DNA from: a virus
DNA length: 30,919 nucleotides
Virus record (IMG/VR): IMGVR_UViG_3300042691_017476
Span: 1-30,919 of that record
Direction: 5' to 3' (one strand)
The first letter of the stretch is position 1. The number at the start of each line of letters is the position of its first letter. This document shows, piece after piece, positions 1-30,919 of the stretch. A program made the position numbers and the translations under genes. Below the pieces are notes generated by a model. The model did not search any database. It saw nothing but the letters and a program-made list of their open reading frames with translations, and was not told the origin of the DNA.

Positions 1-66
1 TTTTTTGTAAAGGGTTTTGTTCTTTGTTTATAAGGGTTTAAATGGGTGAGTTTCGCTTATACAATA

Positions 67-73
67 GTTATAC
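67..73 (-). repeat. Possible edge of a further attC-like site (incomplete)
   Basis: GTTATAC lies just beyond the stop codon of the first methyltransferase. It matches the outer core seen at the other cassette-like repeats (GTTATAC read on minus at 943-949, GTTATGC on plus at 2103-2109). If this is the start of another attC-like hairpin on the minus strand, its partner arm lies left of the window; I find no AAC partner in bases 1-60. Bases 1-60 otherwise hold nothing I can name. Confidence 0.25.
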
Positions 74-80
74 GCAAGCA

Positions 81-881
81 CTACATTTCGTTTCCAAAGA
101 GAGTTTGCGTTTCAAATTTTTTATTAAAATCTCCCACCCTCTTTTTTATTTTTTCAAAATAATTAGGTTCTTGCTCCATTACAATAAATTGTCTATTGGT
201 ATTCAAACAAGCAATTGCAGTAGTTCCGCTTCCAGCACAATTATCTAAAACCAAATCATTCTCTTTTGTATAGGTTTTAACAAGGTATTCAAATAATTCA
301 ATCGGTTTTTGTGTTGGGTGTTGTGTTCCATCTCTTTTATCATCTTTTGCAATATTCAAAATATTAGTTGGATATTTAAACCATTGTTCATCTTTTGGCT
401 TTCTTATTATCAAATTGTCTTTGTGGTTTTGAATATTGTTTCCCCAACTTTTACTATCATTTTTGCGATAACATTCTTTAAATTCCTTTTCAGTTCTTTT
501 TACCATTATTGGGTAGTAATTCGCTTTATTTTTACAAAACACCAATACATCTTCATTCGCTTTCATTGGCATATATTTAGCACTAAATGCTCCAGTAGGT
601 TTGTTTTTAATCCATTGCCATTGGTGTTTAAACAGTTTTGGGTTGCTCATTACTAAAGCACTTGTAAATGGTTGCGAAGCAGTCAATACTATTGCACCAT
701 TAGGCTTTATAATCCTTTCGTATTGCTCCCAAAGTTTATCAAATGGTATTATTGTATCCCATTTACAGGCTGTTGTTCCATAAGGTAAATCACAAAGTAT
801 CATATCAATACTTCCGTTTGGTATATCCTTCATAAGTTCCAAACAATCACCTAATAATATTTCTTTTTTTCCCTCGCTCAT
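81..881 (-). CDS. DNA methyltransferase, beta class (N6-adenine or N4-cytosine), copy 1
   Basis: Transfers a methyl group from S-adenosylmethionine to an exocyclic amino group in DNA; in a phage this usually protects the genome from host restriction. The 266-residue protein carries the catalytic motif IV as DLPY (31-34, inside DLPYGTTACKWD) near the N terminus and the SAM-binding motif I as LDNCAGSGTT (212-221) near the C terminus. This order defines the beta class. It is a close paralogue of the 1033-1824 gene: both share DLPYGTTACKWD and the stretch PIEL-EYLVKTYT before motif I. The ATG at 879-881 gives a normal family start. No restriction endonuclease is next to it, so it looks like an orphan enzyme. 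Target base and recognition site cannot be read from sequence. Confidence 0.93.
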   Translation of the reverse strand: MSEGKKEILLGDCLELMKDIPNGSIDMILCDLPYGTTACKWDTIIPFDKLWEQYERIIKPNGAIVLTASQPFTSALVMSNPKLFKHQWQWIKNKPTGAFSAKYMPMKANEDVLVFCKNKANYYPIMVKRTEKEFKECYRKNDSKSWGNNIQNHKDNLIIRKPKDEQWFKYPTNILNIAKDDKRDGTQHPTQKPIELFEYLVKTYTKENDLVLDNCAGSGTTAIACLNTNRQFIVMEQEPNYFEKIKKRVGDFNKKFETQTLFGNEM

Positions 882-942
882 TTTAATAAAAAATTTGTTT
901 TATGTTTCAATTTAAGTTTATCGTTTAATTAACCGTGCCAGC

Positions 943-1038
943 GTATAACACGTGCTATAAGCAAGTTTGCCAATAACATTTGTGCTAAATTTGAACATTT
1001 CTGCAAGGCAAACCTGCTCATAGCACCATCCGTTAGCC
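943..1038 (-). repeat. attC-like imperfect inverted repeat between the two methyltransferases
   Basis: Two 20-bp arms at 952-971 and 1007-1026 (GTGCTATAAGCAAGTTTGCC against GGCAAACCTGCTCATAGCAC) pair with two mismatches, both G-T wobble in one strand. Outside the arms lie a 7-mer ending AAC (GTATAAC, 943-949) and one beginning GTT (GTTAGCC, 1032-1038). This is the R-L-L-R plan of integron attC sites, although each core has a mismatch to RYYYAAC/GTTRRRY. On the minus strand the TAA stop of the second methyltransferase lies inside this core (GGCTAAC). The span is 96 bp, within the usual attC range. The assignment is structural only. Confidence 0.5.
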
Positions 1039-1824
1039 GCAATACTCGGACAGCCTCCGAACAGCGACATCGTAATATTGTTTTTCTTTTTCAATACCTA
1101 TAAATTGCCGATTTGTTTTCAGACAAGCCAACCCAGTAGTTCCTGAACCCATTGTGTTGTCTAATACTATTTCGTTTTCATTTGTATAGGTTTTCACAAG
1201 GTATTCCATAAGTTCAATAGGCTTGGCAGTTGGGTGTTCATTTTTAATATCTTGCTTACCAAATGTACCTGCACGTTTTATTTGTATTATACTTTTAGGG
1301 TTGCTAAATTCCGTGTCATTTCTTTTCGCTCCTTTATTTTTGTTTATAAAAAGTTCTCCTAAGTGTTTTCCATTTGGCAAATCTCCATTCAAAACGAAAT
1401 TGTTTTTGACCATTTGTGGGTTATAGGTTGTTTTACCTTTTGCAAAAACCAAAATCTGTTCGTGTACAGCAAGGCATCTATATTTTGCAACAAATGGGTT
1501 TGAGTGGCTTACTTTGTCCCATATCCACTCATACTTAAACATCTTTGGTTCGCTCATTATGAGTGCTGCTGCAAACGGATTTGTTGCTGTCAATACAATA
1601 CACCCGCTGTCTTTTAAAATGCGTTTGTATTCTTGCCAAAGTTTATCCAATGGTAAAATACTATCCCACTTACAGGCAGTTGTCCCATAAGGCAAGTCGG
1701 CAATAATAGCATCAATACTTTTATTAGGTATTGAAGGAAAAACATCAAAGCAATCAGCCCAGAACAAAGTACTGCGGCTAACATCGGTTTTGTGCAAGTG
1801 GGGGTTGTCTGCTAAATTCATCAT
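1033..1824 (-). CDS. DNA methyltransferase, beta class, copy 2
   Basis: A 263-residue SAM-dependent DNA amino-methyltransferase, paralogous to the gene at 81-881. The catalytic motif is DLPY (43-46) and the SAM motif is LDNTMGSGTT (221-230), in beta-class order. The middle third (about residues 110-190), where target recognition usually lies, differs from copy 1, so the two probably methylate different sites. The start is one of two adjacent ATG codons at 1819-1824. The stop codon sits in the core of the downstream inverted repeat, as is common for integron cassettes. It is an orphan enzyme with no nuclease partner visible, most likely an anti-restriction function. Family confidence is high; specificity is unknown. 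Confidence 0.93.
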   Translation of the reverse strand: MMNLADNPHLHKTDVSRSTLFWADCFDVFPSIPNKSIDAIIADLPYGTTACKWDSILPLDKLWQEYKRILKDSGCIVLTATNPFAAALIMSEPKMFKYEWIWDKVSHSNPFVAKYRCLAVHEQILVFAKGKTTYNPQMVKNNFVLNGDLPNGKHLGELFINKNKGAKRNDTEFSNPKSIIQIKRAGTFGKQDIKNEHPTAKPIELMEYLVKTYTNENEIVLDNTMGSGTTGLACLKTNRQFIGIEKEKQYYDVAVRRLSEYCG

Positions 1825-1857
1825 TTGTTCTTTTAATTAAGTTTAGTGGTGCGTTGA

Positions 1858-1906
1858 AACTTTCGTGCTTTAATGCCCCACCTGCACAAAGCCGCAAACG
1901 TTAAGC
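1858..1906 (-). repeat. Weak second attC-like hairpin upstream of methyltransferase copy 2
   Basis: On the plus strand AAC (1858-1860) is followed by CTTTCGTGC, a 15-nt loop, GCACAAAG and then GTTAAGC (1900-1906). GTTAAGC fits the attC core GTTRRRY exactly, and the stem has one extrahelical base, a typical attC trait. The left core is poor. It is short (49 bp) and should be treated as tentative. Confidence 0.25.
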
Positions 1907-1967
1907 AAAATTTGCTTCGCACCGAGCGTTTCGCCTCGTTACACAAGGCTACCAACACTCTAATTTT

Positions 1968-2109
1968 GCTTAACGCTCCGAGTTTCACTCGATGCACGAA
2001 GCAAACTTCTCTTAACAGAGCGTTTGCTAAATTCGTGCCTCTGTGATTGCTACCAGTTCTTAAATCAATAAATTGATTACGAACTTCGCAAACACTCGGA
2101 GCGTTATGC
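1968..2109 (-). repeat. attC-like inverted repeat downstream of the adenine methyltransferase
   Basis: A perfect 13-bp inverted repeat, TAACGCTCCGAGT at 1971-1983 and ACTCGGAGCGTTA at 2094-2106, bounds a 142-bp element. The outer 7-mers are GCTTAAC (1968-1974, an exact RYYYAAC) and GTTATGC (2103-2109, one mismatch to GTTRRRY). The interior contains further partial pairing around GCACGAAG and GCGAAG. It lies between the stop of the Dam-like gene and the next cassette-like unit. Confidence 0.5.
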
Positions 2110-2140
2110 GTAATGCCTTGCTGACGTTCTCGATTGACAT

Positions 2141-2650
2141 TTACGGTTCAACTTTTAATAAATTTTTGCCAACGCTCCTATAATCAATGATGCTGAATGT
2201 TCCTTTTTTAGCCTTTTCGCCAAAAATGATTATACACATCCCCATCCATAATCCTCTCGGCTCATCATTGAAATTTACCTCGCCATTGATAAAACGAATT
2301 TCAGATTTAGGCGAAAGTTCAGCCCACCATTTAGTATTGCTTCTAACAGGTATCAAACAAACTTTTGTTCCCCCATTTCTATCGGCTTCATCAGATGCTT
2401 TTCTTACCCATTTTGCTAAGTTTCTATCAAATGGTGGGTTCATCCAGCAGTTACCAATCCAATCTTTAGTCAAAGCATCATCTTCCTTTGTCCAATAGTC
2501 AGGTAGTTTATGGTTTATCTGACTTGCACATACGTCTTTAGTTATTGAAAATTCGTTTATCAATGGCTGAACTATCGCCAAGGGAGTGCTATACTCAATA
2601 CTTTTGCTTGTAAAATTGTTTTTCTTGTTTCCTATTTTATCTATTCCCAT
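2141..2650 (-). CDS. dam: Phage-type DNA N6-adenine methyltransferase (Dam-like)
   Basis: A 169-residue enzyme of the phage N-6-adenine-methyltransferase family (the Pfam Dam phage family), which methylates adenine in short DNA sites. Visible hallmarks are the early STPLAIVQPL segment, DVCASQINHK (39-48), the catalytic NPPF (71-74) and the conserved LIPVRSNTKWW block (about 99-109), ending in a GEVNF segment and a hydrophobic strand. The length is normal for the family and the ATG at 2648-2650 is the only sensible start. It sits between two attC-like repeats, apart from the replication genes, and probably adds a third methylation specificity to the phage. Confidence 0.9.
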   Translation of the reverse strand: MGIDKIGNKKNNFTSKSIEYSTPLAIVQPLINEFSITKDVCASQINHKLPDYWTKEDDALTKDWIGNCWMNPPFDRNLAKWVRKASDEADRNGGTKVCLIPVRSNTKWWAELSPKSEIRFINGEVNFNDEPRGLWMGMCIIIFGEKAKKGTFSIIDYRSVGKNLLKVEP

Positions 2651-2718
2651 CGCTCAAAATTTATTAAAAGTTGTTTTCGTTTCCAAATGAACATTCCGCT
2701 AAACAAGTCGGCACATAC

Positions 2719-2814
2719 GCATAACAGAGGTTTGCCAAAATGCCGCAAGAAAGTTCCTGCTAAAATCCGAAGTTTCTGCTATGCGGCACTTCGGCAAGCC
2801 GCAAAACGTTACCC
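2719..2814 (-). repeat. attC-like imperfect inverted repeat between HTH gene and adenine methyltransferase
   Basis: Arms TTGCCAAAATGCCGCA (2732-2747) and TGCGGCACTTCGGCAA (2782-2797) match at 14 of 16 positions, the two mismatches being wobble pairs. The outer cores are GCATAAC (2719-2725) and GTTACCC (2808-2814). The span is 96 bp, the same as the 943-1038 element. On the minus strand the TAA stop of the HTH gene falls inside GGGTAAC, the outer core, repeating the stop-in-core arrangement seen at 1033. Confidence 0.5.
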
Positions 2815-3018
2815 TCTAACAACCTCTCTAATTTCATCAACAACAATATTTGTTAATTGCTTTTCATCAAACCCAAGCAATTTTCCAAAAGAAACAAATC
2901 TATCTACATCGATATTTTTTGATTTTTGATATTGTTTGATTTGCTGGTAGCTAACGTTTAAAATACGTGCTATTTCAGCTTTGTCTTTTCCTGATAATTC
3001 AAATAGTTTTTTATACAT
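2809..3018 (-). CDS. Small helix-turn-helix protein
   Basis: A 69-residue protein with the look of a minimal XRE-type DNA-binding domain: helices around KDKAEIARILNV (11-22), then SYQQIKQYQKSK (23-34) as the likely recognition part, then DRFVSFGKLLGF (39-50). The C-terminal 20 residues are acidic and have no known motif. It starts at the first ATG after the methyltransferase remnant (25 nt away) and its stop codon lies in the downstream attC-like core. It may regulate the methyltransferase region, but a target cannot be named from the sequence. Confidence 0.6.
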   Translation of the reverse strand: MYKKLFELSGKDKAEIARILNVSYQQIKQYQKSKNIDVDRFVSFGKLLGFDEKQLTNIVVDEIREVVRG

Positions 3019-3043
3019 AATTTTTAATTGTTTGGGTTTTATT

Positions 3044-3145
3044 CTATATTTTATAAGGCGGTGAAGTTATTACTGCATTTACTTTACCATCTAATCTTTT
3101 CATAGTTAGTAAGCAATCTTCGTTGTATATTTTATTTATTTCCAT
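3044..3145 (-). pseudogene. Truncated N-terminal remnant of a beta-class DNA methyltransferase
   Basis: The 33-residue reading frame starts MEINKIYNEDCLLTMKR and ends ITSPPYKI followed by a TAG stop. This is the standard beginning of a beta-class methyltransferase, with the catalytic motif IV as TSPPY (27-31), and the frame stops two residues later. Everything that would follow (target recognition and the SAM motif FxGxG) is absent, and the HTH gene begins 25 nt downstream. The fragment cannot be a working enzyme. It most likely remains from a third methyltransferase gene replaced by recombination with the cassette-like units to its left. An independent micro-protein is possible but less likely. 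Confidence 0.65.
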
Positions 3146-3215
3146 CCATCTTTTTTTCTTTTTTTTTCTTTAGTGCTTCGATTAAACATTCTGCTAAAAA
3201 TCCTTTATCATTAAA

Positions 3216-3248
3216 CAAATATACTAATTATTTTATTATTATTTACAG
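3216..3248 (-). promoter_or_regulatory. Probable promoter for the modification region
   Basis: On the minus strand TATATTTG (complement at 3216-3223) fits the Bacteroidota -7 box TANNTTTG. A CTG at a spacing of 22 nt is a weak -33 box (consensus TTG). Transcription would run into the methyltransferase remnant and HTH gene. No gene longer than a few codons lies between it and position 3145. Confidence 0.4.
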
Positions 3249-3253
3249 TTTTA

Positions 3254-3278
3254 GTAATTTATAATTGTTCTAAATAAC
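3254..3278. repeat. Copy 4 of the 25-bp palindrome (divergent copy)
   Basis: GTAATTT, 11 nt (ATAATTGTTCT), AAATAAC. It has the same arm length, spacer length and TTCT-AAATAA core as the copies at 11297, 13997 and 20071, with one mismatch between its arms. It lies just upstream of the putative minus-strand promoter at 3216-3248, in the gap between the 80-residue gene and the methyltransferase remnant. Confidence 0.5.
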
Positions 3279-3298
3279 TTGCAAAGCGATAATCTTTT

Positions 3299-3541
3299 TT
3301 AAACTTTACATACAAAATTATCAAACGCATCAAATTCAAATTCAAAAAACTCATTATCTACATCAAGGTATCTAAAACTGTAAATAGTTCCGTGTCTGAA
3401 AGCCTTTATGCCTTTAATATATATTGCTGGTTTTGTTGTCACTAAAGAAATACCACTTAACCGAAAAGGTCTACCTTTTTTTGATATTTGCGTTTCAAAA
3501 CTTAAATTAATTCTATTCTTTTCTACTAAAATCGCACTCAT
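3299..3541 (-). CDS. Hypothetical protein, 80 residues
   Basis: I do not recognise this protein. The preferred start is the ATG at 3539-3541 (MSAILVEK), because starting further upstream would deepen the overlap with the nuclease gene; even so it overlaps that gene by 29 nt. The protein looks all-beta, with alternating hydrophobic strands (about 35-65), and has an acidic, aromatic C-terminal part (EFFEFEFDAFDNF). It is the last gene of the replication module before a 150-bp gap. Confidence 0.5.
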   Translation of the reverse strand: MSAILVEKNRINLSFETQISKKGRPFRLSGISLVTTKPAIYIKGIKAFRHGTIYSFRYLDVDNEFFEFEFDAFDNFVCKV

Positions 3542-3794
3542 AATCAGTCCATATTTTACATTCAAATCCTAAACTTTCTAATTCTTTTATTTTTACTTTT
3601 TGCAGTTCTGATAATTTGCCAGTAGGTTGTTTGACTTCTACAAACATAGCAACTCCTTGCCTAAGACACAACAAATCTGGAATCCCATTTTTAGATGTTT
3701 TAATTAGCTTTATACAAAGCCAACCCTCTTTTGTTAGTTGATTGATTATTTTGCTTTGTCTTTTTGATTCCAAAATCACGTTTGAAGATTTCAT
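3513..3794 (-). CDS. VRR-NUC domain nuclease
   Basis: A 93-residue stand-alone nuclease of the VRR-NUC (PD-(D/E)xK) superfamily; phage members of this type are Holliday-junction resolvases or flap nucleases. The catalytic pattern is visible: GIPDLL with D40, then FVEVKQ with E53 and K55, then a conserved Gln at 65 in LSELQ and the closing GFECKIW strand. The N-terminal helix SKIINQLTKEGW matches the family and supports the ATG at 3792-3794, which makes the gene overlap the end of the upstream helicase by 95 nt. Together with the helicase and primase it forms a compact replication and recombination set. Confidence 0.88.
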   Translation of the reverse strand: MKSSNVILESKRQSKIINQLTKEGWLCIKLIKTSKNGIPDLLCLRQGVAMFVEVKQPTGKLSELQKVKIKELESLGFECKIWTDYECDFSRKE

Positions 3795-4992
3795 TAGTGT
3801 AGTCTTTTTTTTGTTGTACTGTTTTATAAATTTTATCTTCTATACCATCGTTAGCAAATACCCAGTAAACATCGTTTGCTTTCCTGTCCATTGTAGTTAG
3901 TCTATCCCTTGACTGCCAGTATAACTTACTGCTAAAGTCGATATTATAGTAAACTAAATATTTAGCTTTACTTAAACTTATCCCTTCACTGCCTGAAACA
4001 ATTTGCAATGCAATATGTTTGTCTGTATTATTAAACTCTTCTAAGTCGTTTGTTATTTTATTCCTAAATATATTTTTTAATGCGTTCCACTCTTCTACAA
4101 ACTTGTAGAATATTGCTATTTTATGACCTTTAAAATAGTTTTCAATAAAAATTGCCTTACTTAAATCAATTACTTTACTGCTACCATCCTCAAACTTACA
4201 AGTTCCACTATAAATCTGATGTAACTTTTGCTGTAATTTAACTCCAGTATCTGCTAAAATCATTTGACCTTCTTTATTTTGAACTACAAAATCACGTTTT
4301 AATCTTTCGACAATTTTATAGGTTATCGCATCCATATCACAATACAAAACATTTTCGTGTACTTGTGTTTCAAATCCAGCTTCTACTTGTGTGAAAGTGA
4401 GAATGTAATATCTTATCCTATGCCAAAAATCTTTTTTACGAGCATTTGAATAATCTTTTACTTGTCCGTGCGCTAAGTAACGCATCTTTACATCTACATA
4501 CTCATCTGCCCATTTATAGAAGTTTTTAAAATCATTAAAAGGCGAGTGGTTACTTACCCAAAATTGATGATACCATTGGGAATGACTTTCAGGCGTTGGC
4601 GTTCCAGATAAAAAAATCATAGGCAAATCCCCAAACTTCTCTTTAAATAATTTAGCCGTTACGTTTGGTTTTGGATACGCTCCAAATCTATGATGCTCGT
4701 CGTGTATAACTAAATCAAAATCAGAATCAGTAATTTTATGCAAACTTTCATCATTCCAAACCAATAATTCAAATTCATAACCAAAATCGTTATAATCTTT
4801 TAAAATCCCATCAACTGCTCGTTTTTTAGTTAAAAACAAAACTTTTTTAGCATTATACAACTTTGCTATTTCTAAAGCTGTAACTGTTTTACCAGTCCTT
4901 ACTTCCATTGCCAAATAAACTATATTTTTACGTTGTAGTAATTCGCATCCGTCTTTAGCTAATCTTATTTGATAGTTTCTAAGTTGTTTCAT
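3700..4992 (-). CDS. SF2 DNA helicase / ATPase (SNF2/DEAD-like)
   Basis: A 430-residue superfamily 2 helicase. Motif Q-like QIRLAKDGC near the start, Walker A as EVRTGKT (30-36), motif II as DEHH (98-101) and motif III as SGTPTP (129-134) are all present. The second RecA domain ends with SGSEGISL, then a YWQSRDRL block with the arginine finger of motif VI. Proteins of this type are common next to VRR-NUC nucleases in phages. The last 31 residues are polar, lie in the overlap with the nuclease gene and are probably a dispensable tail. The start codon is two bases after the stop of the primase gene, so the two are co-transcribed and probably translationally coupled. Confidence 0.92.
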   Translation of the reverse strand: MKQLRNYQIRLAKDGCELLQRKNIVYLAMEVRTGKTVTALEIAKLYNAKKVLFLTKKRAVDGILKDYNDFGYEFELLVWNDESLHKITDSDFDLVIHDEHHRFGAYPKPNVTAKLFKEKFGDLPMIFLSGTPTPESHSQWYHQFWVSNHSPFNDFKNFYKWADEYVDVKMRYLAHGQVKDYSNARKKDFWHRIRYYILTFTQVEAGFETQVHENVLYCDMDAITYKIVERLKRDFVVQNKEGQMILADTGVKLQQKLHQIYSGTCKFEDGSSKVIDLSKAIFIENYFKGHKIAIFYKFVEEWNALKNIFRNKITNDLEEFNNTDKHIALQIVSGSEGISLSKAKYLVYYNIDFSSKLYWQSRDRLTTMDRKANDVYWVFANDGIEDKIYKTVQQKKDYTNEIFKRDFGIKKTKQNNQSTNKRGLALYKAN

Positions 4993-4994
4993 AA

Positions 4995-7346
4995 TTAAAA
5001 GTCTATATCATCATTTTTTTGCTTACTCTCAAATCCTGATACACAAAACTTACGGACACCTCCACTTGTGCTGTCCTCACGTTTCCATCCTTTGAACTCA
5101 AAATATGCGCCTAACCATCTGCCGAACCAACTTACATTCATATTTCTTGGTATTTCTCTATGCCCATCATTATAAGATTGCATAACTTCTTTAGTAGCGT
5201 AATAATGACTTTCTTGCCACAGAAACTCGTTCTCGCAAAAATCATAAAAATCCTCACAAGTATTTGCAATCAACTTTTTAGTTTTACCCGTTTTAAGTTC
5301 TGAATATAAAAGACCTTTATCAAAATATTTCTGAATATTAGAAACCATATAGCAATAAAAACTATCCCATTCCTCTTTATTCCATTGACTAAAAAACAAT
5401 TTACCAAATTCATTTATAGGCTTGTAATTTTTAGAGTAATGTCTATAAAGTTCTATTTCTATTTTTCTTGCATCGTGGCTATCTCCAACGCCAGAAAGTA
5501 TATAATTAGATGTGAACATTATTTTAGGGCTTTTTGAAAATGGAATTTCAATAGGTTGTAGGTTTTTTTTATTTAAAGTTAAATTACCAGTTATAATACT
5601 AAACAAGGTTTCAAATTTAAAAGAACGTTCCATATCATCGAAGCAAATGATATTATCATCTAAATTAATAGTTTGATATGGAAACTGCCCTTTATTGTTA
5701 AACTCTTTACCATTTAATGTTACTAATTTTCTGCAATGACTTAACGCTTTTGATATTAACGTTTTACCAGTTCGACCACTTGGATTATCATTTAATGTTT
5801 CATCATAAAATATAATCGCTAACCCTTCATCTTGTTTTTTATAATTGTTTAAAAGATAACCTAAAGCCGTTTCTATAATGATTTTTCTATCTAAATCGTT
5901 ATTTGAAACATTTAAAATAAATTTCTCAAAATCAGATTTTAAATTTGTTTCTTTATATTCATGTGGTATTATATTTTTCTGCCACACAAATCCACCTATA
6001 TCAATGTAATCAATAATTTCTGTTTTGTCTTTTGTTATTTTTAAAACACCATTGGTAAAAAACAAATAACTTTCACTTTCATTGTCCCTTATCATTGAAA
6101 GTTCTTTTGTGGCTAATTGGTTTAAATAACTTTCTGTAAACTTTGTTGTTGATTTGGCAAAAAAGTTATAAACATTCATATCTACCTCAACAACGTGGTT
6201 TAAAACAAAATCTTTTATATGAACTTCATTGACCTCGTTTATAATATTATTATAAACTTTTACAAATGTAAATTCTTGTTCATTTAATTGAACTTTGTAA
6301 AATCCTCTATTTTCTAAAAACAATTTAAACTTAAAATCGTTTAATGATAATTTGCCATTTTTATCAGTATCCCAAAATATCAAAAAGTCATCCTCAAAAT
6401 CAAAATCTATAATATCGTCAATGTCTGAATCTGTCAATCCTTCTTTGCGAAATTGTTTTTTTGCTTTCTGTACTCCCTTTTTTAAAATGTCGTTTGCCTC
6501 CTTTATTTTATTGTCGTCGACTAAGACAAGTGTATCAAATTCGCTTGTGTTTTTATATGCACTTTTAATAATGTTTTCTAATTCTGAATCACTAAGACCA
6601 ACAGAATAAAAATTCTTAAACATCGATAATGCTTCATCTTTTGGTAAACCAGCACGGTTTAATCCACAAGCTAATTTAAAAAGATTGTTATTTCTCTCTC
6701 CAGCATTTAATGTAAACTTTTTATTAAACCATTTAACTATAACATCTACCTTTTTTGAAGTATCTATTATTTGAAAATGTTTTGGGTAATTAGATTTTTG
6801 AGAAACTTCCGTATACTCTTTTTTTAATACCCAAACTTTTGAATTTTCATTAATAAACAAATCAGGGTCGTAGCTTTCATAACAAACTCTCGAAACATCT
6901 TTTGTTTTGCTGTCTAAGAAACTGTCAAAAGTTTCACAAAGTGCCTCGTAATATTTTTTATGATTTTCAATTTCATTCGGTATTTTGACAATAGCTTTAA
7001 CACCATTACCCGAAGGACTTATGAAAGCAGAATAGATAAACTCATTATCTTGCAAACTATCACGTAAACATACAGCATCATCATAGCTTGGTAGATTGTC
7101 AAAATCTAAACAACAAAAACCCGAATGTTTTACAATGTTTTTAGCTGCCCTTCTTGAAAATTCCCCACTAAAACAAACAGAAACAAGTTTTTCTTTCAAA
7201 GCGTTTCTTTTGTCTTTGTTTTTTTCGTTTCTAATAGCTTCAATTTTAGAAGCATTAGATCCATCTTTAAAAGAAAGTAAAACCTCTTTTATATCTTTAT
7301 AAAAAGGATTTTCAACGTCTGTTATTTTTTTAAATAATGTTATCAT
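4995..7346 (-). CDS. Bifunctional primase-helicase (VirE/BT4734-type N terminus, SF3/D5-like helicase)
   Basis: A 783-residue replication initiator combining priming and unwinding. The N-terminal part (about 40-170) matches the BT4734/VirE N-terminal domain, a primase-polymerase-like fold, with CLDFDNL (79-85) carrying the acidic pair and SPSGNGVK (110-117) as the nucleotide-binding loop. Residues about 215-270 (ERNNNLFKLACGLNRAGL and the following helices) look like the primase C-terminal helical domain. The helicase part has Walker A GRTGKT (524-529), Walker B IICFDDM (about 565-571), a sensor region IMFTSNYILSG and DARKIEIE. A winged-helix-like tail follows. It overlaps the upstream 71-residue gene by ATGA and leads the helicase-nuclease operon. 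Confidence 0.93.
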   Translation of the reverse strand: MITLFKKITDVENPFYKDIKEVLLSFKDGSNASKIEAIRNEKNKDKRNALKEKLVSVCFSGEFSRRAAKNIVKHSGFCCLDFDNLPSYDDAVCLRDSLQDNEFIYSAFISPSGNGVKAIVKIPNEIENHKKYYEALCETFDSFLDSKTKDVSRVCYESYDPDLFINENSKVWVLKKEYTEVSQKSNYPKHFQIIDTSKKVDVIVKWFNKKFTLNAGERNNNLFKLACGLNRAGLPKDEALSMFKNFYSVGLSDSELENIIKSAYKNTSEFDTLVLVDDNKIKEANDILKKGVQKAKKQFRKEGLTDSDIDDIIDFDFEDDFLIFWDTDKNGKLSLNDFKFKLFLENRGFYKVQLNEQEFTFVKVYNNIINEVNEVHIKDFVLNHVVEVDMNVYNFFAKSTTKFTESYLNQLATKELSMIRDNESESYLFFTNGVLKITKDKTEIIDYIDIGGFVWQKNIIPHEYKETNLKSDFEKFILNVSNNDLDRKIIIETALGYLLNNYKKQDEGLAIIFYDETLNDNPSGRTGKTLISKALSHCRKLVTLNGKEFNNKGQFPYQTINLDDNIICFDDMERSFKFETLFSIITGNLTLNKKNLQPIEIPFSKSPKIMFTSNYILSGVGDSHDARKIEIELYRHYSKNYKPINEFGKLFFSQWNKEEWDSFYCYMVSNIQKYFDKGLLYSELKTGKTKKLIANTCEDFYDFCENEFLWQESHYYATKEVMQSYNDGHREIPRNMNVSWFGRWLGAYFEFKGWKREDSTSGGVRKFCVSGFESKQKNDDIDF

Positions 7347-7558
7347 ATTTTAAAAGAATAAAAATAAACATCATTTTTTGAATTAACTAATTCAAATACA
7401 ACAGTACGAAATTCTGCATCTATTTTAATAACATTTGGAATTGTGTCATCGTAACCAATAGATTGCATTAAATAATTAAAAGCCTTACGGTGTATTTCTT
7501 TTTGAGAACCTGGAAACTCTTTGTCAAACTCCTCTTTGTTGACTATAAATAATTTCAT
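7343..7558 (-). CDS. Hypothetical protein, 71 residues, first gene of the replication operon
   Basis: I do not recognise this protein. It starts MKLFIVNKEEFDKEFP and has a predicted helix (24-35) and beta strands toward the C terminus (VFELVNSKNDVYFYSFKI). Its TGA stop overlaps the ATG of the primase-helicase by one base in an ATGA arrangement, so the two are likely coupled. A good promoter lies 24 bp upstream of its start codon (7582-7614). A regulatory or accessory role in replication is only a guess from position. Confidence 0.7.
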   Translation of the reverse strand: MKLFIVNKEEFDKEFPGSQKEIHRKAFNYLMQSIGYDDTIPNVIKIDAEFRTVVFELVNSKNDVYFYSFKI

Positions 7559-7581
7559 AAATAAATAAATAATAATAATTA

Positions 7582-7614
7582 CAAATATATAAAAAACAGC
7601 AATACAAAATACAA
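7582..7614 (-). promoter_or_regulatory. Promoter of the replication operon
   Basis: On the minus strand TTG (complement at 7612-7614), 22 nt, then TATATTTG (complement at 7582-7589): an exact -7 TANNTTTG box. The start codon of the 71-residue gene is about 24 nt downstream. The spacer holds one copy of the TGCTGTT/AACAGCA motif (7595-7601), so a protein binding this motif would block or modulate the promoter. Confidence 0.65.
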
Positions 7615-7837
7615 AACACTAAAGAAAAAAATAACTTTTATTGATTATCAAATAGTTAGATTTCTTAATACAGCAAAACACAAAAAAACAGCATTTTCTT
7701 TATATATATTTTTAAAAGTATTAAAAAAAATATTTTTTGTAGCGAAATTCAAAAAAATGCTGTTTTGCTGTTTTTATATTTATAACTAATTGATTTTAAA
7801 GGTATAAAACAAAACAGCATCCTGATTGGATGCTGTT
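7595..7837. repeat. AACAGCA motif cluster in an A+T-rich gap; candidate origin or operator array
   Basis: The 299-bp gap 7559-7857 has no gene. Seven copies of AACAGCA, on either strand, occur in 243 bp: 7595, 7669 (as TACAGCA), 7687, 7758 (reverse), 7766 (reverse), 7813, and 7831 (reverse). Copies 7685-7697 and 7754-7766 form a perfect 13-bp inverted repeat (AAAACAGCATTTT), and the last two form the terminator stem. The rest is almost entirely A and T. Iteron-like motifs in A+T-rich DNA next to the primase-helicase suggest a replication origin, but a repressor operator array is equally possible. Confidence 0.45.
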
Positions 7838-7840
7838 TTT
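7811..7840 (-). terminator. Strong intrinsic terminator after the SSB-like gene
   Basis: AAAACAGCATCC (7811-7822), loop of five, GGATGCTGTTTT (7828-7839): a perfect 12-bp stem. On the minus strand it begins 18 bp after the stop of the 224-residue gene and is followed by TTTTGTTTT. The A-run before the stem on this strand would also give a T-tail on the plus strand, so it may work in both directions. Confidence 0.85.
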
Positions 7841-7857
7841 ATGGTGTTTTTGATGTA

Positions 7858-8532
7858 TTAAAAATTTAATTCATCTATTATTTCTTCTTCTTCTACTTCA
7901 ATTTCATTTACATCTGGTTCAGCCTTTGTTAAATAGCTTTTAAGATATGCTTCTAAAATTTCAAAAACCTCATCAGCTTGTACTGCTTCTTTATTACTTA
8001 ATGACCTTTCAAATTCAAATAAAGGAGCATTAAATTTAACAGCGCCTTTCTTACCTTCTTTAACTTTTGAAACGCAAATCCATTCGTCAGGCAATCTATT
8101 ACGTGTTTTTTGAGTGAAAACACCCCACTCTTGAACTGAACTACCCTTAAGTTGTAAATTAGCTAAAGTTCCATCTTCAAGCATAATGTAAATAGATTTT
8201 ACATAATGACCTCCAGCAGACTGTACTTTTTCTTTAATATCTTTGTAAAGACCTTTTGCAATTTCATTCCCCTTAAATGGTTTAACAGTCATTATTTCTT
8301 TAGAGATAAATTTAACCTCATTAGAAAAAATACCGCTTTGCGTTGGGTCGTTCCATCCTTTAACAGTATGTAATTCATCTAAGACTAAAAAACGAAAAGG
8401 AAGTTTTACTTGTACTTTCTCTTGTTTTTCTTTGTTGTAATACTCAAAACATTTGTCGTTGGATTTCCACTCTAAAAATTTAGTAGCTGGATTTGATTGT
8501 GGCGTGTTAAACGCATTTCTACGATTACTCAT
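7858..8532 (-). CDS. Probable phage single-stranded DNA-binding protein
   Basis: A 224-residue protein that I cannot match by name, but its form suggests an SSB. It has a soluble, beta-rich body with several aromatic and basic residues (for example KFLEWKSNDKCFEYYNKEKQ near the start and an EWGVFTQKTRNRLPDEW segment) and a strongly acidic C-terminal tail, residues 208-224, ending EEEEIIDELNF. An acidic tail with a terminal Phe is the signature by which bacterial SSB and T7 gp2.5-type proteins bind partner enzymes. It has a strong terminator directly behind it, lies next to the replication operon and appears to be a separately regulated, probably abundant product. The start is the ATG at 8530-8532. 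Confidence 0.5.
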   Translation of the reverse strand: MSNRRNAFNTPQSNPATKFLEWKSNDKCFEYYNKEKQEKVQVKLPFRFLVLDELHTVKGWNDPTQSGIFSNEVKFISKEIMTVKPFKGNEIAKGLYKDIKEKVQSAGGHYVKSIYIMLEDGTLANLQLKGSSVQEWGVFTQKTRNRLPDEWICVSKVKEGKKGAVKFNAPLFEFERSLSNKEAVQADEVFEILEAYLKSYLTKAEPDVNEIEVEEEEIIDELNF

Positions 8533-8609
8533 AATATATATTTATTTATGGTCTACAATTACGTTGGGTAAACCTTCCAACTGTTATTATGATATGTAAA
8601 TATACAAAA

Positions 8610-9074
8610 TTATTTACTTAGTTTTACTGTTAGATAAGATTTTCCTATACTTAATTCAGGAAACTTTTTTAGTTCGCCATTTTCATCAATCCAATATCTT
8701 ACGCCTTCTTCTTCTACTGTTTGAACTGTCCCTTTTTGAAAACCATCAAAAGCACTTTGATATTTTTCGCAAAGTTGTTTTTTTTCAGCCTCTTTATTTT
8801 CTATTTCTTCAATTCCTTTAAAGCTAAAAGTTTTACGCCCATTAACCGCTTTTATTTCAAATCCACAATATTTTCCGTTGTAAGATTCTGCTTCTGCGCT
8901 AATTTCATTTAATCTTTCATCCTCAAAGTTTTTTACGATTTCTAAAACTTTCTCGGCTTCTGTTTTAGCATTACGCATTTTAATTAATGCGTCTAAATTT
9001 GATAATTCGCCCTCAACTGATTGTTGACGTACGTTGTGCAGTTCTTCTTGAATCTGCATAAATAAATCTTTCAT
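8610..9074 (-). CDS. Hypothetical early protein, 154 residues, with coiled-coil N terminus
   Basis: Not recognised. Residues 1-60 are a long charged helix (MKDLFMQIQEELHNVRQQ... and KTEAEKVLEIVKNFEDERL), followed by a small beta region (YCGFEIKAVNGRKTFSF), a second charged helix (EEIENKEAEKKQLCEKY) and beta strands to the end. The shape recalls phage proteins that act with recombination or single-strand binding factors, but no motif proves it. It has its own strong promoter and precedes the SSB-like gene by 77 bp, so the two may share a transcript that stops at the 7811 terminator. Confidence 0.75.
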   Translation of the reverse strand: MKDLFMQIQEELHNVRQQSVEGELSNLDALIKMRNAKTEAEKVLEIVKNFEDERLNEISAEAESYNGKYCGFEIKAVNGRKTFSFKGIEEIENKEAEKKQLCEKYQSAFDGFQKGTVQTVEEEGVRYWIDENGELKKFPELSIGKSYLTVKLSK

Positions 9075-9112
9075 AATTCTAATTTAAGGTTATTTTTAAA
9101 TTTTAACATACA

Positions 9113-9143
9113 CAAAAATAAGCATTTAAGTATTTAGAAACAA
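9113..9143 (-). promoter_or_regulatory. Promoter of the 154-residue and SSB-like genes
   Basis: On the minus strand TTG (complement 9141-9143), 20 nt, TATTTTTG (complement 9113-9120): a very good match to the Bacteroidota consensus. It overlaps the gap after the 102-residue gene and leaves a leader of about 33 nt. Its -7 region GCTTATTTTTGT is the same 12-mer as at 20070-20081. Confidence 0.65.
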
Positions 9144-9144
9144 A

Positions 9145-9453
9145 CTAAATAGCGTTTAGTTTGCTTAATGGAGTGTAATTCATTTTACTTTCTATAACTA
9201 AATTTAAATCCAAATCGCAAAATATATTTTTGCCTATTTTCTGAACATATTTTAAATGTAGTTTGCTTTTTCTGTTAGCGCAATAAAGTATAAATTCATC
9301 ACAAACTTTTTGAGAATAAAAATAACTCGATTGACCTACTTTAACATCTAAAATTTTAACTGGTGCTATTTTGTTAATAAATAAATAATTGTAAACAAAC
9401 TCTTTGCTTTTTCCAGTAGCTAAACGCATATCTTTTCTTGTGTATAGTTTCAT
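9145..9453 (-). CDS. Small winged-helix-like DNA-binding protein
   Basis: A 102-residue protein whose N-terminal 60 residues resemble excisionase/MerR-like helix-turn-helix proteins of Bacteroidota phages: YTRKDMRLATGKSKEFVYNY as the two helices, a wing-like strand KILDVKVGQSSYFYS and a helix DEFILYCANRK. The basic C-terminal part is less defined. The ATG at 9451-9453 overlaps the TGA stop of the preceding 42-residue gene (ATGA). It may be a regulator of early transcription or a DNA-bending factor; which one cannot be told here. Confidence 0.6.
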   Translation of the reverse strand: MKLYTRKDMRLATGKSKEFVYNYLFINKIAPVKILDVKVGQSSYFYSQKVCDEFILYCANRKSKLHLKYVQKIGKNIFCDLDLNLVIESKMNYTPLSKLNAI

Positions 9454-9578
9454 AACGCTACCTTTTTAACAACACCCTTACTAATAAATGTAAAAGTGTT
9501 GTGTTTAACTCTTTTTGATGTTTCTATTGCTAACTGTCTAAGTCGCCAGTTCTCCTCTGAAATTGTTTCTTTTTTCAT
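9450..9578 (-). CDS. Small basic protein, 42 residues
   Basis: A short frame starting MKKETISEENWRLRQLAIET and ending GVVKKVAL. Its stop overlaps the next start codon by ATGA, a sign of real coupled translation, while its own start lies 41 nt inside the end of the 56-residue gene. It is basic, mostly helical in the first half, and without a recognised motif. Confidence 0.5.
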   Translation of the reverse strand: MKKETISEENWRLRQLAIETSKRVKHNTFTFISKGVVKKVAL

Positions 9579-9708
9579 TTTTATAATTTTCTTTTTTTAA
9601 TCGTTGTGCTTTGCTTTGCTTTTCAAAAGCTCTTAACATAGCCTCGTTATTTGCGTAGTGGACTGACTTAATTGTGTCACGCATCCACGTGTTAAAATCT
9701 TTTCTCAT
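9538..9708 (-). CDS. Small basic protein, 56 residues
   Basis: The frame starts MRKDFNTWMRDTIKSVHYAN and ends RNNFRGELAT. It is highly charged (Lys, Arg, Asn) and helical. Its start overlaps the stop of the 25-residue gene by ATGA. The last 13 codons overlap the 42-residue gene. No function can be assigned. Confidence 0.5.
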   Translation of the reverse strand: MRKDFNTWMRDTIKSVHYANNEAMLRAFEKQSKAQRLKKENYKNEKRNNFRGELAT

Positions 9709-9782
9709 CCTTTTACAATTTCTATTTTATGACCTAATTTTGATTCAATTTCTGCAACTGTCATTTTAACTGGTGTTTTCAT
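9705..9782 (-). CDS. Micro-protein, 25 residues
   Basis: MKTPVKMTVAEIESKLGHKI followed by EIVKG. The helix-turn-strand shape (TVAEIESKLG, then KIEIV) looks like a real folded motif rather than noise. It is linked by ATGA to the following gene and separated by 2 bp from the preceding gene, so it fits the coupled gene chain. Function unknown. Confidence 0.5.
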   Translation of the reverse strand: MKTPVKMTVAEIESKLGHKIEIVKG

Positions 9783-9784
9783 AA

Positions 9785-9937
9785 CTAATTCAAATTTATT
9801 TTTGATTGTTCGATACTTTTTTGAAAGATGTCAGAGTGAACTAACATCATTGTTCTATCATTTACTTTTGGTAAATCTTTGACAAGTGCTTTAATTCGAG
9901 CGTTGTCAGATTGTCTAAATAATTCGAGCGTTGTCAT
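9785..9937 (-). CDS. Small protein, 50 residues
   Basis: Starts MTTLELFRQSDNARIKALVK. Mostly helical, with no recognised motif. Its start overlaps the stop of the 56-residue gene at 9934 by ATGA, and it ends 2 bp before the next gene. Its position in the chain is the main support. Confidence 0.5.
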   Translation of the reverse strand: MTTLELFRQSDNARIKALVKDLPKVNDRTMMLVHSDIFQKSIEQSKINLN

Positions 9938-10104
9938 AACGCTTTTATTAAGTTATACAAATCTGTTTTAGCTTTTCGTAACTGAATCTTTTGGTCGCTA
10001 TTCAACCCAAAAGATTTTTTAAATTCTCGCATCTCTTTTATATACTCGTTTAAGTATTTGAATAATGCGATTTTATCCTCGTTTAATACTGTAAATTTGC
10101 TCAT
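9934..10104 (-). CDS. Small helical protein, 56 residues
   Basis: Starts MSKFTVLNEDKIALFKYLNE and continues as a basic helical protein ending YNLIKAL. It is coupled by ATGA on both sides (with the 100-residue gene upstream and the 50-residue gene downstream). Function unknown. Confidence 0.55.
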   Translation of the reverse strand: MSKFTVLNEDKIALFKYLNEYIKEMREFKKSFGLNSDQKIQLRKAKTDLYNLIKAL

Positions 10105-10403
10105 ATTACTGATTTTAAAAATTTAATTCTTTGTTTATTTGAGTAGCTGTAGAAAGTTCCTTTTTTTAAAAACTTTTTTAGTTCGGGAAACATTAAGGGA
10201 GTATCTGCGAAATGCAATCCTTTTTCATAACATGAATCGTTATCAGAATCAAATCCCCATAAAATTTTAGGCAGTAAAAAGCATAATCGTTTACAATCAT
10301 ATTCAACTTTTACATCTTCCACAATCTCCAACGCTTCTTTATAAATTTGCTTTCTTAGTTCGAGAGGGACTTCTTGACAGGGTTTAATATGTGAGTTTTT
10401 CAT
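10101..10403 (-). CDS. Hypothetical early protein, 100 residues
   Basis: Not recognised. It contains a helix QEVPLELRKQIYKEALEIVE (10-29), a compact middle with two Cys (CKRLCFLLP, 37-45) and a C-terminal basic segment (KQRIKFLKSVI). The two Cys are too few for a zinc site of the usual kind. It is ATGA-coupled to the gene before and after. It could be an early host-interaction or DNA-associated protein; nothing in the sequence decides. Confidence 0.65.
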   Translation of the reverse strand: MKNSHIKPCQEVPLELRKQIYKEALEIVEDVKVEYDCKRLCFLLPKILWGFDSDNDSCYEKGLHFADTPLMFPELKKFLKKGTFYSYSNKQRIKFLKSVI

Positions 10404-10612
10404 AACTTTTCATTTAATAATTGATAAACTTCTTCTATATGTTCCTGTAATACATTTGTCAAATCGATTTCGCTATCTTCAGCTGTAATCTTATGTATTG
10501 TTGCTTCGGGTGTTTCTTCGGGTTCATCCCTCGTTGCTGGAATATTCATCCCTTCAACCGTGTAGTGTAAAGTTAATCTAACACCGTATAGTTCTATTGT
10601 TTCGTAGTTCAT
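10400..10612 (-). CDS. Small acidic phage protein, 70 residues
   Basis: Two beta strands (YETIELYGVRLTLHYTVEG), a loop ATRDEPEETPEATI, another strand pair and a final helix LQEHIEEVYQLLNEKL. This strand-strand-loop-helix form resembles a small conserved protein of unknown function found in many siphovirus genomes. It is strongly acidic. Its stop overlaps the next start by ATGA. Confidence 0.65.
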   Translation of the reverse strand: MNYETIELYGVRLTLHYTVEGMNIPATRDEPEETPEATIHKITAEDSEIDLTNVLQEHIEEVYQLLNEKL

Positions 10613-10626
10613 AATTTTGGATATTT

Positions 10627-10839
10627 TTAAAAATCTATTTCGTTATCAATTAACCTTTGTTTAATAAGCTCTGCCCTTTTTTGAGCTAAAAACAATGCTA
10701 TTTCAAACCATTCTATTAAGTGCTTTTGGTCTTCATTTTTAACTACATTAGTTAAACAAATAGATTGTAAATTCAAATCTTCATTTGCTTTTTCTAATTC
10801 TGCCATTAAAGACTCTCTATGTGATTTTTTAAGTTCCAT
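10627..10839 (-). CDS. Small helical protein, 70 residues
   Basis: Two amphipathic helices: KKSHRESLMAELEKANEDL (4-22) and EDQKHLIEWFEIALFLAQKR (36-55). No known domain. The start codon is preceded by the leader AACATATAAAATT, identical to that of the gene starting at 11220 (a 22-bp repeat). It follows the 32-residue membrane peptide by 13 bp. Confidence 0.6.
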   Translation of the reverse strand: MELKKSHRESLMAELEKANEDLNLQSICLTNVVKNEDQKHLIEWFEIALFLAQKRAELIKQRLIDNEIDF

Positions 10840-10858
10840 AATTTTATATGTTTTAGTT
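10837..10858 (-). repeat. 22-bp duplicated leader/start site (copy 2; copy 1 at 11218-11239)
   Basis: The plus-strand strings from the start codon complement CAT outward are identical for 22 bp at 10837-10858 and 11218-11239 (minus strand: CTAAAACATATAAAATTATG). It covers the ribosome-binding region and ATG of two unrelated small genes. This suggests a duplicated translation start or a leftover of recombination between early genes. Confidence 0.6.
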
Positions 10859-10951
10859 AAAAAAAGTTGAACACATTAATAAAGTTAAGCCAAAAACTGT
10901 TAAAGCTATAACCATATTTTCAATAATTGATTTTAGTTCTGATTTTTTCAT
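10853..10951 (-). CDS. Membrane micro-protein, 32 residues
   Basis: MKKSELKSIIENMVIALTVF followed by GLTLLMCSTFFN. After a short charged N terminus, residues 13-30 form one hydrophobic transmembrane helix. The frame is followed closely by the next gene, whose leader overlaps its stop codon region. Possibly a small inner-membrane protein acting on the host; holin activity is unlikely given its early position and single short helix, but cannot be excluded. Confidence 0.5.
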   Translation of the reverse strand: MKKSELKSIIENMVIALTVFGLTLLMCSTFFN

Positions 10952-11019
10952 TTTAAGTAAGTATTAAAAATTAATGTTAAATTGTTGATTGAATTTCTAT
11001 GTTTTCTGTTTTTTTAAAT

Positions 11020-11220
11020 TTATTTTGAAAATATAAATCCAAATTCTTCTTGATAATCATTGTAACCAAACTCGCCATCTATTTCTTTTACTTCTCCGTT
11101 TGCTAATTCAATTTGTAAGTTGGCATAAAATGATTTGTCAGTTACATTTTTTATGTTGTTTACATCTACTGATACTACTAATTCGTTGTAAAGTTCTTTG
11201 TTTGTGATAATTGTTTTCAT
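11020..11220 (-). CDS. Small protein, 66 residues, first gene of the early operon
   Basis: Starts MKTIITNKELYNELVVSVDV at the ATG 11218-11220, chosen because the promoter at 11248-11276 lies just upstream; the longer frame from 11274 would place the start inside the promoter. It has alternating strands and an acidic second half (GEVKEIDGEFGYNDYQEEFG). No motif recognised. Confidence 0.65.
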   Translation of the reverse strand: MKTIITNKELYNELVVSVDVNNIKNVTDKSFYANLQIELANGEVKEIDGEFGYNDYQEEFGFIFSK

Positions 11221-11247
11221 AATTTTATATGTTTTAGTTTGATGATG

Positions 11248-11276
11248 TAAAGATAGTAATATTTTTATTAACACAA
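11248..11276 (-). promoter_or_regulatory. Early minus-strand promoter
   Basis: On the minus strand TTG (complement 11274-11276), 18 nt, TATCTTTA (complement 11248-11255), a near-consensus -7 box (last base A for G). The leader to the ATG is about 27 nt. It lies back to back with the plus-strand promoter at 11329-11336, so the two transcription programs diverge here. Confidence 0.6.
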
Positions 11277-11296
11277 AACTTTTTTGTACTTTTTTT

Positions 11297-11336
11297 GTTA
11301 TTTATATTTATTCTAAATAAGTTTTTTGTATATTTG
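11297..11336 (+). promoter_or_regulatory. Plus-strand promoter with palindrome copy 1
   Basis: GTTATTT, 11 nt (ATATTTATTCT), AAATAAG at 11297-11321 is copy 1 of the palindrome, followed at 11329-11336 by TATATTTG, an exact -7 box. No TTG sits at a proper -33 distance, so an activator bound to the palindrome may substitute for it. The transcription start would fall at about 11341-11343, on the ATG of the next gene. From AAATAAG to TATATTTGTG the sequence is nearly the same as at 14015-14036. Confidence 0.65.
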
Positions 11337-11341
11337 TGTAT

Positions 11342-11596
11342 ATGATAGTAGAGTTGCATAGATGGATTACTGAATTAATAGATGATGAAGATTCTATTTA
11401 TACTCCTATTGTTCCTGAAGGTTATTACGAAAGCGATAGAATAAGATTAGATAGAATTGATAAATACACCGTTAGTGAAGACAAAACAGAAATTATATTA
11501 ACTATTGGTGGTAACGAGTTTTTTTACGATTACTCAAAAGAAGGACACGAAAAAATAAAAAGATATTTCGATTTATTAGAAACAGAAATAAACTAA
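11342..11596 (+). CDS. Hypothetical protein, 84 residues, first gene of the packaging operon
   Basis: Starts MIVELHRWITELIDDEDSIY at the ATG 11342-11344; the GTG at 11336 would lie within the promoter. The protein is acidic, with predicted strands (KYTVSEDKTEIILTIGGNEF) and a C-terminal helix. Not recognised. The start codon falls where transcription should begin, so its message may be leaderless. A role in starting late expression is possible from position only. Confidence 0.7.
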   Translation: MIVELHRWITELIDDEDSIYTPIVPEGYYESDRIRLDRIDKYTVSEDKTEIILTIGGNEFFYDYSKEGHEKIKRYFDLLETEIN

Positions 11597-11629
11597 CTAT
11601 AAGGCAGTCGTAATTTAAAATGACTGTTT

Positions 11630-11656
11630 ACCTACTTTAAATTATTTAAGGTAGGT
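11630..11656 (+). terminator. Hairpin between the first gene and the terminase; attenuator or weak terminator
   Basis: ACCTACTTTAAAT (11630-11642), one base, ATTTAAGGTAGGT (11644-11656): 12 of 13 pairs. It is followed by TTAACTTGTTT, only a broken T-tract, so it may act as a partial terminator or processing site that sets terminase level. A smaller CAGTC/GACTG pairing precedes it. Confidence 0.5.
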
Positions 11657-11680
11657 TTAACTTGTTTAAATGAAATAATA

Positions 11681-12124
11681 ATGGCATACAGTCAAAAAGA
11701 AATAGACGATATATTTAACTATGTTTGTGGTGAAATTGAAAAAGGACGTGCTTTGCGTAATATTCTTAAAGATGATAATATGCCAAGTACTTCAACTTTT
11801 TATCAATGGTTAGATAATAACGAAGATAAAGCGAAACAATACGCGCGCGCGACAGAAATTAGAGCCGATATAATTTTCGATGACATTCTTAACATTGCAG
11901 ACGATAATGTAAACGATACCTATACTAACGATGACGGTGTAGAGCTAACAAACCACGATGTTATCCAAAGAGCTAGATTAAAAATTGATGCTCGTAAGTG
12001 GGTATTATCAAAATTAAACCCTAAGAAGTTTGGCGACAAAACCGACATAACGAGTGGGGGAGAAAAGATACAAAACACACCGACAACAATCCAAGTAGAA
12101 ATAACCAAACCTAATGAAGATTAA
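11681..12124 (+). CDS. terS: Terminase small subunit
   Basis: The DNA-recognition subunit of the packaging motor. The 147-residue protein has an N-terminal helix-turn-helix region (about 5-50: QKEIDDIFNYVCGEIEKGRA, then TSTFYQWLDNNEDKAKQYARA) of the Sf6-like small-terminase type. A helical oligomerisation part follows (RADIIFDDILNIADD and VIQRARLKIDARKWVLSKL), with the hallmark LNPKKFGDKT and a disordered C terminus. Length is typical. Its last 11 nt overlap the start of the large subunit gene. Confidence 0.9.
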   Translation: MAYSQKEIDDIFNYVCGEIEKGRALRNILKDDNMPSTSTFYQWLDNNEDKAKQYARATEIRADIIFDDILNIADDNVNDTYTNDDGVELTNHDVIQRARLKIDARKWVLSKLNPKKFGDKTDITSGGEKIQNTPTTIQVEITKPNED

Positions 12125-13313
12125 TGCAACGCCAGTATTTGAAAAAAACTGGAACGCACTACAAAGCGGTAAGTATAAATATATTATAAATTCGGGTTCG
12201 TCTCGTTCAAGTAAGACTTTTTCGATACTTCAAATATTTTGGATATTAGCTTGGACTAAACCACGCACTAAGCTATCTGTATTTCGTAATACTAAAAAGG
12301 ATTGTAAAGATACTATTTTGCAAGATATGCTTAAGTATTACCCAACACTTGATAATTACGATGCTATAAAATTCAACAAGACAGAAAGCATATTTACTCT
12401 TCCTAATGGTTCAACTATTAACATAGAAGGGACAGACGATGAATTAAAAGTACACGGTTATCATTCAGACTATCTTTGGTTTAATGAGTTTTATAAAATG
12501 CCAAAAGAAACATTCGACCAGTTAGATATGCGTTGTACTACGGCAGTATTTATGGATTATAATCCAGTTGGTAAACTTTGGAGCGATGATTTAATAAAAC
12601 AAGATAATGCTTTTTTAATTCACTCCACGTTTAGAGATAACCCGTTTTGTCCGTTAGAGCAAAAGAAAAAAATATTATCTTACGAGCCTACGCCTTACAA
12701 TATAGATCAGAAAACAGCTTCGGACTATCTTTGGACTGTTTATGGCTTAGGATTAAAAGCCGAAAAGCCTAATCGTATATTTAAGAATTGGGGAGTTATT
12801 GGTGATGCTGAATTTTATAATTTAAAATATCAAAGCTATTATGCAACAGATTTTGGGCTGTCTGCCCCAACTTCTGTTATAGAATTTAAATTTGATGGTG
12901 ATAAAACTTTCTTTTTCCACGAAAGACTTTATAAACCAATGAACGAAATGTCAGGTACTTTAAGTGATAAGTTTAATGAATTAGGACTTATTAAGAACAA
13001 AGAAAATATAGCAGACAGCGGAAACGAATTAAATAAGTCAGAAGGACAAAAGTTAAAAAATAGTGGTTATAATATAATATTTGCACAAAAAGGACACGGA
13101 AGTATAAACGCTGGAATTGAAACGCTACAAAAGTGTAATGTATATTATACAGCTTCTTCTATAAACTTAGAACAAGAATATGAGAATTATAGCTGGAAAG
13201 TTTGGCAAGGAATACAACTGGATGTTCCTGAAGACAATTGCAATGACCACGCCTTAGATTGTTGCAGAATGGGCGTAAGTTGGTATGTAAAAACTCGTTA
13301 TTTATCAATTTAA
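12114..13313 (+). CDS. terL: Terminase large subunit (PBSX/Terminase_3-like)
   Basis: The packaging ATPase and nuclease. In 399 residues it has Walker A SGSSRSSKT (27-35), Walker B YLWFNEF (120-126) with catalytic Glu, and a coupling motif MDYNP (147-151). The RNase H-like nuclease shows its metal ligands in ATDFG (about 243-248), ADSGN (about 300-304) and DHALDCCRMG (378-387). Length and motif order are complete, so this gene is not interrupted by an intron although a homing endonuclease gene follows 16 bp later. It should join the small subunit and the portal at the prohead vertex. Confidence 0.95.
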   Translation: MKINATPVFEKNWNALQSGKYKYIINSGSSRSSKTFSILQIFWILAWTKPRTKLSVFRNTKKDCKDTILQDMLKYYPTLDNYDAIKFNKTESIFTLPNGSTINIEGTDDELKVHGYHSDYLWFNEFYKMPKETFDQLDMRCTTAVFMDYNPVGKLWSDDLIKQDNAFLIHSTFRDNPFCPLEQKKKILSYEPTPYNIDQKTASDYLWTVYGLGLKAEKPNRIFKNWGVIGDAEFYNLKYQSYYATDFGLSAPTSVIEFKFDGDKTFFFHERLYKPMNEMSGTLSDKFNELGLIKNKENIADSGNELNKSEGQKLKNSGYNIIFAQKGHGSINAGIETLQKCNVYYTASSINLEQEYENYSWKVWQGIQLDVPEDNCNDHALDCCRMGVSWYVKTRYLSI

Positions 13314-13329
13314 TTTTGTATATTGCAAT

Positions 13330-13980
13330 ATGATAGGAATTTATAAAATAACAAACCCTAACGATAGGGTTTATATCGGTCAAAGCAATAACATTAAAAG
13401 AAGATTTAATAATTATTTTAACAATTTACCAAAAAAACAAACATTGTTGTTAAAAAGTTTTCTTAAACACGGTGTTGAAAACCATAAATTTGAGGTTATA
13501 GAAGAATGTAGCATTGAATTATTAAACGAGCGTGAAAGATATTGGCAAGACTTCTATAATGTATTGAATGGCGGATTGAATTGTAGACTTACTGAGACTA
13601 ACGATAAAAGCGGGTTTCTAAGCCAACAAACTAAAAATAAAATCAGTAATTCGCATAAAGGAAAAAAGAAAACAGCAGAACACGTATTTAAAATTGCATT
13701 AAAAAATAAAGGTAGAATACCGCATAACAAGGGGCAAAAAGCTTCTATTGAATTAAAAAATAAATTATCTTTAGCTCATATTGGAACTAAATTAAGTGAA
13801 GAAACAAAAAGAAAAATGTCTGATAAAAGTGCAAGTGCTAAAATAGTTTTAGATATAAACACTGGTGTTTTTTACAAATCAGCCAAAGAGGTAAGCGACC
13901 TTTACAATATAAAACACAACACTTTAATCTGTAAGTTGACTAGCAAAAATAAAAACAACACAGCATTTATTTATGTGTAA
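13330..13980 (+). CDS. Free-standing GIY-YIG homing endonuclease with NUMOD3/NUMOD1 DNA-binding motifs
   Basis: A selfish nuclease that cuts a specific site in relatives lacking it, spreading by repair. The GIY-YIG domain (1-90) shows GIYKI (3-7), VYIGQS (14-19), the catalytic Arg in NIKRRF (24 or 25) and the catalytic Glu in ERERYW (69). Residues about 98-170 carry NUMOD3-like repeats (SQQTKNKISNSHKGKK; SIELKNKLSLAHIG; SEETKRKMSDKS). Residues about 171-205 form a NUMOD1 helix-turn-helix with AKIVLDINTGVFYKS. It stands between terminase and portal genes, with no sign of a group I intron, and is followed by a fresh promoter for the portal transcript. Confidence 0.93.
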   Translation: MIGIYKITNPNDRVYIGQSNNIKRRFNNYFNNLPKKQTLLLKSFLKHGVENHKFEVIEECSIELLNERERYWQDFYNVLNGGLNCRLTETNDKSGFLSQQTKNKISNSHKGKKKTAEHVFKIALKNKGRIPHNKGQKASIELKNKLSLAHIGTKLSEETKRKMSDKSASAKIVLDINTGVFYKSAKEVSDLYNIKHNTLICKLTSKNKNNTAFIYV

Positions 13981-13996
13981 AATAAAAAAATATTTG

Positions 13997-14034
13997 CTTA
14001 TTTGTAATTATTCTAAATAAGTTTTATATATTTG
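13997..14034 (+). promoter_or_regulatory. Portal/capsid operon promoter with palindrome copy 2
   Basis: CTTATTT, 11 nt (GTAATTATTCT), AAATAAG at 13997-14021 is a perfect 7-bp-arm palindrome. TTG (14002-14004) and TATATTTG (14027-14034), 22 nt apart, form a consensus Bacteroidota promoter. The palindrome covers about -43 to -19 relative to the expected start near 14040. Confidence 0.75.
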
Positions 14035-14043
14035 TGAAATATT

Positions 14044-14107
14044 AGCATTGTAGAGGCAGGAGTATAAGCCTAATTAAATATTGCAGGAGTACCCGAATAT
14101 CAATGCT
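14044..14107 (+). ncRNA. Structured 5-prime leader of the portal transcript; candidate three-way-junction RNA
   Basis: AGCATTG (14044-14050) pairs with CAATGCT (14101-14107). Inside are two hairpins: AGGC/GCCT (14054-14057, 14068-14071) with loop AGGAGTATAA, and ATATT/AATAT (14078-14082, 14096-14100) with loop GCAGGAGTACCCG. Both loops expose AGGAGTA, and the 9-mer GCAGGAGTA is repeated at 14056 and 14083. The transcript should begin near 14040, so this structure would be its very 5-prime end, followed by CTTTTTG. Possible roles are a protein-binding leader, an antiterminator of the HK022 put type, an attenuator or a messenger stabiliser. Confidence 0.5.
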
Positions 14108-14142
14108 CTTTTTGTTAACGTCGTGAGACAGAGATATTTTTA

Positions 14143-15357
14143 ATGGAAGTAGTAAAATCAGTTTCCTTATTTGGGCGTGAACTGTTTAGAGTCGAGCGTA
14201 ATCGATTAGGACAGGTTATATACACCCTTTTAGATGGTGGTAATGACTTTGTAGATAACGAAAAGTATTTAAAATTGTCGTTAGATAATCCAGTCTTAAT
14301 GACAATCATTGCTTTGCGTAGCCGTTTGTATTCACAAATGGAGATTAAGCACGTTAATTCAAAGGGTATTGTAATTGAGAATAGTCCTTACATCAAACTT
14401 TTAAACAATCCTAACTACTTTCAATCAAAAGAGGATTTCTTTTTTCAGCAAATGTGGTTTTTATCGTCGTCGGGAACTGATTACATCTACCAAAAGAAAG
14501 CATTTGCAAACGAACTACCAAAAGCAATATACAACCTTATCCCTAGTGAAATTGACTTAAACAATGCTCATAAGATAAATAAGTTTATCGTTACTGAAAA
14601 GGATAAAAAAACATTTGGGGAGCGTAAAATCAAATACACTTTAGACAATACTACCTACGAGTTAATGTTATCCGATTTGATACCGTTATACGATTTATCA
14701 AACGGATTAACTAACAATTCATTTTTTCAATCGCCAAGCCGTGTAAAAGGAATTAGAACAGTGCTTAATAATATTGACCAAAATATTAAGGCTAAAAACA
14801 TTAACTTACAATTTAGTCAAAAGTACTTATCTAAAAACGAAAGTACTGGAAACGAGGCGCAAATAAGAGATAATGACAAGCTAGACATCGAGCGTAAATT
14901 AGATAATAAAAACCTAATTATTACTAATTCAGCTATGAGTGTTCAGCACTTAGTTAGCGACATGAAAAAACTGTTTTTAGACGACCAGTTTGCAGACGAT
15001 GCTAATAAGTGTTTATTAGCGTTTGAAATGAATAAGGACGTTTTAAACTTCTTTGCTAAAGATTCTACTTTTGAAAATCAATCGCAAGGAATTATAAGCT
15101 ACATTCAAAACTCAATCCACACAACAGCTAAAAACACAATGAACAGTTTAAGCCAACAATGGGGATTAATGGAACGAGGCGAAAAGTTAATCGCTTCTTA
15201 TGACCATTTGGCAGTAATGCAACCAGTAGTAAACGAAAAAATAAAATCATTTACAGAAATGCAGAACGCTATTAAGTTAGGGTTAGAGAATGGAACGCTT
15301 ACGCCAGTTGATGCTAAAAAAATGAGTGATGAATTTAAATTAAAGTTAGGGTTATGA
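14143..15357 (+). CDS. Portal protein (HK97 family)
   Basis: Forms the dodecameric ring through which DNA enters and leaves the head. The 404-residue protein has the usual start (SLFGRELFRVERN), an early helix-rich stretch LSLDNPVLMTIIALRSRLYS, the hydrophobic DFFFQQMWFLSSSGTDYIYQ segment with following strands (the wing), a middle IDLNNAHKINKF part and a long C-terminal helical region (crown) with GLENGTLTPVDAKKMSDEF. Length matches the family. It follows the structured leader by 36 nt. Its TGA stop overlaps the ATG of the 38-residue gene (ATGA). Confidence 0.88.
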   Translation: MEVVKSVSLFGRELFRVERNRLGQVIYTLLDGGNDFVDNEKYLKLSLDNPVLMTIIALRSRLYSQMEIKHVNSKGIVIENSPYIKLLNNPNYFQSKEDFFFQQMWFLSSSGTDYIYQKKAFANELPKAIYNLIPSEIDLNNAHKINKFIVTEKDKKTFGERKIKYTLDNTTYELMLSDLIPLYDLSNGLTNNSFFQSPSRVKGIRTVLNNIDQNIKAKNINLQFSQKYLSKNESTGNEAQIRDNDKLDIERKLDNKNLIITNSAMSVQHLVSDMKKLFLDDQFADDANKCLLAFEMNKDVLNFFAKDSTFENQSQGIISYIQNSIHTTAKNTMNSLSQQWGLMERGEKLIASYDHLAVMQPVVNEKIKSFTEMQNAIKLGLENGTLTPVDAKKMSDEFKLKLGL

Positions 15358-15470
15358 GTATTAAAGAAATTGATAGAATTTTATCGAACACGAATTTACC
15401 TAAAGAGATAAGAGATTCTTTGATAAAGAAAAGGGATTTATTGTTAAAAAATAAAGAAGTTAAAAAATGA
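15354..15470 (+). CDS. Small helical protein, 38 residues, between portal and protease
   Basis: MSIKEIDRILSNTNLPKEIR, then a basic helix ending KNKEVKK. It overlaps the portal stop and the protease start, both by ATGA, so it is translated in a coupled row and is likely real. Too short to assign; a small head-assembly helper is possible. Confidence 0.6.
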   Translation: MSIKEIDRILSNTNLPKEIRDSLIKKRDLLLKNKEVKK

Positions 15471-16327
15471 TATATTGTAAAGAATTAGACAAAAACTTTG
15501 AAACTAAAGAAGACTTATTTAAGGCTTTAGTAGATAATGAAGGATTAATCATTGATGCTAAAAAGTCAGAGATATATTTTTCTTATAAAAAAAGTTTGCA
15601 GTTAATGACTGACCAAAATAAAATAGAGAAAGCGTTTCAGTCTACTGAAAAAGCTATTAAGTTTGATAGCGATTACTATTATTTTGTTGTTAATTCAGCT
15701 AATTTCTTAGACAGTCATAAAGATGTTCATTTAGATGGCAACTGGAATAGAACAGTTAAAAATCAACAAGGTAAAAACTATCTTATTTGGCATCACGATT
15801 TTTCTAAAGCTGAAAATATTTTATTTTTTCCTGAGGATGTAGAAATGTTTACGGCTAAAATAGAATGGAATTTATTAGGTAAAGACTATGAAGGCAGTAC
15901 TTATTGTTTAGTTTATAAATGCCGTAAAGATAAAATACAAAATCAAACTATTAAAGGTTGGATTGATGCTAAAAGAAAACTACAACTATCTGTTAGGATG
16001 CAGTATGTTAAAGTTGAAATGGGATTTAAGTCTGACAATCCTGATTATGCAAAATACAATCAATATTACGAAAAGGTATATCCTTTAATAGTTAATAAAG
16101 ATGATTTTAAAGAAATAGATTATTTCTATGGTGTTGAAGAGGCTAAAAACGTAATGGAATCAAGTCTATTACCTTATGGTAGTAATTCAGCTACGGCAGA
16201 AATAAGCACTAAAGAGAATATTGAATCGCCGAAAGGCACTCAAGATAACGACTCGTCTAACGACACTCAAAAACAAGCCAATGAAAAGGCAACGGAATTA
16301 TTAAAAGAATTATTAAACAAATTTTAA
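15467..16327 (+). CDS. Prohead maturation protease, divergent
   Basis: Placed between portal and capsid genes, where the HK97-type serine protease that cleaves the capsid delta domain is found. The 286-residue sequence shows a beta-rich core with NSANFLDSHKDVHLDG (76-91), a candidate catalytic His in LIWHHDF (109 or 110) and a candidate Ser in LQLSVRMQYV (Ser175), in the order His then Ser of the U35 family. The region after 230 is polar, low in complexity and rich in Ser, Asn and Thr (SNSATAEISTKENIESP), followed by a helix, and may act as internal scaffold. Motifs are diverged, so the call depends largely on gene order. Confidence 0.7.
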   Translation: MIYCKELDKNFETKEDLFKALVDNEGLIIDAKKSEIYFSYKKSLQLMTDQNKIEKAFQSTEKAIKFDSDYYYFVVNSANFLDSHKDVHLDGNWNRTVKNQQGKNYLIWHHDFSKAENILFFPEDVEMFTAKIEWNLLGKDYEGSTYCLVYKCRKDKIQNQTIKGWIDAKRKLQLSVRMQYVKVEMGFKSDNPDYAKYNQYYEKVYPLIVNKDDFKEIDYFYGVEEAKNVMESSLLPYGSNSATAEISTKENIESPKGTQDNDSSNDTQKQANEKATELLKELLNKF

Positions 16328-16334
16328 GAAAACA

Positions 16335-17513
16335 ATGGAAGAAATTGTAAAAGAATTAGGCAACAAAATTGATGCCTTTAAAAATGAAACAGTTTCCAAA
16401 GCCGAATATGATACACTAAAGGCTGAATTGGAAACTCTAAAAGGCAAAGAAACAGTAGATAAAGCTACTTTCGATGCTTTACAAACAAAATTAGATGATT
16501 TAGCTTTGACTGTAAACGAAGAGAAGCAAACGTCTACAAAGCAACCTACTCTAGAAGAAGAGTTGAAAGAAAACAAAGACAAGTTAAAAGCCATTGTAAA
16601 TGGTCAAAAAGGAGAGTTTGAAATAAAAGCATTAACAAATAGAGCTTCGATTTCAGGAAATACTAATGCTTTTCTTTTGCCTGACATTGGTCAATTAGGT
16701 GTTAAAGCTAGAGCTTTATATGATGTTTTACCAAAAGTACAAATTTCAAATAGAGCAAACGACAACGGTATTATTAAATACTTTGACTGGGATGAAGACA
16801 CTACTGTAAGAGCGGCTTCGGTTGTTGCTGAAGGTGGAACATTTGACGAATCTACTGCCAAATTTATCGAAAGAACTATGCCTATCCGTAAAATTGGAGA
16901 TACTTTGCCAGTAACAGAAGAGTTTGGAGAAGATTCTGCTTTTGCGTCTGCTGAATTAGATAGATTCCTTGAAGTGAACGTTAATACAGTTATTGACAAC
17001 CAAATTATAAACGGTAACGGTACTGGGCAAAACCTTACAGGTCTTTTAACTTCTGCTCCCGATTATACTCCAGTAGCTTCTGGAATATCAGGCGCAAACA
17101 TTAAAGATTTAGTTCGTAAAATGCGTACTACAATCGTTAAAACAAGAGGTTCAAAATATAATCCTGATATTGTGGTTATGAACTCTGATACTTTTGATAG
17201 ATATTACTTAGCAAAAGATTTAGATAATAACTACCTATTTGACCCAGTTAACGGAACTATTGCTGGCCTTGCAGTTGTTGAGGACAATAATATGCCTGAC
17301 AATCAATTAGTAGTCGGAGATAGACGTTTTGCAACTATTTACGAAAAAACCGGTATTGTAATTTCAGAAGGATTGGTTAACGCTCAATATGTAGAAGATG
17401 CTAAAACAATCAAAGCACGTAAGAGATTATGTATGTTAATTAAAGTAGTAGATAGAACTGGATTCTTACACTGTACTAACGTAACTAACGCATTAACAAC
17501 TTTAGCATCTTAA
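16335..17513 (+). CDS. Major capsid protein (HK97 fold)
   Basis: The main shell protein. Residues 1 to about 100 are a charged coiled coil (KELGNKIDAFKNE, EYDTLKAELETLKGKE, FDALQTKLDDLALTV), the delta domain that works as a scaffold and is removed by the protease. The mature part (about 105-392) has the HK97 pattern: an N-arm, an E-loop (IIKYFDWDEDTTVRAASVVA), the long spine helix region (SAFASAELDRFLEVNVNTVIDNQIINGNGTG split between helix and the GNGTG turn) and the closing strands. The cleavage site must lie near residues 95-105 but cannot be fixed here. Confidence 0.92.
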   Translation: MEEIVKELGNKIDAFKNETVSKAEYDTLKAELETLKGKETVDKATFDALQTKLDDLALTVNEEKQTSTKQPTLEEELKENKDKLKAIVNGQKGEFEIKALTNRASISGNTNAFLLPDIGQLGVKARALYDVLPKVQISNRANDNGIIKYFDWDEDTTVRAASVVAEGGTFDESTAKFIERTMPIRKIGDTLPVTEEFGEDSAFASAELDRFLEVNVNTVIDNQIINGNGTGQNLTGLLTSAPDYTPVASGISGANIKDLVRKMRTTIVKTRGSKYNPDIVVMNSDTFDRYYLAKDLDNNYLFDPVNGTIAGLAVVEDNNMPDNQLVVGDRRFATIYEKTGIVISEGLVNAQYVEDAKTIKARKRLCMLIKVVDRTGFLHCTNVTNALTTLAS

Positions 17514-17517
17514 TATT

Positions 17518-17880
17518 ATGGCAAGAACATTAACAAGTATCGACCTTAACGGTGCAATTACCGTTAATTCCGACGTAATGAACGGTGCGAAAACTGTTCA
17601 AGTAGTATGTACACAAGTAAGTGGAACAAGTGATGGTACTATTGCATTGCAAGGTTCTATTGATGGTACAACTTTTCAAACTTTAAACTTTGCAGATGGT
17701 AGTTTAGGTACTGCAAGTCCAATCGCTTCACATACTGGAGCGGATAAAAATATGGTAACTATCGTAAATGGTTTAGTTGCTACTTGGGCAGTAAATACCG
17801 ACAATTATCCTTATACAAGATTAGTTTGTGTAGGTACAACTGGAGATAGAACTACTATCGCTGGTAAATGGGTTGTATAA
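17518..17880 (+). CDS. Candidate head decoration protein, 120 residues
   Basis: An all-beta protein, rich in Thr, Gly and Val, with repeated short strands (TVQVVCTQVSG, TIALQGSIDGTTFQTLNF, YPYTRLVCVGTT). It lies 4 bp after the capsid gene, the usual place for a capsid decoration or cement protein. No family motif is recognised. A small connector is the alternative. Confidence 0.55.
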   Translation: MARTLTSIDLNGAITVNSDVMNGAKTVQVVCTQVSGTSDGTIALQGSIDGTTFQTLNFADGSLGTASPIASHTGADKNMVTIVNGLVATWAVNTDNYPYTRLVCVGTTGDRTTIAGKWVV

Positions 17881-17898
17881 CAATAAAATAATTAAATA

Positions 17899-18537
17899 AT
17901 GCCACAAATAGTAACAGTTTCATATTTTCAAAGAGCAAACGAGTTAAACATTCCTTTGGGTGTATCACAAGCGGTAGCAAATCCTACCTTAGCAACGCCT
18001 AACAGTAGTAATGCTTTGACTAATTTATGCGTGAAAATAGAGAAATCAATACTATTGAACGCATTAGGGTTAACAACTTATAATACATTGCAATTAGCGT
18101 TGGCGGATATAAACAATCCGCTATACGCTTCTTATAAAAAGTTAGTTCAAGGCGATACCTACGATGGTAAAGTATGGGAAGGATTAAACAATGATTACAG
18201 TTTAATCGCATACCGTGTTTTTGAAGAGTACATCACACAAACTAACGAACATTTAACTGGTGTTGGAAACACACAAGGGAAGCCTGAAAAAGCAACTTTA
18301 ACAAGTCCAAAATACAAAATTGCAAATGCTAACTTAACATTTATCGAAAAGTATCAAGGTGGTTATTTAGATTATCCTATTGTTCATAACGATGGCGAAT
18401 TTATAGACTGGTTTGGTAATCAAGAGCAAATAGAAGTTAGTTTGTATCGGTATTTATTGGATAAAAAAGATGATTTTATAGGATTTGATATTGAAAAGTT
18501 TAAGACTTACGAAACTAAAAACTCTTTTGGAATATGA
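17899..18537 (+). CDS. Head-tail connector (gp6-like adaptor position)
   Basis: A 212-residue, mainly helical protein located where the adaptor ring between portal and tail is encoded in HK97-like phages. Visible: helices with LTNLCVKIEKSILLNALGL, YSLIAYRVFEEYITQTNEHL and a C-terminal segment EVSLYRYLLDKKDDF. Similar proteins are common in Bacteroidota phages and usually have no experimental function. Its stop overlaps the next start by ATGA. The role is inferred from position and fold-like features. Confidence 0.6.
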   Translation: MPQIVTVSYFQRANELNIPLGVSQAVANPTLATPNSSNALTNLCVKIEKSILLNALGLTTYNTLQLALADINNPLYASYKKLVQGDTYDGKVWEGLNNDYSLIAYRVFEEYITQTNEHLTGVGNTQGKPEKATLTSPKYKIANANLTFIEKYQGGYLDYPIVHNDGEFIDWFGNQEQIEVSLYRYLLDKKDDFIGFDIEKFKTYETKNSFGI

Positions 18538-19034
18538 TAGTTTTTGAAGACCAATTAGCTAGGATAATAGAAGTTTTACCAACTCCAATAATAAACGAAA
18601 TCGAAAAACCGATTTTTTTTAATTGGGGGACTGAAACAGTTTTAGCTAATTACTTAACACTTTCACAAGGTCAAAATTTTCCTTTGATATGGTTAGAAGA
18701 GGGCGAGGATAGAGTGGATGATAATGAACCAAGTGTAAGTAGAAATGCACGAATTATTATCTTATATCAAAGTCAATGCCCCAATGAGTTTAACCCTTAC
18801 CAACATCAATACGATTATAATATTGTTTTGCAACCAATAGCAGATAATTTAATAACGGCTTTAACACAAAGCGGAATAAGTAGAATAGATAGCAATTATA
18901 GAACAAGAAGGGTAAAAAACTACTCCATGACTCAAATAGATGAAAGCCTCGTTTACGTTTGTAATGCTATTGTTTTAAATATCGAAATTATCTTTAACGG
19001 GGCAGAATGTATAAACAAAATAAATTTTAATTAA
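18534..19034 (+). CDS. Tail terminator / head-tail joining protein, putative
   Basis: A 166-residue alpha/beta protein located between the connector and the tail tube genes, the place of tail terminator or neck proteins. It shows strands with ARIIILYQSQCPNEFN and a helix QPIADNLITALTQSGI, followed by YVCNAIVLNIEIIF. This alternation is in keeping with the tail-terminator fold, but there is no diagnostic motif. Confidence 0.5.
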   Translation: MIVFEDQLARIIEVLPTPIINEIEKPIFFNWGTETVLANYLTLSQGQNFPLIWLEEGEDRVDDNEPSVSRNARIIILYQSQCPNEFNPYQHQYDYNIVLQPIADNLITALTQSGISRIDSNYRTRRVKNYSMTQIDESLVYVCNAIVLNIEIIFNGAECINKINFN

Positions 19035-19052
19035 TAAAAAAAAGAAAAAAAT

Positions 19053-19985
19053 ATGGCAAACTTAGGTTATTCTTGTTCGGGAACACGTCGAAACATTGGT
19101 TTTGAAAGTTGTGTTGTCAATGCGGGAAACGAAAAAGGTCATGTATTAATTCCTAAAGGCACAACTATTGATTTAGATGCTACGCCTTTCACGTTGGAAT
19201 ATGTTACAGACCAAATACAACAAGGGAATTTTATTTGGATTTCAAACTGCTTTAGTCAAGTTTCAGAAACACCTGAAAGCACAACAGAAACAAGTCCAAC
19301 TGGTAAAATGTCCGTTGTTCAAAAAGGATTAGCAGTAACAACTGCAATACTTAAAAAGGGTTACGAGGTTCACTCCTCTTTGTACGGCTACTCATTAAAC
19401 GATGCTTGGGATGTTTTACAAATATTTGAGACAAACGTTATTAAAGCAGTAAGAGTAGGAAGCACTGGTAATGTTATCAAAGGATTTTCAGTAGGTATGT
19501 ACGATGTAGGTGGTTGGCAAGATACTAACGGAACAGTATCAGCACAAACTACTATTAAATACCAATTTGATGATGCTTTTGAAGTAAACGAACAAGGAGT
19601 ATTTTTAACAAATTTAGATTTCAACGCTAATACTGGTGTAAATAATATTGTTGATTTAGAAATGACAATCCGTAAAGCGGATATTTCAGACAATAAAGTA
19701 TATTTTTCAGCAGTTTGGGCAAGAAACAAACAAGTTAAAATCACTTCTTTGGCAAGTTCTAATGTAAGACTTTATGTAGATGGCGCAAACGTAGCAATAG
19801 ATACTTTAACGTATAACACGGCTAATTCAGAATATGAATTAACACCCGACACGGCATTAGCTTCAGCAGATGTAGTTAGAGTAACAACTTTTGATGCAAC
19901 GGCTTCTCCAGCGGTTGCAGTAGCAAAGGTAGCCAGCGGAAAACTTTATAAAGGAGATACTGGAACAGTTACGGCAGTAGCATAA
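19053..19985 (+). CDS. Major tail tube protein with C-terminal Ig-like domain
   Basis: A 310-residue protein that should build the tail tube. The N-terminal part (1 to about 220) is beta-rich, with GTTIDLDATPFTLEYVTDQI and KMSVVQKGLAVTTAILKKGY, as in tube proteins. Residues about 226-305 form a separate beta domain (VKITSLASSNVRLYVDGANV through KLYKGDTGTVTAVA) resembling Ig-like domains fused to tail tubes of lambda-like phages, which may bind cell-surface sugars. A strong terminator follows 20 bp later, so this gene closes the head operon. Confidence 0.7.
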   Translation: MANLGYSCSGTRRNIGFESCVVNAGNEKGHVLIPKGTTIDLDATPFTLEYVTDQIQQGNFIWISNCFSQVSETPESTTETSPTGKMSVVQKGLAVTTAILKKGYEVHSSLYGYSLNDAWDVLQIFETNVIKAVRVGSTGNVIKGFSVGMYDVGGWQDTNGTVSAQTTIKYQFDDAFEVNEQGVFLTNLDFNANTGVNNIVDLEMTIRKADISDNKVYFSAVWARNKQVKITSLASSNVRLYVDGANVAIDTLTYNTANSEYELTPDTALASADVVRVTTFDATASPAVAVAKVASGKLYKGDTGTVTAVA

Positions 19986-20004
19986 GAATTTTAATCTTTA
20001 AACT

Positions 20005-20039
20005 AAAAGACAGTTAATTAATTTTAGCTGTCTTTTTTT
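20005..20039 (+). terminator. Intrinsic terminator closing the head operon
   Basis: AAAAGACAG (20005-20013), a 14-nt loop, CTGTCTTTT (20028-20036) and more T: a perfect 9-bp stem with a T-tract, 20 bp after the tail tube stop codon. Confidence 0.85.
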
Positions 20040-20047
20040 ATTTTGTT

Positions 20048-20095
20048 TTGTAAAAGATGTTTTTTTATTGCTTATTTTTGTTTAGTCTAAATAAG
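20048..20095 (+). promoter_or_regulatory. Tail operon promoter with palindrome copy 3
   Basis: TTG (20048-20050), 22 nt, TATTTTTG (20073-20080) form a consensus promoter. The perfect palindrome CTTATTT, 11 nt (TTGTTTAGTCT), AAATAAG at 20071-20095 overlaps the -7 box and the expected start near 20086. This position would suit repression, unlike copies 1 and 2, where it lies upstream of the -7 box. The next ATG is at 20103. Confidence 0.65.
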
Positions 20096-20102
20096 AATAA
20101 CT

Positions 20103-20396
20103 ATGATAGAACTATTTAACATTCAACTAAATGGTATTGATGCTGAAAACTTTTGTAAAAAATCTAATGAGGAAAAGATAGCATACATTAAAAAGCATAC
20201 AAACCAACAAAACGACACTATTATTAACGATTTTCTATCAAGACCATTAACCAGTAAAGATTGCGGGTGCGGTTGTGGTGGGAACAAAAATGTTTCAAAT
20301 GGGAATCAGTCCAGCGGAATATCAAAGACGATTGAAGAGGGTGCAAAAAATAGCAACACTTCAAGAAATAGTAAGCGAAGAAATAATAAAGGATGA
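20103..20396 (+). CDS. Small tail-region protein, 97 residues, with Cys-Gly cluster
   Basis: Starts MIELFNIQLNGIDAENFCKK, has a helical N-terminal part and a sharp Cys-Gly cluster CGCGCGG (residues 54-60). The last about 35 residues are rich in Asn, Ser, Lys and Arg, lie wholly over the start of the next gene in another frame, and look like a by-product of that overlap or a disordered tail. It opens the tail operon. Cys-rich motifs like this may bind metal, but no family is recognised. Confidence 0.55.
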   Translation: MIELFNIQLNGIDAENFCKKSNEEKIAYIKKHTNQQNDTIINDFLSRPLTSKDCGCGCGGNKNVSNGNQSSGISKTIEEGAKNSNTSRNSKRRNNKG

Positions 20397-20754
20397 GCAA
20401 ACCGTAAAACTTCTTAAAGAACAAGATTTTATAGAAGGCGATATTTACGGAACTGGTGTTGACGTAGCTTATAGAAGTCCTAACTATTCAATACTTAAAG
20501 AGAGAATGAATCCTAAAGCTGGGGGAGCAGTCGATTTAATATTTACTGGTCAGTTTGTCGATGCTATGTATTTATTAAAGCCTAAAAATGGTAAATATAA
20601 GTTTGGCAATACGGATAGAAAGCGAAATATATTAAAAGAAATGTATGGCGAAAATATATTCGGATTGAATCAAAATGTATTTGAGAAGTACCAAAAAGAA
20701 ATAATAAGACCCCGATTTGTAAAAAGATTAAAAGAATATGCCAAAATACAATAG
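20290..20754 (+). CDS. Putative tail completion / minor tail protein
   Basis: About 154 residues from the ATG at 20290 (MFQMGISPAEYQRRLKRVQK); a GTG at 20275 in the same frame is a less likely start. The helix-rich N terminus is followed by GGAVDLIFTGQFVDAMYLLK, a pattern seen in gp10-like or virion-morphogenesis-like tail completion proteins, and a C-terminal basic helix RPRFVKRLKEYAK. It overlaps the preceding gene by 107 nt in a +1-shifted frame and the next gene by 17 nt. Confidence 0.6.
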   Translation: MFQMGISPAEYQRRLKRVQKIATLQEIVSEEIIKDEQTVKLLKEQDFIEGDIYGTGVDVAYRSPNYSILKERMNPKAGGAVDLIFTGQFVDAMYLLKPKNGKYKFGNTDRKRNILKEMYGENIFGLNQNVFEKYQKEIIRPRFVKRLKEYAKIQ

Positions 20755-21331
20755 TTACGACAATATCCCAGCAAAAGTATTTTTTAATATTCTCGATAGT
20801 AAAAACTATCAACTATTAAAACCTAAGCCAAAAGAAAAAGGCTTGGAAGCTGTTTTTATGGCTATTTATGATGAATGGTTTATAAAGACCGATAATGAAG
20901 AGGCAAAAGAGTATTTAACGTTAAGAAATGAGTTAGTAGTGTTACAAAACAAATTAAACGGTGTAAAAGCGGTTTTGTATCATATCTATAAAAACAAACA
21001 TATTTTAACCGATGAAATGTACTTACAGTTGTGCGAATCTATAAAAAAAGGATTTGGAATATATGTAAATACTAATACTGATTTTTATGATGAAATGAAA
21101 AGGGTGTTGCAGTCAGAGGTTGGGTGTATAAAAGATGATATTTCTTTTAAAGAGGCAGAATTAAATGATTTAGTAGAAAAAAACAAAGGTAAAAAGTTTA
21201 ACTACTTTGCCGTTGTTGATTCTATTGCTAATGCTTTAGCACCAAGAATTATAAACTCGGATATGTTATTAGCAGAATTTGTAGAAGCTGAAAAGTCAGC
21301 AATTAAAAAATCACTTAAAAATACGGCATAA
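20738..21331 (+). CDS. Probable tail assembly chaperone, 197 residues
   Basis: Directly upstream of the tape measure gene, where chaperones that coat the tape measure are encoded. The protein is mainly helical: YDNIPAKVFFNILDSKNYQL near the start, a long coiled segment (YLTLRNELVVLQNKLNGVKA), a further helical part and a final helix. I see no programmed slippage site in it, so a lambda G/GT-like frameshift product is not supported. Its TAA stop shares a base with the ATG of the tape measure. Confidence 0.5.
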   Translation: MPKYNSYDNIPAKVFFNILDSKNYQLLKPKPKEKGLEAVFMAIYDEWFIKTDNEEAKEYLTLRNELVVLQNKLNGVKAVLYHIYKNKHILTDEMYLQLCESIKKGFGIYVNTNTDFYDEMKRVLQSEVGCIKDDISFKEAELNDLVEKNKGKKFNYFAVVDSIANALAPRIINSDMLLAEFVEAEKSAIKKSLKNTA

Positions 21332-23889
21332 TGAGTGAAATGATAGATATAGTAAGTCCTAAGGCTTACGAGGATTTAAAAAAAGTAAACGATTTACTTT
21401 CTGAAACTATTGAGAAAGTAGGTAAAGTTAATTCTCAAATGATTGGCGCAAAAACACCAAGTCAATCGGATGCTGGTGTAAAGAAATTAGTAGAAGAATA
21501 TGCTAAATTAGAAGCCAGTATCGCAAAACATCAAATTCAGCTTGAAAAATACGCACAAGCACAAAATAGAACTAAAATAAGCAACAATCAGTTAGAACAG
21601 TCTAATATTAGACTTGAAAAAAGTATTGAAGCTAAAAATAAGGCTTTGGAGCGTGAACAAGCAAAGTTAGAAGCCTCTCAAAACCTTTACAACAAAGTTC
21701 AGCAAAAGTTAAACACACTTTCAAACGAGTATAAGAATTTAGCCATACGAAAAGAATTATCGGGGCAACTAACAGAAAAAGAAGCTCAAAGATATGAATT
21801 TTTGCAAGGGCGTATTCAAAGATACGACCAAGCATTAAAAGCAGTTGATGCTTCAATGGGTAAATACCAACGTAATGTAGGTAATTATGCAAGTGGTTTT
21901 AATTCTTTAGGTAACTCTGTAAATCAGTTAACAAGGGAAATGCCAGCGTTTACTTATTCGGTTCAGACTGGATTTATGGCGTTATCTAATAATATTCCAA
22001 TATTTACAGATGCTATTAAAAATGCAATCGACCAAAATAAGTTTTTACAAGCAGAGGGTAAACCAACTACAAGCGTATTAAAACAATTAGCTGGTGCGTT
22101 TTTTAGTTGGCAAACTTTATTAGGTGTTGGAATAACATTGCTTACTGTTTATGGTAAAGAAATTGGAGAATTTTTAAGTAATACATTTAAAACAAGCAAG
22201 GGCGTTGATGCGTTAAAAGAAAGTCAAAAACAATTAAATGATGTTTCACAAGAAGGAGCGAAAAACGCAGTAGAAGAAACGTTAAAACTAAAATCACTTT
22301 TAGCTATTGCTAAAGACACAACTTTAACGTATCAACAAAGAATGATTGCCGTTAAAGAATTACAATCGACTTACCCAGCATATTTTGACAATCTAAGCAC
22401 AGAAAAAATATTAGCGGGACAAACCGCACAAGCAGAAAAAGAATTGACTGAGGCAATTTTATCAAGAGCAAAAGCAAATGCGGCAGTTACTAAAATAACA
22501 GAAAACCAAGCTAAAATAATTGATATTGAAATAAAAAAACTAGAAGTTCAAAAACAAATAGACATTGCTAGTAGAAATATTTTAAAGACTGAAAAGGAAT
22601 TACAAAGCGCAAACAACGTAACAAATTCTCAAGGTATTGCTTTGTCTCAAACTTATGAAAGAAGAAATAAATTAACAACTGAATTAAACGAATTAAATAA
22701 AGAAAAAGCTGATTTAGATAAAATAAATAATACACTAACATCTTTTGCTTTAGAAAAACAAAAAGAAGCGATACTTTTAGACTATAAAGAAGAAAAGTCT
22801 AAAAAAGCATTAGCTAAAGCTAAACGAGAAGATATTGAGGCGGTAACTTTACAAACAGAAACACAAGAAGGTTTTTTGAAAAGATTAAAAGACCAACAAA
22901 AAGGGTTTAAAGATTTACAACAACAAGTTTCTAGTACAAGTCAAGAATTTCAAGATTTTCAAACTATTATCGATGGACTTCAACAATCAATTGATTTAAT
23001 TGAAGACCCAAGTAAAGTAATTAAATCCGATGGAATTAATGAGTTTATGCGTGTTTACTCGAATAGAGTTAAACAAGGATTAGAAGAAACTAAGGGATTT
23101 TGGGAGCAACATTCAGAGGAAGTTGTCGAGTTATCACAGGAATTGGTAAACACCTTAGCTGAAATTTCAAATGTAAGGTTTCAAAACCAATTTGCAAACC
23201 TAGAAAAAGAAAGGGATATAGCTATTTTATTTGCTGGCGAAAGTGTTTCAGCACGTGAAGAAATCGAAAGACAATATGAACAAAGACGACGAGCAATCGA
23301 GAGAAGACAAGCAGAAGCGCAAAAGAAATTAGCTGTATTTAATATTGTTACTGATACTGCTCAAGCTATTGTAGCATCTTTACTTAGAGACCCTACTGGA
23401 ACGTTAGCAATATTAATCGGTGCAATCGGTGCGGCACAATTAGGAATCGTATTAAGTCAAGAAATCCCACAATTTTGGAAAGGTACTGACAATGCACCCG
23501 AAGGATTAGCTTGGACACAAGAAAAAGGGCGTGAAATTATTACGGATAAAAAAGGTCGTATCAAATCATTAGGTAGCGATAAAGGTGCGCAACTTACAAT
23601 GCTTGAAAAAGGCGATAAAGTATTTACGGCACAAGAATCCTCTATGATTTTTGATAACGGTTTAAATTCAATATTAGCCAGCAACGGCATATCAATGCCT
23701 AAAGTTGAAGTTAATTTTGAAACTGAAAAAATTACAAATTCTATCAAATCTTTAGAAAACGTTATCGCAAATAAAGAAGGATTAACAATTATAGAAAATG
23801 CAAAAGGGCGAAAAGTTTTTTTAAGAAAACAAAACGAAACAAAAGAGTTATTAAATAGCGTAATCAATTATAAAACAATCGATGTTTAA
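21331..23889 (+). CDS. Tail tape measure protein
   Basis: An 852-residue protein that sets tail length. Residues 1-180 are long coiled coil (repeated Glu, Lys, Gln heptads, for example KLEASIAKHQIQLEKYAQAQ). Two hydrophobic segments lie at about 252-275 (LAGAFFSWQTLLGVGITLLT) and 690-710 (LAILIGAIGAAQLGIVL), and more coiled coil lies between them (about 390-660). The C-terminal part (FWKGTDNAPEGLAWTQEKGR, then a GDKVFTAQESSMIF block) is typical of tape measures of Bacteroidota siphoviruses. By the usual rule of about 0.15 nm per residue, the tail would be near 125 nm. Confidence 0.92.
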   Translation: MSEMIDIVSPKAYEDLKKVNDLLSETIEKVGKVNSQMIGAKTPSQSDAGVKKLVEEYAKLEASIAKHQIQLEKYAQAQNRTKISNNQLEQSNIRLEKSIEAKNKALEREQAKLEASQNLYNKVQQKLNTLSNEYKNLAIRKELSGQLTEKEAQRYEFLQGRIQRYDQALKAVDASMGKYQRNVGNYASGFNSLGNSVNQLTREMPAFTYSVQTGFMALSNNIPIFTDAIKNAIDQNKFLQAEGKPTTSVLKQLAGAFFSWQTLLGVGITLLTVYGKEIGEFLSNTFKTSKGVDALKESQKQLNDVSQEGAKNAVEETLKLKSLLAIAKDTTLTYQQRMIAVKELQSTYPAYFDNLSTEKILAGQTAQAEKELTEAILSRAKANAAVTKITENQAKIIDIEIKKLEVQKQIDIASRNILKTEKELQSANNVTNSQGIALSQTYERRNKLTTELNELNKEKADLDKINNTLTSFALEKQKEAILLDYKEEKSKKALAKAKREDIEAVTLQTETQEGFLKRLKDQQKGFKDLQQQVSSTSQEFQDFQTIIDGLQQSIDLIEDPSKVIKSDGINEFMRVYSNRVKQGLEETKGFWEQHSEEVVELSQELVNTLAEISNVRFQNQFANLEKERDIAILFAGESVSAREEIERQYEQRRRAIERRQAEAQKKLAVFNIVTDTAQAIVASLLRDPTGTLAILIGAIGAAQLGIVLSQEIPQFWKGTDNAPEGLAWTQEKGREIITDKKGRIKSLGSDKGAQLTMLEKGDKVFTAQESSMIFDNGLNSILASNGISMPKVEVNFETEKITNSIKSLENVIANKEGLTIIENAKGRKVFLRKQNETKELLNSVINYKTIDV

Positions 23890-26563
23890 GCACCTTATTA
23901 AATTTATAACACTTCCCGAATTGGGAACTATTGAAATATCCGAACCAGTTGGATTTGACCAGTCAAGCTATAAAGTAAAACAAGACGACAAGCGATTTGG
24001 AAGGGATATAGTTATAGCAAACGAGGATTCGGAACTAACATTTAGTAGAAGTTTCTTTGAAAAAGTAGACACTATCCAAACGTTGCCTAATGGCGAAGTA
24101 ATTAACCACGCTTCTTTAGGTTTTGATTATTTGATTGATATATTTCAAACTGATGGCTGGGAGGGTAAAATCGAGTATTTATTGCAGTTAGATGATATTT
24201 TATTCTCTACTGGTATTTTTAGCTATTCTACTGCTGTTGTGGAGTTTGATAACATCAAAGTTAAGATAATTCAAAACACCAATAGAGAAGTAATTAAAAG
24301 ACTTGAAGACACCGACATAAATGCTTTTAGCGATACGGCTTTAGATGGTAGAACTATAACACCATGCGCTACTACTGATATTCTTTTAAAAGCTAAACCA
24401 ATAGTTCAGCAAAGTATATGGAAAGCGCAAAATGGTGCTGTAATGTTTTCAGACCAATTATCAGCTAACAATCTTTTAGGTCAAAACTTTTTTAATCAAA
24501 TAAGAGGTTTAGAAAAAAGCGATATAGATGATACTTTAGCGTTTTTAACTGATTTTTCAAGAAATCAAGGCAACGGAACTTGGAATCCACCAAGAGAAGA
24601 TTTCAATATAGTTAGGGCGCAAAATTTGTTGTCTGAAATAAAAGCAAAAATTACGCTTAATTTAAAAATAGAAGTTTTTGACACAAACGGAATAGCATCA
24701 AGGGCGCAAATTATAGGTTTATTAGTAAAAGGTAGCGACGTAGGTAGTAATTTAAATACACCAAACGAGTATAGATTTTTTACAAGTCCATTTATAGGTA
24801 CATTGTCAGGTTCAGTAAATAGTTATACATTTAACCAAACTATTGATTTAGATTTAGGCACTTTAAATATTGGGGAAAAGATTTATTTCTTTTTTTCACA
24901 AATAAACGGATTAAATAAAAATTTAATACTAAAAACAACTTTTTATAATGCCTCTTTAGAATTAACAGCTACATCTACTGCTATTGATTCTATAACAAAA
25001 GGCGTTAGGTTAATAGATTTAGCAAAGCATAATGTAAAATCTTTGGCAGATATTGATTTGATTGCACCCGATTACGATGTAAATGGCGAGCATTACGATA
25101 ATTTTGCCTTTAATGGGTTGTTATTGGGTCAAGTTACAGATAAGCCTTTTAACAACAAGTTTAAAGACTTAATGAACTTTAGCGACGAAACTTGTTCGGA
25201 TATTCAAATAAACCCCGATAACGTCGAATTATTGCCATACGAAAAGTATTATAACGATGTAGAAATGGCAGTTTTTGAAAATATCCCAAGTCTTGAAGCT
25301 AATTCGAGATACAACAAACGATATTCACTGAAAACGGCTGAATTTAAATATAAAAGGTCAAGCGATAATAGAGCAACCAATGGCGAAAATTCTATTGATG
25401 ATGTACATACAGAAACGCAAAAGTTTATTAGTGAGAATGTAGATTCTAATTTAAAAGTAGAAATCAATCATATTAGAAGTGCCTTTTTGATTGAAGAGGC
25501 ACGTAAAAGAGCATTTGATAACGACCAAACAAAATCTTTAGAAAATGATGATAATTTATTTATCCTTAAATGCGTTCCTTTAGCGCCAAACAGTCAAGGT
25601 GGTTTTAGTGCGGTATTACAAATGCGTGTTTTAAGCAGTAATAGATTAGAAATTTTAAACAATAATTCTAATGGCGATGGTTTAAAATTTAATTGGGGAT
25701 TGTTAGGTTTTAATAACACAAGTAATTTTTATATAGATGCTGGGGAAAACGTTGGTAGTTACGTTGTTTTATCAATAACGCCTTCGGTGTTAACTTTAAT
25801 ACGAGTTTCAGGAACATTAAATTTTACTGGAGAAGCGTTAATAACAATGCGTTGGTTTTACACTAATGTGCTTTACACTAACCAAACTAATGAAGGCTAT
25901 ACTTTAATAGAAGGCGTATCAAATCCTAATGACTACTCAAACTTAGATTATCATTGGGCTAGAAATATAAAACGCTGGTATAAGTATTTAGCTACTGCAA
26001 CAAAGTTTAAACCTAATGGCGTAATTAAAACGACATCATTTAAAACAAATGGTAGTCTAAAAACGCAAAAAATAGGAGAAAGCGCACCGATTGAGGATAG
26101 TGCGGATATTATTAACGAAATTATATCAACGCAAAAGATTGTAACGCCTTTATTGCATAGTGTAAAAGTTTATTGTCCTTTTGATAAAGCAACACAATTA
26201 ATTAAAGATGTTAGAGAAGTAAAAGGATATGTAACGGTAAAATTTGACAATGAACGCACTATAAAAGGATATGTTAAAGAAATGGAATATACTTGGATAA
26301 CAGAGGAATTAGATTTAGTGCTTGAAGAGAAATTCGAGGGCGATTTTATGGAAATAACAAGTAGTGGTATAACTTATCCACAATATCCAAATAAAAATAA
26401 TTTAGAATCGTTCCAAATTAATAATATTTTTGTACTTTTGTTTGATAGCAATGATATACAGTTATATCCACCAGTTAGATTTACAAAGATTAAAATTAAC
26501 GGTGTAGCATATACGGATATAGTTGCCTTTACTGATGCTTTAACAACTTTAATAAATGAATGA
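23882..26563 (+). CDS. Large tail tip structural protein (distal tail or hub position)
   Basis: An 893-residue protein immediately after the tape measure, overlapping it by 8 nt. In siphoviruses this place encodes the distal tail protein or tail hub. It begins with HLIKFITLPELGTIEISEPV and a beta-rich domain of about 100 residues, followed by several predicted beta domains with Asn- and Thr-rich loops (for example 275-350) and ends with an IKINGVAYTDIVAFTDALTT segment. There is no visible peptidase, lysozyme or lectin motif. The function is inferred from order. Confidence 0.6.
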   Translation: MFKHLIKFITLPELGTIEISEPVGFDQSSYKVKQDDKRFGRDIVIANEDSELTFSRSFFEKVDTIQTLPNGEVINHASLGFDYLIDIFQTDGWEGKIEYLLQLDDILFSTGIFSYSTAVVEFDNIKVKIIQNTNREVIKRLEDTDINAFSDTALDGRTITPCATTDILLKAKPIVQQSIWKAQNGAVMFSDQLSANNLLGQNFFNQIRGLEKSDIDDTLAFLTDFSRNQGNGTWNPPREDFNIVRAQNLLSEIKAKITLNLKIEVFDTNGIASRAQIIGLLVKGSDVGSNLNTPNEYRFFTSPFIGTLSGSVNSYTFNQTIDLDLGTLNIGEKIYFFFSQINGLNKNLILKTTFYNASLELTATSTAIDSITKGVRLIDLAKHNVKSLADIDLIAPDYDVNGEHYDNFAFNGLLLGQVTDKPFNNKFKDLMNFSDETCSDIQINPDNVELLPYEKYYNDVEMAVFENIPSLEANSRYNKRYSLKTAEFKYKRSSDNRATNGENSIDDVHTETQKFISENVDSNLKVEINHIRSAFLIEEARKRAFDNDQTKSLENDDNLFILKCVPLAPNSQGGFSAVLQMRVLSSNRLEILNNNSNGDGLKFNWGLLGFNNTSNFYIDAGENVGSYVVLSITPSVLTLIRVSGTLNFTGEALITMRWFYTNVLYTNQTNEGYTLIEGVSNPNDYSNLDYHWARNIKRWYKYLATATKFKPNGVIKTTSFKTNGSLKTQKIGESAPIEDSADIINEIISTQKIVTPLLHSVKVYCPFDKATQLIKDVREVKGYVTVKFDNERTIKGYVKEMEYTWITEELDLVLEEKFEGDFMEITSSGITYPQYPNKNNLESFQINNIFVLLFDSNDIQLYPPVRFTKIKINGVAYTDIVAFTDALTTLINE

Positions 26564-27692
26564 TTTAAGTTTCATAAGACTAGAGCCTAAATTTAACGAT
26601 GCTAAAAACACTCGTTACAGTCCTTTGGCTAATTTAGTTTATTACGGTCAAATTGTATTAAGACCTAATGAAACTTATACTCAAACGACAAACACTAAAG
26701 AAGGAATAGCATTTAACGGTAATTACAAAGTAACTATTATTGATTGCAACGAAAAGGAACTGCAAAACATAACCGATAATATTGCAATATCTGAATTTAT
26801 TAAAAACGGATTGCCTCAAATTAGTTTTGAGGTTACGAAAATAAATACTGATTACTACGCTAAAACGGTTTTCTTAAAATTTGAGCATACTGTATCTAAT
26901 TATGTTTGGTATAGCAACCCTTTGAATATTACAAATATGTATGACAAAGAAAGTAGTAGATTTGATTATAAAAATGCTACTGATGCTTTTTATCAATCTA
27001 TTGTTTTACGTTGCTTATTTACGGTTAATGATGCCGAAAGTAATTCAAGCGAATATACTACCCAATACGGTAGAAAGGAAACATCGAGAATGATTCGCAC
27101 CGAGTACGAGCAGTATTTTTTTGATAAAATAGATAATTTTACATACAGACGTTTAAATGATTTGCTTGGGCATGATGTAGTTTTTATAAACGGTAATAGA
27201 GTAACAACAAAGCAAACATTACCAAGTAAACCGAGAGTAGGTAATACCAATACATTTAATATTGATTTTAAAGTTCCTATTGACTATAACGAAACATTTA
27301 CTTATCAGTATCAAATATTTAGTGCGTTTGATTTAATTACGTTCTATCCTGCAAGTAGTATAACATTAGCTGGTTTAGTACCTTCTATTCAAGGCAGTTT
27401 CAATCGAGATGTTGTTTTAGGTGCAGGGACGTTAAAATTATTTAAAGATGGCGATTTATTTGAGACTTTTACCGAAAATGATATACTTATATCAGACAAT
27501 AATTTTAGCATTGATATAACTGGTATAATAACCGAAAATGGTAGCTATTATATAAACTTTACAACTGGTTTATTTAATAGTGTTTTTAGCGAAGTTTACG
27601 AAGACATTAGCAGTACAACTGATTGGAGTTTTACAATAACAGATGGCGAATACGACAACACCCAATATAATAACGATTATTTAATAAATTAA
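26556..27692 (+). CDS. Tail tip or fibre base protein with Ig-like C terminus
   Basis: A 378-residue protein overlapping the tip gene by 8 nt. The N-terminal two thirds are beta-rich and unrecognised. Residues about 275-360 (VPSIQGSFNRDVVLGAGTLK, then DGDLFETFTENDILIS and FSIDITGIITENGSYYINF) look like a bacterial Ig-like domain, with the typical GSYYINF closing strand. Such domains decorate phage tails and may attach weakly to cell-surface polymers. Confidence 0.55.
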   Translation: MNDLSFIRLEPKFNDAKNTRYSPLANLVYYGQIVLRPNETYTQTTNTKEGIAFNGNYKVTIIDCNEKELQNITDNIAISEFIKNGLPQISFEVTKINTDYYAKTVFLKFEHTVSNYVWYSNPLNITNMYDKESSRFDYKNATDAFYQSIVLRCLFTVNDAESNSSEYTTQYGRKETSRMIRTEYEQYFFDKIDNFTYRRLNDLLGHDVVFINGNRVTTKQTLPSKPRVGNTNTFNIDFKVPIDYNETFTYQYQIFSAFDLITFYPASSITLAGLVPSIQGSFNRDVVLGAGTLKLFKDGDLFETFTENDILISDNNFSIDITGIITENGSYYINFTTGLFNSVFSEVYEDISSTTDWSFTITDGEYDNTQYNNDYLIN

Positions 27693-27693
27693 T

Positions 27694-28113
27694 ATGGCAA
27701 CAAAATCAGCTTTAATAAGCGCAGTAAACGGATTTATAACATCTGTTGTTAATATAACTAAACATAGAAATTCTATGCTTGAAGTTATAAACGAATTATA
27801 CCCTACGAAGGTTTCAGATAATTCAACTAGCGAAACATACACAACACAAACAAATAACGACATAACCTATTCTATTCAAATTGTAAAACAAGGTAGAAAT
27901 GTTAGAGTAGATGGTAGTTATACATACGCTGGGTCAGTTGCTTTGCCAATAGGAACAAAAATATTTGATTTTAAAACAAATGAGTTTAGAGGCGACACAA
28001 GCCCTTATCTAGGTGTAAATGTTAATTATACTCCTTATGCTTTAAATTCAACAAGCATTATAACACCTAGTACAACTGTTCAATTTTCAATAACAATTAG
28101 CGCAAATAATTAA
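27694..28113 (+). CDS. Small tail/fibre protein, 139 residues
   Basis: An N-terminal helical part of about 40 residues (MATKSALISAVNGFITSVVN, then KHRNSMLEVINELYP) followed by an all-beta part with Thr- and Asn-rich strands. This helix-plus-beta build is found in short fibre or adaptor proteins that trimerise by the N terminus. It starts 1 bp after the preceding stop. No family recognised. Confidence 0.55.
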   Translation: MATKSALISAVNGFITSVVNITKHRNSMLEVINELYPTKVSDNSTSETYTTQTNNDITYSIQIVKQGRNVRVDGSYTYAGSVALPIGTKIFDFKTNEFRGDTSPYLGVNVNYTPYALNSTSIITPSTTVQFSITISANN

Positions 28114-28115
28114 TT

Positions 28116-28970
28116 ATGTCACAAGGTATTAGAATAGAAAATAAATTTAGTCAAAATGTAGCTAACAATTACTTAGGCTTTGTTTCTAAGCCTGATTATA
28201 TAATAGTTTCAGGTACTGGAAGTTTAAATGTAAGAGAAGCGCAGACTGGCGGTAATACAGACAATCCGTTTATATTTAAAGGGCATTATTCATTACAAAT
28301 ATTAGATTTAGACTATAAAAATACAGATTTTGTATTTAATGGTGTTGGCAATAATTATAAATTTAGAACAGATAGTCCTGATTTTTACTTTACTTCTTTT
28401 TATTTAAATAGGGAGTTAGTTCAAACCGATATAGATACTAATTTAAAATTAGAGATATTTCAAGATGGTTCTTTATTAGGTAGTATTGATTTTCCAATAA
28501 ATATGACAACAATGCCAAACGAGGGCGATTGGTATAGATTTGGGCAATATACGTATTTTGATTCGAGTAGAGATTATACTTTTAAATGGACTTTAGAAAA
28601 ACAATCTAGTGCTGCATCAAATTCTTTTTATTTAAACCTTGATGGTTTTTGCATACAAAAATTAAACACAAGCGAATCTATTTTACACGATTATACACTC
28701 CCAAGAGATATAATTTTGCAAACAACAGAAACAATAGACGTACCAAGTATATCAAGTAATTCAAATCACGTCTTAACCGTTACTTTAGAAGGTGCAGAAA
28801 TTGGTGACTTTGTTACAATGACTTATCCAGCGGAATTGATTACATTAGGATTGATTGTAAGTTATCCAGTTGTTACCGATACCGATGAAGTTAGCGTAAT
28901 ATTACACAATCATTCAGGGTCAAGCGTAAACCCAGTTAGTGGCGATTTTAAATTTAAAATAGTAAAATGA
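28116..28970 (+). CDS. Tail fibre-associated protein, 284 residues
   Basis: All-beta, rich in Asn, Ser and Phe, with segments such as NPFIFKGHYSLQILDLDYKN and RDYTFKWTLEKQSS suggesting a jelly-roll or carbohydrate-binding-like sandwich (about 50-180), and a second small domain from 200 (TTETIDVPSISSNSNHVLTV) resembling repeats found in phage fibre tips. Its stop overlaps the next start by ATGA. A receptor-binding or chaperone-like role for the fibre is a guess from position. Confidence 0.5.
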   Translation: MSQGIRIENKFSQNVANNYLGFVSKPDYIIVSGTGSLNVREAQTGGNTDNPFIFKGHYSLQILDLDYKNTDFVFNGVGNNYKFRTDSPDFYFTSFYLNRELVQTDIDTNLKLEIFQDGSLLGSIDFPINMTTMPNEGDWYRFGQYTYFDSSRDYTFKWTLEKQSSAASNSFYLNLDGFCIQKLNTSESILHDYTLPRDIILQTTETIDVPSISSNSNHVLTVTLEGAEIGDFVTMTYPAELITLGLIVSYPVVTDTDEVSVILHNHSGSSVNPVSGDFKFKIVK

Positions 28971-30430
28971 GTACTTTAATAATTCGTAAAAAATCATTAA
29001 AAACGTGGTTGCATATTGATAGTGTGCTTGGCTCGTTCATTATATCTAAGTTCTATTTTAGTGCTGACAATCTTACTTTTCAAATAGTAGAACAAGGATT
29101 AGCTAAAAGACTTATTTATAATGTAGAGGATATAACGTTATATGATGATGTCAATGGGGGCGGTGCTGAAACTTTTAGTACTATTACTGAATTATCGCTA
29201 AGATTAGAAGAGTTAAAATACCCAGCTTTTCAAAGAGATGGCGAAATAACATCAATCGCTGGTTTTATTGAAGCTGGAACAAACGTAACTATAACTGGTT
29301 CGGGTACTTTAGATGACCCTTATGTTATTAATGCAACTGGTGGCGGTGGCGGTTCTCAAACCCTACAACAAGTTCTTGGAGAAGGGGGAAGGGGTGTTAG
29401 ATTTACACCAAACAACTCTGATGATGCTGTTTTTGAATTAGCAGATAGAGGAAAAGTGGTTTTAAAAAGAGGTAATGGAGATTTCTTTTTAAACGCTGGA
29501 ATATTTGAGGTCGGAGACGAATTAATTTTTGAGGCTATTTTAGATAATTGGGGAGGTGGTGTTTCTTTTGACTTAGATACACAGATTTTTGTAAATGGTG
29601 TTGACGTTCAAGGGGGTGCTGTTGGTATATCTAGTAATCAAAGAGGATATTTATTTTTAAGTGAAATAGTATCTGGTGTTGAGTATTGGATTTATAGAGT
29701 TATATCTAATGTAATAGAAGAAATAACAGTTGATGCAACACCAACAAACGGAAGCGAAAACCCAGTTAGTTCTAATGGTGTTTTTGATGCTTTAGCAACA
29801 AAAGAAAACACAATAACGGCTGGTACTACTGCACAATATTATAGAGGCGATAAAACGTTTCAAACTTTAGATAAAACAGCAGTAGGATTAGCAAACGTCG
29901 ACAATACAAGCGATGCGAATAAACCAATTAGCACGGCTACTCAAACTGCTTTAAACAATAGAACGGCTAATGCGGTAAAACGTGCCGTTGCCTCTTCTCC
30001 AGTTACTGGAGTAACAATAGAAGCTATTTTAAGTTCAGATGAAATAGTTGGCAATTTCTTTAGCACAAACGATATAATGCAATTAGTAACGGCAAGGTTT
30101 ATTAAAACTGGTACTTTAGGAACTTGTACGTATAGAGTAAGAATTAACACAGTAAATTCTTTAAGTGGTGCAGTAACAATAGCAACGCTAAATAATGCTG
30201 GTATTTACGCTAAAATAGGTAATAGAACATTTACTATAACTGGTGGTAACTTAAGAGGGTACAATTTTACGGATAACGGTATTAGTAGCGGTCAAGATAC
30301 TGGTTCAGCTTCTTTAGCGGAAGCCTCAACTGCTTACAACCCAGCAAACAGTATTTTTATACTTACAACGGCACAATTAGCAAACGGTGGGGATAGTACG
30401 GTTTTAAGAGAATTATTAATTACAAACTAA
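28967..30430 (+). CDS. Tail fibre protein
   Basis: A 487-residue protein with fibre traits. The N-terminal domain (1 to about 120) would attach to the tail. A Gly-rich linker with GGGGGS (about 125-131) follows, then a beta domain, a repeat region with VDATPTNGSENPVSSNGVFD and LANVDNTSDANKPISTATQT (about 307-326), the latter being the characteristic trimeric fibre-shaft repeat of many phages, and a C-terminal beta domain likely to contact the host. No intramolecular chaperone signature can be seen. Confidence 0.75.
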   Translation: MSTLIIRKKSLKTWLHIDSVLGSFIISKFYFSADNLTFQIVEQGLAKRLIYNVEDITLYDDVNGGGAETFSTITELSLRLEELKYPAFQRDGEITSIAGFIEAGTNVTITGSGTLDDPYVINATGGGGGSQTLQQVLGEGGRGVRFTPNNSDDAVFELADRGKVVLKRGNGDFFLNAGIFEVGDELIFEAILDNWGGGVSFDLDTQIFVNGVDVQGGAVGISSNQRGYLFLSEIVSGVEYWIYRVISNVIEEITVDATPTNGSENPVSSNGVFDALATKENTITAGTTAQYYRGDKTFQTLDKTAVGLANVDNTSDANKPISTATQTALNNRTANAVKRAVASSPVTGVTIEAILSSDEIVGNFFSTNDIMQLVTARFIKTGTLGTCTYRVRINTVNSLSGAVTIATLNNAGIYAKIGNRTFTITGGNLRGYNFTDNGISSGQDTGSASLAEASTAYNPANSIFILTTAQLANGGDSTVLRELLITN

Positions 30431-30434
30431 AAAT

Positions 30435-30596
30435 ATGAAAGTAGTGGTAGACAAAAATACTGGTCAAGTTTTATATGGCACTTTAGTAGAAGTTGAACTT
30501 TTAGAAAATGAAGTGCTTATTGATGATTTGCCAAATAGTGAATTTACAAACCCTTATTATAATTTTAAAACACAAACTTTTTACGACAATATATGA
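30435..30596 (+). CDS. Small protein, 53 residues, after the fibre gene
   Basis: MKVVVDKNTGQVLYGTLVEV, then an acidic stretch LLENEVLIDDLP and a C terminus with NPYYNFKTQTFYDNI. Compact and acidic, in the place where fibre-assembly or tip proteins are often encoded. Its stop overlaps the following start by ATGA. No motif recognised. Confidence 0.6.
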   Translation: MKVVVDKNTGQVLYGTLVEVELLENEVLIDDLPNSEFTNPYYNFKTQTFYDNI

Positions 30597-30919
30597 TACG
30601 AGTAACAACACTTTCAGGCACAACAAATCCGAATATTTACGAGTTAAATAACGGTTACAACAACGGAATAGGAAGTCAATCTACTTTTAAATTCCCACAA
30701 TCAATAGCAACCGATTCAAAAGGCAACTGCTACGTTATTGATGATTTTCCAGTCATTCGTAAAGTAGAGCCAAACGGTAACACTTCGTCTTTTAGTGGTG
30801 TTGCAATACTTCAAGGTATATCTTATATTAGAGAGTACGTCGATGGCGCAAATCCACGTTATCAAAATTTGACTGCAATAGCTACTGATGCTAATGATAA
30901 TATTTATGTTATTGATAAT
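30593..30919 (+). CDS. NHL-repeat protein, probable receptor-binding tail component (cut by window edge)
   Basis: The first 109 residues are visible and the frame is open at the edge. ATDSKGNCYVIDDFPVIRKV, then EPNGN, and later ATDANDNIYVIDN, are NHL repeats, which build beta propellers. Propellers in this position after fibre genes often bind host surface polymers. It starts ATGATACGA with an ATGA overlap to the preceding gene. Full length and number of repeats are unknown. Confidence 0.75.
   Translation, partial: MIRVTTLSGTTNPNIYELNNGYNNGIGSQSTFKFPQSIATDSKGNCYVIDDFPVIRKVEPNGNTSSFSGVAILQGISYIREYVDGANPRYQNLTAIATDANDNIYVIDN

Follow-up and report, generated by a model that had tools for sequence, protein, structure and literature searches.

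The Shiga toxin 1 gene is a phage cargo gene under the control of host Fur. Likewise, the sitABCD operon, a cargo operon found on lambda-like coliphages, is controlled by host Fur (PMC6969025). Both cases resemble the locus described here in that a phage promoter carries a box for what is, here probably, host Fur; however, they concern accessory prophage genes, whereas here the box stands at structural and early operons in many phages of a phylum. Dual regulators of early and late genes, as far as known, are phage proteins; p4 and p6, which operate the phi29 early/late switch, are an example (PMC3100819). The likeness to the switch proposed here lies in a divergent early/late hub where one complex activates one class of genes and represses the other, but phi29 relies on its own proteins, whereas the reader here is probably a host protein. 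Class I activation by CRP proceeds from upstream sites located whole helical turns from the promoter, a spacing that recurs among the upstream boxes of the phages studied here; unlike in the CRP systems, the box is Fur-like and we infer the activation. Bacterial Fur boxes at the promoters of TonB-dependent and heme uptake genes contain the same 23-bp box, and promoters of the portal type share their spacing to the -7 box; in contrast to bacterial Fur-repressed promoters, the phage boxes would control core phage genes, mostly from phased upstream positions.

The literature searched, mostly open-access and without preprints, contained no precedent for the motif, for a Bacteroidetes Fur consensus or for Fur-controlled core phage operons beyond cargo genes, and nothing on a host metal sensor controlling such operons. 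Control of a phage promoter by a host regulator is a known kind of arrangement; for a phylum-wide early/late position code no precedent was found. To our knowledge, little has been established about the timing of genes in Bacteroidota phages.

A palindrome at four intergenic sites of the window

The window, that is, the whole stretch of 30,919 nucleotides analysed, is an IMG/VR virus fragment and comes from a relative of the Muminvirus phages of Flavobacterium, which are virulent (PMC7077304). Four palindrome copies are present where an earlier note on this DNA had placed them, all between genes. The form CTTATTT-N11-AAATAAG given in that note is exact at 13997 and 20071; the copy at 11297 has G in place of the first C, and that at 3254 carries three mismatches. 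The features of the four sites are as follows (palindromes without strand; bit scores from a matrix trained on bacterial sites alone):

13997-14021 (core 13998-14020): Fur-box-like palindrome of the portal promoter; exact match, 30.6 bits, conserved before the portal gene in relatives
14027-14034, plus strand: -7 box TATATTTG of the portal promoter, 6 nt past the 13998 core
14143-15357, plus strand: gene of the portal protein, transcribed from this promoter; annotated Muminvirus portal proteins are homologues
11297-11321 (core 11298-11320): Fur-box-like palindrome of a divergent early/late hub; exact core match, 31.3 bits
11329-11336, plus strand: -7 box TATATTTG of the rightward hub promoter, 8 nt past the 11298 core, before gene 11336-11596
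11248-11255, minus strand: imperfect -7 box TATCTTTA of the leftward early hub promoter, 42 nt from the 11298 box (phased 42-44 class)
11020-11219, minus strand: first leftward (early-side) hub gene, starting at an internal ATG of ORF 11020-11274
20071-20095 (core 20072-20094): Fur-box-like palindrome before ORF 20103; exact match, 25.4 bits
20073-20080: -7 box TATTTTTG, overlapping the 20072 core, before tail genes
20005-20036, plus strand: intrinsic-terminator-like hairpin closing the upstream operon, directly before the 20072 box
20103-20754, plus strand: ORF 20103-20396 (unknown) and ORF 20275-20754 (PHROG tail protein) behind the 20072 box
3254-3278 (core 3255-3277): diverged Fur-box-like palindrome, 24.0 bits; a perfect copy is syntenic at 30584 in the related contig G020
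3216-3223, minus strand: -7 box TATATTTG serving the leftward operon; distance to the 3255 core, 31 nt
2809-3018, minus strand: small HTH-like gene of the leftward operon, target of the 3255 site, with sub-threshold HTH matches only

The arrangement of -7 boxes described earlier, following the 13998 and 11298 cores, overlapping the 20072 core and lying on the minus strand near 3255, was borne out; the minus-strand -7-like box TATCTTTA opposite the 11298 site is an addition to it. With d as the number of nucleotides that separate the end of the 23-bp box from the next TAnnTTTG on the gene side, the portal box (d=6) belongs to a proximal class, a late, repressor-type position. The 11298 box looks both ways, with d=8 rightward, towards a gene that precedes the terminase genes, and d=42 leftward, and the 3255 box occupies a phased upstream position (d=31) towards the leftward operon of HTH and methyltransferase genes. 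Both promoter modes, proximal (portal and rightward hub) and phased (leftward hub), thus occur within the window. The 20072 copy departs from AATNATT in its core, and no counterpart was seen at the corresponding place of G020.

The pattern TTATTT-N8-TCTAAATAA has three exact matches in the 30.9-kb window and none when reversed; in 300 first-order Markov sequences of equal composition, 0.010 were expected on average, with a maximum of 1. A looser form of the palindrome allowing three mismatches is only mildly enriched (22 observed, 13.8 expected), as might be the case for chance palindromes of A+T-rich intergenic DNA. Such an origin is nevertheless so improbable as to be negligible, given the count of the exact form, the near-zero reversed-pattern controls and the conservation of the palindrome at the portal promoter; the exact-form and control counts refute it. 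The matrix separates the four copies clearly from the next unrelated window match (11.9 bits) and from the best third-ranked score among the 300 Markov sequences (14.1 bits). The palindrome is a genuine element of the window. The earlier note had raised the prospect that the motif would be equally frequent in shuffled sequence or inside genes; the Markov counts speak against the former, and 114 of 124 phage sites proved to be intergenic.

An RNA-level reading was rejected: the window has no Rfam match, and its portal leader folds no better than shuffled sequences. Several further features were noted nearby. A short GNRA-loop hairpin (14117-14142) stands directly before the portal start and also occurs in the portal leaders of relatives, and its stem appears to covary (GTC/GAC, GCT/AGC, GCC/GGC, GAC/GTC and GTT/AAC around GTGA). 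A GIY-YIG/NUMOD3 homing endonuclease (13330-13980) lies as an insertion between the gene for the large terminase subunit and the portal promoter. The minus strand at 3044-3145 holds a truncated DNA methyltransferase start (MEINKIYNEDCLLTMKRLDGKVNAVITSPPYKI*), where G020 has the full gene. ORF 20103-20396 encodes a CGCGCGG stretch, possibly metal-binding, and a family search with it gave no match.

Spread among phages and in bacterial iron genes

The scan of related genomes proposed in the earlier note showed the portal box to be conserved in several IMG/VR relatives, where it is kept directly before the portal promoter (CTTATTTGTAATTATTCTAAATAAGTTTTATATATTTG in L050, which also has the box at the hub before gene 11336, and close variants in L005, L006, L009, L028 and L029). 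It is absent from the portal promoters of L010-L015, where other sequences take its place; there, a different dyad-like sequence of the TTTACATACAATGTAA type occupies the position of the Fur-like box, perhaps as another operator. A set of 31 records yielded dozens of pattern matches and zero with the reversed pattern, and IMG/VR holds at least 119 stretches with TTATTTNTANNNATTCTAAATAA versus 7 for its reverse. G020 alone has ten sites of at least 15 bits, including the syntenic counterpart of the 3254 copy and one before an orthologue of the small HTH gene 2809-3018.

In phages of differing portal families, the box precedes genes for portal, head-maturation protease and major tail proteins. 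Sites of at least 15 bits also occur in the isolated phages Cellulophaga phi19:1 and phi10:1, Olleya Harreka_1 and Muminvirus filifjonk9-1, the last with four such sites, two of them inside genes; none was found in phage 11b, phi18:1 or Tenacibaculum JQ. A portal-protein search for prophage relatives in bacterial genomes found none.

Two observations on the relatives stand apart. In L011 (9215-9323), a strong terminator-like hairpin (z=-6.0), entered by a tiny ORF, lies between the portal promoter and the portal start; a hairpin before the portal gene is also present in L008, L010, L012-L016 and L019-L022 and could be an attenuator or a small RNA. G020 (L052-L055), a 63.7-kb contig, contains paired near-copies of box-bearing early promoters (27263/46490, 30584/44031 and 23626/53028), representing either an early region present in duplicate or an assembly that joins two phages.

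When 118 sampled Bacteroidota genomes were scanned with the phage pattern, roughly 150 matches were obtained versus roughly 25 with the reversed pattern, and nearly all host sites were intergenic (40 regions read). TonB-dependent receptors for siderophores or heme account for 18 of the 52 proteins flanking the host boxes, and other neighbours are HmuY, imelysin, PepSY_TM, DUF6607 and one Fur gene. The box neighbours in Bacteroidota chromosomes are an iron regulon. Contrary to the earlier remark that no known system with this motif came to mind, the palindrome matches the iron-regulon box of the hosts.

Host sites were gathered with a phage-derived pattern and carry independent weight only at eight free positions, at which, for example, 50 of 51 have A at position 9; there, the phage copies are for the most part in line with them. 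Position 7 is T in half of the host sites and A in most phage sites. The window copies score within the range of host sites (24-31 bits) on a matrix built from Bacteroidota chromosomal sites generally, which may not be those of this phage's host. The phage consensus, TTATTTA[TG]AATNATT[AC]TAAATAA, is a 23-bp inverted repeat with an AATNATT core, and such a core is typical of Fur-family boxes. Both this core and the iron-uptake genes that stand behind the box in bacteria fit a Fur box.

The box is present at 2 of 30 fur loci versus 0 of 30 recA loci; with only two loci, fur autoregulation was dropped as a general line of support. Motif-blind analysis of HmuY loci did not recover the box, and an unsupervised 9-mer and dyad search of HmuY/DUF6607 loci, which were too short and too diverse, gave a weak signal. 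In three HmuY/DUF6607 loci of other Bacteroidota, a dyad AGGTTAGA-N4-TCTAACCT with a common TTAGA/TCTAA core was observed, perhaps the iron box of another lineage.

Distance between box and -7 box

At host promoters, d peaks at 3-6 nt, and a second group consists of boxes that follow the -7 box and lie at the start codon. At phage promoters, d falls into discrete classes, one proximal (4-8) and the others upstream (22, 31-33, 42-44 and 52-55), approximately one helical turn apart. The distance windows were fixed first and then applied to new scans, in which families were merged by protein and promoter sequence. In hold-out set A, 29 of 30 upstream distances fell inside the distance windows (30% expected), with R=0.89 at 10.5 bp, and in hold-out set B 13 of 17 did so; randomly shifted sites placed 8-14 of 34-42 inside. 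When all sets were pooled into 160 gene families, with protein as the sole criterion for merging, the distance windows captured 112 of 124 upstream distances (R=0.79). Boxes of the upstream class have their strong half-site directed away from the promoter by 43 to 8.

The two classes also differ in the genes behind them. Proximal boxes precede genes for portal, protease, major tail, head-tail adaptor and major head proteins and a few homing endonucleases, and upstream boxes those for exonuclease, helicase, HNH and mostly small unknown proteins; the median protein length is 181 aa for the proximal versus 81.5 aa for the upstream class (for 200 aa or more, p=2e-5). As in the iron-uptake promoters of hosts, proximal boxes cover the -33 region.

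Helical phasing marks regulators that contact RNA polymerase from upstream, and the phasing of site and promoter found here is that of a class I-type activator site. Host promoters with a phased layout are also present: the box lies at d=44, 44 and 54 at three NqrA promoters (L595, L607 and L608) and at d=33 before an Fe-S protein gene, four promoters of two gene types in all. Therefore, the same host factor may activate from these positions, and the NqrA boxes suggest that Fur directly activates an iron-using enzyme in Bacteroidota.

The reader of the box and a proposed early/late switch

No Fur-family protein was found in 15 phage records, and no regulator cluster is common to 18 motif-bearing phage genomes, although HTH proteins that are short and divergent may escape BLAST and several of the contigs are incomplete. 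Because of these two results, the reader is most simply taken to be a host factor, most likely Fur, and both a phage-encoded Fur homologue and a regulator common to the phages were rejected. The small HTH proteins of the window, which the earlier note had put forward, gain no support from this comparison.

A dual regulator encoded by the phage, such as the HTH protein 2809-3018, might still resemble or mimic the host specificity. In the window, G020, L004 and L187, small HTH-like genes are preceded by boxes, as autoregulation would predict, and the difference at position 7 between phage and host sites also speaks for such a regulator. We regard this as unlikely, since the identical box occurs in unrelated phages and at host iron genes and no cluster is shared by the motif-bearing phages; a CI/Cro-type operator is recognised by a cognate regulator encoded in the phages that carry the sites, and none was seen, though a short divergent HTH protein could escape.

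Another host regulator with a similar box (PerR, Zur, a DtxR-type iron regulator or a CRP/FNR-type activator) appears about equally unlikely. The PerR box is TTATAATNATTATAA, which the consensus also resembles, and helical phasing is typical of CRP/FNR activators; however, the host targets are iron-uptake genes, and only one Fur-family protein per genome (E<=1e-10) is present in 25 of 30 genomes with the box.

We favour, with a probability of about 0.6, the reading that the palindrome would be an operator of a host regulator, most likely Fur, which the phage uses in two ways, keeping early genes on and late genes off. We infer Fur as the binder, the dependence on iron and both regulatory signs. 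With the box 4-8 nt ahead of the -7 box or over it, as at the portal operon, bound Fur would block RNA polymerase; at 22, 32, 43 or 53 nt upstream on the same face of the helix, as at the leftward early genes, it would help RNA polymerase. Early in infection, iron-loaded Fur would in this way keep early genes on and head and tail genes off. As a mere conjecture, the late genes might be freed once Fur is lost, either because iron runs short or because it is diluted among the many phage genomes made by replication. The earlier proposal of one regulator with sites at promoters is supported, as is a timing of structural and early genes in which some are probably activated and others repressed.

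The copies directly before a -7 box are likely repressing because they are laid out as at host TonB-receptor promoters; those that lie upstream in phase and face minus-strand early genes appear to activate. Alternatively, proximal sites at 4-8 nt might activate by replacing the -33 element and thereby turn the late genes on, as T4 MotA acts near -30 in place of that element; the site centre lies near -29, and some of these promoters lack a -33 TTTG. We consider this improbable, though the least so of the alternatives, given that the layout at host TonB-receptor promoters is identical and that iron-uptake genes are classical Fur-repressed genes. Very improbable, in our view, is that the boxes are decoys that soak up Fur on replicated DNA and derepress host iron uptake, with phage control being secondary: several strong boxes per phage genome would suit it, but a decoy would require no helical phasing and no division into early and structural genes.

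Beyond Fur as the reader of these sites, it is conceivable, at somewhat below even odds, that a large proportion of Bacteroidota phages have outsourced their early/late switch to the iron sensor of the host, so that virion production would be gated by the iron status of the cell. Bacteroidota are dominant in guts and waters. A host-read operator with a position code common to unrelated phages would provide a rule for predicting early and late promoters from sequence, and the boxes at Na+-NQR are a hint that Bacteroidota Fur can activate iron-using genes. If the proposal is true, phage production would be tied to the supply of iron, a limiting nutrient in many such habitats.
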